A stretch of DNA of 64,000 bases from Treponema sp. Marseille-Q3903. GTDB lineage: Bacteria; Spirochaetota; Spirochaetia; Treponematales; Treponemataceae. This document shows, in pieces, positions 1 through 64,000 of the stretch. The notes below the pieces were generated by a model. The model worked only from the letters and a program-made list of their open reading frames with translations. It searched no databases and was not told where the DNA came from. The stretch covers positions 806,001-870,000 of the forward strand of contig NZ_JACSEU010000001.1 of NCBI RefSeq assembly GCF_014334335.1, in the 5' to 3' direction. Numbering within the stretch: position 1 is the first letter of the stretch; every line of letters starts with the position of its first letter. The translations under genes and the position numbers were made by a program.

Positions 1-587
1 TCGTATGAATCGTCTTCAAAAAAGTCACCGATTTTTGCATGACCGCTGTCGGAATCATTTATCTCTGCGTCGAGGCTAATCATATCTCGGCTGATGTTTA
101 TCATATCGCGCACGTGTTTTGTATCCATGTTGAGCATTGCACCGATTTCTTCATATTCCTGCTGTTCTGTTTTCTTTGAACCTACAATTTTGCGTGCTTG
201 TTCAATCTGAACAAGTTCGTTCGCTCTATTCAATGGAAGGCGAATTGCGCGGCTTTTTTCGCAGATTGCCTTTAAAATGCTCTGACGAATCCACCACACA
301 GCGTAAGATATAAAGTGATATCCTTTTGAAACATCAAATTTATTTACCGCCGTTATAAGCCCGATATTTCCTTCATTGATAAGATCTGTTAAATCTAAAC
401 CGTGCTTCTGATACTTTTTTGCAACGTTGACAACAAAACGGAGATTAGAATTTACAAGTTTATTCATAGCTGCTTTATCACCTGCATGTGCTTTGTTAGC
501 AAGTTCAACTTCTTCTTCGTGAGAAATCATAGGAATCTTGTTGATGTCCTTTAAGTACATAGCTAGGATATTTTCATCGTTTGTCAT
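1..587 (-). CDS. RNA polymerase sigma-70 family factor (partial, 3' end beyond window)
   Basis: The first 195 residues of a sigma-70 factor are visible; the gene runs off the left edge. It begins directly at region 1.2 (YLKDINKIPMISHEEEVELA, residues 11-30), so the long region 1.1 of the housekeeping factor is absent. Region 2 follows, with the core-binding stretch DLINEGNIGLITAV and the -10 recognition/melting segment around WWIRQSILKAI, and the start of region 3 is present. The ATG is preceded by AGGAGATT at good spacing. The fragment fits a group 1 or group 2 (RpoS-like) sigma factor. Region 4 is outside the window, so I cannot tell whether it is the primary sigma or an alternative one. 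Confidence 0.9.
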   Translation of the reverse strand, partial: MTNDENILAMYLKDINKIPMISHEEEVELANKAHAGDKAAMNKLVNSNLRFVVNVAKKYQKHGLDLTDLINEGNIGLITAVNKFDVSKGYHFISYAVWWIRQSILKAICEKSRAIRLPLNRANELVQIEQARKIVGSKKTEQQEYEEIGAMLNMDTKHVRDMINISRDMISLDAEINDSDSGHAKIGDFFEDDSY

Positions 588-613
588 AATTGAATCTCCT
601 TGATTTACAATAT

Positions 614-642
614 ATAGTAATATATAGCAAGTTATGTGCCAA
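614..642 (-). promoter_or_regulatory. Promoter of the sigma-factor gene
   Basis: On the minus strand TTGGCA (637-642) and TACTAT (614-619) are separated by exactly 17 nt, a good sigma-70 match. The predicted transcript would have a leader of about 20 nt carrying the AGGAG ribosome-binding site. Confidence 0.55.
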
Positions 643-750
643 CGGATGCGATTTTAATAAAAAAAGTTAAAATAATTTATTTTTGTTAGAATTTTGTTGC
701 CGATTTGACTTTTTATAGTTACATTGTCCGATTTTGATACACATTTATTT

Positions 751-781
751 TGATAAAAAAAATATGTATCATTTTGATACA
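751..781 (-). terminator. Terminator after recG
   Basis: A perfect 7-bp inverted repeat (TGTATCA, 3-nt loop, TGATACA; 765-781) lies just past the recG stop and is followed on the minus strand by TATTTTTTTTA. The stem is AT-rich, so efficiency is uncertain. One arm belongs to a motif, TTTTGAYACACATTT, that recurs near 732 and 812. Confidence 0.55.
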
Positions 782-788
782 CACTTTT

Positions 789-2984
789 TTATGGCTGATA
801 ATTATGGTTATTTTTGACACACATTTCGATTGCATCGGCACGAGCTGCTTCCATAATGTTCATATCGCGGCTTAAATCTGCAAGTTTGAACTCTAATTCT
901 CCAGATTGAATTGTTCCGTTTATCTCGCCGGGTCCTCTCGTCTTAAGATCTTGCTCTGCGATAAAAAATCCATCTGTGCTTTTTCGAAGAGCTTTCATGC
1001 GTTCAATTCCTGTTTCTGTGATATCTTTGCTGTAGATTAAAAAGCAAAATGATTGTTCACTTCCTCGCCCTACACGACCGCGCAGCTGATGAAGTTGAGC
1101 CATTCCAAACCTGTCTGCCTGTTCAATCACCATGCAAGTTGCATTCGGAACGTCGACGCCTACTTCTACAACTGTTGTAGCGGCGAGCACTTGTGTTTCC
1201 CCATCGCGAAAACTCTGTAAAATGCTGACTTGTTGCTCTTCTTCAATTTTTCCGTGAAGCAATGCGCATTTATATTGCGGATATATGCGGCGCGAAAGAT
1301 GTTCAAAAGCTCGTTCAGCTGATTTTATATTTTGGTCGCTGTCGATCGCCGGGTAAACAAAATACGCCTGTCTGCCTTTTTCAAGTTCTTTTCTGACAGC
1401 TTCATAAGCGTTTAATTCATTGCCTTCTTTTACAAGATAAGTTGTGATAGGTTTTCTTCCTGAAGGCAATGTGTGGATTACAGATATATCAAGGTCTCCA
1501 AAAACGGTAAGCGCCAGGCTCTGTGGAATAGGTGTCGCACTCATCATCAAAATATTAGGTTCAAATGTTGTGTTTTTGTATGTTTTTTTTCCTTTTTCTA
1601 TGATTGCTTGACGCTGGAGCACTCCAAAACGGTGCTGTTCATCTATAACAGCGAGTTCAAGATCTTTATATTCAACTTGGGCAGAAAAAAGGGCGTGTGT
1701 TCCGATAACGATATCGATTTCTCCAGCTTTCAAAGCTTTTAATAATTGTGTTCTTCCTGCTGCGCGCAGATTACCTGTAAGAAATGCGGTCCGCACTCCC
1801 AAACTGCCGAGCATTTTTGCCGTATTTTCCGCATGCTGTCTTGCAAGAATTTCAGTCGGGGCGAGCAATGCGCATTGACCTTTCCAATTTATTATTCGCA
1901 GGCATAAAAATAGAGATACAAGAGTTTTTCCTGAACCGACGTCTCCTTGTAAAAGGCGAGCCATCGTAAATGACGGTCTGATTGGAGGTGGCAGCCCGCG
2001 ATCAAGCTGGTTTAGTATTCGTTCACGCTCTGTGTAGCTGCGGTCAATTTCAAGGTTCATCTCATAGATAACTTTCATCTGGTCTTGAGTTAGCGCAAAA
2101 GGGAATGTTTCCAAAAAGCTTTTTTGAAGCGGCGAGAGCGAATTTGAAAATTGCTCGACCGTGATGTTTGAAGTTGTAATGCCCGAAATGTTTGCAGGTG
2201 TTGCCGAAACGTTGTTTTTATTTCCGCGTCGGTTGTAGGCACGGCGCGCAATAATCTGTTGAAAAAGATAAAGCTCTTCGTAGACGAGAGTGCTGCGTGC
2301 TTTTTCTGCTTGTTCTATAGATCCAGGCTGATGAATGAGCCTGATAGCTGTCTGTTTGTCTAAAAGCTTGTGTTTTGCTATCAATTCTTCTGGAAGCTCG
2401 TTTTCAATTCCGTGTGCGTATTGCCTTATCGCCTGAGATATAGCTTTGAAAACTGATCTTTGGGTAAGCCCTGCTGTAAGCGGATAGATTGGAATTATGC
2501 CTGTTTCGAGAGGTTTTATTTCAGATATGGAAGCGTTTGATTCTGCTCGGTCATGAGTGTCAGGAAAAAAAACATCGTGATGAACAGCTACTTCAAAAGC
2601 AGTGCTCTGTAAGCTGTTGTATTTTACAAAAAACTGCCCCGTGACAGTCGCAACAGTTCCCGGAACCAGAACTTTTTCCAAAAATCCACGATTAAAGCAG
2701 ATAAGTTCTGCAGTTGCAGTTCCATCGTCGATAATTATTTTAAGAGTGCGCATTGTGCCATAGCCAAACCATTGCTGACCTATAACTCTTGCAACTGTAT
2801 GGACTTTGCTGTGCTTGCTAAATTCTTTTAGTGTCACTTTTTGAGTTCTGTCTTCGTAATCTCGTGGAAAATACTGAAGCAAATCTCCGATTGTGAAAAT
2901 ATTCACCTTTGCGAGAGATTTTGTGAGCTGAGGTCCGATTCCGGAGATTGAAGAAACAGGATTTTTTATGTCGCCGACACGCAA
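789..2984 (-). CDS. recG: ATP-dependent DNA helicase RecG
   Basis: RecG remodels stalled replication forks and branch-migrates Holliday junctions. The 731-residue protein has the N-terminal helix-hairpin segment (SISGIGPQL), an OB-fold wedge domain in roughly residues 60-170, then the helicase core with Walker A (GDVGSGKT), the DEQH box (VIDEQHRFGVLQR), motif III (MSATPIPQSLALT) and motif VI (GRVGRG). Length is normal for the family. The start is a TTG; no in-frame ATG or GTG precedes the conserved N-terminus, and the SD is poor because the gene begins 8 nt after the yggT-like stop, suggesting translational coupling. It is the last gene of the dnaE-yggT-recG run. Confidence 0.96.
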   Translation of the reverse strand: MRVGDIKNPVSSISGIGPQLTKSLAKVNIFTIGDLLQYFPRDYEDRTQKVTLKEFSKHSKVHTVARVIGQQWFGYGTMRTLKIIIDDGTATAELICFNRGFLEKVLVPGTVATVTGQFFVKYNSLQSTAFEVAVHHDVFFPDTHDRAESNASISEIKPLETGIIPIYPLTAGLTQRSVFKAISQAIRQYAHGIENELPEELIAKHKLLDKQTAIRLIHQPGSIEQAEKARSTLVYEELYLFQQIIARRAYNRRGNKNNVSATPANISGITTSNITVEQFSNSLSPLQKSFLETFPFALTQDQMKVIYEMNLEIDRSYTERERILNQLDRGLPPPIRPSFTMARLLQGDVGSGKTLVSLFLCLRIINWKGQCALLAPTEILARQHAENTAKMLGSLGVRTAFLTGNLRAAGRTQLLKALKAGEIDIVIGTHALFSAQVEYKDLELAVIDEQHRFGVLQRQAIIEKGKKTYKNTTFEPNILMMSATPIPQSLALTVFGDLDISVIHTLPSGRKPITTYLVKEGNELNAYEAVRKELEKGRQAYFVYPAIDSDQNIKSAERAFEHLSRRIYPQYKCALLHGKIEEEQQVSILQSFRDGETQVLAATTVVEVGVDVPNATCMVIEQADRFGMAQLHQLRGRVGRGSEQSFCFLIYSKDITETGIERMKALRKSTDGFFIAEQDLKTRGPGEINGTIQSGELEFKLADLSRDMNIMEAARADAIEMCVKNNHNYQP

Positions 2985-2992
2985 TTTTTTTT

Positions 2993-3586
2993 CTAAAACG
3001 GAATCTTATAACAGAGATTTACAAGCGCATTGATGACAAAGCGACCTGCAACGATTATTACAACGAACGAAATCCATGTTATCAAAAGCGCTGTCTGATA
3101 ACTTACAGTTTTTTTAGTAAATGTCGATGCAACTTTGTAGGCAATTTTGCTTATCATCATATCAACTTGATTCCAGCCTGATTCGTAAGATGTGTAACCT
3201 TTGTGAATTAAAAGCACAATCCATCTTATAAAAATCAAAAGAATAAATATAGAAAGAATTGAAGTCAAAATATTCCACAGCATGTAGATGATTGTTGCGA
3301 TTATACCGCCAAAATAAATGCGTCCTGTTCCTTGTATTCCGGCAACGATTGAAGACAAAACCGAAAGAAGCCCGAGAGAAATTATCGGGGAAAAGTCTAT
3401 GTTTCCAATTCGCAAAAATCCTAATTTTGAAAAAAAGTTCATGTATGGTTCGCAGAGTGAAGATATTACCTTTCCAAACTTTGTGAACCTAGCACCTGGA
3501 AACCAAGAGAGCAAAATATATATAAAACATAAAAGAGTGTACAGAGAAAGAGCCCCTGCAATGACGGAAAGAATAATTGAAATCAA
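2993..3586 (-). CDS. YggT family membrane protein (two YggT repeats)
   Basis: A 197-residue integral membrane protein with two YggT-type halves. The first shows LLCFIYILLSWFPGA followed by EPYMNFFSKLG and DFSPIISLGLL; the second (from about residue 95) repeats the pattern with FIRWIVLLIHKGYTSYE. About four to five membrane segments are apparent. YggT proteins are linked to cell-shape and division-site functions or osmotic tolerance in other bacteria, but the biochemical role is unknown. The start is a TTG with a clear GGAGG six bases upstream. It lies between dnaE and recG on the same strand and is probably cotranscribed with them. Confidence 0.85.
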   Translation of the reverse strand: MISIILSVIAGALSLYTLLCFIYILLSWFPGARFTKFGKVISSLCEPYMNFFSKLGFLRIGNIDFSPIISLGLLSVLSSIVAGIQGTGRIYFGGIIATIIYMLWNILTSILSIFILLIFIRWIVLLIHKGYTSYESGWNQVDMMISKIAYKVASTFTKKTVSYQTALLITWISFVVIIVAGRFVINALVNLCYKIPF

Positions 3587-3638
3587 ATTGAGCCTCCAAA
3601 ATGACTGCCTAACTTTTTATTTTAGACAGTTGATAAGA

Positions 3639-6600
3639 CTATTCAGTCCAGACTTGTTTTACATAACTGATATCGCGGAGTTCTTTTAGGGTTGAATCCG
3701 ATGTAGTCAGTGAAATCTGTTCGTTAGCCTTGATGACATAAGGATTATTTCCAGTGTCTATATGAAAATATACTGAACAATTGCCTGTTTTATCTAGTAA
3801 AAAATTCTTTAATTCTGAAATTCCTGATTCGGAATTGAATGAAGTGTCGAGCATTATGTGAACGGATTTTGCGGCGTGCATTTCCAATTTGTCTGCATCT
3901 TCAATTTCATCTACAATCATAGACGGAGTTTCGCGAGAGCCGTCGACTTTTCCTTTGAACGCATAGATTCCGGTGTCTTCAATCTGAGGTTTTAGAACTT
4001 CCCATGTTTTTGGGAAAAATGTCAGGTCAATCTGACCGTCATAATCGCTGAGCTTTGCAAACGCCATGCGGTCGCCCTTTTTAGTTGTTATTTCGTGAAT
4101 GCCTGTTATCACTCCAAGCGCGATATATGATTTTCCCGAATCTTTCATCTGCCACGGTTTTACCCCGCCTGCTTCAAGTGCAGCTTTTTCGGCTTTGCTC
4201 TCTGCCGCAATTCTTTCGATATTTGAGGCACGCAATGTAACTGCATTTTCTATTACCTTTTTATATTGATCGAGCGGATGTCCGCTTACATAGCAACCGA
4301 TGCATTCTTTTTCCATATTGAGAAGTTCCATCTTAGGCATATCATCTATCACATTGAATTTGAAATCCATCTGAACTTGATCTTCTTCTGCGAGCTCCCC
4401 AAACAAGTCTCCTTGTCCGTTCCGTTTGTCTTCAAGAATATCGTCTACAAATGCAAGTGCAGCATCCATGTTAGCTAGTAAAGTCGATCTGTTGTAGATT
4501 TTATCTTTAGATTCTCCGAGATTGTCAAGCGCACCTGTTTTTATTAAAACTTCAATTGCCTTTTTGTTTACGAGAGTTTTTTCGCGCCCTTCTTCATCTT
4601 TCTCTGTGATAGCACAGACTCTTTTTATAAAGTCCATAAAGTTTTTGTACTTGCCGTGCTCCTCACGCTCCCTTACGATTGCTTGTGCGGCTGCCTCTCC
4701 CATGCCTTTAATGCCTTTTAAGCCAAAAACAATTCGTCCGTCAACGACGTCAAAAACTATATCTGAGCGGTTTACATCAGGGGGATCAACTGCGACTCCA
4801 ATTTTTCGTGCTTCTTCAATGTAAAAAGGAAGTCCGTCTGTAGATGTGATTTCATTTGTCAAGTTTGCTGCCATAAATTCAGCGGGGTAGTGTGCCTTTA
4901 ACCATCCTGTACGGTATGCCAAAACAGAGTATGCTGCTGCGTGAGATTTGTTGAAGCCGTAGCCTGCAAAAGGAACCATTATTTCAAATATCTCGCCGGC
5001 ATGTTCTTCTGTATATCCGTTTTTTAGAGCGCCTTCTATAAAGTCTTTCTTCTTGCCCATCAAAACTTCAGGCTTTTTCTTACCCATGGCACGGCGAAGC
5101 ATATCGGCACCGCCAAGAGAAAATCCCGCGATAATCTGTGCCACTTTCATTATTTGTTCTTGATAGACCATTACGCCATACGTCTCTTTAAGTAAATCTT
5201 CGAGGGCAGGATCAGGATAGTTGATAGTTTCCGGTTTCCATTTTCCTTCGATGTACTGAGGAATGTAATTCATAGGACCCGGTCTGTAGAGCGCATTCAA
5301 CGCAACAAGGTCTTCGAGTTTTTCAGGCTGAAACTGGCGCAAAATTTTTTGCATGCCGGGCGACTCAAACTGAAATACTGCAACAGAGTCTCCTCGACAG
5401 AAAAGCTCGAAAGTTTTTTTATCTGTTTCCGAGACTTCTGCAGTCAAAAATTGTTTTTCTCCTGCCTTTTTATGTTTGTTGATAATTGATTCTGCGTATC
5501 TGATAAGGGAAAGAGTTTTTAATCCGAGATAGTCGAACTTTACAAGACCGCAAGGCTCAATTATATCCATCGTGTACTGCACGCCTATTTCGCCTGTTTT
5601 TGGGTCTTTGAATACAGGTGCCCAATTAGGAAGGTCTGTCAGACCGATAACCATACCTGAAGCGTGCAGACCTGTATTTCTCTTTACACCTTCAAGCTTG
5701 AATGCCAGTTCAAAAAGTTCTTTATAACGCGGATCATCTTTGTATTTAATAAGCTGACCGCCGTCAGGAAATTTATCTGTCGGAGGACTAAATGCGTCTT
5801 TTAACCTAGCGCTAGGGTTAGCAGGCACGCACTTTTTGAGCATATTTACTTCGCTCAGCGGGATTTCCAAAATGCGTCCAACATCGGCAATGCAGTTTTT
5901 TGGTTTCAAAGTACCGAACGTCACGATGTGTCCAACGTTTGCGTCTCCGTAAAGGTCTCGAGTGTGCTGGATTATATCTTGCCTGTAGTCAAAATCCATA
6001 TCTACGTCAAAGTCAGGCATAGAAACTCGTTCAGGGTTCAAAAATCGCTCAAAGATAAGCCCGTAGCGGAATGGGTCGATATCGGTGATTGTCATTGCGT
6101 ACGCGACTAGAGACCCCGCCCCCGAACCTCTTCCAGGTCCGATTGGAATATATGGTTTTGGTTTTTTATTTACGCTGTCGTAAGTAGATTTTGACCAGTT
6201 TATAAATTCCCAAACAATTAAAAAGTATCCTGAAAATCCCATAGAAAAAATCGTATTCATCTCGTAATCTGCGCGGGCGCGGATTTCAGGAGTGATTTCC
6301 TTATATCTATTTTTTAAACCGGTCTCAACAATATGTCTTACATAATCGTTTTGGTTTGCCTGATAGTCGTCTCCGTGAGTGCGGAACTCCTGCGGCAGTT
6401 CAAAACGCGGCAGACACTCTTTTAATTCCGAAGTTGAATATTGTTTTATTGTTAGATTGCACATATTTGCAATCTTGACAGTGTTGTCGAATGCGTCAGG
6501 ACATTGAGGAAAAATAGCGCGCATTTCCTGTTCTGTTTTAAAATACCACGAATCAAGGTCTTTATCGCCGCCCATCTTTGAGTGTTCTTTGTGAAGAAAA

Positions 6601-7361
6601 TTCTTAAAGCCGATACACCTTAAAGCATCTTGAGCGACTGAGTCTTCTCGTTCGACATAGTGAACATCGTTTGTCGCAACTAGCGGAATATCTAGTTTGC
6701 GTGCAAGGGCAATCATTTTTTCGGCGACAATTTTTTGTTCAGGAATACCGTGATTTTGAATTTCAATGTAATAATGGTCGGGACCGAACAAGTTTTTGTA
6801 TCTCAATGCAAGTTCTTCGGCTTCCGCATCCATGCCGGCGAGCAGCAGCTGCGGAAGTTCCCCTTGTATACATGCAGAACAACAGATTAACCCTTCGTGA
6901 TATTTTTCGAGAAGCTCGTAGTCTATGCGCGGCTTTCCGTAATACAAACCTTCTGTGTAAGCGATTGAAGAGAGCCATGAAATATTTTCGTAACCTTTTT
7001 GATTTTCGCATAGCAAGATAAGGTGAAAATAGTGTGCGCGGCGTTCTCCTTCTTCTCCTTTTCGAGAATATGGAACATCATTTTTTTCAAGATGGCTTCC
7101 GTAAGCGACGTAAAATTCTTCTCCGACTATCGGGTTGATTCCGTTTGCATGGCACAGTTTTTCAAAATTTAGAGCCCCGAACAGATTTCCGTGGTCTGTA
7201 AGAGCGAGTGCTGGCATATTTAAAGACTTTGCTTTTGCGACGAGCTTATCAAGCGTGGCGCAGCTGTCTAAAAGAGAGTAGTCAGAATGCACATGAAGAT
7301 GAACAAAGTTAGCTACCGGAGTTCCTTCCGGGGCTGCGTCAAAAACGTGATAATCAGCCAT
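3639..7361 (-). CDS. dnaE: DNA polymerase III alpha subunit
   Basis: The replicative polymerase catalytic subunit, 1240 residues from the chosen ATG. It has an N-terminal PHP domain (HLHVHSDYSLLDS, TDHGN), the Pol III palm with the metal-binding PDFDVDMDFD block, a helix-hairpin-helix region, and a C-terminal OB fold (IALGVITGIHEITTKKGDRM). I chose ATG 7361 because GGGGAGG lies 9 nt upstream. A longer TTG start at 7379 would overlap that SD. The gene diverges from the phosphatase gene and heads a run with yggT and recG. Nothing looks degenerate; the conserved PHP residues suggest the fold is intact, though proofreading cannot be judged. Confidence 0.97.
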   Translation of the reverse strand: MADYHVFDAAPEGTPVANFVHLHVHSDYSLLDSCATLDKLVAKAKSLNMPALALTDHGNLFGALNFEKLCHANGINPIVGEEFYVAYGSHLEKNDVPYSRKGEEGERRAHYFHLILLCENQKGYENISWLSSIAYTEGLYYGKPRIDYELLEKYHEGLICCSACIQGELPQLLLAGMDAEAEELALRYKNLFGPDHYYIEIQNHGIPEQKIVAEKMIALARKLDIPLVATNDVHYVEREDSVAQDALRCIGFKNFLHKEHSKMGGDKDLDSWYFKTEQEMRAIFPQCPDAFDNTVKIANMCNLTIKQYSTSELKECLPRFELPQEFRTHGDDYQANQNDYVRHIVETGLKNRYKEITPEIRARADYEMNTIFSMGFSGYFLIVWEFINWSKSTYDSVNKKPKPYIPIGPGRGSGAGSLVAYAMTITDIDPFRYGLIFERFLNPERVSMPDFDVDMDFDYRQDIIQHTRDLYGDANVGHIVTFGTLKPKNCIADVGRILEIPLSEVNMLKKCVPANPSARLKDAFSPPTDKFPDGGQLIKYKDDPRYKELFELAFKLEGVKRNTGLHASGMVIGLTDLPNWAPVFKDPKTGEIGVQYTMDIIEPCGLVKFDYLGLKTLSLIRYAESIINKHKKAGEKQFLTAEVSETDKKTFELFCRGDSVAVFQFESPGMQKILRQFQPEKLEDLVALNALYRPGPMNYIPQYIEGKWKPETINYPDPALEDLLKETYGVMVYQEQIMKVAQIIAGFSLGGADMLRRAMGKKKPEVLMGKKKDFIEGALKNGYTEEHAGEIFEIMVPFAGYGFNKSHAAAYSVLAYRTGWLKAHYPAEFMAANLTNEITSTDGLPFYIEEARKIGVAVDPPDVNRSDIVFDVVDGRIVFGLKGIKGMGEAAAQAIVREREEHGKYKNFMDFIKRVCAITEKDEEGREKTLVNKKAIEVLIKTGALDNLGESKDKIYNRSTLLANMDAALAFVDDILEDKRNGQGDLFGELAEEDQVQMDFKFNVIDDMPKMELLNMEKECIGCYVSGHPLDQYKKVIENAVTLRASNIERIAAESKAEKAALEAGGVKPWQMKDSGKSYIALGVITGIHEITTKKGDRMAFAKLSDYDGQIDLTFFPKTWEVLKPQIEDTGIYAFKGKVDGSRETPSMIVDEIEDADKLEMHAAKSVHIMLDTSFNSESGISELKNFLLDKTGNCSVYFHIDTGNNPYVIKANEQISLTTSDSTLKELRDISYVKQVWTE

Positions 7362-7409
7362 AAAAATATGCCTCCCCAAAAGCAGAATAAATTGATTGTT
7401 TATATCCTA

Positions 7410-7438
7410 TTGTATGGTTTTCGATTATAAAATAATAT
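7410..7438 (+). promoter_or_regulatory. Promoter of the phosphatase gene, probably leaderless
   Basis: TTGTAT (7410-7415), a 17-nt spacer, then TAATAT (7433-7438). The ATG is only 7 nt past the -10 box and there is no SD, so transcription would begin at or next to the start codon. Confidence 0.5.
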
Positions 7439-7445
7439 TTGAAAT

Positions 7446-7910
7446 ATGTTAAGTATAATGTTCGTGTGCCATGGGAATATATGTCGCTCTCCTATGGCAG
7501 AATTCGTAATGAAAGATATTGTCCGTAAAACAGGTCTCGAGTCTGAAATTTTGGTAGAATCAGCAGCGACAAGCACAGAAGAAATCGGCAATGATATTCA
7601 CCGAGGAACAAGACAAAAACTGACGAAAGAAAACATTCCTTTTACGCAGAGGTCAGCTCGTCAGATTACATCGGACGACTATCAAAAGTTTGATTATCTG
7701 ATTGGAATGGACGATGAAAATATTTTTAATATGAGGCGGCGGTGGAACAATGACCCCGAAAATAAAATTTTTCTGCTCCTTGAGTTCGCCGGAAAAACAC
7801 GTGAAATTACAGACCCATGGTACACTGGGAATTTCGAAAACACTTATTCAGATATTGTCGAAGGCTGCAACGGCTTGATGAAAGATATACTGAAAAGATT
7901 AGGAAAATGA
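7446..7910 (+). CDS. Low-molecular-weight protein-tyrosine phosphatase
   Basis: A cytoplasmic LMW-PTP of 154 residues, the usual size. The N-terminal P-loop VCHGNICRSPMAE holds the CX5R(S) catalytic signature (Cys8, Arg14), and the general-acid aspartate sits in the DPWY loop (ITDPWYTGNF, about residue 120). Such enzymes hydrolyse phosphotyrosine or related phosphoesters; the substrate here is not evident, since no tyrosine kinase or capsule genes are adjacent. The gene is monocistronic, divergent from dnaE and followed by the mazE remnant. The start codon lacks an SD and sits right after a promoter-like -10 element. Confidence 0.93.
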   Translation: MLSIMFVCHGNICRSPMAEFVMKDIVRKTGLESEILVESAATSTEEIGNDIHRGTRQKLTKENIPFTQRSARQITSDDYQKFDYLIGMDDENIFNMRRRWNNDPENKIFLLLEFAGKTREITDPWYTGNFENTYSDIVEGCNGLMKDILKRLGK

Positions 7911-7912
7911 TG

Positions 7913-7941
7913 TTGACAAATAAAAGTCACCACACAATAAT
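7913..7941 (+). promoter_or_regulatory. Promoter of the mazE remnant
   Basis: Consensus TTGACA (7913-7918), a 17-nt spacer and AATAAT (7936-7941), overlapping the end of the phosphatase gene. A leader with AAGGGTG precedes the mazE ATG. The promoter looks intact although the downstream toxin is truncated. Confidence 0.5.
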
Positions 7942-7960
7942 TATACAAGGGTGATGCAAT

Positions 7961-8152
7961 ATGTTAGTTTCAGTAGTAACTATCGGAAATTCTCGAGGAA
8001 TTCGGTTTCCTAAACTTGTATTAGATAAACTCTGCGTAAAAGACAAAATGGATATGGAAGTAACTGAAAAAGGTATACTCCTGACTCCTGTAAATGATTT
8101 ACCACGCTCTAATTGGGCAGCGGCATTTTGCAAAATGCACAAAATGAAATGA
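7961..8152 (+). CDS. mazE: MazE/AbrB-type antitoxin, C-terminally shortened
   Basis: A 63-residue protein whose first 45 residues form a swapped-hairpin AbrB/MazE DNA-binding domain (VVTIGNSRGIRFPK, then DKMDMEVTEKGILLTPV). After PRSNWAAAFCKMHKMK the frame stops. In typical MazE antitoxins the toxin-binding tail continues about 10-20 residues past this motif (commonly NGDDELL-like), so the tail that wraps MazF seems lost. A good TTGACA promoter and an AAGGGTG SD precede it. It could still act as a DNA-binding autorepressor. The downstream toxin lacks its N-terminal half, so the pair is inferred to be a decayed module. Confidence 0.82.
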   Translation: MLVSVVTIGNSRGIRFPKLVLDKLCVKDKMDMEVTEKGILLTPVNDLPRSNWAAAFCKMHKMK

Positions 8153-8166
8153 ATCACAACATTTAA

Positions 8167-8370
8167 ACTGCAATAGTTGCCCCAATGACAACAAAGTCAC
8201 ATGCATACCCAACTAGAATTAAAGTGGAGTTTGATGGTAAAAACTGTTGGATCGTTTTAGACCAGATCAGAACTGTTGATAAAATTCGGCTTGTAAAACA
8301 TTTAGGAAAAATTTCGAAAAAGACGATTTTAGACGTAAAAAAAGTTATAAAAGAGATGTTGTTTGACTAG
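8167..8370 (+). pseudogene. mazF: MazF/PemK-type endoribonuclease toxin, 5'-truncated remnant
   Basis: Only the C-terminal portion of a MazF toxin remains. In frame after a TAA at 8164 the reading is AIVAPMTTKSHAYPTRIKVE, matching the beta-strand after the MazF active-site loop, then VLDQIRTVDKIRLVKHLGKI, the family's most recognisable block, and a normal C-terminal helix. Roughly 45 N-terminal residues, with the first strands and the catalytic arginine loop, are missing. ATG 8185 could give a 61-residue peptide but it could not form the PemK fold. Loss of the MazE tail and the MazF head at one point suggests a single internal deletion near 8150-8165. Confidence 0.8.
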
Positions 8371-8375
8371 CGACA

Positions 8376-8418
8376 GGCTGTCGAGAAAGTAATCGACTTT
8401 TGAGACAGCCCCATTTTT
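8376..8418 (+). terminator. Terminator between mazF remnant and gltX
   Basis: GGCTGTC (8376-8382) pairs with GACAGCC (8404-8410) and an inner AAAGT/ACTTT stem closes a 5-nt loop. CCATTTTTTT follows on the plus strand. It ends plus-strand transcripts and separates them from the convergent gltX. Confidence 0.75.
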
Positions 8419-8443
8419 TTATAACAGCTTTGCCTGTTTTTGA

Positions 8444-10021
8444 TTACAATGCAGCGATTGTTTTTTCAATGCGTGCGATCGATTTTTCTTCGCCGAGAAC
8501 AATAATTGAGCCTATCAGCGGTGGAGAGACGCGGCTTCCAGTTACAGCCATGCGAATAGGCATCATAAAGTCACCGAGCTTAATCCCGAGTTTTTCAGCG
8601 GTTGACTTTGCAAGCTCTTCGGCTTCTTCGTGATTCAATTTGAATACTTGATGAACAAAATCTTTAGCCGCCTCTAAAACTTCTTTCGTCTTTGCAATAT
8701 CTAGTTTTTTTGGGATAATCTGCTCTGCCGGTGGGACTGCAGGCTCTGTGAACATAAAGTGAATCATCTCCGCAGCTTCTGTCAAGAATTTCAGCCGTTC
8801 CTGAATCAAAGGCATTAGCCCCATCAAAGTATTTTTTACGTCTTCTGACGACATATTCATCGATTTGTCTACGCAGTAAAGTTGACCGTTTTCGTCAAGC
8901 GCAACTCCAGAGAATTCCGGCCCGACGTTCGGTTTTGGCTGCGGATTTTCCGGATTTATTTCCAACATAGCGTCGCCTGTTCCTGTTATAAACGGCAAAG
9001 TCCATTTGTACAATTCTTCTATCGAGAGGCGACGGATATAGTTTGCGTTGTAATATTCGAGCTTTTTATAGTCGAATACTGCCGGCGCTTTGTTCAAATG
9101 CTCCAGTTTAAAAGCATTGGAAAGCTCTTCAAGAGTGTAAAATTCTTTTCCCTCTTCGTACGAGCACCCTAGCATTGCTACATAATTTACAATAGCCTGA
9201 GGCAAATATCCCCGCGCGCGGAATTCATTTACAGAAGTTGAGCCGTGTCGTTTTGAAAGTTTTTTTCCGTCTGAACCGTTTACCATTGGAAGATGGCAGA
9301 ACTCCGGATGTTCCCAGCCGAACGAACGGTACATTTGAACGTGCAGCGGTGTTGATGGAATCCATTCCTGAGCGCGCATTACGTGAGAAATCTTCATAAA
9401 GTGGTCGTCAACAATATTCGCAAGGTGATATGTTGGAAATCCGTCTGATTTGAGCAAAACAGGATCAGGAGAAATATCTTCATTTTTCCACTCAATGTCG
9501 CCGAGAATGTGGTCATGGAATTTTGTAACGCCTTCCATTGGAACTTTTAGCCGAATGACGTAAGGTTTTCCAGCATCGAGATTTGCCTTAACTTCTTGCG
9601 CAGTGAGGTGGCGGCAGTTGCGGTCGTAGCCGGGAGCCATTTTGTTTTCAGTCTGAATTTTTCTGATGCGGTCTAATCGTTCAGCGTCGCAAAAACAGTA
9701 ATACGCTTCGCCGTTTTCAATAAGTTTCATAGCGTATTCTTTGTAAAGCGCAAAACGCTCGCTCTGAACATAAGGACCGAACGGACCGCCCTTAGAGCCC
9801 CCCTCGTCCCAGTCAATGCCAAGCCAATCCATTGTATCATAAAGATTTTTTACATATTTTTCGTCGTAGCGTGTGCGGTCTGTGTCTTCAAGGCGAAGAA
9901 TAAATTTTCCATTTTTTGAACGAGCAAAAAGATAATTGAACAAAGCTGTTCTTACTCCGCCGATGTGCTGCATTCCTGTCGGAGACGGAGCGTAACGAAC
10001 GCGAACCTCTTTTTCTTGCAT
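8444..10021 (-). CDS. gltX: Glutamate--tRNA ligase
   Basis: Class I aminoacyl-tRNA synthetase charging tRNA-Glu, 525 residues. The HIGH-type motif is in YAPSPTGMQHIGG near the N-terminus, followed by the LEDTDRTR specificity segment. The KMSKS-type motif is KKLSKRHGS at about residue 255, and an alpha-helical anticodon-binding domain ends the protein. The ATG is preceded by TGATGAGG, 8 nt away. Whether it is discriminating or also charges tRNA-Gln cannot be read from the sequence. The gene is transcribed alone, convergent with the mazEF remnant and divergent from the envelope-protein gene. Confidence 0.96.
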   Translation of the reverse strand: MQEKEVRVRYAPSPTGMQHIGGVRTALFNYLFARSKNGKFILRLEDTDRTRYDEKYVKNLYDTMDWLGIDWDEGGSKGGPFGPYVQSERFALYKEYAMKLIENGEAYYCFCDAERLDRIRKIQTENKMAPGYDRNCRHLTAQEVKANLDAGKPYVIRLKVPMEGVTKFHDHILGDIEWKNEDISPDPVLLKSDGFPTYHLANIVDDHFMKISHVMRAQEWIPSTPLHVQMYRSFGWEHPEFCHLPMVNGSDGKKLSKRHGSTSVNEFRARGYLPQAIVNYVAMLGCSYEEGKEFYTLEELSNAFKLEHLNKAPAVFDYKKLEYYNANYIRRLSIEELYKWTLPFITGTGDAMLEINPENPQPKPNVGPEFSGVALDENGQLYCVDKSMNMSSEDVKNTLMGLMPLIQERLKFLTEAAEMIHFMFTEPAVPPAEQIIPKKLDIAKTKEVLEAAKDFVHQVFKLNHEEAEELAKSTAEKLGIKLGDFMMPIRMAVTGSRVSPPLIGSIIVLGEEKSIARIEKTIAAL

Positions 10022-10192
10022 ATATTTACCTCATCAACATTATTAACAATGCTCGCATTATATAAAAAAGAAGTTTTTTATACAATTATGATTAGACAAT
10101 TGTCCGAGTGCCGCATCCTTTTCAATACCTGCGATATTGTATTTTCTGATTGAGGAAATTGCTTGTCTCTTTCTATATTTGCGACATGATTA

Positions 10193-10349
10193 TTGACAAT
10201 CTAAAAATACGATATAAAATATATCCTAAGGAAAAGTTATTTACGAGTCGGTGAGAGTTTAATTTGTAAAAAATCAAAATTATGATGCAGATACTCTTAT
10301 GACTCTTAATTACTTTAGTTTGCAAAAATCATACAAAAGGAGATAAAGT
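10193..10349 (+). promoter_or_regulatory. Promoter and long structured leader of the 10.35-kb barrel gene
   Basis: TTGACA (10193-10198) and TAAAAT (10215-10220, 16-nt spacer) form a strong promoter. The implied leader of about 120 nt contains a two-part hairpin: GAGTC (10245-10249) with GACTC (10301-10305), and GAGAGT (10253-10258) with ACTCTT (10293-10298). AGGAG lies 8 nt before the ATG. The remainder of the 328-nt gap (10022-10192) shows nothing I can support beyond an AT-rich spacer holding the gltX upstream region. Confidence 0.5.
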
Positions 10350-12029
10350 ATGAAAAAAAAATTAAATGCTTTCGGCAAGAAAATTTTTGCAGGAAGTTTA
10401 ATGTTGGCTTTGGCAGCCGCAGCGTTCGCCGAAAGCCCTGTTTCGACAGCAAGTCAAAGTCTGTTTTCTAACGATGTCGATGACGTTATGAGCGTTACAG
10501 ACTTTTATACCGTAGAATTCAGCAAGTTTATTGCTTCCGCGCAAGCTTCCAGTTCAAGTGTCTACCAAGCTGACGGCGCTTTTAAAATTAAAGACATTTT
10601 AATTGCGGGCGGATACGAAGGTTCTATTTTTGCTTCAGAGACTAAATCCGAAGCCGGCGGAACTTGGACTTATACCCTAGATTCTAATACCGGCAAAGTT
10701 GTAAAAACCGTAAAAAACGGTACACTCAAAACAACAGGAACTCGAACAGGCGCTTATAACAGCTTTACCGCATTGGTCGGATTCGGAAACATCGGTGTAA
10801 AAGCCAAGATGTTTTTTTCGAATAACGACGCACATGGCTCTTATGACAACAGTTTTGCAACAGCACAAGATTCCGTAACAACTGTAACGGACGACAAAGG
10901 AAACGTTATCACAACCGCGTCTACAACTTATGACCACAAAGGTTATCAAAAATACCACTCTATTGTTCCTCGCATTGAAGCCGGAATGACGCTCGATATC
11001 GCCGGAATGAAACTGCAGCCAATAGTCGGTTTCGCTGCGTATATTGACACTGAAAACAACTACAGTAAAAAATCAGTATTGCAAAACGGCGGTACAACAT
11101 GGTCGACAGTTGATGTTACTAAAGGTGAGGTTGCGGATTCAGTATTTGATCTTGACCCGACAGTCGGCGCAACTTTGACAATTCCGACAAAGTATGTTTC
11201 AAACATAATCGGATTGTCTTACACCGGAGAGTTTAATATTTTTAATTCTAAATACGTAGACGCGTTCGGCAATTCAAGAAAAGCGTCTGCCAACGGCATT
11301 GTAACAACTACAATAGTACCGAAAAACTACGACCCGGCTACTTTTAATCCTCTTACATCATATACGGGAGAAAAAGTTACTGTAACAACAGCCGGCACTA
11401 CCGACCAAAAAGATATAAAAAACAATCTTGCTATTGGCTATACGGCAAAGTCGGATATTTCCGACAAACTTACTTTGGTGGGAAATATTTCCGCAAACGT
11501 AAGGATTGTAAGCACTTCAAAGACAGAATGGACAGAAACTACGACTAAAGATTTCTTTAAAAGAGTTGACGGCACAACAAGAACTGTAGAAACAACGACT
11601 ATCAGCGCAAAAAATGCAGAATCGGCATCGGGTTTTGATGTTTCTCCAAACATTACATTCGGCTTAAAATACGTCGTAATTCCTTCAAAGTTTAATTTCT
11701 TAGTTTCAGCTCAAGCGGCTTTACCTAGCTTTACGTATAAAAATGAAGTTGCTCCACATCAGGTTGCGACATCCGTTACAACAACAAAAACTACTGATTT
11801 TGACGGTAGCGTAACAGAGTCAAAAACTTACGGCACAACACCAACTGGGGGAAACCTCGGTACTGTTACAAAAACTGCGGAATGGAAAAAGCTTAGTGCT
11901 CCATCCGTAAAAATGGGCTTCCAGTGGTTTATGACAGAAAATTTTGAGTTTGACACGTCTTTAAATGTTAGTATGAGCAACGGACTTTTCAACGGCCGAG
12001 TTACAGTTGCCGGTGCACTCAAATTTTAA
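10350..12029 (+). CDS. Treponemal outer-membrane beta-barrel-like protein, function unknown
   Basis: A 559-residue exported protein. Residues 1-27 form a signal peptide (basic MKKKLNAFGKKIF, hydrophobic core, AAAFAES cleavage region). The mature part is rich in Thr, Ser, Gly and aromatic residues in alternating patterns, with long polar TTT/TVT loops, and ends in phenylalanine (VAGALKF), the usual signal for outer-membrane barrel insertion. I do not recognise a named family; related architectures are common among treponemal surface proteins. It has a strong promoter, a structured leader and a strong SD, implying high expression. The lipoprotein gene starts 18 nt downstream behind its own AGGAGG, so the two are one operon. 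Porin or adhesin roles are possible but unsupported. Confidence 0.7.
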   Translation: MKKKLNAFGKKIFAGSLMLALAAAAFAESPVSTASQSLFSNDVDDVMSVTDFYTVEFSKFIASAQASSSSVYQADGAFKIKDILIAGGYEGSIFASETKSEAGGTWTYTLDSNTGKVVKTVKNGTLKTTGTRTGAYNSFTALVGFGNIGVKAKMFFSNNDAHGSYDNSFATAQDSVTTVTDDKGNVITTASTTYDHKGYQKYHSIVPRIEAGMTLDIAGMKLQPIVGFAAYIDTENNYSKKSVLQNGGTTWSTVDVTKGEVADSVFDLDPTVGATLTIPTKYVSNIIGLSYTGEFNIFNSKYVDAFGNSRKASANGIVTTTIVPKNYDPATFNPLTSYTGEKVTVTTAGTTDQKDIKNNLAIGYTAKSDISDKLTLVGNISANVRIVSTSKTEWTETTTKDFFKRVDGTTRTVETTTISAKNAESASGFDVSPNITFGLKYVVIPSKFNFLVSAQAALPSFTYKNEVAPHQVATSVTTTKTTDFDGSVTESKTYGTTPTGGNLGTVTKTAEWKKLSAPSVKMGFQWFMTENFEFDTSLNVSMSNGLFNGRVTVAGALKF

Positions 12030-12047
12030 GACAAGGAGGAAAAATAT

Positions 12048-13529
12048 ATGAAAAAGATTTATACTATTTTTGCCGCGACTGCCGCTTTGTTGGCGCTTGC
12101 AGGCTGTACAAATGCGATAGTACAAAAAAACTCTGCAGAGGTTGGTTGGACAGCAGAACAATATGAAAACAGAATTAAGGAACTGGACTCTCCTAATGGG
12201 AATGTGACTGCCACAGGTCATACAAGAGCTCCATTTAAGATGGTTGGTGCCGATATACATAGTACTTCAACAGATGGAAAGTCACGGACTGTTAAGTTGA
12301 AGTTCTCTAAAGATGTAGACCCTAATACTGTAAGCGGAATTAAAATATATAAAACCTCAGATACTTCGGATACGACAAATACCGTTATGATGTATACTGA
12401 GACTCCTATTTCATACACTGCTCAGGTAATTAAAAATGATGTGCATGTCACATTTGATCCGTCAACGTTCCGTACCGCATTGCTTGAAATCGATCCGGCT
12501 GTTTTAGCCTCTGTTTCCGGTCAAAAAATAGATACCGACGGTGACGGCGTAGAAGGTGAGGCGGACGACGATGTATACTTGAGTTATTATTATTCTGCAA
12601 TCTCGGGTACAGACATGTCATTGCCTGCATCTCCTGCCGGACTTGATAAAATGATTCCTGTGTATAATAAACTGGCATCTCCGACCGTTCTCCCATACGA
12701 TGAAACCGACGGCACAATAAAAATGACTTTTGATACGTGTGAGGATGTTTTCCGCAGCAATATTAAAATTCAGTATCTTTCTAACGGCGCTTGGACAGAT
12801 GCCAACGTTATTTCTGCTTTTACAAAAGTAGCAGACCCGGCACCCGCTAATAATCTTAAAGGTAAAAGTGAGGCTATCTTTACGATAAACCCGAAATTCG
12901 CTTCTAAAACATCTTATAGAGTTTTGTTGACTAACAGAAAGAGCATTAAGACTGTAAACAAATACCGCGGCTACATAAGAAAACTTGAGACGGATAATTT
13001 TGCAAACGATTTTGCTGTGTTGGACACCGGCTTTATCGGTACTTACGGTACAGCAGAGTATAAAAAGGCGCACGCTGCAGGCAACCCTGTAGCTGTAACT
13101 ACCGACGTTAATTTTTACGGCTATTTGACTTCATTTACCGTTTTTCTTACGGCTAAAGGTTCTTTAGACGGTACAACAAAGCCTGCTGCAAATTTCTGCG
13201 GAGTAACGGACGTTTCAAAACTGCTTTTCAAAGACGGCGGCGCTAACGCTCTTTCTATCGGCGAGTTGATAGCACAGCCTGTTGAAAGTTCTAAGACAGG
13301 TCCTGCCGGTCACGAATATTACTTTAAAATAAAATATGTTTTGAAGACTCCGGTTTATGTAAACAACAATGCTAATATGAGAGTGTATGTAGACCCTACT
13401 CTTCAGTTGAACTATTTTGACGGAACGAGTGTAACAAGTATTTCACTCGGTTTTGATAAAGCCAAATCAGAGGAAACGGTTGAACTTTCTCCGGAAAAAA
13501 CTGCTTGTTACTACATAGCAAACAATTAA
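12048..13529 (+). CDS. Lipoprotein, function unknown (cotranscribed with barrel protein)
   Basis: A 493-residue lipoprotein: a signal peptide ending LLALAGC, a spirochaetal lipobox with Cys19. Around residues 80-100 the pattern TVKLKFSKDVDPNTVSGIKI resembles an Ig-like domain of the SbsA/Big type (an inference). Residues 165-180 contain DTDGDGVEGEADDD, a calcium-binding-like acidic loop. The rest is predicted mainly beta. It directly follows the barrel gene with an AAGGAGG SD and is followed by a strong terminator, so the two-gene envelope operon ends here. The role is unknown; a surface-exposed or periplasmic partner of the barrel is plausible. Confidence 0.75.
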   Translation: MKKIYTIFAATAALLALAGCTNAIVQKNSAEVGWTAEQYENRIKELDSPNGNVTATGHTRAPFKMVGADIHSTSTDGKSRTVKLKFSKDVDPNTVSGIKIYKTSDTSDTTNTVMMYTETPISYTAQVIKNDVHVTFDPSTFRTALLEIDPAVLASVSGQKIDTDGDGVEGEADDDVYLSYYYSAISGTDMSLPASPAGLDKMIPVYNKLASPTVLPYDETDGTIKMTFDTCEDVFRSNIKIQYLSNGAWTDANVISAFTKVADPAPANNLKGKSEAIFTINPKFASKTSYRVLLTNRKSIKTVNKYRGYIRKLETDNFANDFAVLDTGFIGTYGTAEYKKAHAAGNPVAVTTDVNFYGYLTSFTVFLTAKGSLDGTTKPAANFCGVTDVSKLLFKDGGANALSIGELIAQPVESSKTGPAGHEYYFKIKYVLKTPVYVNNNANMRVYVDPTLQLNYFDGTSVTSISLGFDKAKSEETVELSPEKTACYYIANN

Positions 13530-13551
13530 TTGACATTCAATTAAAGTTGCA

Positions 13552-13587
13552 AAAGACCGTCAAGTTTTTGGCGGTCTTTTTTTTTAG
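13552..13587 (+). terminator. Terminator of the envelope operon
   Basis: AAAGACCG (13552-13559) pairs with CGGTCTTT (13572-13579) across a 12-nt loop and runs into a long T tract. This is a textbook rho-independent terminator. Confidence 0.92.
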
Positions 13588-13591
13588 TTTA

Positions 13592-13620
13592 TTGTATCGA
13601 TTGGGGGAATCTACTATAAT
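13592..13620 (+). promoter_or_regulatory. pgi promoter
   Basis: TTGTAT (13592-13597), a 17-nt spacer and consensus TATAAT (13615-13620). The transcript would carry a leader of about 25 nt including the GAGGTG ribosome-binding site. Confidence 0.7.
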
Positions 13621-13652
13621 GCTTTTAAACAAATGTAGTGCGAGGTGCGATT

Positions 13653-15236
13653 ATGATTGCTTGGTCAAATGCTGACACTCTTTCTTCATGGAAGAAACTT
13701 CAGGCTCTTAAAGGTATGGTTTGCGTTGCCGATGAACTTTCAAGTTCAGGTGCTGTAGACCGTATTAAAAAATATTCAATTCCGATGGGCGGTTCGCTCA
13801 CTTACAATTACGCGGCGAAACAGGTCAACGAACAGATTCTAAAAACTCTTTCTGAACTGGCAGATGAAGCCCAGCTTGTTGAAAAATATCAGGCGCTTTT
13901 AGACGGCGTTGTAATCAACACTGGCGAAGGGCGAATGGTTTTGCATCAGCTTACACGCGGTCAGCTCGGCAAAGACGTTGTTGCAGACGGCGTGAACAAA
14001 CGTGAATTTTACAAGCAAGAGACTAAACGAATAGCTGAATTTGCCGAAAAAGTTCACAGTGGAAAATTGCTCAATGAAAAAGGCGAAAAATATACGACAG
14101 TTTGCCAGATTGGAATCGGCGGCTCTGATTTGGGACCTCGCGCTATGTATCTTGCTTTAGAAAACTGGGCAAAGAAAAACAACACTTTTAAGATGACAGC
14201 GAATTTTATTTCTAATGTTGACCCTGATGACGCCGCAAGCGTTGTAAAATCGCTAGATATTTCAAAGACTATATTCATCCTAGTCTCTAAATCGGGAACG
14301 ACGCTTGAAACACTTACAAACGAGTCTTTTGTAAAAGATTTTATTAAAAAGGCCGGATGCGACTCCTCTAAACACATGATTGCAGTTACATCGGAAACTT
14401 CACCTTTGGCACACAACCCAGACTATATGGAAGCGTTCTACATGGACGATTACATAGGCGGACGTTATTCTTCAACTTCCGGAGTTGGGGGCGCTGTTTT
14501 GAGCCTTGCTTTTGGTCCAAAAGTGTTTCAGGAATTTCTTGACGGTGCTGCCGAAGAAGATAAGCTTTCTCTAAATAAAGATATTTTAAAGAACCCTGCA
14601 ATGATGGACGCTCTGATTGGTATTTACGAGCGCAATGTTCAAGAATATCCTTCGACCGCGATTTTGCCGTACTCGCAGGCGCTTTCGCGTTTTCCGGCTC
14701 ATCTGCAGCAGCTCGACATGGAATCTAACGGAAAATCAGTGAACCGCGACGGTCAAAAAATAAGCTATCTCACAGGTCCTGTGATTTTCGGCGAGCCGGG
14801 AACAAACGGTCAGCACTCTTTTTATCAGCTGCTCCATCAAGGAACTGATATTGTTCCGCTTCAGTTTATAGCGTTCCGGGAAAATCAGACAGGGCAGGAC
14901 GTAGTGATTGAAGATTCCACAAGCCAGGTAAAACTTTGCGCAAATGTTGCCGCTCAGATTGTCGCTTTTGCTTGCGGCAAAAAAGATGAAAATCCTAATA
15001 AATCTTTTGCAGGAAACAGACCTTCAAGTTTGATTTACGGAAAGCAACTTTGTCCTAAAACTTTGGGCGCATTGCTCGCTCACTTTGAAAACAAAGTTAT
15101 GTTCCAAGGGTTTGTATGGAATGTAAACAGTTTTGACCAGGAAGGTGTTCAGCTCGGAAAAAAACTCGCCAAGACTGTCCTTTCAGGAAATATGGAAGGA
15201 GCGTTAAAGTCTTACGCGAGCCTTTTGATAAAGTAA
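13653..15236 (+). CDS. pgi: Glucose-6-phosphate isomerase
   Basis: Interconverts glucose 6-phosphate and fructose 6-phosphate in glycolysis. The 527-residue protein has the family signatures QIGIGGSDLGPRAMYLAL, the SIS phosphate-binding segment ILVSKSGTTLETLTNESF, the active-site stretch around GGRYSSTSGVGG, and GEPGTNGQHSFYQLLHQG with the catalytic glutamate/histidine region. I start at ATG 13653, 5 nt after GAGGTG; a GTG at 13638 would place the SD inside the gene. It has its own promoter and no cotranscribed partner. Confidence 0.96.
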   Translation: MIAWSNADTLSSWKKLQALKGMVCVADELSSSGAVDRIKKYSIPMGGSLTYNYAAKQVNEQILKTLSELADEAQLVEKYQALLDGVVINTGEGRMVLHQLTRGQLGKDVVADGVNKREFYKQETKRIAEFAEKVHSGKLLNEKGEKYTTVCQIGIGGSDLGPRAMYLALENWAKKNNTFKMTANFISNVDPDDAASVVKSLDISKTIFILVSKSGTTLETLTNESFVKDFIKKAGCDSSKHMIAVTSETSPLAHNPDYMEAFYMDDYIGGRYSSTSGVGGAVLSLAFGPKVFQEFLDGAAEEDKLSLNKDILKNPAMMDALIGIYERNVQEYPSTAILPYSQALSRFPAHLQQLDMESNGKSVNRDGQKISYLTGPVIFGEPGTNGQHSFYQLLHQGTDIVPLQFIAFRENQTGQDVVIEDSTSQVKLCANVAAQIVAFACGKKDENPNKSFAGNRPSSLIYGKQLCPKTLGALLAHFENKVMFQGFVWNVNSFDQEGVQLGKKLAKTVLSGNMEGALKSYASLLIK

Positions 15237-15244
15237 ATACTTTT

Positions 15245-15345
15245 GTTCGCCGGCAAATGTAAAGTCACGCCGGCGAGCAAGTTGCCGCCTTGCAAATAAG
15301 GTGTCGGTGCGCAACAAGATTGCAGTGAGCAAACTGCCGGCGAAC
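15245..15345. repeat. GC-rich inverted-repeat island between pgi and TraB gene
   Basis: GTTCGCCGGC (15245-15254) recurs as its exact complement GCCGGCGAAC at 15336-15345, and a near copy GCCGGCGAGC sits at 15269-15278. The patch is much richer in GC than its surroundings. No T tract follows, so it is not an ordinary intrinsic terminator, though it lies between convergent genes. Confidence 0.6.
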
Positions 15346-15359
15346 GTTGCGGCTAAACC

Positions 15360-16541
15360 CTACAATTGATTAAATGTTTTAATAACATCGGCTCCGCCTG
15401 CAAACGTTCCAATCATGCTTCCTATAGTCGATAAAATCAAAATCAAAAGCGTTCTCAAAATTCTATTTTTGTAGAAACCTTTGATAGAAGTTACATCGTT
15501 TTGAAGCGTCTCCATATCTGAAACTTTTGGAGGGCAAACTAATGCCTGCACGATTGCTGTAAGAAAACCTATTCCGACAAAAGGGCAAAGCGAAGTAAAA
15601 GGGGCACCGACAAAGGCAACTATGATTGTAAGCGGGTGTCCTAATCCGAGCAGTGTCATAATTGCGGCAGGAATAGCGTTCCACAAAAACCACGTAGACA
15701 GCATCTGCGTGCCGCCTCTCACCCCACCGTATATAAAGCCGCCGATAAATAGTCCTATTATTGAGATTGGGATTAGCCAGCCTATAATTTTTCCGGTTAT
15801 GCTTCCTTTTTTTATCTGCATGATATTTTCTACATCTGTAGATTCTGTTCCCACCGCGATTTTTTCAAGATATTCTTCAACGCCCTGAAGGTGACCTGCC
15901 CCGAGAACTGCTACAATATTTTTTCCGCCTGTTTCCCAGATTTTTGCAGCGAGGTATTTATTGCGTTCGTCGATTATCACTTCTTTGATAACCGGCATGT
16001 ATTCTGCGAGCTCGTTCATCATAGAATCCATTTCGCTTGTGTTTTTTAGATTTTCAATCTCTTCAGCTTCAATTTCTTCTTTGCTGAATGCGCTTGTCAA
16101 AAGAGACGCTAGGAGTTTGCATTTTCCCCAAAGTGAACTTTGAGACCATGCGCGTTTTAGTGTGATTTGAACGGGACGGTCGACCATCGCAGTTTTTATA
16201 TTGAGTTCTTTTGCCGTGTTCATCGCCGCAAGCATTTCGTCTCCAGGTTTTACGCCGGTGTTCATTCCAATTCGTCTTTGAAAAGATGAAAGGATTATGT
16301 TTGCGAGCATCAAAAATCCCTGTCCTTTTTTTAGCACTTTTACAATGTCGAGCTTAGCGTATTTTTCCGGATTTTGAATTGAGTCTGCACGCTTTTCGTC
16401 AAGTTCAATAGCGACGCAGTCTGGACTCAAGTCTTTTATTGCCGTTGTAACCTCATCTATGCTCTCTTTTGAGACATGCGCTGTTCCAATAAGTGTGATT
16501 GTTATTCCGTTTAATTCAAGTTTTCGCTTTGTTTGGCTCAT
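15360..16541 (-). CDS. TraB/PrgY family membrane protein
   Basis: A 393-residue TraB-domain protein. The N-terminal half carries the family hallmarks LIGTAHVSKESIDEV, IELDEKRA, and GAGHLQGVEEYLEK; residues from about 250 to the end hold three to four hydrophobic membrane segments. TraB/PrgY proteins are related to TIKI-type metalloproteases, and PrgY lowers peptide-pheromone activity in Enterococcus; the substrate here is unknown. I start at ATG 16541, which overlaps the TPR-lipoprotein stop (ATGA) and has GGGGA upstream. A start at 16556 lacks an SD. The pair is therefore translationally coupled. Confidence 0.85.
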   Translation of the reverse strand: MSQTKRKLELNGITITLIGTAHVSKESIDEVTTAIKDLSPDCVAIELDEKRADSIQNPEKYAKLDIVKVLKKGQGFLMLANIILSSFQRRIGMNTGVKPGDEMLAAMNTAKELNIKTAMVDRPVQITLKRAWSQSSLWGKCKLLASLLTSAFSKEEIEAEEIENLKNTSEMDSMMNELAEYMPVIKEVIIDERNKYLAAKIWETGGKNIVAVLGAGHLQGVEEYLEKIAVGTESTDVENIMQIKKGSITGKIIGWLIPISIIGLFIGGFIYGGVRGGTQMLSTWFLWNAIPAAIMTLLGLGHPLTIIVAFVGAPFTSLCPFVGIGFLTAIVQALVCPPKVSDMETLQNDVTSIKGFYKNRILRTLLILILSTIGSMIGTFAGGADVIKTFNQL

Positions 16542-17947
16542 TTTTTTAATCCCCATTCTGCAATTCTATATTCGAAAAACATCGGAGCGCTCATGCTCGT
16601 TACTTTTGAGTAGTATTCTCTCGCAAGTTCATCGGCTCCGTTTAGTTCGCAATATAGACCCATGTAGAATAGCATTTTGCCGCGTGTGTTTCTATTGCTC
16701 TCTTTTTCAATTCTCTGGTTTAGTGTAGTTTCTGCATTTTTGTTGTAGTTTTCGGCGTAAAACCTCAATATCAGCTGTTCAGTTGAGTTTGCTTCTTGTT
16801 TTTTCATAGCAGTTTGCAGAATTTTTTTTGCTGCCAAGCTGTCTCCCATTTTGAAATAGCACGCTGCAATCATGAGATAATAAGACCAGTTGTCGCTGTA
16901 TTCAAGCGTTTTTGTAAAATATTTGGCGGCTGCTTCGTAGTTTTTTGAGCGGTATTCAAGGATACCTGTTTCCTCGTATGCAAAATAATATTTTGGATTT
17001 GTTTCAATCACTTTATGATAGTTTTCAAGCGCCAAGTCCCATTTTTCAAGGTCGTCGTAGTTTCCCGCAAGATACGCATACGCTAGAAAATATGACGGAT
17101 CCAAGCTGACAGCTTTGTTCCATGCCTCTGCGGCTTCTTCAAATTTCCCTTGATGTCTCAGGTAATTGCCGTAATCAAGCCAATAATCGTAGTTTGTCGG
17201 CTCAGTTTTTAACGCTTTGCTTATATAGTTTGCAGCGCTGAGGTAATTTTCATCTTCAGCTTTGAGTTTTCCCATATAAGCGTTGGCTGCCGCATTTTTA
17301 GGGTCTTTGTCGAGAATCTCTTGAAGCACAGTCTTTGCAGTCGCTGTTTCGTCCAAAAAGTAAGACATACGCGCATAACCGAATTTTGCATCTATATTTT
17401 CTTTGTCGCCTTTTAACGCTCTCTGATACGAATTTCTTGCAAGTTTGTATTTTTTATTCAGAGCATAATCATCTCCTTTTTGGATATTTACAGACGGATT
17501 GTACGGGTCTACTGCAAGAATTTTATCAGCTGTTTGTTTATATGCAGTTTTATCACCTTTTGCTTTATTGCACATTGAGATTAATTCGAGCGCTTCGATG
17601 TTTGATTTGTCGAATTTAAGCACGTCGTTTGCAGTTGAAATTGCATTGTCGAACTGATGGTCTGAATAAAAAAGCGCTCCAAGTACAAGTTTGAGTTCTT
17701 TATCATCTTGTAATTCCGATGGGAGATTGTCGAATAAAGAAATTGCACCTTTTATGTCGTTTTGCGCAAGTCGCTGTTGAAGCTGTTTTGCAAATTTTAC
17801 ATTTGCAGGCTCATCTTGTTCTTTTGTAGGAGTTTTTGAAGCTGATTCTTCAATTTTGACTACAGGTTTTGTCGCACAGCTTGCCAAAATCAATGTTCCG
17901 CATACTGCCGCCAAAAACGACGATTTTAAAAACTTATATTTTTTCAT
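16538..17947 (-). CDS. TPR-repeat lipoprotein
   Basis: A 469-residue lipoprotein. The N-terminal signal peptide ends in LILASC, a lipobox, after ATG 17947, which has GAGGA 5 nt upstream. Upstream in-frame ATGs would put the SD inside the gene. From about residue 60 the protein is almost continuous tetratricopeptide repeats (for example ALKGDKENIDAKFGYARM and AVSLDPSYFLAYAYLAGNYD), some ten units. TPR lipoproteins scaffold periplasmic or outer-membrane complexes. Coupling to the TraB-family gene suggests they work together, but no function is demonstrated. The upstream region is shared with a divergent membrane-anchored protein gene. Confidence 0.85.
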   Translation of the reverse strand: MKKYKFLKSSFLAAVCGTLILASCATKPVVKIEESASKTPTKEQDEPANVKFAKQLQQRLAQNDIKGAISLFDNLPSELQDDKELKLVLGALFYSDHQFDNAISTANDVLKFDKSNIEALELISMCNKAKGDKTAYKQTADKILAVDPYNPSVNIQKGDDYALNKKYKLARNSYQRALKGDKENIDAKFGYARMSYFLDETATAKTVLQEILDKDPKNAAANAYMGKLKAEDENYLSAANYISKALKTEPTNYDYWLDYGNYLRHQGKFEEAAEAWNKAVSLDPSYFLAYAYLAGNYDDLEKWDLALENYHKVIETNPKYYFAYEETGILEYRSKNYEAAAKYFTKTLEYSDNWSYYLMIAACYFKMGDSLAAKKILQTAMKKQEANSTEQLILRFYAENYNKNAETTLNQRIEKESNRNTRGKMLFYMGLYCELNGADELAREYYSKVTSMSAPMFFEYRIAEWGLKK

Positions 17948-17961
17948 TTTTCCTCGCATAG

Positions 17962-17990
17962 TTGAAATTAAACGAATCATTGGCTAAACT
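17962..17990 (+). promoter_or_regulatory. Promoter of the 18.0-kb gene, probably leaderless
   Basis: TTGAAA (17962-17967), a 17-nt spacer and TAAACT (17985-17990). The ATG follows after 9 nt with no SD. Confidence 0.45.
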
Positions 17991-17999
17991 GGTAGCACA

Positions 18000-19853
18000 A
18001 TGAGCATTCGGATATTAAAAAAAGCATTGGGGCTGCTTGTTGCCGATATCGTTATAATAATCGGCATTTTCGTCCTGCAATTTAGAACAGATTCAAGCAT
18101 TATCAAAAAATCGGGAAATCTCCAGATAACACTTTTTCAATCTGAAAGCAATGCAGATGAAGTTGTCTATCGCAATAAACTTAGAATTACATACAACGGT
18201 CTAAATTTCTCTTTCGACGACCAAAATCCGGCAGTTGTTACGAAAAACGGTAATATTGTACCTGTAAAACTTGAAGACTGCAATCAGATAGACAACCTTT
18301 CCTATATGTTAAAATTTTCGGAAGACGTAAAAGTTACATTTGCTCTTGCGTCTGATTCTTCGGATGCCTCTTTGTCGATTGTTTCGGAGCTTCCTGACGG
18401 AGTTTCCGCCTTTTCAATCCCGTTTAATTATTCGACTAACGTAAAAGTCAAAAAGAACGAAGGAAACAGAATAGTTTTAGAGGGAAAAAAGAACTCGTGG
18501 AGGCTTTCTGCATCTTCTCTCGATTCTGGAAAGTTCACTTTGAACAAAGCTGACCATATTGCGACGTATTCTATCTACGATGAAACAAAACGCTTTTCAT
18601 TTGACACGATTGCAGAGCTCGCGATTGCAGATGAAAGTGTGTTCCATAAAAATCTGGCAACTTTCCGCGATATTTTGATTTCTTCTTACGAATCAAGCGC
18701 TTCCGAATTCAATGTCACTGAGCAGATTGCGGTTTCGTATGTGGCAGCAAAAGCTGATGTCGGCGCATATTCCGACGCACTTGAAAAAGTTCCGTCGTCT
18801 CTTAAAAAGAGCAGCCAGCGGACATATTTTTCATCTCCTTATTTTGACACTCTTGAAGCGATGAATCAAAACCTTGAAAAGGTTGTCAGAGAATTCGACA
18901 AAAAGATAGTTGAAGCTTCCGTGAGCAAATCTCTCGACATCTTTACTGCTACAAATATTTCGGATTTCTTTATTATAAGCAACAACACTGCAGGCATAAA
19001 AAGTATTCTTCAAAGCGCAGCTCAGTCTGATATTTCAAAAGCAACAATTGCGCAAGTTTCAGGAATCTTGCGAGTTTATTGTAAGTTGACATCATTTAAT
19101 TCCGGCTATGCAAAACATCTTGAGCCGATCCTTGAAAGCTGCATCTCAAAAATCACATCTGCATGCAAGTTTGAAGGAAATGTTCTTACAATTTCAGAAA
19201 ACGATACGTTCCTTTCTGTAATTCAGGCTATTGAAACCGGTATAGACGTTATTAAGTACGGCAAGCTTACAGATAATGAGAAACTCCAAAAGACCGGGTA
19301 TGTGATTGTAAACTCTTACCTTGCAGAAAGTTCTTCGTTTGATTTAAGGACGCTCTGCAACTTATATCCTGTCGTCGCTTATGAAAACGCATATTATCCT
19401 CATTTTGAAAAGCTCAACGTTGATGAAAACGGAAATCTTGCATGGGCATGGACTTGTGCTAAGAGCATTGAATATAAGAGAACTTCTGATGGCTCAATAG
19501 CACTCGATGTGGATTTTCCGTCAGGCGATACTCATTACATTATAGTAAAAGGAATCCCTCAGTTTTCTTCAATTTATATTTACAACATGGCGTTCCGCAC
19601 AGACCCTAGATTTGAAACTTATAATTCTTCCGGTTATGTTTACAAAGCTGCTTCCCAAACTCTATTGCTCAAGTCAAGGCACAAGTCAAAAATTGAAAGC
19701 ATTGTGCTAGAATATAGAGCAACAAAGGAAGTTGAACAGGAAGGACCGGCAGATGTCCAAAATGAAAATGGTGTGGCAGAATCAGAAGATGGAAATGGCG
19801 GAAATGGAACAGACGGAACTTCGGATGCAACAGGCGGGGAAGTTTCTTTTTAG
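18000..19853 (+). CDS. Membrane-anchored periplasmic protein, function unknown
   Basis: A 617-residue protein with one N-terminal membrane segment (ALGLLVADIVIIIGIFVLQF, residues 9-28) and no lipobox or cleavage site, so it is expected to be anchored in the inner membrane with its bulk in the periplasm. The middle is mixed alpha/beta; the last 45 residues are low-complexity Gly/Asn/Asp/Glu-rich sequence (DGNGGNGTDGTSDATGG). I do not recognise a family and call it a conserved-type treponemal hypothetical. It diverges from the TPR-lipoprotein gene. There is no SD before the ATG, which sits 9 nt after a -10-like box. A structured leader and ilvB follow. Confidence 0.75.
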   Translation: MSIRILKKALGLLVADIVIIIGIFVLQFRTDSSIIKKSGNLQITLFQSESNADEVVYRNKLRITYNGLNFSFDDQNPAVVTKNGNIVPVKLEDCNQIDNLSYMLKFSEDVKVTFALASDSSDASLSIVSELPDGVSAFSIPFNYSTNVKVKKNEGNRIVLEGKKNSWRLSASSLDSGKFTLNKADHIATYSIYDETKRFSFDTIAELAIADESVFHKNLATFRDILISSYESSASEFNVTEQIAVSYVAAKADVGAYSDALEKVPSSLKKSSQRTYFSSPYFDTLEAMNQNLEKVVREFDKKIVEASVSKSLDIFTATNISDFFIISNNTAGIKSILQSAAQSDISKATIAQVSGILRVYCKLTSFNSGYAKHLEPILESCISKITSACKFEGNVLTISENDTFLSVIQAIETGIDVIKYGKLTDNEKLQKTGYVIVNSYLAESSSFDLRTLCNLYPVVAYENAYYPHFEKLNVDENGNLAWAWTCAKSIEYKRTSDGSIALDVDFPSGDTHYIIVKGIPQFSSIYIYNMAFRTDPRFETYNSSGYVYKAASQTLLLKSRHKSKIESIVLEYRATKEVEQEGPADVQNENGVAESEDGNGGNGTDGTSDATGGEVSF

Positions 19854-19856
19854 GGC

Positions 19857-20077
19857 AGGAGGTGTGATAAAAAGTGTCGTCTGAAATATCGCCGATACTT
19901 TTTATTTCGAGTTTGCCTGGATGTTTGCAGAAGACGTGTATACGTGCCGTTTCGATAAAAATCAAATGAATACGATACGCTTTATTTTGCAAACTCGACT
20001 ATTGAACGTGTGCGCTCTTGCGCACGGCTAAAAACTTTTTCGGAAATTGCTATTTCCTGCAAAAGTTTTTATGGGAG
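19857..20077 (+). ncRNA. Structured leader module before ilvB (four stems)
   Basis: Starting at AGGAGG: stem 1 (19867-19879 with 19893-19905, 13 bp with one G-U), stem 2 (19907-19916 with 19989-19998, 10 bp), stem 3 (20010-20015 with 20020-20025, TCTT loop), and stem 4 (20029-20039 with 20061-20071, 11 bp). Stem 4 has an internal bulge, an inner stem 20042-20047/20052-20057 and loop TGCT. Stem 4 abuts the ilvB SD (GGGAG). Order, spacing and stem-4 details match the tandem units before rsgA, while the paired bases differ compensatorily. Two Treponema RNA motifs, TD-1 and TD-2, have been published; whether this is one of them needs an Rfam scan. It is probably a cis-regulatory RNA. Confidence 0.6.
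19874..19969 (+). CDS. Possible 31-codon leader ORF inside the ilvB leader module
   Basis: GTG start 11 nt after AGGAGG, with the start codon buried in the left arm of stem 1. It encodes a 31-residue peptide (begins MSSEISPILFISSLPGC). Position, SD and beginning correspond to the short ORFs in the rsgA leader units. It is not enriched in Leu/Ile/Val codons in a way that would indicate classical branched-chain attenuation. It could be chance. Confidence 0.3.
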   Translation: MSSEISPILFISSLPGCLQKTCIRAVSIKIK

Positions 20078-20085
20078 TATAGAAA

Positions 20086-21804
20086 ATGAAATTCACCGGC
20101 GCACAGATTATTGTAAAAATGCTAGAAATGTACGGTATAAAGACAGTTGCGGGAATTCCCGGTGGGATGATTCTTCCGCTTTATGATGAATTAAGCCGCT
20201 CTTCAATTAGACACGTGCTTGTGCGTCAGGAACAGGCGGCCGGTTTTATTGCTCAGGGAATTGCGCGAACTACAGGTAAGCCTGCTGTATGCCTTGCTAC
20301 GAGCGGTCCGGGAGCTATGAACCTTTTAACTTCAATCGCCGACGCACGAGCAGACTCTGTCCCGATAATAGCAATCACAGGGCAGGTAAACACAACTCAG
20401 ATAGGAACCGATGCCTTTCAGGAAGCCGATACATTCGGGCTTTCGTTTCCGATTACAAAACACTCGATGATGGTAAAATCGCCTGAAGAACTCCTTGAAG
20501 CTGTTCCTAAAGCTTTCGAAATTGCCGTAAGCGGACGTCCCGGCCCTGTTTTGATAGATGTTCCGCGCAATGTTCAGACTGCGTTGTGCGAATTTGAAAA
20601 ATGGCCGGAAATTAAAAACAAAAAATCCGATAATATTCGGTTTAAAACTCCTGCCTTTCAATATTCAGTAAAAATAGAAAAAATAGTTGAACTGCTTGCG
20701 AACGCCAAATGCCCGGTTTTGTTTTGCGGCGGTGGCTGTAACTCGGAAGAAGCTTCAGTTGAAATTAAAAACTTTTTACAAATTTACAAGCTTCCTGTAA
20801 TTACAAGTTTGATGGGAATAGGTTGTATTCCGAGCAATTCTGATTTGTATGCAGGGATGGTTGGTATGCACGGAAACCACGCTGCAAACGTCGCTATGCA
20901 CGACAGCGACCTTATTGTTGCAGCGGGAGTTCGGTTTGACGATAGAGCGACAGGCGATGTGAACAAACTGTGCCCGAATGCTAAAGTCGTTCACATAGAT
21001 ATAGACGCAGCCGAAGTAGATAAAATAGTTGATTCGTATATTTCAGTGATTGCAGATGTCGCTGTCGTTTTTTCAGATATCGTAAAAATCGCTGCCGCAA
21101 AAAGCATAAAAGCCGATGAAAAGTGGCTAAACAAAATCAAAAAAATCAAGGCTGAAAATACGAGCATAGAATGCGGACGCCCTAAAGGTGAAAAACTTTC
21201 AAATCCTCGCGAAATCATATCAAAAACTCCGGAATTGGCAGGCGAGTGCGGACTCAACTATTCAGATTTGATAATAACTACAGACGTCGGTCAGCATCAG
21301 ATGTGGGTTGCCCAGTATTATCCTTTTGAATCCCCTCGTACTTTTTTGACGTCAGGTTCGCTTGGCACTATGGGTTTTGGACTTCCGGCGGCTATTGGTG
21401 CTGCAATCGGTTGCCCAGATAAGCGGATTGTGTGTTACAGCGGCGACGGCTCAATTTTGATGAATATTCAGGAACTTGCGACGTTGGCGGAGCAGAATCT
21501 GCCGGTTACTGTAATTGTGTTTCAAAACGGGACGCTCGGCATGGTTTATCAACAGCAAAAATATCTTTTTGCAAAAAACTACAGCGCTTCTGTTTTTGCT
21601 CATCAGCCGGACTTTGTTGAAATTGCACGTGGATTTGGCATTGAAGCTGTAGACGCAGATTGTGACCCTCAGTGGTACAAAAAGGCGTTTGATACAAACC
21701 GAAAAAATAAACCGTGCTTTGTAAAAGTCAGCGTAGACCCTGAAGAGCTTGTTTTGCCGTTTGTTTCTGGCGGAAAGGCTAATATAGATTCAATCAGGAA
21801 TTAG
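20086..21804 (+). CDS. ilvB: Acetolactate synthase large (catalytic) subunit
   Basis: A ThDP-dependent enzyme condensing pyruvate with pyruvate or 2-ketobutyrate, the first common step of branched-chain amino acid synthesis; 572 residues. The N-terminal PYR domain has the catalytic glutamate in VRQEQAAGFIAQG. The central domain carries FAD-type features, and the C-terminal PP domain has GSLGTMGFGLPAAIG and the ThDP motif CYSGDGSILMNIQELATL. The ATG follows GGGAG by 8 nt. No regulatory subunit (ilvN) or other ilv/leu gene is nearby, so it is either an orphan catalytic subunit or its partners are elsewhere. It is preceded by a structured leader. Its last 11 nt overlap the convergent rarA gene. 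Confidence 0.92.
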   Translation: MKFTGAQIIVKMLEMYGIKTVAGIPGGMILPLYDELSRSSIRHVLVRQEQAAGFIAQGIARTTGKPAVCLATSGPGAMNLLTSIADARADSVPIIAITGQVNTTQIGTDAFQEADTFGLSFPITKHSMMVKSPEELLEAVPKAFEIAVSGRPGPVLIDVPRNVQTALCEFEKWPEIKNKKSDNIRFKTPAFQYSVKIEKIVELLANAKCPVLFCGGGCNSEEASVEIKNFLQIYKLPVITSLMGIGCIPSNSDLYAGMVGMHGNHAANVAMHDSDLIVAAGVRFDDRATGDVNKLCPNAKVVHIDIDAAEVDKIVDSYISVIADVAVVFSDIVKIAAAKSIKADEKWLNKIKKIKAENTSIECGRPKGEKLSNPREIISKTPELAGECGLNYSDLIITTDVGQHQMWVAQYYPFESPRTFLTSGSLGTMGFGLPAAIGAAIGCPDKRIVCYSGDGSILMNIQELATLAEQNLPVTVIVFQNGTLGMVYQQQKYLFAKNYSASVFAHQPDFVEIARGFGIEAVDADCDPQWYKKAFDTNRKNKPCFVKVSVDPEELVLPFVSGGKANIDSIRN

Positions 21805-24427
21805 ATTTTTTTCCGGCAGATATGCTGATAAACGCAATTTCACTTTTCCAGCTGAATAGTGATTTTTCACACGCAGTCAGAATAAGGTTTACGATTTTTT
21901 GCAATTCACTTTTGCCAACCGCATCTATCATTTTAGTACCGTAAGCTGATTTTTCTGCATTGAACCATTTTTCAATATCGGCAGGCGTGATTTTTCGTTT
22001 TTCTGTGATTTCCTCTGAATGTATTTTTACAGTAAAACCGTGTTTTCGGAACGTGTTTGCAATGAAAAGTCCGTCCCAACTGAACAGCGGATTATCTCTG
22101 TCGCCGAAAAACTCTTCTTCGGCATCGTTCATCTTAGAAAGGCTTTCGCTGAACAATTCTATATTTTCCGCACCGAGTATTTGGTTTTTGACAATTTCGC
22201 TTATGTGTTGACCTTTTGACGGAATTTTTTGTGAGATTATCACGCGCCAGTTTTCGGCAAGAGGGCTTTCATATTCGTATTTTTCGTCATCTTTTTTATC
22301 TGAATCATCAGGAGAATCTAGCGGTTCAATGTTGTTGCGAGCCTGATTTTCAGGAATATATTTTTGCGGTTCAAAAACAGCTTTCAACGAATCTGCCAGA
22401 GCAATTATTGAACTCTCTGACGCAAATGGGTCGGTAAAAAAAAGCCTGTCAAAGATGATCCCCTTGTATTGAAACTTCAAAAGGATATCGTAAAAATCTC
22501 TTTGAGTCATAAAATCTGCTGTCAGCCCGCGGTCGCGTAACTGAAGAATTGGACGGTCAAGGTCTCCGAGGGTGCGTCCATACTGCTCTAGTATCTGTTT
22601 GCCTTTTTCTGCCCTGCATACTCCGCATGTGACTCCTTCAGGTTCTTTTCGCGCAACTTCCCAAAGCAAAAGCCCCGAGTCTGCATTCCAGATAAGTGAA
22701 CGGTGGTGGCGGAGGATGTCGGCCATCTTTATCATTGTATCGCGGATATTCAAAAGAACTTCTGTTCTGTTTGAATCAAGACGCTGTCTCCAAAATCTGT
22801 CTGCCCGGTCAAGCGCGATTTCTTTTGCGTTGTCTTTTGGGCTGAAAGTGAGGTTTTCTCCGTTTTTTAACTCGCCGCTTTTAATATGCTCGTTTATCCA
22901 CCATTCGCTGATTGGATTCGCTCCAAGCTCTGATTTTCGCCATTCTCCAGCTAGAGCTAAATCGCGACCAGCTTCCTGATTGTCTTTTTTTTTGAATATA
23001 TTGATTGAGCCTGTTTCTTCAGGAGAAATTGCGAGTTCGTCTGAGGTGAACTCTCCGTTGTTCATTTGACGTTCAAGAATCTGCGCAATCTGAATCTCTC
23101 GGCGGCTTAAAACTTCGTTCCTGATAGTTCCTTCGTAACCTTGTGTGCTTGGAGTGTAGAATACGCGCCCCATCAGCGTGTCAGGCAGATACTGCTGTGC
23201 AACCCAGTGGTCGCGGTAAGCGTGAGGGTAGAGGTAACCGGCTCCGTGTCCAAAACTTTCTGCATCGCGGTTTGTGTCTCGCAGATGATTTGGAACTTCA
23301 GCATCTTCTTTTTCTACGCATGTAAGAGCATCAAAAAAAGCCATGCTGCTGTTCGATTTTGGCACCGTTGAAAGATAGAGCGCAGCGTGTGCTAAAAAAT
23401 ATCTTCCTTCCGGCATTCCGACCCTGTCAAACGCCTTTGCACAGCTCTCTACAACTGAAATTGCGCTCGGGTCTGCAAGTCCCGTATCTTCACAAGCGGA
23501 AATAAGCATTCGTCTGAAAATAAAATGTGGATCTTCTCCGGCGCTGACCATTCTCGCAAGCCAGTAACATGCTGCATCGGGGTCACGCCCTCGTATTGAT
23601 TTTATAAAAGCGCTTATTATGTCGTAGTGGTAGTCTCCGTCTCTGTCGTATAAAACAACTTTTTTTTGAATTGATTCTTCTGCCGCTTCTTTAGAGATAT
23701 AAATTTTAGTTCCATATTCGGGAACAGGCGGGTTTGCGTGCGGATTCCATTTTTCGGGAGTAGTTTCTACTGCAAGCTCAAGCGCATTCAATAAAGAGCG
23801 CGCGTCACCATTTGCAGTGTCTATTAAATGGTCTAAAGCGCCTTTTTCAAATTCAACTTTCCAGTGACCGTATCCGCGCTCTACATCTGTCAGAGCTTGG
23901 TGTGCTGCTTTTTGTAAGTCTTCATTTGTCAGAGGTTTTAGCTGAAATACCCTTGAACGGCTGACAAGCGCTTTGTTCACTTCAAAAAACGGATTTTCAG
24001 TAGTCGCTCCAATCAAGATGATTGTGCCGTTTTCTACCCAAGGCAAAAGTGCATCTTGCTGGCTTTTGTTCCAGCGATGAACTTCGTCTACGAATAAAAT
24101 TGTCCGCCTACTGTAAAGATTGTAATAATCTTCTGCGCTTTTTATAGATGCACGTATATCTGCAACGCCTGTCAAAACAGCGTTCAGCGTTATAAAATTA
24201 GATTTTGTATGGTTCGCAATCACGCGGGCGAGGGTTGTCTTTCCGCTGCCCGGAGGTCCGTAAAAGATTACAGAAGTAAGTTGGTCGGCAGCAATTGCGC
24301 GACGCAGCAAACGCCCTTTTCCAACAATATGATCCTGTCCGATGTATTCATCCAAGTTTCTCGGCCGCATTCTTGCAGCCAATGGTTCCTGCGACATTTT
24401 CACATGTTCAAAAAGGCTGTCAGTCAT
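21794..24427 (-). CDS. rarA: RarA (MgsA) AAA+ ATPase fused to a C-terminal methyltransferase-like domain
   Basis: Residues 1-440 are a complete RarA/MgsA replication-recombination factor: [19 protein letters not shown], Walker [14 protein letters not shown], Walker [17 protein letters not shown], sensor 1 [12 protein letters not shown], the arginine-rich [13 protein letters not shown] segment, and the tetramerisation region. Residues 441-877 are an extra domain. Around residues 585-640, [15 protein letters not shown] resembles motif I of a Rossmann methyltransferase but lacks its usual glycine pattern. RarA fused to an unknown C-terminal domain is an architecture I recall from cyanobacteria and spirochaetes. 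Start and stop abut the upstream lipoprotein gene (TAAATG), implying coupling. The 3' end overlaps ilvB by 11 nt. Confidence 0.9.
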
Positions 24428-25666
24428 TTATTCTCTGTTCCAGTTTCCACGCTCAGGATAGCACGACCAAAGTCCCACGTTCTGAGCATTTCCGATATTT
24501 GAAGCTTTTGAACCGAACAGCGAAGTTGTTGCGTAAAGTATGCTGTCACGTTCAGTTTTATCAGGTGTCGCATTCAATATTGCCGGCACAAAGAAAGTCG
24601 TTGTTATTTGGAAGTTTGCGTTTGTTTCAAACGGTGCAACTGCAGCAGGAATTCCTTCTGCCAAAGGTGCTCTAAAAATTCCACCGGAAGCAGATGAATT
24701 TGTCGATTCAAAATCTGCACAACCGATTAGGATTGAATCTTTACATGTTGCTAATGCTGAAATCAATTGATTTACTTTCGCCGGAGATTCGGTAAATGCT
24801 CCGCCCGCTGAATAGTAAAGAGTTTTGCCGTTTCCGTAATAAGCGAATGTTGCCTCATTTCCATAAGATTCATTTGTTGTAGATGCAGGAGAGTTGAAGA
24901 ATAAAATGTTGCCGCCAAAGAAAATCGCCGATTGTGCGTTGCTTTTATCAGAATCTTCAACTTTTGAAACTGTATATTCTACAGGAGCGTTTCCCATTTT
25001 TAATTCGTAATATTTTACATCTTTAAAAGATGATGATGTTGACTCAGCGCTTCCTTTTCTGATAAAGACGTGTCTGTGTTCTTTTTTTGGAGCATTTGTC
25101 TGGAATATCGCAAAAGCCGTGTACTGATAATCGCCGCTCGTGTATTTAGGAAAGTATGTTCCGTCAGCATCGCTGATGACATTTTTCCAACCGTTGCCAT
25201 CTTTCGAATCGATTTCCCACACGGAACCGGATTCAAGCGCTATTTTTTTTGCGTAAACATTTATACGATCCAAAATAGTTTTGCCTTCGCTGGCATCGTC
25301 TTTGAATGTTGCAGAAACAAGATAAAGATATTCCGAATCTGCAAGAACTTTTAAAAGTTGCTGACCATTGTGAATTTTCTTAAAAAAATCATACGAATGC
25401 ATTTCAAACGGAAGATTTTCGTATACTGCCCACGAACCGTGTTTTGCGTTGTCCGCAAGTTTGTAACGCAAGCCTTTGTCTGCCGCAAGTACGAGGAATT
25501 CCTTGCCACCTGCCGTGTAGCGTGTAATTGCATTTATTGTCCCTGAAACTGTCGCATCTTCAGGTTTAACATCTTTACGAATTTCGTAAAAAATCGGGTT
25601 GTAGCAACTCGCCAGTAAAATTGAAAATAAAATAAAAGTTATTGTTATTAAAGTTGATTTTTTCAT
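24428..25666 (-). CDS. Lipoprotein, function unknown
   Basis: A 412-residue lipoprotein starting MKKSTLITITFILFSILLASC, with the lipobox LLASC. AGGA precedes ATG 25666; the longer start at 25681 lacks this. The mature part is predicted largely beta with repeated segments of the type ILIGCADFESTN and DSILYATTSLFG, compatible with a beta-propeller-like fold, but this is only an impression. It sits between the barrel-protein gene and rarA on the same strand. I know no specific function. Confidence 0.75.
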   Translation of the reverse strand: MKKSTLITITFILFSILLASCYNPIFYEIRKDVKPEDATVSGTINAITRYTAGGKEFLVLAADKGLRYKLADNAKHGSWAVYENLPFEMHSYDFFKKIHNGQQLLKVLADSEYLYLVSATFKDDASEGKTILDRINVYAKKIALESGSVWEIDSKDGNGWKNVISDADGTYFPKYTSGDYQYTAFAIFQTNAPKKEHRHVFIRKGSAESTSSSFKDVKYYELKMGNAPVEYTVSKVEDSDKSNAQSAIFFGGNILFFNSPASTTNESYGNEATFAYYGNGKTLYYSAGGAFTESPAKVNQLISALATCKDSILIGCADFESTNSSASGGIFRAPLAEGIPAAVAPFETNANFQITTTFFVPAILNATPDKTERDSILYATTSLFGSKASNIGNAQNVGLWSCYPERGNWNRE

Positions 25667-25691
25667 TTTAAATCCTGTCAATTTTATAAAA

Positions 25692-26276
25692 TTAAAAGTG
25701 ATACCTTATACCGATGACTGTAGATAAGAAAAACCCGTTGTCATTCTGTTCAGGCTTTGAAGGAAACCATTCGGGAATCCAGTAACATATTGCATTTAAT
25801 CCTGCCGACCAACCTTCCGAAATGCGATAGTAAGCACCTCCAGATAATTTTGCGGCAAAAGAAGGGAAATATGTAAGTCCCTGACATGAAGTCGTTGCAA
25901 ACCCAATGCCAGCAGAAAGAGGAAATTCGAATTTGCCTGTATATGGCTGAAATATAACTCCGGCAGTTACTGGAACTGTTACAAGAGCCTTTTTACCAAC
26001 TGTGACGTTGTATCCTATTATCAAATCGCCGCCGACTGCAATCGTGTTAGTCAAAAATCTGTAATATGCAATCGAGGCACTGGCACCCGGATAGAGTTGC
26101 CCATCAAAGTTGAGTGGAAAATTTGCACCAAGATTGATAGAAAGCAACTGGTCTCCAGCACCGTTTTGTTCGTAAACGTAATCGTCTATGTATTCATCTC
26201 CTTGCCCGTCCGACTGAGCAAAAACCGCTGCTGCAAGAACACATAAAACTGTAAGTATTGAAAATATTTTTTTCAT
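25692..26276 (-). CDS. Small outer-membrane beta-barrel protein (TP0733-like)
   Basis: A 194-residue protein with a signal peptide (IFSILTVLCVLAAAVFAQS) and a mature part of alternating amphipathic strands ending in phenylalanine (STVIGIRYHF). Size and pattern suggest an eight-stranded OmpW/OmpA-type barrel. T. pallidum has a similar small barrel, TP0733, which as I recall is beside folD, as here; that synteny supports the call but is from memory. Start ATG 26276 has AAAGG seven bases upstream. The first 40 mature residues are acidic and Tyr-rich (EYIDDYVYEQNG). It heads a run with the lipoprotein and rarA. Confidence 0.75.
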   Translation of the reverse strand: MKKIFSILTVLCVLAAAVFAQSDGQGDEYIDDYVYEQNGAGDQLLSINLGANFPLNFDGQLYPGASASIAYYRFLTNTIAVGGDLIIGYNVTVGKKALVTVPVTAGVIFQPYTGKFEFPLSAGIGFATTSCQGLTYFPSFAAKLSGGAYYRISEGWSAGLNAICYWIPEWFPSKPEQNDNGFFLSTVIGIRYHF

Positions 26277-26388
26277 ATTGCGACCTTTTTTCATATCGAG
26301 TATATTTCTTCTGATTGATAAATATTGTTAAAATATACTGTTTTTCTTGTTGTTTATCAATAAAACCAAATTGCCGGAGTTAAGTTAC

Positions 26389-27276
26389 ATGAGCGCAGTT
26401 ATAATTGATGGGAAAAAAATTGCAGCGGATATCCGTGCCGGAGTTGCCGAAAAAGTAAAAAAATTGAAAGAAAATGGAGTTGAACCTTGTCTCGCAGTTA
26501 TCCTCGTTGGTGAAAATCCCGCATCTGTTTCTTATGTGACAGGAAAACGTAAAGCGCTTGCCGAAGCAGGAATCGCAGACCGTTCAGTCAATCTGCCCGA
26601 AAGCACAACAGAAGAAGGACTTCTAAAAATAATCGATGAATTGAACAAAGATAATGATGTCGACGGAATTCTCGTTCAGCTGCCGCTACCAAAACATATA
26701 GACGAAGACAAAGTTCTCCTTGCTATCGAGCCTTCAAAAGATGTAGACGGTTTTCACCCTGTAAATGTCGGAAATCTTATGATTGGAAGAAAAGGGTTTT
26801 TGCCTTGCACGCCGCATGGAATCATCGTTCTATTAAAAACAATCGGGATTGAAACAGATGGAAAGCACGCAGTTGTTATAGGTCGTTCAAATATTGTCGG
26901 AAAGCCGGTAAGCATGTTGCTTGCACGTAAAGACGTCAACTGCACTGTTACAATCTGTCACACAGGAACAAAAAATATGGCAGAGCTCACAATCCAAGCT
27001 GATATAATCGTTGTCGCAAGCGGTCGCCCACACACGTTGACTAAAGATATGGTAAAAGATGGAGCAGTTGTGATAGATGTCGGTGTAAACCGTATCCCTG
27101 ACAGCTCAAAAAAATCTGGATTCCGTTTAACCGGTGACTGCGATTTTTATGACCTTGTTGAAAAAACTTCATTTATCACACCTGTTCCCGGCGGAGTCGG
27201 TCCTATGACAATAGCAATGCTTATGCAAAATACATTGGAAAGTGCGTGTGCGAGGTGTTTGGATTATTCGTGTTAA
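26389..27276 (+). CDS. folD: Bifunctional methylenetetrahydrofolate dehydrogenase/cyclohydrolase
   Basis: Interconverts 5,10-methylene-THF, 5,10-methenyl-THF and 10-formyl-THF. From ATG 26389 the protein has 295 residues, normal for FolD. The substrate-site motif [15 protein letters not shown] holds the conserved Tyr and Lys. VQLPLPKH, the Rossmann segment [20 protein letters not shown] and the C-terminal [10 protein letters not shown] are all present. GGAG lies about 10 nt upstream of the ATG. An in-frame ATG at 26347 would add a non-conserved 14-residue extension. The gene diverges from the small barrel-protein gene. Confidence 0.95.
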
Positions 27277-27480
27277 AAGCAAGAGACTAGATGGGTAACA
27301 CCTAGCCTCCGATATTTTTTTACATCTCCACGTGTAATAAAATATTTTTAAATCTTCTTTTTTTTAATAATTATAGTTTTTTTTACTTAACTTTTTTTAA
27401 TTATTTTTAATTGACTTTATTAACTTTAAGGTAACTTTAACAATAAAATATTTTGTTGTCAATATTCTTAATCATTTTTT
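27277..27480. other. AT-rich gap between folD and the LacI-type regulator
   Basis: A 204-nt AT-rich gap between convergent genes. Just after folD is a small hairpin (GGTAACACC region, 27295-27304) with ATTTTTTT about 15 nt on, a weak terminator candidate. Further in, TAACTTTAA occurs twice, around 27419-27442. I see no ORF. Confidence 0.4.
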
Positions 27481-28479
27481 TCAGATTTTTTTTCTATTTA
27501 CAGAATCACGAATGATGACGCTTCCGTGAACAATCTTGCGTCCAATGTGATATTTAGGATTTTCCAGCTTGATGATAATGCTTTCAGCTGCAAGGCGAGC
27601 CATGTTTTCACAATTTACGCTGTATGTTGTAAGTCTTGGAATCCCGACATCCGCAAAAATACCGTCGTCAAATGCGGCAACTGAGATATCTCCCGGAACT
27701 CTGTATTCAAGTCCTTCGAGCTGGTGAATCAGTTTGTATGCTGTGCGGCATTCGTTGCATATAAAGCATTCGGGCAGCTTGTTTGGCAAAATCAAAGGAA
27801 TTTCTTCTCCAAATTCATTTACATCATTTATACAAGGAGTGTCCGCCGGTTTTAACCCACGTGTAAGCCCTGCTTTGATTACGCCAAGATATCTATCAAG
27901 AGCAATTTGAGAAAAGTGAATGTTTCCTACAAATCCTATTGAACGGAATCCTTTATCTATCAAGTAATTACCTAATGTGCAACCTGCATAAAGGTTGTCG
28001 TCTACGATTCCGTTTGTTTCATCGTCATAAAGATGAGCAAGGTAGAGATACGGAATGCCCGCCGTTTTTAGAAGGCTGATGTATTCTTTTTCCATCTGAC
28101 CGAGAATTATAAAGGCAACAACTTTTTTCTCTTTCAAGATTTTTGGCATAAGTTGAAGGTGTTCAGTTTCATCAGATATGATTTCTGTGATTCCGTAATA
28201 GTTGAGCTGTGTAAGGCTTGCTATCAGCGGCTGCTGTAGAGACATGTAAATTGCGTTTGAATTGATGCGTCTTTCCGCAACGAGAATTCCGATATTTCTT
28301 GTATTTTCATCTTCATTTGGCAATAAGTTTTTTTTATAGCCGAGTTCTTCTGCTTTTTTTATTATGCGGCTTCTGAGTTCGTCGCTGATTCCTTCCTTTC
28401 CCGAAAGTGCTTTTGATACGGACATCACTGTCACGTTGAGTTCATCTGCTATGTCTTTCATTGTTACAATATTTCTCAT
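27481..28479 (-). CDS. LacI family transcriptional regulator
   Basis: A 332-residue one-component regulator. The N-terminal helix-turn-helix is TMKDIADELNVTVMSVSKALSG, followed by the hinge helix, then a periplasmic-binding-protein-like sensor domain (IGILVAERR, CFICNECRTAYKLIHQL, VAAFDDGIFADVGIPRLTT). It probably senses a sugar or related small molecule. Neighbours are housekeeping genes, so the regulon must be elsewhere; the carbohydrate module at 41-48 kb is a candidate only by inference. The ATG has no SD and lies 7 nt after a TATAAT box. An inverted repeat fills its promoter spacer, suggesting autoregulation. Confidence 0.92.
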   Translation of the reverse strand: MRNIVTMKDIADELNVTVMSVSKALSGKEGISDELRSRIIKKAEELGYKKNLLPNEDENTRNIGILVAERRINSNAIYMSLQQPLIASLTQLNYYGITEIISDETEHLQLMPKILKEKKVVAFIILGQMEKEYISLLKTAGIPYLYLAHLYDDETNGIVDDNLYAGCTLGNYLIDKGFRSIGFVGNIHFSQIALDRYLGVIKAGLTRGLKPADTPCINDVNEFGEEIPLILPNKLPECFICNECRTAYKLIHQLEGLEYRVPGDISVAAFDDGIFADVGIPRLTTYSVNCENMARLAAESIIIKLENPKYHIGRKIVHGSVIIRDSVNRKKI

Positions 28480-28486
28480 GGCGGTA

Positions 28487-28515
28487 ATTATAACTTAAAA
28501 TTAAAGTTAAAACAA
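28487..28515 (-). promoter_or_regulatory. Promoter with embedded operator of the LacI-type gene
   Basis: On the minus strand TTGTTT (28510-28515), a 17-nt spacer and TATAAT (28487-28492). The spacer is almost filled by the inverted repeat TAACTT-N7-AAGTTA (28491-28509), a likely autoregulatory operator. The ATG follows TATAAT by 7 nt. Confidence 0.55.
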
Positions 28516-28571
28516 ATATTTAAAGATGTGTATTTATAAATATCACAATATTTTGTACAATGAGAACTGAT

Positions 28572-29966
28572 ATGACATATTTTTTTGAGACTTATGGCTG
28601 CGAGATGAACATTGCAGAATCCGCTGCAGTTGAACAGCTTTTAATTGCGCGCGGCTGGACAAAATCGGAATCGGCACAAACTGCAACTCTTGCAATAATA
28701 AATACATGCTCTATACGCGAGACTGCGGAAAACAGGATAATCGGACGGCTCGGCTGGTTTAATGGTCTTAAGGCAGTCCGCGAATGTAAAAACGGTGCAA
28801 AGACAAAAATGCTTGAAGAAGCTGTTGAATACGTAAAAAATGGGCCAAAACCTTTGACTCTTGTTGTTATGGGCTGCATGGCTGAACGGCTTCTGAAAGA
28901 TTTTCAAAAAAATTTTCCGTTTGTAGACTACGTCGTTGGAACTTATGCAAAACATCATTTTTCTGAAATTATTGAAGCGGTTGAAGAAGGGCGCAAAGCT
29001 TTTGAAGTAGATGACACCGAGAATTATAAATTTGCTTCTGTTTCTGCGGAGCCGGGACATTTTTCTACTTTTGTTCCAATCATGCATGGCTGTAACAATT
29101 TTTGCACATATTGCATTGTTCCTTATGTGCGCGGTCGAGAGATAAGCAGACCTGCCGGCGATATCTTAAAAGAAATTGATGTGCTTGGAAAAATGAATGT
29201 GCGAGAAATCACTTTGATTGGGCAAAATGTCAACAGTTATATGGGCGCGATGAAAGAAGGGGAAAATCCTTGCATAAACTTTGCATCTCTTCTCTCCATA
29301 GTCGCAGAGCACTTGCGACAGACTAAATCTCCTATAAAATGGGTGCGTTTTATGTCTTCACATCCTAAAGATTTTACAGATGATGTGATAGACGTGATTG
29401 CAAAAGAAGATGTTATATGCCGTCACATCCATCTGCCAGTGCAGCACGGTTCTTCCAGAGTTTTAAAAGCTATGAACAGGCGCTATACTCGAGAACATTA
29501 CCTTGACCTTGTAAAGAAAATAAAAACTAAAATTCCCGAAGTCTCTCTTACAACAGATATTATGATGGGTTTTCCGGGTGAGACAGAAGAAGATGTTGAG
29601 CTTACACTCGATTTGATGCGTCAGGTAAAATACGAAAGCGCAATGATGTATTTTTATAATCCGCGTGAAGGAACGCCTGCAAGCAAGGAAAAACAGCTTC
29701 CTGTCGAAGTTCGCAAAGAACGGTTGCAAAGAGTGATAGACCTTCAGATTGAGCATACCCGAGAGCAGATGAGCAAGCGCGTTGGAAAAACAGTCAGAAC
29801 GCTTGTTGAAGGTGTCAGCCGCGATAACAAAATGGAATTGCTGGGGCAGACAGAACGACATGAAAAAATCGCATTTGAGGCATCTTCCTCATTGATTGGA
29901 ACGTTTGTCGATGTTAAAATTACGCAGCTTAGCGGAAATACTTTCCGCGGTGAAATTGCAAACTAA
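28572..29966 (+). CDS. miaB: tRNA-2-methylthio-N6-dimethylallyladenosine synthase (MiaB)
   Basis: A radical-SAM methylthiotransferase adding the 2-methylthio group to i6A37 of tRNAs. The protein has the N-terminal UPF0004 domain with cluster cysteines (ETYGCEMN, INTCSIRE, VMGCMAE), the radical-SAM triad CNNFCTYC, and a C-terminal TRAM domain (VGKTVRTLVEGVSR to FRGEIAN). From ATG 28572 it is 464 residues and begins at the conserved TYFFETYGCEMN. ATG 28560, four codons upstream, is also possible; neither has a clear SD. The downstream LapA-like gene follows within 15 nt. Confidence 0.94.
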   Translation: MTYFFETYGCEMNIAESAAVEQLLIARGWTKSESAQTATLAIINTCSIRETAENRIIGRLGWFNGLKAVRECKNGAKTKMLEEAVEYVKNGPKPLTLVVMGCMAERLLKDFQKNFPFVDYVVGTYAKHHFSEIIEAVEEGRKAFEVDDTENYKFASVSAEPGHFSTFVPIMHGCNNFCTYCIVPYVRGREISRPAGDILKEIDVLGKMNVREITLIGQNVNSYMGAMKEGENPCINFASLLSIVAEHLRQTKSPIKWVRFMSSHPKDFTDDVIDVIAKEDVICRHIHLPVQHGSSRVLKAMNRRYTREHYLDLVKKIKTKIPEVSLTTDIMMGFPGETEEDVELTLDLMRQVKYESAMMYFYNPREGTPASKEKQLPVEVRKERLQRVIDLQIEHTREQMSKRVGKTVRTLVEGVSRDNKMELLGQTERHEKIAFEASSSLIGTFVDVKITQLSGNTFRGEIAN

Positions 29967-29979
29967 AGGAGTAGTCGAT

Positions 29980-30225
29980 ATGATTTTTACACTTATTGTC
30001 TTTATTATTCTCGTCGTTTTTCTTGCGTTCTTTTTTGGAAGGAACCTTTCTAATTTGTGTACATTCTGGTTTTTTAAAACTTATACAGATTTGCCGATAA
30101 CAGTGCTTGTGCTTATCGCATTTGGAGTTGGAATTGTCTTCTCTCTCCTTTTGGTTGTGTTTGTAAAACTGCGCTCGTCTTCAAAAAATAAGTCTGTAAA
30201 AAAATCAGAAGAAGTAAAAGCTTAA
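29980..30225 (+). CDS. Small two-helix membrane protein, LapA-domain-like
   Basis: An 81-residue protein from ATG 29980, with AAGGAG 8 nt upstream. It has two membrane segments (IFTLIVFIILVVFLAFFFGR and LPITVLVLIAFGVGIVFSLL) separated by a short polar loop, and a lysine-rich cytoplasmic tail. The layout resembles LapA/DUF1049 proteins, which scaffold envelope assembly in proteobacteria, but the match is by pattern only. It sits between miaB and the SPOR protein on the same strand, likely one transcript. Confidence 0.7.
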   Translation: MIFTLIVFIILVVFLAFFFGRNLSNLCTFWFFKTYTDLPITVLVLIAFGVGIVFSLLLVVFVKLRSSSKNKSVKKSEEVKA

Positions 30226-30249
30226 ACAAAAATACCCGATAACTTTTAT

Positions 30250-31245
30250 ATGAAAATCAAGAAATTTTTTGCTATTTTTGTTTATATTTGCTTTTTTACA
30301 GCTTTGTTTGCAGAAGATTTAACAGCACGCTTTATTGCGACACAAGCAGCAAAAAAAGATTCCGTCGAAGAATCTGTTGAATATCTCAAAACTCAAATCG
30401 CAAAAATCAATATTCCTGCGGAAAAACGTGCCGCTTATGTGTTCCTTGCGTCACTTCAAGAGCAGCTTTCTTTGTTTGATGATGCACAAAAATCTTACGC
30501 AAAAGCTGCCGGAATTGCTGCCGGCAATGCTGAAGGGATGCCTGAAAAAACTAACGAACAGATTGTACTCGATGCTATAAGATGCACGTTGAGTTGCGGC
30601 GATTATGAAAAGGCAGACAGCTATCTCAACTCGGCTGTGCGCAATTCTAAAAACCAAGTTGTTCAGGAATACATAAAGCTGTATACGCAGTGGAGTGCTC
30701 TTTGCAAAGCTGACACAGTTGAACAGATTGCAGAACCTGTTGCCGTTTTAGATGCTTATTCGAAAGTTGATTCGATGCGTCACGTTCAGCCTGCAATTTT
30801 GCTTACATTGTGGTATGTGACCGGAGATAAAAAATATTCAGAAAAAATTATAGAAAAGTTTCCGTCTTCGATTGAAAGCTCGATTGTAAAAGGTGATGCG
30901 CAGCTTTTGCCGACTCCATTTTGGTTTTTTGTTCCAAAAAGCGGTGAAGCAGAGCAGGGGACCGGAAGTTTTAGTGTTGCGGACGAGCCTGAAAAAAACT
31001 TGCCTCAAACTTCAGATAAAAAAGAAACTGTTTTTACAAAATGGCAGCTTGGATTGTTCAAAACGGAAAACAATGCAAAGCTTCTCGCTGATGAAGTAAA
31101 ATCAAAAGGATTCGACTCTTTTATCACTACTGAAAAGCGTGCAAGTGGAACAACATACTACATCGTGCTTGTAAATGAAGATAAGTCAGGCAACACTGCG
31201 GAGCGGCTGCGAAGCGCGGGATATGACTGCTATGCCGTTGAATGA
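30250..31245 (+). CDS. Exported TPR protein with C-terminal SPOR domain
   Basis: A 331-residue periplasmic protein: signal peptide (FFAIFVYICFFTALFAED), TPR-like helical repeats in residues 25-220 (for example AAYVFLASLQEQLSLFDDAQ), a flexible acidic linker, and a C-terminal SPOR domain (WQLGLFKTENNAKLLADEVK to AGYDCYAVE). SPOR domains bind denuded glycan strands of septal peptidoglycan, so localisation to the division site is expected. The TPR part probably recruits a partner. The upstream LapA-like gene is 24 nt away. Confidence 0.82.
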   Translation: MKIKKFFAIFVYICFFTALFAEDLTARFIATQAAKKDSVEESVEYLKTQIAKINIPAEKRAAYVFLASLQEQLSLFDDAQKSYAKAAGIAAGNAEGMPEKTNEQIVLDAIRCTLSCGDYEKADSYLNSAVRNSKNQVVQEYIKLYTQWSALCKADTVEQIAEPVAVLDAYSKVDSMRHVQPAILLTLWYVTGDKKYSEKIIEKFPSSIESSIVKGDAQLLPTPFWFFVPKSGEAEQGTGSFSVADEPEKNLPQTSDKKETVFTKWQLGLFKTENNAKLLADEVKSKGFDSFITTEKRASGTTYYIVLVNEDKSGNTAERLRSAGYDCYAVE

Positions 31246-31295
31246 TTTTCAATCTAAAAACTTTTTGATTATAGCATATCATGAAATTTTTAATG

Positions 31296-31301
31296 TATAA
31301 T
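31296..31301 (+). promoter_or_regulatory. -10 box of the NFACT gene, probably leaderless
   Basis: Consensus TATAAT located 8 nt before the ATG; no SD is present and the -35 region is weak. Confidence 0.4.
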
Positions 31302-31309
31302 CGAATCAA

Positions 31310-32734
31310 ATGTCATTAAACTGCAACGAAATCAATTTAATTTTGAGTGAATTAAACCTCTCGGGCTCTTTCATTCAAGATATTATTCAACCGAGCTATG
31401 ATACTCTTGCCCTTTACACTTATAAAGAAGGTGAGGCAAAAACTGTTTTAATCTGCACTGCGCAAAATTCAGTCCGCTTAAATGAAACCGGACGCAAAAT
31501 CACAAAAAATGATAAACCTCTTCGCTTTATGGAATTTTTAAAGTCGCGGATCAAAGGCTGCCGTATAAATTCGATATTTCAGATTGGGCTTGAACGCGTC
31601 ATAAAAATGGAACTTTCTCACAGCGGCAAAAGTATTTTTAACCTTTACATAAGGCTCTGGAGCAATGCAGCGAATGTCATTTTGTGCGATGAACACGATT
31701 TAGTCCTCGATACGATGTTTCGGCGTCCTGAACGTTATGAAGTCAAAGATGAAGTTTTTATTTTACCGGCAGTGATTGAAGAAAAACTTGAAAACTCAAA
31801 AGAGCGTTTTCCTGTCCGCAGCTGGGACGGATATCATTCTTTCAACGCATATGTCGACTGGTGGTATTCGGAACATTCTTCAACGCTTTCACGTGAATCG
31901 CTGCTTGAAAAAGCCGAAAAATGGTACAACGTAAACTATTCAAAAAAAACTGCTGCTCTTGAAAATCTTAAGGCAAAAGCAGAGCTTTTTAAAAATGCAG
32001 AACAGCTAAAACATCAGGGAGACCTTATCCTCTCATTCGGCTATCTGATAAAACATGATAGCAAATATCTTGAGTGCGAAGATTACGAAACCGGTAAAAC
32101 AGTAAACCTTCGAATCGATCCTGGGAAATCAGCACACGAAAACGCTGCGGAATATTACAAACAGTACAAAAAAGCTGTGACCGGTGCAAAAGAGCTTGCC
32201 CACGACATTTTAATTGCACAAAAACAGATTGCAAAACTCGAAGAATTGTACTCCGAAATAAAAAATGAACAGAATCCTGTAAAATTGGAACAGATTCTTC
32301 GACGCAGCTCAACACCAAAACAACAGCAGAAAAAAAAGCAACCGGGCCTAAATTACATTGTAAACGGCTGGTACATTCTTGTTGGGCGTGATGCGAATGA
32401 GAATGATGAACTTTTGCGCCGTCACGTTAGGGGCGAAGACATGTGGCTTCATGTCCGTGATTTTCCCGGAGGTTACGTTTTTATAAAGGCGCGCAAAGGA
32501 AAGACAATTCCTCTCGATATTCTTTTGGACGCTGCAAACTTAGCCGTTTATTATTCAAAAGCCAGAAACGCCGGCAAAACAGACCTCTATTACACTCACG
32601 TAAAATACCTGAGGCGCGCAAAAAACGGTCCAAAGGGACTTGTTTTGCCGTCTCAAGAAAAAAATCTCTGTATCACTCCTGATAAAGAACGGCTCGACAG
32701 GCTTGATTCACTCCACGAGGAATTGCAGCTGTGA
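31310..32734 (+). CDS. NFACT family protein (RqcH/Rqc2-like)
   Basis: A 474-residue NFACT protein. The N-terminal FbpA-like domain (LNCNEINLILSELNLSGSFI) leads into a coiled-coil middle, and the C-terminal NFACT-R (DUF814) domain shows GWYILVGRDANENDELLRRH, EDMWLHVRDFPGGYVFIK and LYYTHVKYLRRAKNGPKG. In Bacillus, RqcH binds obstructed 50S subunits and adds alanine tails to stalled nascent chains. The conserved D-R and WLHV residues agree, so that ribosome rescue role is likely. Family members were earlier annotated as fibronectin-binding proteins. There is no SD, and the start is 8 nt after TATAAT. Confidence 0.88.
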   Translation: MSLNCNEINLILSELNLSGSFIQDIIQPSYDTLALYTYKEGEAKTVLICTAQNSVRLNETGRKITKNDKPLRFMEFLKSRIKGCRINSIFQIGLERVIKMELSHSGKSIFNLYIRLWSNAANVILCDEHDLVLDTMFRRPERYEVKDEVFILPAVIEEKLENSKERFPVRSWDGYHSFNAYVDWWYSEHSSTLSRESLLEKAEKWYNVNYSKKTAALENLKAKAELFKNAEQLKHQGDLILSFGYLIKHDSKYLECEDYETGKTVNLRIDPGKSAHENAAEYYKQYKKAVTGAKELAHDILIAQKQIAKLEELYSEIKNEQNPVKLEQILRRSSTPKQQQKKKQPGLNYIVNGWYILVGRDANENDELLRRHVRGEDMWLHVRDFPGGYVFIKARKGKTIPLDILLDAANLAVYYSKARNAGKTDLYYTHVKYLRRAKNGPKGLVLPSQEKNLCITPDKERLDRLDSLHEELQL

Positions 32735-32824
32735 ACGCTAGATTAAGCCCTGAGAACCGGTGGAAATCGGAGAAAATATGATGAAGCTTGGAAACCCTCG
32801 CAAAAATCTATTATATAAAATCTA

Positions 32825-32853
32825 ATGACGAATTCTAAATTTTATGATAAAAT
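32825..32853 (+). promoter_or_regulatory. Promoter of the HAD gene, probably leaderless
   Basis: ATGACG (32825-32830), a 17-nt spacer and TAAAAT (32848-32853); the GTG start follows after 6 nt. An AAGGG abuts the start codon too closely to serve as an SD. Confidence 0.4.
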
Positions 32854-32859
32854 ATAAGG

Positions 32860-33549
32860 GTGAATACTATAGATAAGACGCAGATTAAGGCAGTCGCTTT
32901 TGATATCGACGGAACGCTTTATAGAACTTGGAAGTTTAATTTTATAATAACGCCTTACTTTCTTACACATATCTTTTTCTTCTTAAAATACGGTCTTGTC
33001 AGAAAAATCATGCACAAAACAGAAGCTACGCCGCTTTTTATAAAAATTCAGGCTGAGCACATGGCTAAAAAATTAAAATGTACTCCAACAGAAGCTGAAC
33101 AGCGCCTTGAAAAAACAATCTACAAAGGACTCGAAAAATATTTTCGTCACATTAAGCCGTGCAAAGGCGCCGTTGAATTTATCAAAAAGCTCAAACAGCA
33201 CGGTTACAAAGTAGCGCTTCTCTCAGATTTTCCACCGGAGCAAAAAGGTGATATATGGGGTGTAAAAGATTTGTGCGATGTCATGATCGGTTCGGAGCAG
33301 GCGGGAGCGCTTAAACCGGCTCCAACGCCTTTTTACAAACTTTCTCAAGCGCTTGGAGTTCCTGTGGAAAATATCTTGTATGTTGGGAATCATCACAGAT
33401 ATGATATTGAAGGCGCCCACAATGTTGGAATGAAGACAGCGTGGATTGTGCCTCCGAGCCGCAAATTGTTTTGTAAAAAATCAAAAGTTGCTGATTTTAC
33501 GTTCAGCCATTATTATCAAATTTCAGATATTTTCTTTGGGGAAAATTGA
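32860..33549 (+). CDS. HAD-superfamily hydrolase
   Basis: A 229-residue haloacid-dehalogenase-type phosphatase. Motif I is AFDIDGTLYR with the nucleophile and acid aspartates, motif II ALLSDFP, the motif III lysine lies in GALKPAPTPF, and motif IV is YVGNHHRYDIEGA. The cap is helical (residues 25-95) with a hydrophobic stretch, PYFLTHIFFFLKYGLV, unusual for a soluble cap. The substrate is unknown. The start is GTG, without an SD at normal spacing. It lies 32 nt before the giant coiled-coil gene. Confidence 0.85.
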   Translation: MNTIDKTQIKAVAFDIDGTLYRTWKFNFIITPYFLTHIFFFLKYGLVRKIMHKTEATPLFIKIQAEHMAKKLKCTPTEAEQRLEKTIYKGLEKYFRHIKPCKGAVEFIKKLKQHGYKVALLSDFPPEQKGDIWGVKDLCDVMIGSEQAGALKPAPTPFYKLSQALGVPVENILYVGNHHRYDIEGAHNVGMKTAWIVPPSRKLFCKKSKVADFTFSHYYQISDIFFGEN

Positions 33550-33581
33550 TATACTTTATTTTAATTGGGTGGGATTAAAAA

Positions 33582-36500
33582 ATGATTATCGCAATTGCAG
33601 TTCTCGTTTCTGTTGTTATTTCATTGGGAATTTCTATTTATTTTCATGGACTTAATAAAGACAATAACTCAATGGAAAAAGTAAAAAAATATGCGGACAA
33701 ACGTCAAGAAGACCTTTTAAATATTTACAAAGAGATTCACACAAAGTTCAACGTCATAATCACAGATTTCAATGCGCAGCAAACTCAAGCAAATGCGGCT
33801 GTGAAAGTGATGAAGCAACAGAACGAAGAGTTTTCAACAAAGTTGAATTCTTTTGGACAAAGCATAACAGCTGTCAACAATATTCAAAATCAGATAAATA
33901 AATACGCAAAAGTTCTCGAAGATTTGAACCAGATGACAGAGTCAGTTGAGGAAAATCTAGCCAGAATCCACAAGGAAAGCGGAATAATAGATGATTTGAA
34001 TTCAAAACTGAACAAGCAGCTTACAAAAGTTGAGCAGATAGACAAGCGTATTCCTGAAGTGACAAAAAACTTTTCCGAACAGAATGCAGAGCAGCTCAAA
34101 GCCATTGGAACTACGCTTCTTTCTCAGTACGAAAATTATGCAGAAAAAATCTCAGAAGATATCAAGGCGTCGCAAGCTTATGCAGAAAAAGCTCTCGCAG
34201 ATATAAAACAAAATATTCAGTCTTCATTTACAAAAGCCGCCGCTGAGGCAGATAAACTTGAAAATACTGCATTTGAACATCTGAGTGAACTGGCGCATGA
34301 GCGTTTTGAGCAATACAAAGGAGAACTTAAAACAAATATCGATTCACTTTATCAAGAGTTGAACAGTCAAGTTGAATTGATTACAAAATCAATTGCCGAC
34401 AACACAGACAGTTCTGCAAGGAGCATATCTGAAAAATTCGATGCTGTTTCCGAAACTCTTGAAGCACGAGCTGCCGAGCTGGACAATTCTCTAAAAACAA
34501 AAATTGCAGAAACTACGGCGTCTTACAACGATTCTGAAAATAAAGTCATTGCAACCGCAAAAGAAAATCTTTATAAACTCAACGAAAAATTCAATGAGAA
34601 AATCAGGACTGTGACCGGCTCTTTTGCAGAAAAAGTTGACAGTTTGAGCCAAAAATACAATCAGCAACTTGAAGCAATCAGCGGCAAAAATGACGGTATA
34701 ATTGCAAGAATTGCAGCGCGTTTTGATGACGACAATGTAAAAATTGAACAAAAGTATGCAGACCAAATAGAAAACATCAAGAAGAAAAATGATGCAAATT
34801 ACGCTTTAATCGCTAAGAAATTTGAAGATGACTTCGGCGCTTTTTCTGAAAAATACAATCAGGCTTTTGAAAACGCAACGATTACGAATACGAAAAAAAT
34901 CAATGAATTTAATGAAAACTTCGTAGAAGAGCACAAAAATCTTTTGCAAAAATATACAGATACGTTGAATGAATTCCAGAGCAGCAGTGACAGGCAGCTT
35001 TCAGAATTGCAGGCAAATCAAAATCAGCAGATTTCAGAATTGAAAGAATACAGAGAACGCTCTGCAAATCTCCAGACTGATATTCAGACAATGCAGGAAA
35101 ATCTTGAAGAAGCTCTCCGCCGGATTTCGGAAGAAGCAAATAAGTCTGTTGAAGACGCACAGAATTCAGTTCGCACGATTCAAGAACAGTGTGATGAAGC
35201 TGAACAAAAGGCAAATTCATTAAAACCGGAGCTTGAACAAAAAATCAGCGAAGTCAACGAAAGCCTTGCAGTCATTCAAAATGAGACGACTCAGAAAATT
35301 GAAAGTATTCAGGCTTTGTCAGAGCGGCAGATAAGAGCGATTATCGACGATGTAAAACAAAAAATTGAAAGCATCGAAGAATCTTCCGGTAAAAATATCA
35401 ATGCAATCCAGAGCTTTGTCAACCAAAAAATTGTGAGCCTTGAAGAAGATTCCGAACAGAAAATAAAAGAAATAGAAGAAGCTGTCAATCAAAAAATTTC
35501 GACAATTGAAGAGACTTCAGGGCAGCAGGTCAAGTCGATTGGAGATGCTGTAAATCAAAAAATTGAAAACCTTGAACAATATTCAGGGCAAAAAATTAAA
35601 ACAATTGAAGACGCTGTAAATCAAAAAATTTCGACAATTGAAGAATCTTCGGGGCAGCATGTCAAGTCGATAGAAGATGCTGTCAGCAGAAGAATTGAAA
35701 ACCTTGAAGAATCTTCCGAGCAGCAGATTAAATCAATCGAGGAGGCTGTCAGCAGGAGAATTGAAAATCTCGAAACGGCATCCGGCAAAAATATCGATAC
35801 GATTCAAGTTGAAACAAAGCACAAAATTGAAGCGCTCCAATCGGCAGCCGCTGGGCAAATTGAATCGATTCAAAACGAGGCAAAACATCAGATTGATTCG
35901 CTAAAATCGGACTCAAAAGTGCAGATTGAAACTTTTAAAAACGAAACCGATGTCCAGCTTTCTAACCTTTCAAAAATCATCACTGATTCTGTCCGCAAAG
36001 CAGTAAGCGAGAGCGAAGTAAAGCACCTTCATATTCTTGAGGAAGTTGATGCCGAGCTCCTGTCTTACAAAAAAGATATAGATTACAAACTTTCTCAAAT
36101 CCAGCTTTCCGAAACTGATATCGACGCTCTCGAAAAAAGCCTAAAAGTTGCGATGTCGGAAGTTCAAAACAGGGTTTTGCACGATTTTGACATATTTACA
36201 TCTGCTCAAAAACAAAAACACGATGAGTTCAGCAAAAAAATCAAAGATGATTCGGACGCTGTTGAAACAAAGATAAACGAAATCAATGATTCTCTCGACG
36301 ACCTCAAGAACACAGCGACAGGCAGCATGAGCGCAAAACTCCAGGAATTTGAATCTATATTCAATCAGACACTTTCTACAAAGAACAACGAAATCGATTC
36401 GGACATTGCAGAATGGAAGCACGACCTTGACTCAAAGCTTACGACGCTGACAAACAAATACGAAGATTCACGCCGAGAAGTTGAATCAAAATATCTTGAA

Positions 36501-38174
36501 GATTTGAAAGCAGATGTTGAATCGATTCAGATGAGAGCTTCAGACCAGTACACAAAACTCGCAGCGTCTCTCGAACAGACAAAAAACGAAATGCAGGATT
36601 CTCTCGATGACATTCAAGATGTATTGAATTCATTTAAGAGCGAAACAAACAATTCTATAAGTTCAATCGCAGAGCGTTCAGAAGCTGAAATGAAGCAGGA
36701 AATCGAGCACAACATACAAATGGTTAGAACGAACATGTCAAAAGTCCAAAATGAATTGCTCGAAGACTTGCGCTCGTTCGAGGAAAACGTGAAGAGCCGT
36801 CAGGACAGCGGTACTGCTACAATCGACGCAGCCCTTTCGGAATTCAACACGTGGAAACAGCAGATTAAGAGCCAGCTCGAAGATTCCAAACAGATTTTTA
36901 GCGATGAGCTCGAAACGTTTAATAATTCTTCAAAAATAAAAGTTGAAGAGGCAGGCAATGAATTGCTCAAAAAAATGAACGTTTATTCCGAAATTATCTC
37001 GAAGCAGCATGATGAGCTTGAAGATAAACTCGTCGATTTGCAAAATAAAGCTGATATTTCCGTCCATTCTTTTGAAAAGCGTTCAGCTGAAATTTCTTCC
37101 GACATCGAGAAGATGTACAATCAGATGCTCGCTGAAACAGAAAAGAAAGTTCGGGAACAAAACGACAGCGCAGATTCAAAGATGGCTGAAATTCGCGCTG
37201 CGCAATCAAACTTTGTGCTCAAAATGCAAGATGATTCAAACTTGCTGCAAACTCATTTGAGCGAAATTGAAAAAGAGATTCAAGAAGTCAAGAACAATAT
37301 TCAAGTGTTCGAAAAGGCAGACAAGATGAAGCGCCAGCTTGAAGATAATATTCAGACATTAAACAATTCGTTCTCTAAAGTTTCTACGTTCTCCGACACG
37401 GCAGACAAGATGAATTCTCAATACAGCTCAATCCTAAAACTGAACGAGGAGATAAACCGTCAGGTGAACAACATTGAAGCTCAAAAAGGGCGGGTAGTAA
37501 CTCTTGAGCAGCAATTCAGCAGAATGATTGCTCTTTCAAACACGATTGATGAGAGAATCGCCTCATTGAACACTACAAAAGACGATTTGCAGGCGATGGA
37601 AGTTACAGTGCGAAATTATAACGACAAACTCCAGTATATTTCTGAGCAGTACGACCGCCTCGATAAAAAAGATGAAGTTGTAAACAGAATCAAGAGCGAT
37701 GTTGATTCTCAGTTTGAAAAACTTAAGGAACTTGAGCAGCGGCTTGTGAACTGCAACAGGCAGGCTGTTTCTTTGCCGAACGAAATTAAAGAAGTTCAGG
37801 CAAATGTCGATAAAATTTTAAATAACGGTCCAAAAATCACAGATGCAATCGGGCGCCTTGAAAGCCTCGACGTATTGATTGCCGATACTGAAAAACGAAT
37901 AGACGCTTTGAACTCCGTTCAGTCAGGAATTAAAAAGACAGAACTCGATTTGCAAGGGCTTTCACGCGATGTCGACAATAAGTTTAAAGTTCTTCATCAG
38001 ATGACAAAGCAGGATATGGAAAAAAATCCTGCACAACGTGGACACACGCTCAATCCTCAGATAAACGACAGCGTCCGCCAGCTCAAACGACAGGGTTGGT
38101 CGATTTCCGACATAGCACATAATTTGAATCTTACAGAAAACGAAGTTGATCTGATTCTTCAGCTGCCTGAGTAA
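33582..38174 (+). CDS. Giant membrane-anchored coiled-coil protein (SpiroCoCo-like)
   Basis: A 1530-residue protein. One N-terminal membrane segment (IIAIAVLVSVVISLGISIYF, residues 2-21) is followed by about 1400 residues of nearly uninterrupted coiled coil rich in Glu, Lys, Gln, Asn and Ser and lacking proline. Residues about 633-742 are five tandem 22-residue repeats (consensus DAVNQKISTIEESSGQ...KSIE), i.e. paired hendecads. The last 40 residues contain a small helix-turn-helix-like motif (RQLKRQGWSISDIAHNLNLT). I recall a spirochaete family called SpiroCoCo with this layout. The role is presumably structural, possibly linking the inner membrane to cytoplasmic or flagellar structures. The 3' end overlaps convergent ispF by 44 nt. 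Confidence 0.85.
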   Translation: MIIAIAVLVSVVISLGISIYFHGLNKDNNSMEKVKKYADKRQEDLLNIYKEIHTKFNVIITDFNAQQTQANAAVKVMKQQNEEFSTKLNSFGQSITAVNNIQNQINKYAKVLEDLNQMTESVEENLARIHKESGIIDDLNSKLNKQLTKVEQIDKRIPEVTKNFSEQNAEQLKAIGTTLLSQYENYAEKISEDIKASQAYAEKALADIKQNIQSSFTKAAAEADKLENTAFEHLSELAHERFEQYKGELKTNIDSLYQELNSQVELITKSIADNTDSSARSISEKFDAVSETLEARAAELDNSLKTKIAETTASYNDSENKVIATAKENLYKLNEKFNEKIRTVTGSFAEKVDSLSQKYNQQLEAISGKNDGIIARIAARFDDDNVKIEQKYADQIENIKKKNDANYALIAKKFEDDFGAFSEKYNQAFENATITNTKKINEFNENFVEEHKNLLQKYTDTLNEFQSSSDRQLSELQANQNQQISELKEYRERSANLQTDIQTMQENLEEALRRISEEANKSVEDAQNSVRTIQEQCDEAEQKANSLKPELEQKISEVNESLAVIQNETTQKIESIQALSERQIRAIIDDVKQKIESIEESSGKNINAIQSFVNQKIVSLEEDSEQKIKEIEEAVNQKISTIEETSGQQVKSIGDAVNQKIENLEQYSGQKIKTIEDAVNQKISTIEESSGQHVKSIEDAVSRRIENLEESSEQQIKSIEEAVSRRIENLETASGKNIDTIQVETKHKIEALQSAAAGQIESIQNEAKHQIDSLKSDSKVQIETFKNETDVQLSNLSKIITDSVRKAVSESEVKHLHILEEVDAELLSYKKDIDYKLSQIQLSETDIDALEKSLKVAMSEVQNRVLHDFDIFTSAQKQKHDEFSKKIKDDSDAVETKINEINDSLDDLKNTATGSMSAKLQEFESIFNQTLSTKNNEIDSDIAEWKHDLDSKLTTLTNKYEDSRREVESKYLEDLKADVESIQMRASDQYTKLAASLEQTKNEMQDSLDDIQDVLNSFKSETNNSISSIAERSEAEMKQEIEHNIQMVRTNMSKVQNELLEDLRSFEENVKSRQDSGTATIDAALSEFNTWKQQIKSQLEDSKQIFSDELETFNNSSKIKVEEAGNELLKKMNVYSEIISKQHDELEDKLVDLQNKADISVHSFEKRSAEISSDIEKMYNQMLAETEKKVREQNDSADSKMAEIRAAQSNFVLKMQDDSNLLQTHLSEIEKEIQEVKNNIQVFEKADKMKRQLEDNIQTLNNSFSKVSTFSDTADKMNSQYSSILKLNEEINRQVNNIEAQKGRVVTLEQQFSRMIALSNTIDERIASLNTTKDDLQAMEVTVRNYNDKLQYISEQYDRLDKKDEVVNRIKSDVDSQFEKLKELEQRLVNCNRQAVSLPNEIKEVQANVDKILNNGPKITDAIGRLESLDVLIADTEKRIDALNSVQSGIKKTELDLQGLSRDVDNKFKVLHQMTKQDMEKNPAQRGHTLNPQINDSVRQLKRQGWSISDIAHNLNLTENEVDLILQLPE
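35478..35807 (+). repeat. Five tandem 66-bp repeats within the coiled-coil gene
   Basis: Copies begin at 35478, 35544, 35610, 35676 and 35742, each encoding 22 residues starting with [E/D]AV. Copies differ at many third positions, and two subtypes alternate (NQKISTIE and NQKIENLE or SRRIENLE), suggesting a 44-residue unit duplicated in steps. Confidence 0.9.
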
Positions 38175-38637
38175 GCAGACAGACAACTTCCGCTTCAACA
38201 GCTTCAGAAGTGCCGACCGGTGGGAGTTTCTCGCCGGTTTTTGCTTTAACGAAAACTTTGTCAGAATCTATTTGGAGAATATTCGCAACTGAATCGATCA
38301 CTTTTTGACGGTAAGAAAGAAATTTTGGTTTTTCGAGCTTTATCACGCAGTCAATGTTGTTTATCTCCCATCCGCAAGAGCGAACGTCTTTCATCACTGT
38401 GCGAAGCAGCTCCGCAGAATCAGCATTTTTCCATTTGTCGTCTTCCGGTGGAAAATATGAACCGATATCACCAAGCCCTGCAGCTCCAAGGACGGCATCT
38501 GTGATGGCGTGGAGCAAGACATCTCCATCTGAATGACCGTCTTCTCCTTTTTCAAATGGAATTTCAACGCCGCCGATGATGAACTTTCGGTTTTCAACGA
38601 GTCTGTGTATGTCTGTGCCGAGCCCAATCCTAATCAT
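38131..38637 (-). CDS. ispF: 2-C-methyl-D-erythritol 2,4-cyclodiphosphate synthase
   Basis: Fifth enzyme of the MEP isoprenoid pathway, 168 residues. The Zn-binding motif GTDIHRL, the GHSDGDVLLHAITDAVLGAAGLGDIGSYFP-type block (read in segments) and KAKTGEKLPPVG near the C-terminus are complete. The start overlaps the ispD stop by 4 nt, so the two MEP genes are coupled. A short C-terminal extension (TQAAEESDQLRFL) is encoded in the 44-nt overlap with the convergent coiled-coil gene. Confidence 0.95.
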   Translation of the reverse strand: MIRIGLGTDIHRLVENRKFIIGGVEIPFEKGEDGHSDGDVLLHAITDAVLGAAGLGDIGSYFPPEDDKWKNADSAELLRTVMKDVRSCGWEINNIDCVIKLEKPKFLSYRQKVIDSVANILQIDSDKVFVKAKTGEKLPPVGTSEAVEAEVVCLLTQAAEESDQLRFL

Positions 38638-39365
38638 TTTTTTGCTCCGAGTTTTTCAATGTCTGATTGATATGTTATTTTTATGTTGCCATAGTCACCT
38701 TCGACAACTTTTACTTTTCCGCAATAAACGCCCCATATTTCAGTGTCGTCTGTGTATTCTTTTTTTTCGAGGGTAGCTTTTTTATGCGCTTCAAAAAGTT
38801 TTTTAAATTCAAAGCACTGTGGGGTTTGAACCGCTACAAGCATATTTCTTTGAAGGTGAGCCGCTATAAATCCGTTTTCATCTATCTGTTTTTGAGTGTC
38901 TGTAGGTGTGATGCCCGGAACTGAAGCCCCATTTTCAAATGCAGCTTTGATACAGCGCAGAATCACGTTTTGAGTCACAAAAGGGCGTGCTCCGTCGTGG
39001 ATGAGGACAATCTCAGGGCTATTTTTTATCTTGGTCAAAGCGTTGAAGACAGATGACTGACGCGTTTTTCCACCTTCGACGTAATCTATAGTTATGTGAT
39101 TTTTTTTTGAAAGCGTGTTTAAAAGTTTTTTTGTATGTTTGTCACATTCGACAGCGTTTCGGCTTTGCTCAATCTTGCCCTCAGGACATGTGATGATAAA
39201 ATCGGTAATAGAAAAGTCGTTCAACGTTGTATTTAAAAAAATTGAAACACAGTTCGAAAGAACTGTGCCATCATCTAACGGAAGGTATTCTTTTTTCGTA
39301 TTACCGCCGATTCTTGTTGAAGAACCTGCTGCGGTAATCACAATAGCGATTTTAGAATTCTCCAT
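38634..39365 (-). CDS. ispD: 2-C-methyl-D-erythritol 4-phosphate cytidylyltransferase
   Basis: Third MEP-pathway enzyme, forming CDP-methylerythritol. The nucleotide-binding signature is VITAAGSSTRIGGNTKKEYL; VEGGKTRQSSVFNAL and LIHDGARPFVT are further family blocks. From ATG 39365 (MENSKIAIV) it has 243 residues. ATG 39371 and TTG 39380 are alternatives, and no SD stands out. The start lies inside the 3' end of carD (overlap 14 nt), and ispF follows with a 4-nt overlap, so carD-ispD-ispF is one coupled operon. Confidence 0.93.
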   Translation of the reverse strand: MENSKIAIVITAAGSSTRIGGNTKKEYLPLDDGTVLSNCVSIFLNTTLNDFSITDFIITCPEGKIEQSRNAVECDKHTKKLLNTLSKKNHITIDYVEGGKTRQSSVFNALTKIKNSPEIVLIHDGARPFVTQNVILRCIKAAFENGASVPGITPTDTQKQIDENGFIAAHLQRNMLVAVQTPQCFEFKKLFEAHKKATLEKKEYTDDTEIWGVYCGKVKVVEGDYGNIKITYQSDIEKLGAKK

Positions 39366-40026
39366 CGTCATCGTCGTCAAAATCTTCGTCGGCTTTGTCT
39401 AAAGACGAATCATCTGCTCCGTTTTCATCATCGTCATCGGAATTTTCCGATTTTCCTGAATCAGAATAGTCGTTCATCAAATCATCGTCTTCGTCATCTT
39501 CAAGGATGTTTGTGTGTTTGATTTTGAGGACAGATCCAGGCGGCTCAAGTTTTGTGTGAATCTCGGCTTCTATTTCTTTTGCAGTTTTTCCGAGTGCGTA
39601 AGAGATTTCATCTTCAAGAAGTTTTTTTGCATTGTCGTAAAGCTTTCGCTCAAGGATAGGAAGCTCTTTGACTTTGCTTCTGTTGTAAAGGCAGCGGACA
39701 ATCTTTGCAATATCTTTTACCGTTCCTTTTTTGAGCAAGTCGAGGTTCATCTGATATCTAAGTTTCCAGTCGGAAGTTGGTGTTTCAAAAGATTCCGAAA
39801 GGAGATTTAGAGCTTCTTCGGCATTTTCCTTAGATGCAATCTCGCGAATCCCAAGGTTTTCTGCGTTGTCAATCGGAACCATGACCATCATGTCAGACGC
39901 TTCAATATAAATCTTAAAATAGTTTACGGTTTTTTCATTAAAAGTTTTATCAAAAATTTCTTTAACGATGCCAACTCCATGGCTTGGGTAAACGACTTTC
40001 TGGTTAATTTCGAATTGTGTGTTCAT
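39352..40026 (-). CDS. carD: CarD/CdnL-like transcriptional regulator with acidic tail
   Basis: A 224-residue protein. Residues 1-60 form the CarD/TRCF RNA-polymerase-interacting domain (FEINQKVVYPSHGVGIVKEI), which binds the RNAP beta subunit and stabilises open promoter complexes in other bacteria. Residues 60-165 are the helical CdnL-type C-domain (KLRYQMNLDLLKKGTVKDIA). The last 55 residues are an extremely acidic Asp/Glu/Ser tail, unusual outside spirochaetes and reminiscent of a nucleic-acid mimic. ATG 40026 is chosen over a start 13 codons upstream because the domain begins there. There is no SD, and a promoter ends 10 nt before the ATG. Confidence 0.9.
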   Translation of the reverse strand: MNTQFEINQKVVYPSHGVGIVKEIFDKTFNEKTVNYFKIYIEASDMMVMVPIDNAENLGIREIASKENAEEALNLLSESFETPTSDWKLRYQMNLDLLKKGTVKDIAKIVRCLYNRSKVKELPILERKLYDNAKKLLEDEISYALGKTAKEIEAEIHTKLEPPGSVLKIKHTNILEDDEDDDLMNDYSDSGKSENSDDDDENGADDSSLDKADEDFDDDDDGEF

Positions 40027-40036
40027 ATTTAGATAT

Positions 40037-40065
40037 AATATATCATAAAAAAAGGAAAAATTCAA
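40037..40065 (-). promoter_or_regulatory. carD promoter, leader of about 3 nt at most
   Basis: On the minus strand TTGAAT (40060-40065), a 17-nt spacer and TATATT (40037-40042), with the ATG 10 nt further on. No SD fits in the leader. Confidence 0.5.
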
Positions 40066-40148
40066 TTTTAATCATTTTGCGACAAGATGGATTTGATATT
40101 TGACATTTCTTCCGTAAGGATATAAAAATATTACTCAGGAGGTAGTTA

Positions 40149-40607
40149 TTGGATGCTAAGATTATAAATGCGTTTTTAACAGAAGGAATGAACACTTTTG
40201 AAGCGATGTTTGGAATTAAGGCGACTCCTAAAGAAGCCCACTTACTAGAAGTGCATGCAGGGCATCCTTGGGAAGTTTCAGGATTGCTCGGAATCACCGG
40301 AATGTACAAAGGAATCATTGCTTTTAGGCTTCACAAAATCCTTGCAAGTAAAATGCTTGAGCTTTCAGGCATTGCATGCCGTCCGGAAGATTTTGACGAT
40401 ATGGCGCTGGAACTTGTAAGTGAATTTACAAATATCATTTCGGGGCATGCTGTCAGCGTAATAAAAAACTACGAACTTGATATTTCTCCGCCATTGACAG
40501 TTATAGGACAAAATCATCAGATTTCATGGCCTAAAAGTTATCCTATTATTGCAATCCCTTTTGTAACGAAGTTCGGACCTTTTGAAGTTGACGTCTGCTT
40601 TAAGTAA
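40149..40607 (+). CDS. cheX: CheX chemotaxis phosphatase
   Basis: A 152-residue CheC/CheX-family protein that dephosphorylates CheY-P. The helix ELVSEFTNIISGHAVS carries the ExxN catalytic signature (E..N), and the beginning MDAKIINAFL is typical of spirochaetal CheX. The start is TTG with an ideal AGGAGG six bases upstream. In other spirochaetes cheX usually sits with cheA, cheW and cheY; here it stands alone, convergent with the sugar permease genes and divergent from carD. Confidence 0.88.
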   Translation: MDAKIINAFLTEGMNTFEAMFGIKATPKEAHLLEVHAGHPWEVSGLLGITGMYKGIIAFRLHKILASKMLELSGIACRPEDFDDMALELVSEFTNIISGHAVSVIKNYELDISPPLTVIGQNHQISWPKSYPIIAIPFVTKFGPFEVDVCFK

Positions 40608-40689
40608 TTCGCTGGTTTTAGTAACTTCCCGATTTTTTTTCCGCATGACGATACATTGCAAGCTGCCTGAAAATAACGTTATGCTGATA

Positions 40690-41640
40690 TCATTCTTTTA
40701 CACCGCCGATCGTCATACCGACTACAAAATGTTTTTGCACAAATGGATATACGACAAGAATCGGCAATGTCGCAATAATCGTTATTGAAGAACGGATGCT
40801 GACAGGAGTTACCATTGAACTTGCGGAACCTGCTGCTGCAGCTATTGCCATTGCGTTTGAATCGGCGGCGGAGTTGCTCTGTCCTTGACTTGCTTGAAGA
40901 TAGGACATCAGCACGTACTGCAAAGAATGAAGTTTTACTTTTGGAGAACAGTATAAATATGTGTCAAACCAGCTGTTCCATGCTCCTACGGCAACAAAAA
41001 GGCATGTCATCGCAATTGAAGGTACTATCAAAGGCATGATAATGCTCAGAAAAATCTTAAGCTCGTTAGCTCCGTCTATTCTTGCAGACTCAACAAAACT
41101 GTCTGGGAGTCCGTTGATGTAAGTGCGGATCAAGATAAAATTGAATACGTCTACAAGGTTCGGAATTATGTAAACTGCGTAGTTGTTTATCATGTGAAGT
41201 TTTTTGATAAGCATATATCCGGGAATCAAACCTGCGTTTATGTACATTGCTATTACGATGATTGTCGTAAGAGTTCGTTTGATTAAAAACTCTTTTCGGC
41301 TGAGTGCATAGGCGAGCATAGCCGTACAGAACACATTCAAAACAGTCTGAAGGACAGTCCTTGTCAATGAGATTATCCCGGCATTGAAAATTGCGTCTGT
41401 TACAAAAAGCGCTTTATAATTCTGCCATGTAAACTTGCGAGGGAAAAATGTTATTCCACCAGAGAGTGAATCAAGCCCGTCGTTAAAAGAGACTGCGATT
41501 GTGTTCCAAAATGGATACACAGTTACAATTACAACAACAGCGAGCGTGATTAAAATAATCGTATCAAAAATTATGTTTCCGATTCTTGTTTTTTGTTTTG
41601 CAGCTGAATAGTCTGTTGGTTTATCTTTTTTGTCCATCAT
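40690..41640 (-). CDS. Carbohydrate ABC transporter permease (LplC-type)
   Basis: A 316-residue inner-membrane permease with six predicted helices and the binding-protein-dependent transport signature ESARIDGANELKIFLSIIMP (EAA loop). The ending QKHFVVGMTIGGVKE is typical of LplC/YtcP-type permeases for oligosaccharides. Its ATG overlaps the stop of the upstream permease gene (ATGA) with AGGAG 8 nt before, so translation is coupled. The pair needs an ATPase encoded elsewhere. Confidence 0.92.
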   Translation of the reverse strand: MMDKKDKPTDYSAAKQKTRIGNIIFDTIILITLAVVVIVTVYPFWNTIAVSFNDGLDSLSGGITFFPRKFTWQNYKALFVTDAIFNAGIISLTRTVLQTVLNVFCTAMLAYALSRKEFLIKRTLTTIIVIAMYINAGLIPGYMLIKKLHMINNYAVYIIPNLVDVFNFILIRTYINGLPDSFVESARIDGANELKIFLSIIMPLIVPSIAMTCLFVAVGAWNSWFDTYLYCSPKVKLHSLQYVLMSYLQASQGQSNSAADSNAMAIAAAAGSASSMVTPVSIRSSITIIATLPILVVYPFVQKHFVVGMTIGGVKE

Positions 41641-42599
41641 ATTAATCTCTCCTCTCCGCTTCTTTTAGCAATTCCGTTTGCAACAAGCAGAAGCATGATA
41701 TTTACTGCATTTTTAAAGATACCGGCAGCAGTTGCAAGCGAAAAGTTGAACAGTTTGAAACCGTATTTCAACACGTAGATGTCGATAGTTTCTGCAACAT
41801 CTTGAATCATGCCGTTTTGCAGCAAATACGGCATTTCAAAGTTTGCGTCGAGGATGTGTCCGGCAGACATAATCATCATTATAACGATTGTTGGTTTTAT
41901 TCCCGGCAAAGTGATGTGCATGATTTTTCTAAGCCTTCCGCAGCCGTCAATCTGTGCCGCTTCGTAAAGGCAAGGGTCAATCGCAGTCATCGCACCAAGA
42001 TAGACTATTGTGTTCCAGCCTACCTCTTTCCATACATAAGTCCAACCTATGATGTGCCAGAAGTATTTAGGAACTGAAAGCCACTGTACAGGTTGCTTTA
42101 TAAAACCAGACGTCAGCAATATATTATTTAAAACACCGTCTTCTACGTTGAGGACGTTTGCAACTAACCCACACACTATTATCCAAGATAAAAAATGCGG
42201 AAGGTAAGAAACTGTCTGAACAAAGCGTTTGATTCCAACAATACGCACTTCATTGAGAAATACTGCAATCAAAATTGCGGTTATGTAGCCGAGCGCTGTG
42301 CTTATAAGGCTCATACCTACAGTGTTTCTCAAAGATAGAAGAAATTCTGGGCTCTTAAAAAGTTCAAAAAACCATTTAAACCCGACCCATGTCTGTGCAA
42401 GAAATGATTTTGCCGGTTTGTAGTTCTGAAAAGCCATTGTCCAGCCCCAAAGAGGGATATATCTGAACAAAATTATGTAGAGGACAAACGGAACCGACAT
42501 AAAAATCAGTGCTTTTTGTTTTCCGAGAATCTTCCACTTGTTTTTTTTATTTGTAAGCTGAGTTGCAGGAACTGAGCCTGCAAGTTTTTTATTTTCCAT
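41637..42599 (-). CDS. Carbohydrate ABC transporter permease (LplB-type)
   Basis: A 320-residue permease from ATG 42599. The N-terminal cytoplasmic segment leads into LIFMSVPFVLYIILFRYIPL; the GWTMAFQNYKPAKSFL region and the EAA loop YEAAQIDGCGRLRKIMHITLP are family hallmarks. The longer start (42668) would translate through a strong hairpin and lacks an SD, so it is rejected. The gene lies downstream of the solute-binding-protein gene across an attenuating terminator. Confidence 0.92.
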   Translation of the reverse strand: MENKKLAGSVPATQLTNKKNKWKILGKQKALIFMSVPFVLYIILFRYIPLWGWTMAFQNYKPAKSFLAQTWVGFKWFFELFKSPEFLLSLRNTVGMSLISTALGYITAILIAVFLNEVRIVGIKRFVQTVSYLPHFLSWIIVCGLVANVLNVEDGVLNNILLTSGFIKQPVQWLSVPKYFWHIIGWTYVWKEVGWNTIVYLGAMTAIDPCLYEAAQIDGCGRLRKIMHITLPGIKPTIVIMMIMSAGHILDANFEMPYLLQNGMIQDVAETIDIYVLKYGFKLFNFSLATAAGIFKNAVNIMLLLVANGIAKRSGEERLI

Positions 42600-42626
42600 A
42601 AAGTACCTGTTCTTAAGAAATAAAAA

Positions 42627-42659
42627 AAGTCCACAAAAAAATATCTGTGGACTTTTTTT
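42627..42659 (-). terminator. Internal attenuator between binding-protein and permease genes
   Basis: On the minus strand AAAAAAAGTCCACA pairs with TGTGGACTTTTTTT around a short AT loop, followed by ATTTC. The near-perfect stem and T tract predict partial termination, giving more binding protein than permease. It lies 28 nt before the permease start. Confidence 0.8.
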
Positions 42660-42739
42660 GAGTCGCATAAATGCGAGTCAAATCAGTGATACAGACTCAG
42701 ATCAACTGTCCAGAACTTTTAGTTTTTAGACAGTTTTTT

Positions 42740-44428
42740 TTATTTTTCACCACCAAAGTTCTTAACGCGGGCATCAAGTTCGCCCTGCATGAATTTGTTG
42801 TATACTTCTGTGAGAGGACGAATCTGTTTTACATATTCATCCCAAGTCTTGTCGAAGTCTTCAGGTTTCCCCATAATCATTCGTGGAAGATATTTTCTTT
42901 GGATAGTTTCAATGCCTGTCATAGCAACTGCAGCGTTGTGCTCAAGTCCGTCGTTTTCCGCAGATGGGTTACACTGCCACATCGGGTACCATCCGGCGTT
43001 CTTTGGAGGATTTGGATCTACGAGAGCCGCATAAGAAGATACACCATAAGCTTTCCAAAGTTCTATATCTTCAGGTTTGTTGACAAGTTCAAATTCCCAT
43101 GGAAGGTCATTCATGCTTGTAGCGAATCCGTCTGAGTAAGAGCCTTCGATTTTTGGAGCCTCAAAGTTCCAAATGTCTGCTTTGTTTTTTAGAATCCAGT
43201 TTGGATCGTTCTGCTCGTCTCTCTGAGCCTGTGTTCTTGAAGGTCGTCCCTGAGCGTCTTTTTGCCAGTCGATTCCTTCTTGTCCCCAGTAAAGAACTTT
43301 CTGATTTTCATCTTTGAGCATTTCGTCCATAAATTTCAAGATTTCAATAGTTTTTTTCTGACCGCATTTTGTTGTAAATCCGTAACCTCTCTGAAAATTA
43401 GGAAGTGGCTGATCTCGGTAGTATGGTTTTATTGACTTATCAAATGTTACAGGAAGTGGAGCATAAGTTCTCTCGTACATACCAGAAGTCTTGAGAGTCT
43501 GTTCCGGCTCCCCTTGAAACTGCCATCCCTGAATGAACATACCAAGCACACGTCCTTGAGCAATTTTAGCGTAGTACTGGTCGCGGTTGTCTGTAAAAGA
43601 CGCAGGGTCAATCAATCCTTTCTGATAGTAACCGTTAGCAAGTTTGTACCATCTCTTTGCGTTTGCGTCTGAGAAGTTGTCTGTAAATTTGTAACCTTTG
43701 CCATCCTTTGTAATGTGACCATTTCCATCGTTAGGATATCCAGCCAAGAAAGCTGGCGGATTCCAAAGATTGAATGCTTCCCAGTCAGCTGTGATGATAG
43801 AGAATGGAATTGTTTTTGCGCCGTTGATCGTTGGATATTTTTTAGCATATTTTTCAAGAAGGTCGAAGTATTGGTCTACTGTTTTGATTACAGGATATCC
43901 GAATTCTTTGAGAACACACTTTTGAATCCAGAAAGCATTCTGATTATATAAAGTACTTTGATTAATGCCATCGATTACTCCGAAGTTTGGAAGTGAGTAC
44001 AAGTGCTCTTTTATTATGTTTCCCTGAGAATCTTTTTCGGAATCCATGTAAACCATCTGCTTCCATGCCGATTTGTAGTGTCTCATGATGTTTGGACAAT
44101 GTTTTTCTACCAATGGCTTAATATCTATAAGACATCCAGCTCCCTGAAATTTTTCAGAATCAACTTCTACTAAGTCTGGAAGGTCTCCTGAAGCAATAAG
44201 TACGCCTATCTTCTGGTCTTTGTCACCAACCAAAATATCCCAAGAGAAAGTCACACCAAAATTCTCTTCAATCCATTTGTAAATTCTGTTGTTTTTAGGT
44301 GGTTGCTGTTTTTGCTGTATCGTAAATACAGAAATTTCCATTTTCTTAGAGTTTTTTGCTTTTTTTGCAAAAACTAGAGTTGAAAGCAATGCCACAATCG
44401 CAATTACAGCAATTACTCGCTTTTTCAT
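42740..44428 (-). CDS. Extracellular carbohydrate-binding protein (LplA/LipO-type)
   Basis: A 562-residue solute-binding protein of the large family 1 type. Its signal peptide (VIAVIAIVALLSTLVFAKK) lacks a lipobox cysteine, so it is predicted to be periplasmic and soluble rather than lipid-anchored, unlike most LipO homologues. Features include DILVGDKDQKIGVLIASGDLPDLVEVD and the aromatic-rich ligand region ADWEAFNLWNPPAF. The ATG follows AGGAGG. It is the first gene of the permease operon and diverges from the AraC-type regulator. The ligand is probably an oligosaccharide processed by the neighbouring GH43 enzyme. Confidence 0.9.
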   Translation of the reverse strand: MKKRVIAVIAIVALLSTLVFAKKAKNSKKMEISVFTIQQKQQPPKNNRIYKWIEENFGVTFSWDILVGDKDQKIGVLIASGDLPDLVEVDSEKFQGAGCLIDIKPLVEKHCPNIMRHYKSAWKQMVYMDSEKDSQGNIIKEHLYSLPNFGVIDGINQSTLYNQNAFWIQKCVLKEFGYPVIKTVDQYFDLLEKYAKKYPTINGAKTIPFSIITADWEAFNLWNPPAFLAGYPNDGNGHITKDGKGYKFTDNFSDANAKRWYKLANGYYQKGLIDPASFTDNRDQYYAKIAQGRVLGMFIQGWQFQGEPEQTLKTSGMYERTYAPLPVTFDKSIKPYYRDQPLPNFQRGYGFTTKCGQKKTIEILKFMDEMLKDENQKVLYWGQEGIDWQKDAQGRPSRTQAQRDEQNDPNWILKNKADIWNFEAPKIEGSYSDGFATSMNDLPWEFELVNKPEDIELWKAYGVSSYAALVDPNPPKNAGWYPMWQCNPSAENDGLEHNAAVAMTGIETIQRKYLPRMIMGKPEDFDKTWDEYVKQIRPLTEVYNKFMQGELDARVKNFGGEK

Positions 44429-44530
44429 AAGATCCTCCTTTGTTATACCACTCGAAAAACTTCACGTTATTCTAGAAAAATTTTATGGCAATCGGTGGCA
44501 TTGATAAAATCACCTCAAGCCAATTCAGGT

Positions 44531-44542
44531 TAAACGTTTAAT
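44531..44542. promoter_or_regulatory. Palindromic LacI/GalR-type operator candidate
   Basis: TTAAACGTTTAA is a perfect 12-bp palindrome with a central CG, the usual form of LacI-family operators. It lies in the divergent region between the binding-protein gene and the AraC-type gene, about 65 bp upstream of a TATAAT (44607-44612) facing the AraC gene. Confidence 0.45.
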
Positions 44543-44665
44543 CTGTGGTTTAGTAAATGATAAGTCTGGTATTTCATAAAAAAAACACCGATATTATCAT
44601 TAAATTTATAATATATTCTTTTTTTTGTAGATTTCTATTTGTTCAAGATTTATACTACAAACAGA

Positions 44666-45514
44666 ATGAATGAAAATTATGAATTTATAAACCGCGGAAC
44701 GGGCAGCTTTCCTGTAAATATTTATGAGCTGCATGTAAGTTCAAGTAAATCTCATCATCACCTTGAGCATGAAATATTATATGTTGCAGAGGGGAGTGTT
44801 GAATTTGGGGTTGAAGGAAAAAACATTTCTGTTCAGCAGGGGTATGCGATATTTATATATCCAGAGACAGAGCATTGTATAAAACGAATTCCTGATAATA
44901 AAAATAATTGCATTGTTTTAAAATTTGACATTTCATCGCTTGGTGACAGAGGTGAGCCGTGCCGTGATTTTTTTTCTAATATTCGAGTAAAAAGGTTTTT
45001 GCATCTTCCTGATGTTATTCTTGAAAAAATGTGTCACACGGCAAAAATGAGCGCAAAATATGTCCCAGGATACGAGATAATTGTGAAAGCTCTTTTGTTT
45101 ACAATAATCTCTCACATAATTGAATCAAACCAGTACGAAGTTGTCTCGCTCCGAAAAGAGAATACAAAGTACTCCGTATCGGCGATTGACTCTGCAATAG
45201 ATTACATTCACATACATTACAATGAAAATATATCTCTTGACGATGTTCTTTCTGTAACAAATTACAGCAAAAGTCATTTTTTGCGGATCTTTAAAGACGT
45301 GACCCAAAGCACTGTAAACGAGTACATCACAAAATACAGGATTGAAAAAGCGTGTATAGATTTAATATATTCTAAAAAAAATATAACTGAAATTGCTTCT
45401 GAACACGGATACAACAATATTCAATATTTTTCTCGAAGATTCAAAGAATATATGAACTGTACTCCAAAGCAGTATCAAGAAAAAGGGCGAAAACTCGTAG
45501 CTCAGCCCAGATGA
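44666..45514 (+). CDS. AraC family transcriptional regulator
   Basis: A 282-residue regulator from ATG 44666. The N-terminal cupin (KSHHHLEHEILYVAEGSVEF, then FIYPETEHCIK) is a sugar-sensing AraC_binding domain. The C-terminal pair of helix-turn-helices is LDDVLSVTNYSKSHFLRIFK and ITEIASEHGYNNIQYFSRRF, ending in the typical CTPKQYQEKGR. A TTG at 44639 would add nine residues; neither start has an SD. Divergence from the binding-protein gene and proximity to the GH43 gene indicate that it controls this carbohydrate module. Confidence 0.9.
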   Translation: MNENYEFINRGTGSFPVNIYELHVSSSKSHHHLEHEILYVAEGSVEFGVEGKNISVQQGYAIFIYPETEHCIKRIPDNKNNCIVLKFDISSLGDRGEPCRDFFSNIRVKRFLHLPDVILEKMCHTAKMSAKYVPGYEIIVKALLFTIISHIIESNQYEVVSLRKENTKYSVSAIDSAIDYIHIHYNENISLDDVLSVTNYSKSHFLRIFKDVTQSTVNEYITKYRIEKACIDLIYSKKNITEIASEHGYNNIQYFSRRFKEYMNCTPKQYQEKGRKLVAQPR

Positions 45515-45551
45515 TTTTTTATGCCAATTTTATTTATTCTATTTGCAAAAA

Positions 45552-47003
45552 TTAATTCAGCGCGAATCCTTTGAAATGATGTGTTCCGCTTCCTTTAAAA
45601 GTAAAGTATAGTTCTCCAACTCCATCTGGAATGCTTATGTCTGATGTGTAAGTTTTCCAGATATTAGTTCCAACTGGAGTGATTGTAGCAAGAATAGGTC
45701 CGTCCCATTTAGTCCTTATTTCGTATTTTCCGTAAACGTAACCGCGAGTTGTGATCGAAACAGATTTTACATCCTTGAAATCAAAATATTTAAACCCAAA
45801 TGTGTAGCCGTCCTGAACATTTGCTATATGCCCTAGAATCCGGTCTCCGTCCTTTCCGTCTTGAGTGATTTGCGGCGCGTCGTACTTCATGTAGACGCAG
45901 GGGCTGTCGTTGTTGAAAATATTGCACGCGATGTAAGCTGGATATTCGCCTTTGCCTTCAAGAGGACCTCCGTTTAGTCCGCATGATGTGATCAAAACCT
46001 GTGGAATCTTTCCGTCCGGCATCACTTTTATTTTTTCAGCGCATCCCTGACGGTTGAACCAGTTTCCGTTCGTGTGGCGGTGATAGAAAATATAATATTC
46101 GCCGTTTATCAGTTCAAAACTGCCGTGGTTGTTCGAGCCATAAGCTGTTGGCATATCTGCTGGTTTGTACGAGTTTATGTGCATGTCGCAGTTGCTGACG
46201 ATTACGCCACCGTATTTGAATTCTGATGTAGGATTTTTGCTTGTCGCATAGCAGAGTTCGTGCATCACTTGTGACGAGAATATAAAATAATATGTGTCGC
46301 CAATTTTTCTTATTGAAGATGCCTCAAAAAACGCGTGATTTTTGTAGCCTTTCCAGTTTTCAATTGAATCTTGTCTGTATGGGCATTCTGTCTGGACTTT
46401 AAAAGATGTGTCTGTGTAACAGTCCCCCGGCGCTATTATGACAGGCTCTTCTTCCACTGTCAGCATGTCAGGTCCGAGAACTGTTGCCATAGCCCCAATT
46501 CTATCTTTCATGTTGTTTCCGCAAAAGCCTGTGTAAAGGTAAGTTTTGTCGTCTTCTGTTAAAACGCTAGGATCGAACTGTGGCATATCTCCTTTTCTCT
46601 CTCCAAGTTTTGTGCCGTCTTTGTAGTGAACGTGACCGTAGAACTTGTAACGTCCCGCCGGTTTATCACATACAGCGACTGAGACAAAACCAACTTTATC
46701 GTAGACATAATACAGATAATATCGTCCGTCCGGTCCTTTCGTTACATCTGGAGCATAAAGACACATGTGACCGTCTGCGTTCATCTTTTCTGACGTTTTT
46801 GGATATATAACTCCTTCGTATTTCCAATCCCTGAGGTCTGTCACCGGAGCCGAATAACATATATAGTCTCCCTGACAAAAAACCCAGCCGTTAAAAAAAT
46901 CGTGAGAGCCGTAAACGTAAACCCTGCCGCCAAACACGTGTGGTTCTCCGTCTGGGACGTGTTCCCATGAAGGCATATAAGGATTAAAAACCTGTTTTTT
47001 CAC
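45552..47003 (-). CDS. Glycoside hydrolase family 43 with C-terminal beta-sandwich
   Basis: A 483-residue enzyme with a five-bladed beta-propeller. The expected acidic residues are present: Asp18 in PDGEPHVFGG (general base), Asp in YAPDVTK (pKa modulator), and Glu in FFEASSIRK (general acid). Residues from about 350 form a CBM6-like sandwich (FGFKYFDFKDVKSVSITTRG). GH43 enzymes are mostly beta-xylosidases or alpha-L-arabinofuranosidases. No signal peptide is present, so it should act on imported oligosaccharides. The start is GTG with GAGGTG upstream, only 4 nt after ackA, so the two genes are cotranscribed. Confidence 0.88.
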   Translation of the reverse strand: MKKQVFNPYMPSWEHVPDGEPHVFGGRVYVYGSHDFFNGWVFCQGDYICYSAPVTDLRDWKYEGVIYPKTSEKMNADGHMCLYAPDVTKGPDGRYYLYYVYDKVGFVSVAVCDKPAGRYKFYGHVHYKDGTKLGERKGDMPQFDPSVLTEDDKTYLYTGFCGNNMKDRIGAMATVLGPDMLTVEEEPVIIAPGDCYTDTSFKVQTECPYRQDSIENWKGYKNHAFFEASSIRKIGDTYYFIFSSQVMHELCYATSKNPTSEFKYGGVIVSNCDMHINSYKPADMPTAYGSNNHGSFELINGEYYIFYHRHTNGNWFNRQGCAEKIKVMPDGKIPQVLITSCGLNGGPLEGKGEYPAYIACNIFNNDSPCVYMKYDAPQITQDGKDGDRILGHIANVQDGYTFGFKYFDFKDVKSVSITTRGYVYGKYEIRTKWDGPILATITPVGTNIWKTYTSDISIPDGVGELYFTFKGSGTHHFKGFALN

Positions 47004-47007
47004 TTAG

Positions 47008-48342
47008 TCACCTCTTGTTTGCTAAAACTTTTGCAATGTTAGGTCTTTTTACCAAGTCCTCTTGAAGCCCTTCTTCCCGAGCTTTGTTCAAATAATTTTT
47101 GTCTTGGAAAGAATATTTGAATTTTGTGTGAACGTCGTAAGTTCCTTTCATAAGTGCAAAAGCGTCTTCTGTCATCACGAGTTCTTCATCTGTCGGAATA
47201 ACAAAAATCTTAACATCTGAATCGTCGGCGTGAATGTACGTTTCTGCATTGTTTGTGGATGACCATTTGTTTCTCTGCTCATCGATTTTAATTCCCCAGT
47301 TTTCGAGCCCTGAACAAGCTTTTTCTCGGATGACAGGAGCTCTCTCTCCAACTCCTGCTGTCCATACGATTGCATCAACGTGTCCGAGTTCTGCCATATA
47401 CTGACCGATGTATTTTTTTATTCTCAGAGATTCCATTTCAATACAAAGTTGACAGTCTTTATCTCCTTTTTCCGCTGCAGCTTCTATATCGCGGCGATCT
47501 GAAAAACGTCCTGTAATGCCAAGACATCCGCATTTTTTGTTTAGAGCATTGTCCATTTCTTCGGCAGTCATGCCTGTTTTTCGCATGATGTAGAAAGGAA
47601 GAGCCGGGTCAAGATCTCCCGAGCGGGTTCCCATAACAAGACCTTCGAGCGGTGTGATTCCCATCGAAGTATCATAGCAAACGCCGTTTTTTACAGCGCA
47701 CATTGAAGCTCCGTTCCCAATGTGACAGATTATCAGGTTTGTGTCTTTTGGCTCTTTTCCGAGCAATACAGCCGCTCTTTTTGCTGTGTATAAGAACGAT
47801 GTCCCGTGAAATCCGTATCTGCGCGCTGCATATTTTTCGTACCATTCTTTTGGAATTGCGTATCGGAATGTTTCCGGAGGCATTGTCTGATGCCATGCCG
47901 TATCCATTATTGCTGCATGCGGAACGTTCGGCATAACTTTTTGAGCAGCTTCAATTCCCATTATGTTTGCAGGCATGTGAAGCGGTCCTAAATCAATTAC
48001 ATCGCGGAATCCATCGAGAACTTCCGGTGTGATTAGAACCGATTTTGTAAATTTTTCGCCGCCATGCAATACGCGGTGACCTACAGCTCCGATTTCATCC
48101 ATAGATTTTATAACGCCAACTTCTGAGTCGGTTATCTCTTTTATAATCAATTCAATTGCTTCTTTGTGGGTCGGACATGCAGATGTTATTTCGATTTTTT
48201 TTCCTTTTACATTGTGAGTAATGCATGAACCTTCAATACCGATGCGCTCCACAACACCGTTAGCCATTACTTTTTTGTCGTCCCAGTCATAAACCTGATA
48301 CTTTGCAGATGATGAACCACAGTTCAAAGTTAAAATTACCAT
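47008..48342 (-). CDS. ackA: Acetate kinase
   Basis: Converts acetyl phosphate and ADP to acetate and ATP, the energy-yielding end of fermentation. Of its 444 residues, the first 400 match the family: [50 protein letters not shown] and the adenosine-binding [15 protein letters not shown]. About 45 extra C-terminal residues (after [11 protein letters not shown]) extend beyond the usual end. AAGGA precedes the ATG. No pta is adjacent; the gene is instead followed directly by the GH43 gene, linking sugar breakdown to acetate production. Confidence 0.95.
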
Positions 48343-48508
48343 AATATATTTTCCTTAATAAAAAAGATTTGAATAAGAATAGAGGACTCGTAGAAGAGAA
48401 TCCTGTGAATTAAAATTATAATATTATTCAATTTTAAGTTCAATGCTTTCTGTCGTTGTTCAGTTGCCGGAATGATATTGTGCTATTGTGCTTGGCTTTC
48501 AATTATGA

Positions 48509-48537
48509 TTGCTACTAATGCGTTTTTTAACTATAAT
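48509..48537 (+). promoter_or_regulatory. lysS promoter, probably leaderless
   Basis: TTGCTA (48509-48514), a 17-nt spacer and consensus TATAAT (48532-48537). The ATG follows after 8 nt with no SD. The rest of the 203-nt ackA-lysS gap shows nothing else I can support. Confidence 0.6.
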
Positions 48538-48545
48538 ACAGCCTT

Positions 48546-50165
48546 ATGAGTAACAATAATCAAACAGAAAACCATTTGCTTTGCCACTGGGCAGATCAGA
48601 TGGCAAACCAGATTATCAGAGAAAAAGGTGATTTGGATTTATACACTTGCGCTTCTGGAATCACACCGTCAGGGACAGTTCACCTTGGAAACTTCCGTGA
48701 GATAATTACCGTAGACTTAGTCGTTCGTGCATTGCGTGACCGCGGTAAAAAAGTGCGTTTTATTTATTCGTGGGACGATTACGATGTTTTCCGCAAAGTT
48801 CCTGCAAATATGCCTGAACCGGAAATCCTTGAAAAATATTTGCGTTACCCGATTACGGAAGTACCCGACACTACAAAACGCAATGAAAATTATGCGCGCC
48901 ACCACGAAGTCGATATTGAAACTCAACTTCCGCGCGTCGGCATTGCTCCTGAATTTCTTTATCAGGCAAGCCGCTACCGAGCAAACCTCTATGCTGAAGG
49001 AATGAAAAAAGCGATGCAAAATCGCGATGTAATCAAAGAATGTTTGAACGCATACCGCGATGACGAACACAAGATGAAGCCTGAAGATGTTTACTGGCCT
49101 GTTTCAATCTTTTGCGGGAAATGTCAGAAAGATACAACTGAAATCACAGATTACGACGGCGAATACGGAATAACATATAAATGTCAGTGCGGAAACTGTG
49201 AAACTGCCGATATCAGAAATTTTAAGGGCGCCAAACTCGGCTGGCGAGTAGACTGGCCGATGAGATGGAACGAAGAAAAAGTAGTCTTTGAACCGGGCGG
49301 AAAAGACCACATCAGTCCGGGCGGAAGTTACGATACTGCAAAACTGGTTTCAAAACGCATTTACGGTTGGGACGCTCCTGTAACGATGCGTTACGATTTT
49401 GTGAACCTCAAAGGAGTTCCTGGAAAAATGTCTTCATCTAAAGGAAAGGTGATAGCTCTTCCAGATGCTCTGGATATTTATCAGGCAGAAGTACTCCGTT
49501 ATTTATTTGCGGGAACTCGTCCAAACACGGAATTTGCAATCAGTTTTGATATGGATGTTTTGAAAGTATACGAAGATTACGACAAAACGGAGAGAATTGT
49601 CTATGGTGTAGATAAAGCTAAGTCCGACGACGTTTTTAATAAAGAAAAGAGAATTTATATGCTTTCTCAGATTGACGGTAAGATTCCTGATGTTATGCCT
49701 TATCAGATTACTTTTAGAATGCTTACGACTTTGCTCCAAACTTATTCTGGCGACATAGATGCTGTCATAAAATCTCTAGGCGATGTAAAGCCTGAGCAGG
49801 AAGAGAGATTGCGCCGCCGTATGGCATGTGCTTGGTTTTGGATTTTGCATTCTGCTCCTGATTGTGCTCCTGAATTTTGTTTTGCGCTTAGAAACGACGG
49901 CAGCAAGGCAGAATTGTCAGGCGAAATGCTCTCGGCAATAAAACGAGTCCGTGACGAAGTTGTTCCAAAAATAGATTCATTCCAACTTGATAAAGAGTGC
50001 CAGCAGGCAATTTACGACATTGCAACAGATATGGGAATCGATGCTAAAGAATTGTTTACGGCACTTTATCACGTACTGATAAACAAAGAGCAAGGACCTC
50101 GTCTTGGAAGTTTTATGAGAATTATCGGTAAAGATAAATTGCAGAAAATTTTGAGCGTTTATTGA
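48546..50165 (+). CDS. lysS: Lysine--tRNA ligase, class I type
   Basis: Class I lysyl-tRNA synthetase, the archaeal form that spirochaetes such as Borrelia and Treponema use instead of the bacterial class II enzyme. Its 539 residues include the HIGH-like GITPSGTVHLGNFREI, two CxxC pairs of a zinc ribbon (FCGKCQKDT, CQCGNC), the substrate loop GGKDHISPGGSYDTA, and the KMSKS motif GKMSSSKGKVI. The C-terminus is the helical anticodon-binding domain. The start has no SD and lies just after a TATAAT box. The gene converges on the BMP-type transporter operon. Confidence 0.95.
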   Translation: MSNNNQTENHLLCHWADQMANQIIREKGDLDLYTCASGITPSGTVHLGNFREIITVDLVVRALRDRGKKVRFIYSWDDYDVFRKVPANMPEPEILEKYLRYPITEVPDTTKRNENYARHHEVDIETQLPRVGIAPEFLYQASRYRANLYAEGMKKAMQNRDVIKECLNAYRDDEHKMKPEDVYWPVSIFCGKCQKDTTEITDYDGEYGITYKCQCGNCETADIRNFKGAKLGWRVDWPMRWNEEKVVFEPGGKDHISPGGSYDTAKLVSKRIYGWDAPVTMRYDFVNLKGVPGKMSSSKGKVIALPDALDIYQAEVLRYLFAGTRPNTEFAISFDMDVLKVYEDYDKTERIVYGVDKAKSDDVFNKEKRIYMLSQIDGKIPDVMPYQITFRMLTTLLQTYSGDIDAVIKSLGDVKPEQEERLRRRMACAWFWILHSAPDCAPEFCFALRNDGSKAELSGEMLSAIKRVRDEVVPKIDSFQLDKECQQAIYDIATDMGIDAKELFTALYHVLINKEQGPRLGSFMRIIGKDKLQKILSVY

Positions 50166-50183
50166 TTATCGATTTTTTAGGAT

Positions 50184-50987
50184 TTATCTCTTTAAAATCA
50201 ACAGCAACGAGACGATGTACGGCAGCGACAACAACAATGATGATGGAATATTCGGAATGTAATTTTGAATTGTCGCTGCAAAAAGATCAGCCAGGCAGAA
50301 TATAAACACACAAATTATAATTCTGCTAGGTCTTTTACGTCCTAAAAATACAGCCGCAATCGCCATCCAGCCACGACCGCTCGAAATGCCGGGTACAAAA
50401 GACGAAAGCCTCATGCAAAGAAAACATCCTGCTACAGAACTGTAAATTGCAGCAAACATCCATGAGATTGTCCTAATCGCAGACGGATTTACGCCGCGCG
50501 CAAGGAGAGTGTCGGAATAGCTTCCTGCCATCCTTATATACAAACCGGTTCTTGTAAATTTTATAAAAACGATAGCGAACAAAATCATCGCAATTAAAAC
50601 AAGCACCGACGCTGTTTTTATGTTCGATACGTTAAAACTGAAAAGAGGAGAAGTTAAAACTCCTCGAGAGCGAAAAATCAAAACTGAAAGAGCTGAAACT
50701 ACGCTTGCAAAAAAAAGATTCATGGCAATTCCGGCTATAAAAACTTTTGCATGAAATTTTTCTATCAGCTTTGAAAAAACAAAAACTAAAATCGTAGAAA
50801 CCGATGTTGAGATTAGAAGTCCGAGTAGTGGACTTCCTGTCAAAACAGTGAATGTAAAGTCCATGAATGCCGCAAATGATATCAAACCTTCCAAAAAAAG
50901 GGAAAGCACGCCTGCATATTCTGTAAAAAGTGCTCCGATTGAACAGAGGACAAGCGGTGCAGAAAACGAAAGTATATCGACAATCAT
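50184..50987 (-). CDS. BMP-type ABC transporter permease (second)
   Basis: A 267-residue inner-membrane permease of the branched-chain/ribose type (BPL_transp_2), with about eight hydrophobic segments and the conserved GMAGCFL-like region read here as SVAGCFLCMRLSSFVPG followed by GRGWMAIAAVFLGRKRP. This is the YufQ/RfuD position in nucleoside or riboflavin importers. Its ATG overlaps the stop of the preceding permease by 4 nt. It ends 18 nt from the convergent lysS stop. Confidence 0.85.
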   Translation of the reverse strand: MIVDILSFSAPLVLCSIGALFTEYAGVLSLFLEGLISFAAFMDFTFTVLTGSPLLGLLISTSVSTILVFVFSKLIEKFHAKVFIAGIAMNLFFASVVSALSVLIFRSRGVLTSPLFSFNVSNIKTASVLVLIAMILFAIVFIKFTRTGLYIRMAGSYSDTLLARGVNPSAIRTISWMFAAIYSSVAGCFLCMRLSSFVPGISSGRGWMAIAAVFLGRKRPSRIIICVFIFCLADLFAATIQNYIPNIPSSLLLSLPYIVSLLLILKR

Positions 50988-51883
50988 CGTTTTGCCTCTC
51001 TTTTGATAAAATTTTGTTTTGTATAAAGAGGAAATGAAATAATAAACAAAAAGGCAGCCTGAATCAATCCGCTCACATCAAATGTAAAATTCGCATACAT
51101 CGCATATTTGTTTGCATAAGTTGTGATAAATCCCATAAAAAGCGACGACGGAATTAAAAGGAGTGGGTTTGAATTTGCAATCATCGCCGCAGAGAGTGAG
51201 TTCCAGCCAATCCCCTGATAAAATCCTGAGTGGCATGTAAAATAAACGCCGAGAACTGCCAACGCTCCGCAAAGACCGTGCATTCCACCTGAAATTAACG
51301 CTGATGAATAAAACAATTTTTTTTCATTGTAACCTGCGTATTCCGCAAGAAGAGGAGACGTTCCGTAAATTGTCAATTTCCTTCCGTATGCGGTGCGGTT
51401 GATTGCAAAAAAGAAAAATATGCAGAATGCGATTGTTATCGCGATCATGATTGTCAACGGTGAACGCGGAACAAATGCTTTGAACCGTGCCGAATCAGGG
51501 ATAAACGGTGTTGAAAGCAAGTTGTCCGAACGGCTCCTGAAAGGCCCCGCAATAAGTCCGTCTATCACTGGGATAATTGCCGCAGATGATATAAAAGATG
51601 TAAATAAAAAATCGGAATTTCGATTCAATTTAAAAAACGCACAAAGGCATGCGATTGCCGCTGACGCAATTATTGCAAGCAAAAGTGAGAGTGGGAGCGT
51701 AAGCGCTACTGGAGCAGATTGGAAAGTTTGCAGAACGATTGCGCAAACAAATCCTCCGATGTAGATTTGACCTTCTCCGCCGAGATTGAGGTTTCCCGAT
51801 TTTATAGAGATTGCCGCTCCAAGACCCGCTGTCATGTATAATGCAGAAATGTTTATTGCAGAGCCGAAAAAGTATAGATTCAT
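50984..51883 (-). CDS. BMP-type ABC transporter permease (first)
   Basis: A 299-residue permease with about eight to nine membrane segments. The segment ISIKSGNLNLGGEGQIYIGG is the hallmark of YufP/RfuC-type permeases, and GFYQGIGWNSLSAAMIANSN is the second conserved block. It overlaps the ATPase gene by 4 nt upstream and the second permease by 4 nt downstream, so all are translated in a coupled fashion. Confidence 0.88.
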   Translation of the reverse strand: MNLYFFGSAINISALYMTAGLGAAISIKSGNLNLGGEGQIYIGGFVCAIVLQTFQSAPVALTLPLSLLLAIIASAAIACLCAFFKLNRNSDFLFTSFISSAAIIPVIDGLIAGPFRSRSDNLLSTPFIPDSARFKAFVPRSPLTIMIAITIAFCIFFFFAINRTAYGRKLTIYGTSPLLAEYAGYNEKKLFYSSALISGGMHGLCGALAVLGVYFTCHSGFYQGIGWNSLSAAMIANSNPLLLIPSSLFMGFITTYANKYAMYANFTFDVSGLIQAAFLFIISFPLYTKQNFIKREAKR

Positions 51884-53097
51884 TGAGGTTCTCCAATGAT
51901 TACGTCCGTGCCGCTTTGTGCGAGTTTATCTAGTTTTGCATAAAGCCGTTGAGTCGATTCCGAATCAAGTCCATGTGTCGGATTGAAAAGGAACATCACG
52001 TCAGGGTTTTCTTCTATTTCGCGTTCGAGGATGATTCTCTGAAGCATACCTCCCGAAAGGTTCGACACTTTTTCGTAGAGTTTTATATTGACATCAGCTT
52101 TTTTGAGTATATTATACGCATATTTTTCAAGCTCTTTTTGTTTAAGCTCTGTGTGATAGATTGTCGTCAACTGTAAAACTGTAAGATTCGGGTTTGATGC
52201 ACGGAACGTTTTATCTGAAGGAATATAACCGATTTTAATCCTTTTTTTTAATCCGTTGATGTCCTTTTTGATTTTGCCGGAACGGTATGCGAGAACTTTT
52301 TCCTCAAGTATTTTTTCAAATTTGATTGAAGGCGGAATCGATATGTTTTTTTCGATTCCGAAAAGTTTCTGTTTTATATCAGATTCTGAAGTTTTGTCAG
52401 AATCGAGAATTTCTAAAACTTTGCCGTCTTTTAGAAGAATGATTTTATCTACAATTTTTATTATTTCCGGAATAAAATGCGAAATCAAAATAAAAGTTAA
52501 GCCTGATTTTTTGATTGATTCTCGCACTTTCAAAATATCTTTGCTTGAGCTCTGCAAAAAATCAAGAGGAGCTTCATCAAAAATGTAAAAAGAGGGCTGC
52601 TTTAAAAATAGATTTGCGTATGCGACCTTAAAACGCTCGTAATCAGACAGCTCTTGAACAACAGTTGAGGTTTTCGAAAGTTTTTTTGTCTTGAACAATT
52701 CCCCGACTATGACATTTTCCAAAATTAAATCGATTGTCGGTCCGAATAATTTTACACCGACTTTGACATTGTCTCTTATAGAAAAAGAATCGGCGAGGAG
52801 CGGACGCTGATGAACGCATGCTATTCCGCAATTCAGCGCATCTTTTGGGGAATTAAATTTTACTTGTTTATCATCAAGAAAAATCTTCCCGCTTGTAGGT
52901 TGCCTGTCTCCGCACAGCAAACTTGTCAGCGTACTTTTTCCCGCTCCATTCTCTCCTAAAATAGCATATATTTTGCCTTTTTCGAAAGTCAAGTAAACAT
53001 TTTTGAGTACGCTTTTGTACGAATAGTTTACGCAGATATCTTTTAATACAAGCGATGAATAAGATTTTTTATTGTCGGTTTTCAATTTTTGTACCAC
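51880..53097 (-). CDS. BMP-type ABC transporter ATP-binding protein with reduced second domain
   Basis: A 405-residue protein, about 100 shorter than typical tandem ATPases of this transporter type. The first nucleotide-binding domain has Walker A GENGAGKST, Q-loop CVHQRPLLAD, a degenerate signature ELSDYERFKVA, Walker B FYIFDEAPLD and H-loop ILISHF. The second lacks the Walker A region altogether, resuming at IGYIPSDKT, keeps a good signature NLSGGMLQR, has an Asn in place of the catalytic Glu (FLFNPTHGLD), and stops early at IIGEPQ. A single active ATP site built from domain 1 Walker motifs and the domain 2 signature is plausible. The start is GTG without a clear SD, 6 nt after the lipoprotein stop. 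Confidence 0.85.
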   Translation of the reverse strand: MVQKLKTDNKKSYSSLVLKDICVNYSYKSVLKNVYLTFEKGKIYAILGENGAGKSTLTSLLCGDRQPTSGKIFLDDKQVKFNSPKDALNCGIACVHQRPLLADSFSIRDNVKVGVKLFGPTIDLILENVIVGELFKTKKLSKTSTVVQELSDYERFKVAYANLFLKQPSFYIFDEAPLDFLQSSSKDILKVRESIKKSGLTFILISHFIPEIIKIVDKIILLKDGKVLEILDSDKTSESDIKQKLFGIEKNISIPPSIKFEKILEEKVLAYRSGKIKKDINGLKKRIKIGYIPSDKTFRASNPNLTVLQLTTIYHTELKQKELEKYAYNILKKADVNIKLYEKVSNLSGGMLQRIILEREIEENPDVMFLFNPTHGLDSESTQRLYAKLDKLAQSGTDVIIGEPQ

Positions 53098-53103
53098 GAA
53101 GCG

Positions 53104-54090
53104 CTATTGTATAACAATTTCTCCGTTTTTTATACCGTCTAGCAGATTTTTCATTTTGTTTTGAATATCTTCCGGAACTGTTTTTTTGTAGTTTGGGTCG
53201 TCTTGAATAAAATCTACAAAGCCTTCTTTTATGCCGACCATTTTTGCAGTTCCCCACGGTGTTTTGCCTTCAATAAAGTCAATCGTAACCATGTAAGACA
53301 TCCTTTTTTGCTCCATCGTGCTGCTGGAGATGATTGTTCCAGGAGCTTTTGAAAATCCGTTATCATCGAACCATGTTATATACAGTCCGTTGTTTACGGC
53401 GGAGTTTATAACTCCTTGCGAGGCTCCTCCACATATTGGCAATATAACATCAACTCCAATTTTTGCGACAGCATCGGCAATTTCAGCTCCTTTTGTAGCG
53501 TCGTACCAGTTCCCGACAATCCTAAAATCTACCGTAGTTGAATTATAAGCGGCTTTCGCACCTTTTTCAAAAAATGGAAGAATTATGTTGTTCATAACAG
53601 GATATTCTTGAGCTGCAATCAAAGCCATTTTGTGCGATTTTGACATAAGCCCACCGATATAACCGTTTAAGTAAGCTTGCTCAAACTGATTGTAACAAAC
53701 TGTGAATATATTCCGATTCCCTTCCTTTGTGGCATCCATAAAAATATATTTTTGATTTGGGAACTGCTTTAAAATCGGTTCTGCAATTTCTGGAAGAGAG
53801 GGGTTAGATGAGATAATTACATCGTATTTTTGTTCCGCCGTCAGTGCAGTCAGTTTTGACCCCCATTCAGCTTGATTTGAGCCGGCTTCCATTACAAAAA
53901 GAGAGACGGATTTTTCTTCGCACGCATTAGCAACGCCTTCTTTTAGTTGCTTATACGTTGGACTTGTATCATCTGCAATTCCCGGAATAAAAAGCGCAAT
54001 AGAAAGCCCATTTCTTTTTTCCGAGCTAGTACAGCTTGTAAAAAGTGCCGAAATACAAAATAAAATAGATAATGTTTTTGCTATTTTCAT
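53104..54090 (-). CDS. BMP family substrate-binding lipoprotein (PnrA/RfuA-like)
   Basis: A 328-residue lipoprotein from ATG 54090. The signal peptide ends ISALFTSC with a lipobox. The mature part is a BMP-type binding protein: LSIALFIPGIADDTSPTYKQ, YDVIISSNPSLPEIAE, AYLNGYIGGLMSKS and the C-terminal TIDFIEGKTPWGT. Treponemes have two such systems that I know of, PnrA (purine nucleosides) and RfuA (riboflavin). The ILFIPG-type beginning and the four-gene order favour an Rfu-like system slightly, but the ligand cannot be fixed by eye. The longer 54201 start is rejected because the signal peptide begins at 54090 behind AGGGATG. Confidence 0.82.
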   Translation of the reverse strand: MKIAKTLSILFCISALFTSCTSSEKRNGLSIALFIPGIADDTSPTYKQLKEGVANACEEKSVSLFVMEAGSNQAEWGSKLTALTAEQKYDVIISSNPSLPEIAEPILKQFPNQKYIFMDATKEGNRNIFTVCYNQFEQAYLNGYIGGLMSKSHKMALIAAQEYPVMNNIILPFFEKGAKAAYNSTTVDFRIVGNWYDATKGAEIADAVAKIGVDVILPICGGASQGVINSAVNNGLYITWFDDNGFSKAPGTIISSSTMEQKRMSYMVTIDFIEGKTPWGTAKMVGIKEGFVDFIQDDPNYKKTVPEDIQNKMKNLLDGIKNGEIVIQ

Positions 54091-54125
54091 ATTTATACAT
54101 CCCTGTGATTTTTTTTCAGTTATGA

Positions 54126-54155
54126 TGACAATAGTTTTATATAAAACTATTGTCA
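54126..54155. promoter_or_regulatory. 30-bp perfect palindrome spanning the BMP-operon promoter
   Basis: TGACAATAGTTTTAT is followed directly by its exact reverse complement. On the minus strand the palindrome supplies TTGACA (54151-54156) and, 17 nt on, TATTGT (54128-54133), so the whole core promoter lies in the palindrome. It is a strong candidate operator or cruciform/hairpin element. Confidence 0.7.
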
Positions 54156-54306
54156 ATAGGTATGATGATAAACTTTTGCTTGTATCTTTGTTTGTATTCA
54201 TATATAGTTAGGCTTGTTACAAAGGGTAACACGAAAGTTGGTTTTTTAATTTTGAGAGTTTTATATAAATAACTTTGCTTTCGTTTTGGGATACAGAGGT
54301 ATTTAT

Positions 54307-56463
54307 ATGAACAAAAAAAACACAATGGATGAAGGCTTATTGTCTTCGGCTCAAAATGAAACAGCCGTGTCTAACGAAAATTTAGCCGCAAACGAAAATC
54401 CGACCGCAAAGGAAAATCCAGCCACAGCGGAAAAAACAGAACAAGCAGAAACAGCTTTTGACGAAACAGATGAAAAAGACGATGACATAACTGTCAGCTT
54501 TGAAGATTTGGGGTTAGATGAATACACCATCAAAGCAGTTGAAAAAAAAGGATTCGTCACTCCTTCTCCTATCCAGATTTTAGCTATTCCGAGATTGCTT
54601 ACAGGCGATGCAAACCTAATCGCACGTGCGAGAACGGGAACCGGTAAAACAGCTGCGTTCGGTCTTCCTATAATTCAGAATGTGCGTGAAAAATCTTCAC
54701 ATGTCGAAGCACTTATTCTTGAACCGACACGAGAACTCGCTGTTCAAACTTGTGCAGAGATGGAATCTTTTGCAAACAACGATTTTCCGCGTACAACTGT
54801 TTTGTATGGCGGTGCCTCTTATGCAAATCAGATTCGAGAACTCAAACGCGGTTCAGAAATAGTTGTTGGAACTCCGGGAAGAATCAAAGACCATTTAGAC
54901 AGAAAGACGCTCGATATCAGCAAAATTAAATATTTTATCCTCGATGAAGGCGACGAAATGCTCGACATGGGATTTATCGATGACATTGAAGAAATTTTTC
55001 ATCATGCAAATCCCGACTGCCGTATTTTGTTGTTCAGTGCGACAATGCCATCTCCGATCCTAAAGATTGCCGGCGAATTTATGGGCGAATACGACATAAT
55101 TGAAGAAGAAAATGTAATTGACGAAGCTCTTTTGATTGACCAGCAATATTGGGTTGTAAAAGAAAGCGAAAAAATCGAAGCCCTTGTTCGGCTGATAGAT
55201 ATTTCCCCTGATTTTTACGGCCTTGTGTTTACAATGACTAAATCCGATGCTGACCGTGTCACTCGAGAGCTCGACATGCGCGGATACGAAGCTGCAGCAT
55301 TGCACGGCGACATCATGCAAAATCAGCGCGAAAAAGTTCTGGAAAGATTCCGCAAAGGTAAAACACGCATTCTTGTCGCTACCGACGTAGCCGCACGAGG
55401 TATTGATATTTCGGGGCTTTCTCACGTCGTAAATTATTCGCTTCCGTTTGATACTGCAACTTACGTTCACCGTATCGGAAGAACTGGTCGTGCGGGAACA
55501 ACAGGTGTTGCAATCACGTTTGTGCGTCCTGAAGAACGCCGCAAACTGAGTTTTCTAACAAAAAAAGTTTTGACCGCGACAAAAAGCGAATTGAAAGAAG
55601 GCAAAATCCCTTCGATAAATGAAGTTCTCTCAGTAAAAGAAAAGCGCATCGTTGAAGAATTGAAAGCCAAGCTGTTTAAGCATTATGACAAATCAGTTGA
55701 AGATCAGGATGTTAAAACAGACGGCGAATCGGAAGAGAATGCTGAAAACTCTGGAATCGCTGAAATCGCTGAAAACAAAAATGACGGAGAAGAGGAGTCG
55801 GCTTCTGCCGATGTTTCTGTAAAAGAATCAGCTCGAATTCTCAATCCTTTTGATACGAAATATGAAACGCTTGCGCATGAGCTTACAGAGGGGAACGAAC
55901 CTGAGAAAGTTCTCGCAAGTCTTTTGCAAATATTCTACGGCGAAAAACTGAGTTCTAAACATTATGGAGCTATAAATACAAAAGATTCAGGACCACGTGG
56001 CGACCAGCTTAGGGTTTTTGTTTCTCTTGGGAAAAAGGACGGTTTCCGCGCTAAAGAAATTGCCGATTTTTTCAGCGATTTACTTCACATTCCGGAACGA
56101 ATGGTTGACGGAATCGATGTTGCGCAGCAGTTTGCTCTCGTAAGCTTGCCGGTCGCATCGGCAAAAAAAGCTGTTGAGATGTCTAAGACAAACCGCAATC
56201 TTCCGCACATGCATTTTGATGTCAAAGACGAAGATGGCGACGGCGGAAGACGACATCGCAGTGGACGAGGTTCTTCAGGCTTTGGTGCAGGGCGCGAAAG
56301 AGAGCGCAACAAAGATAGAGGAGACAGAGATTGTTATGCATGGCGCGGACGAGAAAAAGGCTCAAAACTTTACGTTCATTCTTCAACAGAGCGCTCTTCA
56401 TCACGAAAAAATGGGGCGGCAGCTTATAAAAAAAGTTCAGGAAAGAAAGCAGAACGTTTTTAA
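54307..56463 (+). CDS. DEAD-box RNA helicase (DeaD/CsdA type) with variant DEGD motif
   Basis: A 718-residue helicase from ATG 54307 (GAGG 7 nt upstream). A 70-residue Glu/Asn/Ala-rich lead-in (ANENPTAKENPATAEK) precedes the Q motif (TPSPIQ), motif I ARTGTGKT, Ia PTRELAVQ, II DEGD instead of DEAD, III SAT, V ATDVAARGID and VI HRIGRTGRAG. Residues about 570-650 form a DbpA-type RNA-binding domain (GAINTKDSGPRGDQLRVFVS), and the tail is Arg/Gly/Ser-rich. CsdA-like helicases help ribosome assembly and mRNA decay, often in the cold. The leader of about 150 nt faces the palindromic promoter region. Confidence 0.93.
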   Translation: MNKKNTMDEGLLSSAQNETAVSNENLAANENPTAKENPATAEKTEQAETAFDETDEKDDDITVSFEDLGLDEYTIKAVEKKGFVTPSPIQILAIPRLLTGDANLIARARTGTGKTAAFGLPIIQNVREKSSHVEALILEPTRELAVQTCAEMESFANNDFPRTTVLYGGASYANQIRELKRGSEIVVGTPGRIKDHLDRKTLDISKIKYFILDEGDEMLDMGFIDDIEEIFHHANPDCRILLFSATMPSPILKIAGEFMGEYDIIEEENVIDEALLIDQQYWVVKESEKIEALVRLIDISPDFYGLVFTMTKSDADRVTRELDMRGYEAAALHGDIMQNQREKVLERFRKGKTRILVATDVAARGIDISGLSHVVNYSLPFDTATYVHRIGRTGRAGTTGVAITFVRPEERRKLSFLTKKVLTATKSELKEGKIPSINEVLSVKEKRIVEELKAKLFKHYDKSVEDQDVKTDGESEENAENSGIAEIAENKNDGEEESASADVSVKESARILNPFDTKYETLAHELTEGNEPEKVLASLLQIFYGEKLSSKHYGAINTKDSGPRGDQLRVFVSLGKKDGFRAKEIADFFSDLLHIPERMVDGIDVAQQFALVSLPVASAKKAVEMSKTNRNLPHMHFDVKDEDGDGGRRHRSGRGSSGFGAGRERERNKDRGDRDCYAWRGREKGSKLYVHSSTERSSSRKNGAAAYKKSSGKKAERF

Positions 56464-56504
56464 TTTCTGAAATTTGAAAATCAAATTACATTGTTAGAAA
56501 TTGC

Positions 56505-56549
56505 GAAAATCAGTAGTATGTAGATAGCTTTTATAAATCGCTGATTTTC
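56505..56549. promoter_or_regulatory. Inverted repeat enclosing the argS promoter region
   Basis: GAAAATCAG (56505-56513) and CTGATTTTC (56541-56549) are perfect complements flanking a TATAAA (56532-56537). The right arm directly precedes the argS SD (AAAGGAAA). It may act as an operator or a leader hairpin depending on the true transcription start. Confidence 0.45.
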
Positions 56550-56562
56550 AAAGGAAATTACT

Positions 56563-58383
56563 ATGGCAGACTCAAAGACAGAATTTAGGGAAATTATTTC
56601 AAAAGCGGTAAAAACATTTTTTGCAGAAAAAGGAATTGAAATCGAAGACGGGCTGCTTGAAAAGATTGTTGTTCAAAATGCCCCAAATCAGGAACTCGGC
56701 GATATTGGAGTTCCGATGTTCATTTTTGCTAAACCTTCCCGCATGGCTCCTCCTGCGATTGCTTCTGAAGTTGCTTCCTTGATAAAAGAATGTAAACTTG
56801 GAAAAGTTATTGCGGCAGGCCCTTACGTAAATATCAAGCTCGACAAGGCGTTTGCTGCGTCTCCGATTTTAAAAGCAGTTGCAGAACAGGGGGAAAATTA
56901 CGGTTCTTTCAATCAAGAAGGGAAAAAGCCTCTTGAGGGACGCCGCGTAATGGTAGAATATTCTTCGCCAAATACGAACAAACCTCTTCATCTCGGGCAT
57001 ATCCGTAACGATGCGCTTGGCGAATCTGTAAGCAGGATTCTCAAAGCTGCCGGTGCGGATGTATACAGAGTGAATATCATCAACAACCGCGGCATTCATA
57101 TATGTAAATCGATGCTTGCCTACAAAATGTTTCATGAATCAAAAGGTGATACTCCAGAATCTTTGGGGATGAAAGGTGACCATTTTGTAGGACAATGCTA
57201 TGTTGAATTTGACAGATGGCTTAAAGGCGAAAAAGACAAGCCGGAAACTGCCCATCCGGAAGCCGCACAACAAGCCGAAGAAATGCTTATCAAGTGGGAG
57301 TCAGGAAACCCTGAAATCAGAGCACTGTGGACAAAGATGAACGAATGGACTTTTGAGGGTATAAAAGAAACTTATGCCCGCACCGGCGTCGGCTTTGAAA
57401 AATATTATTTTGAAAGCGACACTTACATAAAAGGAAAAGATCAGATTTTAAAAGGTCTTGAAAAGGGGATTTTCTTTAAGGCTGAAGACGGTTCTGTCCG
57501 CATAGACGTGACTGACGTAGTCGGCAAAGGGAAAGACGAAGATAATCACGAAAAAGTTCTTTTGAGAAAAGATGGAACTTCAGTGTATATCACGCAGGAT
57601 ATCGGAACTGCGATAAGCCGCCATGACGACTGGCCTTTCAATCAGCTTGTATACGTTGTTGCCAGTGAACAAAATTACCATTTTAAGATTTTGTTTTACA
57701 TCTTAAAAAAGCTCGGTTTTGAATGGGCAGAAAAACTCTATCATCTGTCTTACGGTCTTGTAAACCTTCCAAGCGGACGCATGAAAAGCCGTGAAGGCAC
57801 TATCGTCGATGCCGATGATTTGATAGATTCGCTTCATGCAGATGCTCTTAAGGCAATCAAAGAACGCGGTCGTGATGGCGACGTAGATGCCGACGATGTA
57901 GCAGAAAAGGTTGCAATTGGGGCTCTTCATTACTACATGCTTCAAGCTACTCCTGCAAAAGATATGCTCTTTAATCCTTCAGAGAGTTTGAGTTTTAACG
58001 GAAACACGGGACCTTACTTGCAATATATGGGAGCTCGCATCAATTCGATCCTCGCTAAAGCAAATGAAGCCGGAATTAAGTCAGATTCAAGCGACGCCGC
58101 TGTTGCTCTTCTTACAAATGAGGACGAATGGGCGTTGATAAAAAATATCGGCGACTTTCCATCGATCGTAGAAAAAGCTGCCGAAAATCTTGACCCGAGC
58201 ACTGTTGCCGCTTACGTCTATGAAACTGCAAAAGATTTCAGCAAATTCTATCAGACATGTTCCATCGTAAATGCAGAAAACGCAAAACTCGCTGGTGCTC
58301 GCCTTTATCTGGCGGAATGCACGTTGCAGGTAATTAAGAACGCAATGAAACTTGTGCTTGTTCCATACCTCGAAAAAATGTAA
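56563..58383 (+). CDS. argS: Arginine--tRNA ligase
   Basis: Class I arginyl-tRNA synthetase, 606 residues. The N-terminal Add-1 domain is followed by VEYSSPNTNKPLHLGHIRND (HLGH as HIGH), the connective region, the KMSKS equivalent GRMKSREGTIVDADDL, and the DALR anticodon-binding domain at the C-terminus (GNTGPYLQYMGARINSIL). AAAGGAAA lies 7 nt before the ATG. It follows the DEAD-box gene and precedes the rsgA leader repeats. Confidence 0.96.
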   Translation: MADSKTEFREIISKAVKTFFAEKGIEIEDGLLEKIVVQNAPNQELGDIGVPMFIFAKPSRMAPPAIASEVASLIKECKLGKVIAAGPYVNIKLDKAFAASPILKAVAEQGENYGSFNQEGKKPLEGRRVMVEYSSPNTNKPLHLGHIRNDALGESVSRILKAAGADVYRVNIINNRGIHICKSMLAYKMFHESKGDTPESLGMKGDHFVGQCYVEFDRWLKGEKDKPETAHPEAAQQAEEMLIKWESGNPEIRALWTKMNEWTFEGIKETYARTGVGFEKYYFESDTYIKGKDQILKGLEKGIFFKAEDGSVRIDVTDVVGKGKDEDNHEKVLLRKDGTSVYITQDIGTAISRHDDWPFNQLVYVVASEQNYHFKILFYILKKLGFEWAEKLYHLSYGLVNLPSGRMKSREGTIVDADDLIDSLHADALKAIKERGRDGDVDADDVAEKVAIGALHYYMLQATPAKDMLFNPSESLSFNGNTGPYLQYMGARINSILAKANEAGIKSDSSDAAVALLTNEDEWALIKNIGDFPSIVEKAAENLDPSTVAAYVYETAKDFSKFYQTCSIVNAENAKLAGARLYLAECTLQVIKNAMKLVLVPYLEKM

Positions 58384-58423
58384 AATGTAGGCAGAAAACA
58401 GAGGATATAAAAGGGATAAAACT

Positions 58424-58486
58424 TTGACGGAGATGGTGTCAAAGTTTTATCTGCAAGTTTGCACTATGTTTATTCTGCAAACTTGA
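58424..58486 (+). CDS. Possible 20-codon leader ORF, unit 1
   Basis: TTG start 8 nt after AAGGG inside stem 1, encoding a 20-residue peptide beginning MTEMVSKFYLQVC and ending at a TGA in stem 2. It lacks the 22-bp segment that keeps the frame open in units 2 and 3. Expression is unproven. Confidence 0.25.
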   Translation: MTEMVSKFYLQVCTMFILQT

Positions 58487-58584
58487 TTATAGAGAGCATA
58501 TTCTCATTTCATTGCGAATATGCGTAAAAAGTCAAGTCGAAAATTGATATTTTCTCGTTGACTTTTTATAGAGGGGATAAAACT

Positions 58585-58710
58585 TTGACAGAGATGGTGT
58601 CAAAGTTTTATCTTCAAGTTTGCACTAAGCTTGTACTAAGTTTGCACTATGTTTATTCTGCAAACTTGATTATAGAGAGCATATTCTCATTTCATTGCGA
58701 ATATGCGTAA
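58585..58710 (+). CDS. Possible 41-codon leader ORF, unit 2
   Basis: TTG start 8 nt after GAGGGG, reading MTEMVSKFYLQVCTKLVLSL onward through stems 2 and 3 and stopping at the TAA that opens stem 4. The peptide is hydrophobic in its middle. It differs from the unit 3 peptide at only two residues (His21/Ser, Tyr24/Cys). Confidence 0.3.
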   Translation: MTEMVSKFYLQVCTKLVLSLHYVYSANLIIESIFSFHCEYA

Positions 58711-58767
58711 AAAGTCAAGTCGAAAATTGATATTTTCTCGTTGACTTTTTATAGGAGTGATAAAACT

Positions 58768-58893
58768 TTGACAGAGATGGTGTCAAAGTTTTATCTGCAA
58801 GTTTGCACTAAGCTTGTACTAAGTTTGAGCTATGTTTGTTCTGCAAACTTGATTATAGAGAGCATATTCTCATTTCATTGCGAATATGCGTAA
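58768..58893 (+). CDS. Possible 41-codon leader ORF, unit 3
   Basis: TTG start after AGGAG (10 nt), same length and frame as the unit 2 ORF and also ending at the first bases of stem 4. Either a translated leader peptide, or a by-product of duplicating the rsgA translation start. Confidence 0.3.
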   Translation: MTEMVSKFYLQVCTKLVLSLSYVCSANLIIESIFSFHCEYA

Positions 58894-58950
58894 AAAGTCA
58901 AGTCGAAAATTGATATTTTCTCGTTGACTTTTTATAGAGGGGATAAAACT

Positions 58951-59937
58951 TTGACAGGTACAGTTATTGCCGGTACAAATAACCTTTTTACAGTTGAATG
59001 CGAAGATGATGTTATAAGAAATTGCACTATAAAAGGTAAGGTTATAAAAACAGACAAGACGTTTTACAATCCTATAGCACCAGGCGATGTTGTTGAAATT
59101 GCAATCGATGAACTTGACGATGCCAAAGGTCAGGTAACTCTCATCCATCCTAGAAAAAATACATTTCTTCGTTATAATGTAAAAGGAAATTGTCCTCAGC
59201 TTATCGCAAGCAATCTCGATTATCTGATTTTAGTTACCACCCCTGAGGAGCCTCCGTTTCGTCCTCGTTTTATCGATCGTGCACTCGCGCAGGCTGAGCA
59301 TCAGGGAATTACACCGGTTATTGTCTGCAACAAATGGGACTTAGCTCAACAGATGCAGGCAGACGGCAGAGCTGAAGATTTTGAAATGATAGAACGCCGG
59401 CTGAATATTTGGGAAGATTTGGGCTATAAAGTGTTGCGGCTTTCTGCCAGAACAGGTGAGGGAATGACAGAGTTTGCTGAAATTCTTGAAGATAAACTTT
59501 CCGCTTTTGTTGGGCAGTCTGGTGTTGGAAAATCAAGTTTAATAAATGTGATGGATAACAATTGCGTTTTGCGCACAGGAAGCCTCTCTAAAAAATACGG
59601 ACGAGGTAGTCACACTACTACAAAAGGAACTTTAGTCCACCTTAATTTAAACGAGTCTCTCACCGAAGGCGTTCGAGGAAGAAAAGCAAATATCATAGAC
59701 ACACCGGGAATCAGGCGTTTTGTTTTAGACGACATAAAAGCTGATGAACTTGCGCTTTATTTTCGAGAATTCGATCAATTTCTTGGAAAATGCAAATTCG
59801 GAGCAAACTGCAAGCACATTTCGGAGCCGGAATGCGCTGTCCTCAAAGCACTCGAAAACGGCTATATCACACAAGAGCGTTTTGATAGCTGGATGCGAAT
59901 CTGTGAAGAGATAAGGACAGGTTCGTGGTCGGATTGA
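58951..59937 (+). CDS. rsgA: Ribosome small-subunit-dependent GTPase RsgA
   Basis: A 328-residue circularly permuted GTPase acting late in 30S maturation. The N-terminal OB fold (GTVIAGTNNLFTVE) precedes the permuted G domain: G4 VCNKWDL, G5 LSARTGEG, G1 GQSGVGKSSLIN, G3 DTPGIRRF. The zinc domain CKFGANCKHISEPECAV ends the protein. I start at TTG 58951, 8 nt after GAGGGG; a TTG at 58924 would put the SD inside the gene and add a non-conserved stretch. The first bases of the gene are the fourth copy of the repeated left arm, so the start could pair with upstream right arms. Confidence 0.93.
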   Translation: MTGTVIAGTNNLFTVECEDDVIRNCTIKGKVIKTDKTFYNPIAPGDVVEIAIDELDDAKGQVTLIHPRKNTFLRYNVKGNCPQLIASNLDYLILVTTPEEPPFRPRFIDRALAQAEHQGITPVIVCNKWDLAQQMQADGRAEDFEMIERRLNIWEDLGYKVLRLSARTGEGMTEFAEILEDKLSAFVGQSGVGKSSLINVMDNNCVLRTGSLSKKYGRGSHTTTKGTLVHLNLNESLTEGVRGRKANIIDTPGIRRFVLDDIKADELALYFREFDQFLGKCKFGANCKHISEPECAVLKALENGYITQERFDSWMRICEEIRTGSWSD

Positions 59938-59981
59938 TTTATTTTTATTTATTTATAAAACAACAGTGCTTATAAAAAATT

Positions 59982-62549
59982 ATGAATCAAAAAACACTTA
60001 CAGAAATCGATTATTTTCGCATCCGTGACCAAGTCGCAGATTTTTGTGTCTCTGAAGAAGGAAAAGCCTCTTTATTAAACCGTCTCCCGTTGAAAAAAAA
60101 TGAAGAAATTGAAAAACTGAAAAATCTCAGCCGAGAATGGGACATTTTTTTTGCGGCATCTCATTCAAACCCGGTGTATGGGTGGGAACCTGTAAATGAG
60201 ATTTTGCCTATAATCAGAACAAATGGCGCCTGCCTTTCGATTGAACATGTTCGTGCTCTCGGACATTTTATTTTGAGCGTAAAAAATGTAAAAGCCCAGA
60301 TTTCAATTCATAAGACAGCGCTTGGCTTAAAATTTCTTCCGATTGAGGCAGATCAACTTCCGGAGTTGAGCGATGCTGAAAAAAAAATCTTTCACATAAT
60401 TTCCCCTGATGGAACAATGCGCGACTTGCCGGAGATAAGCGCAATACGAAAACAGATTGCCACACTCAACAACAAAATCACGACAATCATGCAGAGTTTT
60501 ACATCTGATTCAAAATTCACATCAGTTTTGGAAAGCAACATACCTGTTCTTCGCAACGGTCGTCAGGTTTTAGCTGTAAAAGCTAGCTTACAAAACAGAA
60601 TCAGAGGAATTATCCACGAAGTCAGCCAGACTGCACAGACAGTCTACGTTGAACCTGAAGAAGCTGTCTTGTGCAGCAATGAACTTATTCAAAAAGAATT
60701 TGAGCTGCAAAGCGTAATAAAAAGAATTCTAACAGAACTCACAGGTGAACTTCAGCCTTCCATTCCGCTTATAAAACAAGCTCTGCCATTGATGTGCCTT
60801 TTTGATACGACGCAGGCTGCCGAGCGATGGGGAGCTTCTCACAGCTGTTCATATGCAATGCCTGCAATCGGCGAGCCTCCTCTTTTACTTCAGGCACGCC
60901 ATCCGATTCTTGGGGAAAGTGCAGTCCCAATCGACATTCGTTTTATGGAAGACAAGAGGGTTCTCATCATAACAGGACCTAACACTGGCGGAAAAACAGT
61001 TTCTCTTAAAACTTTTGCATTGCTTTCGATGTTGAATCAGACTGGTTTTCCGATTCCGGCTGCGGAAGGCACTCGTCTTCCCGTGTTCAGCAATGTATAT
61101 GCAGATATCGGCGACGACCAATCACTCGACCAGAGCCTTTCTACTTTCAGCGGGCACATGAAAAATATTGCAAATGCAGTAAATTCCGCAAAAGCTGATA
61201 CGCTGATATTGCTCGATGAACTTGGAAGCGGCACAGACCCACAGGAAGGCACTGCAATTTCAATGGCAGTTTTGGACGAGCTGATAAAAAAACAATCATT
61301 CGTGCTTGTGACGACACATCAGGGAATTCTGAAAAATTACGGATATACAAACAAGAGTTGTATAAATGCCTCAGTTGAGTTTGACCAGAGCACATTGTCT
61401 CCATCTTATCATCTTTTGATGGGAGTTCCGGGAGAAAGCCATGCACTCGATATTGCAAAAAAAAGCGGACTTCCCGAAAATATCTGCAAAGCCGCCCGCA
61501 ATTACATAGCAACAGAACAGGCAGATGTTTCAGCGCTTATCCGCGGATTGAACCGAAAGCACATTGAATTGAACAAAATCCAAAAAGAAGCTGAACGCAA
61601 ATATTTTGAGGCACAGGAAAAACTCGACAAATTAAAACAAAAAGAACTCGAACTTCGGCGCAAAGAAAATGACCTCAAAAAAGGAAAACAGCAGGAAATC
61701 AATGATTTTTTAATTCACAGCCGCAGGCAGCTTGAAAATCTTGTCAGGACGCTAAAAGAAGGCGAAATCACACGCGAAAAAACATTGAGTGTAAAACAGT
61801 ATATTTCAAGCATCACAGAAAAGACAATGCTGCTGAATTCTAAAATTGAACTTGAGGAAGAAAAATTAAACAGTGACGAAGAAGATTTCAACAAAGAAAT
61901 TTCAAAACGTGAAAAATATGAAAAATACTCAAGCAATAAAAAAACTAAGAAAAAGATGAGCAATACAGAGGCACTAAAATATGCGACTTCACTTGAGCTT
62001 TCTCCAGAAAATTTCAGTGGCGAAGTAAATACTGATAAAGCTCTTTACAAAAAACGAAAAACAACAGCTTTAGAACTTCCTCTCGCGTTTGAGCAAGGCG
62101 CCGCTGTCATAAACGTTTCGACAAAAAATGAAGGGATTCTTTTAGAACAGACAAGAAAAGGCACTTGGCTTGTGCAGTTCGGCAGCCTGAAAATGTCGAT
62201 GAAAGAAAAAGATTTGAAACTCGTGCGAAAAACAGATTCTGCAGCCGCAACCCCCGATATCTCGATTGAACTTGCAGATGATAATAAAAACGGATTTACA
62301 GAGCGCCCAGTGTTTGAATTGAAGTTGCTCGGTATGCACTCAGACGAAGCTATCCGTGCAATGGAACATCAGCTTGACTTGTGCGTTTTAAATAATTTTT
62401 TGCATTTCAGCATTATTCACGGAAAAGGAGACGGCATTTTGCAGCAGACTGTCGCGGATTTTCTTTCTCACAATCCGGTCGTTGCAGATTTTTGCTACGC
62501 TTTGGCAGAAGATGGAGGAGCTGGAAAAACGTATGTTACGCTGAAATAA
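59982..62549 (+). CDS. mutS2: Endonuclease MutS2 with C-terminal Smr domain
   Basis: An 855-residue MutS2 protein, linked to recombination suppression and, in Bacillus, to splitting collided ribosomes. There is no mismatch-recognition domain. The core and clamp regions lead to the ATPase: Walker A TGPNTGGKTVSLKT, DDQSLDQSLSTFSGHM, Walker B LILLDELGSGTDPQEG. A long charged coiled coil (residues 510-650) follows. The Smr nuclease domain is at the end (ELKLLGMHSDEAIRAMEHQL, IIHGKGDGILQQTV); its LDLR-type catalytic motif reads LGMHS here. No SD is visible, and a TATAAA lies 5 nt before the ATG. Confidence 0.94.
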   Translation: MNQKTLTEIDYFRIRDQVADFCVSEEGKASLLNRLPLKKNEEIEKLKNLSREWDIFFAASHSNPVYGWEPVNEILPIIRTNGACLSIEHVRALGHFILSVKNVKAQISIHKTALGLKFLPIEADQLPELSDAEKKIFHIISPDGTMRDLPEISAIRKQIATLNNKITTIMQSFTSDSKFTSVLESNIPVLRNGRQVLAVKASLQNRIRGIIHEVSQTAQTVYVEPEEAVLCSNELIQKEFELQSVIKRILTELTGELQPSIPLIKQALPLMCLFDTTQAAERWGASHSCSYAMPAIGEPPLLLQARHPILGESAVPIDIRFMEDKRVLIITGPNTGGKTVSLKTFALLSMLNQTGFPIPAAEGTRLPVFSNVYADIGDDQSLDQSLSTFSGHMKNIANAVNSAKADTLILLDELGSGTDPQEGTAISMAVLDELIKKQSFVLVTTHQGILKNYGYTNKSCINASVEFDQSTLSPSYHLLMGVPGESHALDIAKKSGLPENICKAARNYIATEQADVSALIRGLNRKHIELNKIQKEAERKYFEAQEKLDKLKQKELELRRKENDLKKGKQQEINDFLIHSRRQLENLVRTLKEGEITREKTLSVKQYISSITEKTMLLNSKIELEEEKLNSDEEDFNKEISKREKYEKYSSNKKTKKKMSNTEALKYATSLELSPENFSGEVNTDKALYKKRKTTALELPLAFEQGAAVINVSTKNEGILLEQTRKGTWLVQFGSLKMSMKEKDLKLVRKTDSAAATPDISIELADDNKNGFTERPVFELKLLGMHSDEAIRAMEHQLDLCVLNNFLHFSIIHGKGDGILQQTVADFLSHNPVVADFCYALAEDGGAGKTYVTLK

Positions 62550-62584
62550 AGCGGTGGGAAGATGGGAGAAGAGGGGAAGTGATT

Positions 62585-63331
62585 TTACAAAATTAAAGTC
62601 TGTACTGACTGTAATTCCAATGTCTGTCTGTATTGTCTTTCTAAATCTGAATAGCTTAGAAATTTGACCCGTTTTTCCTTTCGTAAATTTTCAAAAGCGC
62701 TGTATTCAATTTTTTTATCAAATTCCGAATGCCGCTTTTCATCTGCAACAATAAACATTCTTGTATAAAAATCTTGCAAATCACTGAATTTCATCAGTGA
62801 ATTCTGTATATCAGTTGAATGCTCTACTTCAAAAAAAGAATCTGGCATGTTTCGTTTATTAAACCAAATGACATCAATAGTTGAGCTTCTTGAAACAAGA
62901 TTTTCATACGAATACTTTGGTAAATCATTTAATGTTCTCAAATCTCCAAGTCTTTCATGCAGGAACATTTTATTCTTATCTTGGTTCGGCACAAAAGTAG
63001 AAAGTTTTTTTAGATTTCCGATACAAACAAGCAGCCCTTGGTAATAGGAATGATTAAATTCGATTACTTCTTTTGAGTTTTTATTTTTCTCCGTTTCAAC
63101 AATGATGCCTTTTTGTTCCAGCTGTTTTTGGTGTGATTTTAATGCCCATAATCCGGGCTTTATTTTGTAGATATCTTTGTTTTCCTGAACAATACGGCGA
63201 ATAGATGCAAAAGGTGTTTTTGTATTCCATTTGCAATTTTTTATTTTGAAGACCTCTTGATTCAGCTGTCCAAGTGTTGCGACTCCGCCGAGTTTTTCTA
63301 ATGTTTGAACAACTGCTTCGTATTGTTTCAT
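62585..63331 (-). CDS. HARE-HTH protein with restriction-endonuclease-like C-terminus
   Basis: A 248-residue protein. Residues 1-68 resemble a HARE-HTH winged helix (YEAVVQTLEKLGGVATLGQL, then TPFASIRRIVQ and IKPGLWALK), a domain found attached to restriction and chromatin enzymes. Residues 120-215 contain a PD-(D/E)XK-like pattern: Asp in STIDVIWFNKRN and the acidic pair in SFFEVEHSTD, followed by a predicted helix and IVADEKRHSEF. No methyltransferase gene adjoins, so this is either an orphan nuclease or a regulatory relative. It lies between mutS2 and a GC-rich patch next to asd. The function is inferred only from motif shape. Confidence 0.65.
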   Translation of the reverse strand: MKQYEAVVQTLEKLGGVATLGQLNQEVFKIKNCKWNTKTPFASIRRIVQENKDIYKIKPGLWALKSHQKQLEQKGIIVETEKNKNSKEVIEFNHSYYQGLLVCIGNLKKLSTFVPNQDKNKMFLHERLGDLRTLNDLPKYSYENLVSRSSTIDVIWFNKRNMPDSFFEVEHSTDIQNSLMKFSDLQDFYTRMFIVADEKRHSEFDKKIEYSAFENLRKEKRVKFLSYSDLERQYRQTLELQSVQTLIL

Positions 63332-63344
63332 AATCTTTTTTTTG

Positions 63345-63452
63345 CGTCAGGCTATGAAGCACCTGCGAAGCAGTCCATCGAAGGCGAAGCCGAAGAGGAT
63401 GAGCGGGAGCGAAGTGCGTAACAGCCGACGGCTAAAGCCGGGACGCCATTAT
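63345..63452. repeat. GC-rich patch with mini-hairpins
   Basis: A GC-rich stretch unlike its surroundings, between asd and the HARE-HTH gene. It contains CTGC-GAA-GCAG (63363-63373) and GGC-GAA-GCC (63383-63391), both including GCGAAGC, a sequence known to form unusually stable DNA mini-hairpins. A CGGCT-AA-AGCCG stem lies at 63429-63440. It may be a REP-like interspersed repeat or an asd terminator region. Confidence 0.55.
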
Positions 63453-63467
63453 TTTTCTTCATCTCAT

Positions 63468-64000
63468 CTATTCAAAAAAGCCTTTAGCCTTGAGCAATTC
63501 TGCGTTGAGAATGCCCCCGAGAGCTGCTCCGCGTTTTGTGTTGTGACTCAATGCGACAAATTTTATGTCGAACACGTTGCATCGACGTAGGCGACCGATG
63601 ACGCATGCCATGCCTTTTTCAGTCTCGCGGTCGCGGCGCGGTTGTGGACGATTTTCTTCATGGCGTATAACAATCGGGTGTTCCGGCGCTGAAGGGAGTT
63701 TTAGTTCCTGTGGAAGCGATGAATACGATGTCCAGATTTTTTCGATTTCTTCAAGAGAAGGTTTTTTATCATCAGGTAAATCAAACTCAAGGGAAATACA
63801 TGCTGTGTGACCGTCAACAACCGGCACTCGCGTACAAGTTGAAGATACTACAGGATACCGTGCGTTTTCAATTTTTCCATCTCTTACCGTGCCAAGAATT
63901 TTCAGGCATTCTTTTTCTGTTTTTTCTTCTTCGCCGCCGATAAACGGAACAATGTTGTCTATCATATCAAAAGACGGAACTCCGGGGTATCCTGCCCCTG
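63468..64000 (-). CDS. asd: Aspartate-semialdehyde dehydrogenase (partial, 5' end beyond window)
   Basis: The last 177 codons of asd; the open frame continues past the right edge (GYPGVPSFDMIDNIVPFIGG). The segment shows the substrate-domain features of the fungal/archaeal-type enzyme: STCTRVPVVDGHTACISLEF with the active-site Arg/His region, and RDRETEKGMACVIGRLRRC near the end. The enzyme reduces aspartyl phosphate to aspartate semialdehyde for lysine, diaminopimelate, threonine and methionine synthesis. The catalytic cysteine lies upstream, outside the window. Confidence 0.92.
   Translation of the reverse strand, partial: GAGYPGVPSFDMIDNIVPFIGGEEEKTEKECLKILGTVRDGKIENARYPVVSSTCTRVPVVDGHTACISLEFDLPDDKKPSLEEIEKIWTSYSSLPQELKLPSAPEHPIVIRHEENRPQPRRDRETEKGMACVIGRLRRCNVFDIKFVALSHNTKRGAALGGILNAELLKAKGFFE

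Follow-up and report, generated by a model that had tools for sequence, protein, structure and literature searches.

A TD-1-like leader of ilvB in Treponema is probably a small mobile element inserted at a Shine-Dalgarno sequence

The leaders of ilvB and rsgA

The window analysed here, a 64,000-nucleotide stretch of the genome of Treponema sp. Marseille-Q3903, contains the acetolactate synthase gene ilvB and the GTPase gene rsgA, each preceded by a structured leader on the same strand. Coordinates are those of the window; G and L numbers denote genomes and loci, respectively, with G000 standing for the present genome, and SD denotes a Shine-Dalgarno sequence. The features are as follows.

19857–19861, plus strand: left SD, AGGAG, found at the left junction in 11/11 copies; its assignment to the host side is a prediction
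19860–19861, plus strand: predicted core AG
19860–20077, plus strand: ilvB copy of the class-A TD-1 element (about 218 nt, with AGGTGTGATAAAAAG at its left end and GTTTTTATGGGAG at its right end), recognised by 97–100% identity to 10 other full-length copies
19866–19906, plus strand: hairpin of stem 1, with GATAAAAAGTGTCG / CGATACTTTTTAT as its outer arms, from the fold; a hairpin is predicted here in 15/15 elements
19908–19997, plus strand: stem 2, CGAGTTTGC / GCAAACTCG, with extra sequence enclosed, from the sequence; paired in the consensus fold of 14 other elements
19964–20076, plus strand: TD-1 match, 44.7 bits
20007–20027, plus strand: stem 3, GC-rich hairpin GTGCGC TCTT GCGCAC with its neighbours, from the fold and an element-by-element check
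20029–20071, plus strand: stem 4 with the inner hairpin GGAAAT TGCT ATTTCC, from the fold and the pairing across 15 elements
20073–20077, plus strand: right SD, GGGAG, element-borne, 8 nt 5′ of the ilvB ATG
20086–21804, plus strand: ilvB, acetolactate synthase large subunit, ATG at 20086, NCBIfam TIGR00118 above cut-off
58406–58957, plus strand: three class-A TD-1 elements in tandem before rsgA, with a cut left end last
58936–58953, plus strand: SD of element origin (AGAGGGG) followed by the probable rsgA start TTG at 58951–58953, from sequence and frame, the start being inferred
58951–59937, plus strand: rsgA, ribosome small subunit-dependent GTPase, NCBIfam TIGR00157 above cut-off (from 58954)

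The segment 19857–20077 is composed, in order, of AGGAG, stem 1, stem 2 (GAGTTTGC ... GCAAACTC), the GC-rich stem 3, stem 4 (AAAAACTTTT/AAAAGTTTTT, inner arms GGAAAT/ATTTCC, loop TGCT) and GGGAG. Its minimum free energy of −73.9 kcal/mol compares with −54.3 on average for shuffled sequences (z −4.5) and was equalled in 0 of 200 shuffles. In the single-sequence minimum-energy fold of the ilvB copy, the two arms of stem 2 find other partners, and stem 2 at ilvB encloses about 70 nt which most other elements do not have. The three units of the rsgA leader are spaced by 161 and 183 nt, with a period of 183, and a single unit folds with a z of −6.1; the cut left end of an element which closes this array contains both the SD and the probable rsgA start (58936–58953). 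Elsewhere in the window, at 35351–35812, six copies of a repeat with 66-nt spacing lie within a 1530-aa ORF.

Conservation of the fold and relation to TD-1

A sequence-only reading of this DNA had proposed a four-stem architecture common to the ilvB leader and the repeats before rsgA, and the comparison bears this out, with the elements in the claimed order at both loci and a covarying stem 4. Across 15 elements, 237 of the 240 cells of stem 4 and its inner hairpin are paired, with both-side changes at 11 of the 16 positions; when the 3′ arms are shuffled among the elements the mean falls to 187.4 paired cells and none of 1000 shuffles matches the observed value, a score that is not a strict probability because the 15 elements are related. 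RNAalifold applied to 14 elements, ilvB excluded, recovered stems 2 and 3 and the inner hairpin, with both-side changes in 14 of 19 pairs. Stem 1 and the outer part of stem 4, whose register shifts in the alignment, did not emerge from it and were checked element by element.

An Rfam scan of the window gave no family at or above its gathering score. At a lax threshold, the suspected relation to TD-1 (RF03155) becomes apparent at both loci, with 44.7 bits (E 3.2e-6) at ilvB and 56.4–59.7 bits (E 4.3e-9) at the rsgA units, all below the gathering score of 64.5; the alignments span the full-length model (1–120) and the stem 2-3-4 architecture of TD-1 is present in both leaders. The elements thus share with TD-1, which is grouped with TD-2 (RF03162) in clan CL00124, stems 2–4 and the inner hairpin with a TGAT-type loop, but remain below the gathering score and add stem 1 and two SDs. 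In the whole genome (2.51 Mb, four contigs), at least 22 TD-1 matches at E ≤ 1 were found among the best 150 of 335 candidates scored, four of them above the gathering score, and homologues occur elsewhere in the genus, with a TD-1 match at E ≤ 0.001 under strict filters in 55 of 146 genomes, so that the lack of homologues in relatives that would have refuted the earlier reading is not seen. TD-1 is said to have originated with Weinberg in 2010. The main text of Weinberg 2010 (PMC2864571) makes no mention of it. On the minus strand, TD-2 scores 30–43 bits in the 5′ portions of the rsgA units (58411–58518, 58572–58666 and 58755–58849); since these matches lie on the opposite strand, TD-1 and TD-2 may be one repeat family viewed from two strands.

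Eleven copies of the ilvB element

When the ilvB leader was used as a DNA query against its own genome, 22 matches were obtained (40 of 48 candidates scored), which comprise 11 full-length copies with 97–100% identity and 11 short opposite-strand matches to stem 4 of those same copies. In all 11 full-length copies the repeated unit spans positions 8–228 of the query 19850–20090, so that the segment delimited in the earlier reading coincides almost exactly with the unit. Every copy is flanked by AGGAG on the left and GGAG on the right with an ORF start shortly 3′, following the layout ...AGGAG, (G/A)T(G/A)TGATAAAAAG..., GTTTTTAT(G/A)GGAG, start codon; the right SD is GGGAG in nine copies and AGGAG in two, and the distance from GGAG to ATG is 5–10 nt, counted at L043 from the second in-frame ATG (from the first it would be 2). 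The genes that follow are ilvB and those for an Obg GTPase, a nitroreductase, a MurD-like ligase, an HTH-cupin protein, a cupin, a malic enzyme, a dCMP deaminase, an amino-acid-kinase family protein, an alpha/beta hydrolase and an NMT1-like protein. That the two downstream genes are functionally unrelated, as noted in the earlier reading, is explained by the ilvB unit being a dispersed element that precedes 11 unrelated genes. No match to the element was found in the plasmid and phage collections.

The predicted openness of the SD averages 0.61 when the element is present, against 0.37 after shuffling of its interior and 0.51 for the joined empty site. Two of the 11 loci (L038 and L043) show no gain, and the real value is reached by at most 2 of 25 shuffles in just six of the 11. 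By these predictions, the insert probably folds within itself through its conserved hairpins and thereby leaves the new SD open.

Empty sites and the point of insertion

Joined-flank queries were made for nine of the 11 sites and compared with the 146 genus genomes, two candidates being scored per genome. Of the 34 orthologous loci that were aligned, which represent six of the 11 sites, 32 are without the element in the upstream stretch, although many of these loci were picked for a match spanning the junction, which favours empty sites. The two remaining are L212, the ilvB locus of G135, where a different TD-1-like element occupies the same spot, and L183, which ends at a contig edge. At murD, for example, the empty locus L196 reads AAGGAGTTTTTTATG and the joined flanks AAAGGAGTTTTTATG.

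Filled and empty sites can also be compared among relatives. Two such pairs come from sister genomes, L142 (G119) with L228 (G132) and L125 (G048) with L229 (G108); in the former the stretch where the empty site agrees with both junctions is AGGAGGCG (AGAAGGCG at the left junction), in the latter AGGAGGATT (AGGAGGTTT at the left junction). At L141 the insertion lies within an ORF at GGGAGGT, and the paralogues L231 and L233 are without the element, L233 reading on. These two pairs and the L141 paralogues are the clean cases among 13 comparisons of 10 elements, a clean empty site not being obtained for L115, L138, L150, L145, L139, L146 and L153. In the clean cases the empty site matches both junctions over 8–13 nt, with mismatches. 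At the site of L139 (G119), the G132 locus L244 has stem 1 only, followed by TATGGGAG, and looks like a shortened element.

Both flanks of L043 read GGAGATATGA, which could represent a short target duplication. A long duplication was rejected as a general rule, as 10 of the 11 ilvB-type copies share little past GGAG at their ends; longer shared ends are seen in L043, L142/L228 and L125/L229. A crossover core of AG would fit both the short and the long shared ends, without being proven by them.

Because 11 copies lie at SDs, 32 of the 34 orthologous loci are empty and filled sites have empty counterparts, the element is best described as one that inserts at an SD and restores it. The host SD would be left of the insert while the element's own GGGAG would be placed on the right near the start codon, so that the gene would stay translatable.

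Two classes of elements in related genomes

TD-1 matches together with four DNA matches gave 66 places in relatives, some of them orthologous to one another, which were divided by their right ends into class A (27) and class B (38), the patterns being drawn by eye and post hoc and three of them including SD letters. Class A, to which the ilvB and rsgA elements belong, is situated directly 5′ of an ORF start in 25 cases and before another copy in two, whereas class B, with a right end that is mostly TTTTAAGGA or similar, precedes an ORF start in eight of 38; L111, L119, L128, L131 and L144 are examples of class B. L110 falls outside both patterns and reads like class A. The ends of class-A elements other than the ilvB type vary, and TTGACTTTTTATGGGAG, the right end of the IS110-family transposon described below, occurs also in class-A elements of G080 and G145. 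Three class-A elements, L108, L124 and L156, carry a different 5′ module, ...GCTCGAAAT(C/T)GCAGCGTTCTTAT, in place of stem 1.

Rfam labels TD-1 as 'Cis-reg', while the element described here looks mobile. A riboswitch-like or protein-binding leader RNA that hides or exposes the SD of ilvB, rsgA and other genes would agree with a covarying, conserved structure adjoining the SD, with the strong folds and with the 5′UTR location of class A; such a reading is nevertheless very unlikely, considering the 11 near-identical copies before unrelated genes, their absence from 32 of the 34 aligned orthologous loci, the tandem copies, the insertion within an ORF at L141, the position of class B before an ORF in just eight of 38 cases and the SD that is predicted to be fairly open with the element present. 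A regulon or riboswitch was thus discarded on account of the unrelated genes and the empty sites, and the earlier idea of a leader RNA belonging to ilvB and rsgA gives way to a dispersed unit.

An IS110-family transposon with the same ends

In G119, the SD at which G142 carries the element L145 is occupied by a transposon that encodes a 375-aa IS110-family transposase (hereafter the L242 type) and ends in TATGATAAAAAGG / TTGACTTTTTATGGGAGG. This transposase contains the domains PF01548 (DEDD_Tnp_IS110, 57.1 bits) and PF02371 (Transposase_20, 67.1 bits), both above cut-off. The ilvB-type copies and this IS have the same termini, GATAAAAA on the left and TTTTTATGGGAG on the right, both at SDs, and the ends are the only sequence that they have in common. 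The IS group, which is found at SDs as well and was scanned by end pattern in 39 loci, is represented among named strains by Treponema parvum ATCC 700773 and T. bryantii XBD1002. All 18 distinct left flanks have AGG[CT]A[TA] before GATAAAA, with AGGAGG in 15 and GAGG in three preceding [CT]A[TA], and all 20 distinct right flanks start with GGGAG; an ATG follows 3–7 nt past GGGAG in 17 of the 18 readable right flanks, and L303 has a TTG at 6. No match to the IS was found in the plasmid collection.

PF01548 is present in 44 of the 146 genus genomes. In the present genome there were neither PF01548 matches nor tblastn matches to the L242 transposase; in the 11 genomes searched in this way, the transposase is present in G108 and G119 and as fragments only in G048, G107 and G142, with nothing found in the other six (G000, G132, G127, G087, G137 and G043). 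The mover must therefore have been lost here, reside in the missing 1.3% of this genome, or be something else.

A mover outside the IS110 family, for instance an unrecognised transposase making a short duplication at AGGAG-like targets, would account for a genome without an IS110 gene and for an empty site that matches both junctions over 8–9 nt in two pairs. It is unlikely given that the IS110 group has the same termini and the same site choice, that one SD has been used by both the element and an IS110 transposon, and that the noncoding RNA of the IS contains AUGGGAG, the right end of the element. A hairpin element of the IS200/IS605 or RAYT/REP-like kind, moved by a Y1 HUH transposase, would have terminal hairpins, a tetranucleotide target and no clear long duplication in its favour, but is extremely improbable: PF01797 (Y1_Tnp) has no match in the present genome and, while found in 40 of the 146 genus genomes, is absent from the TD-1-bearing G048, G108, G107, G132, G127, G087 and G137, with a single broken or partial match in either of G119 and G142. 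The Y1 candidates were rejected on this absence here and in the seven TD-1-bearing genomes. We thus consider it probable that the ilvB leader is a non-autonomous class-A TD-1 mobile element at SDs, moved in trans by an IS110-family recombinase.

The inverted ends of L242 and L261–L286 are about 20 nt long when ATAAAAAGGTAAACGAACAAG is compared by eye with ATAAAAAGTCAACGAACAAG. Such ends are reminiscent of IS1111, and the RNA lies upstream as in IS110. G145 has 19 PF01548 matches, and the two copies there whose ends were read, L290 and L291, adjoin attC-like GTTAGGC/GTTATGC and not SDs, which suggests an IS110 that targets integrons. An SD target is thus not general for the IS110 family.

The noncoding RNA and its proposed guides

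The noncoding regions 5′ of the transposase gene (n = 10) are strongly conserved except around one hairpin, and their consensus fold consists of a 5′ hairpin, a closing stem and two inner hairpins, with both-side changes in five of 47 pairs, located in or adjoining the first inner hairpin. Beside this hairpin lie NNNAGGAGAAUG on the 3′ side and CAU-N5-(G/A)U on the 5′ side, and beside the second inner hairpin lies AAUGGGAGAUUGG, which contains ATGGGAG, equal to the right end of the element. In published work (PMC11208160), the left guide is described as pairing with the bottom strand on the left, and the right guide with the top strand on the right; by these rules the first guide pair would specify AGGAG and, some five bases further, a start codon. 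Because the RNAalifold consensus pairs parts of both proposed guides (columns 67–70 with 91–94 and 45–48 with 144–147), the guide assignment is put forward as hypothetical. The order of the guides looks like the IS1111 order described in PMC11187229, with the RNA upstream as in IS110.

The bases before GGAG in the guide-like stretch agree with those of the IS copy's own target at 37 of 42 bases, against a shuffled mean of 25.3 and none of 20000 shuffles reaching that number, in a count that covers 14 of 17 insertions (L261, L267 and L268, with GAGG left flanks, being excluded), for which the stretch was chosen by eye for AGGAG and the triplets were entered by hand, and in which copies from the same genome are not independent. 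In G119, five copies with TTA lie at TTA, TTA, TTA, ATA and CTA, and a sixth with AAA lies at AAA. This agreement supports the hypothetical guide assignment.

Discussion

The bridge-RNA (seekRNA) insertion sequences of the IS110 and IS1111 groups, such as IS621 and ISEc21, likewise combine a Transposase_20 transposase with a structured noncoding RNA upstream of its gene and a sequence-defined target. In contrast to those, the group described here targets the SD and start region, so that each genome offers many sites where insertion is tolerable. Its inverted ends measure about 20 nt, its proposed guide order is IS1111-like, and small elements that share its ends but have no transposase occur alongside it. 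Published work describes IS110 and IS1111 elements as moving without target duplication and through circular intermediates, and cargo placed between IS ends as moving with transposase and RNA supplied in trans (PMC11187229); a 22-bp donor with the bridge RNA in trans is likewise described as enough (PMC11208160).

In the proposed model, the bridge RNA would recognise a translation start region, with a left guide for (A)AGGAG and a right guide, CAU-N5, that is the complement of N5-ATG, while the donor guide with AUGGGAG would match the right end of the element. Recombinase and RNA would pair with the SD and start codon of the target and with both ends of a circular donor, and a crossover at the shared AG would yield host-AGG-AG-element-GGG-AG-host, a product that retains an SD close to the start codon. 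Small elements whose ends fit could be mobilised in trans, like the cargo in the assays of PMC11187229 and PMC11208160. Arrays like the one before rsgA would arise if the SD of a pre-existing copy were itself used as a target; in that array the cut left end now seems to be the source of both the SD and the presumed TTG start; tandem arrays are consistent with a circular intermediate.

Bacterial MITEs and small repeats such as RUP, BOX and REP are likewise short, structured, non-autonomous and multicopy, and are moved in trans. A literature search by titles and abstract openings, in which few subscription papers were covered, gave no report of a mobile TD-1 or of an SD-targeting IS110; the titles and abstract openings listed also showed neither an IS110-derived MITE nor a MITE that targets SDs. 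On balance, it seems plausible that a bridge-RNA transposon aimed at the ribosome-binding site by guides for the SD and against the start codon uses translation starts as safe harbours, and that part of TD-1 represents its small derivatives, whose self-contained fold would keep the rebuilt SD open. If this is true, a catalogued family of 'cis-regulatory RNA' would, at least in part, be a mobile element, the IS group would be the first case of a bridge-RNA transposon aimed at Shine-Dalgarno sequences to come up in these searches, and there would be a route by which transposons may insert before housekeeping genes without silencing them.
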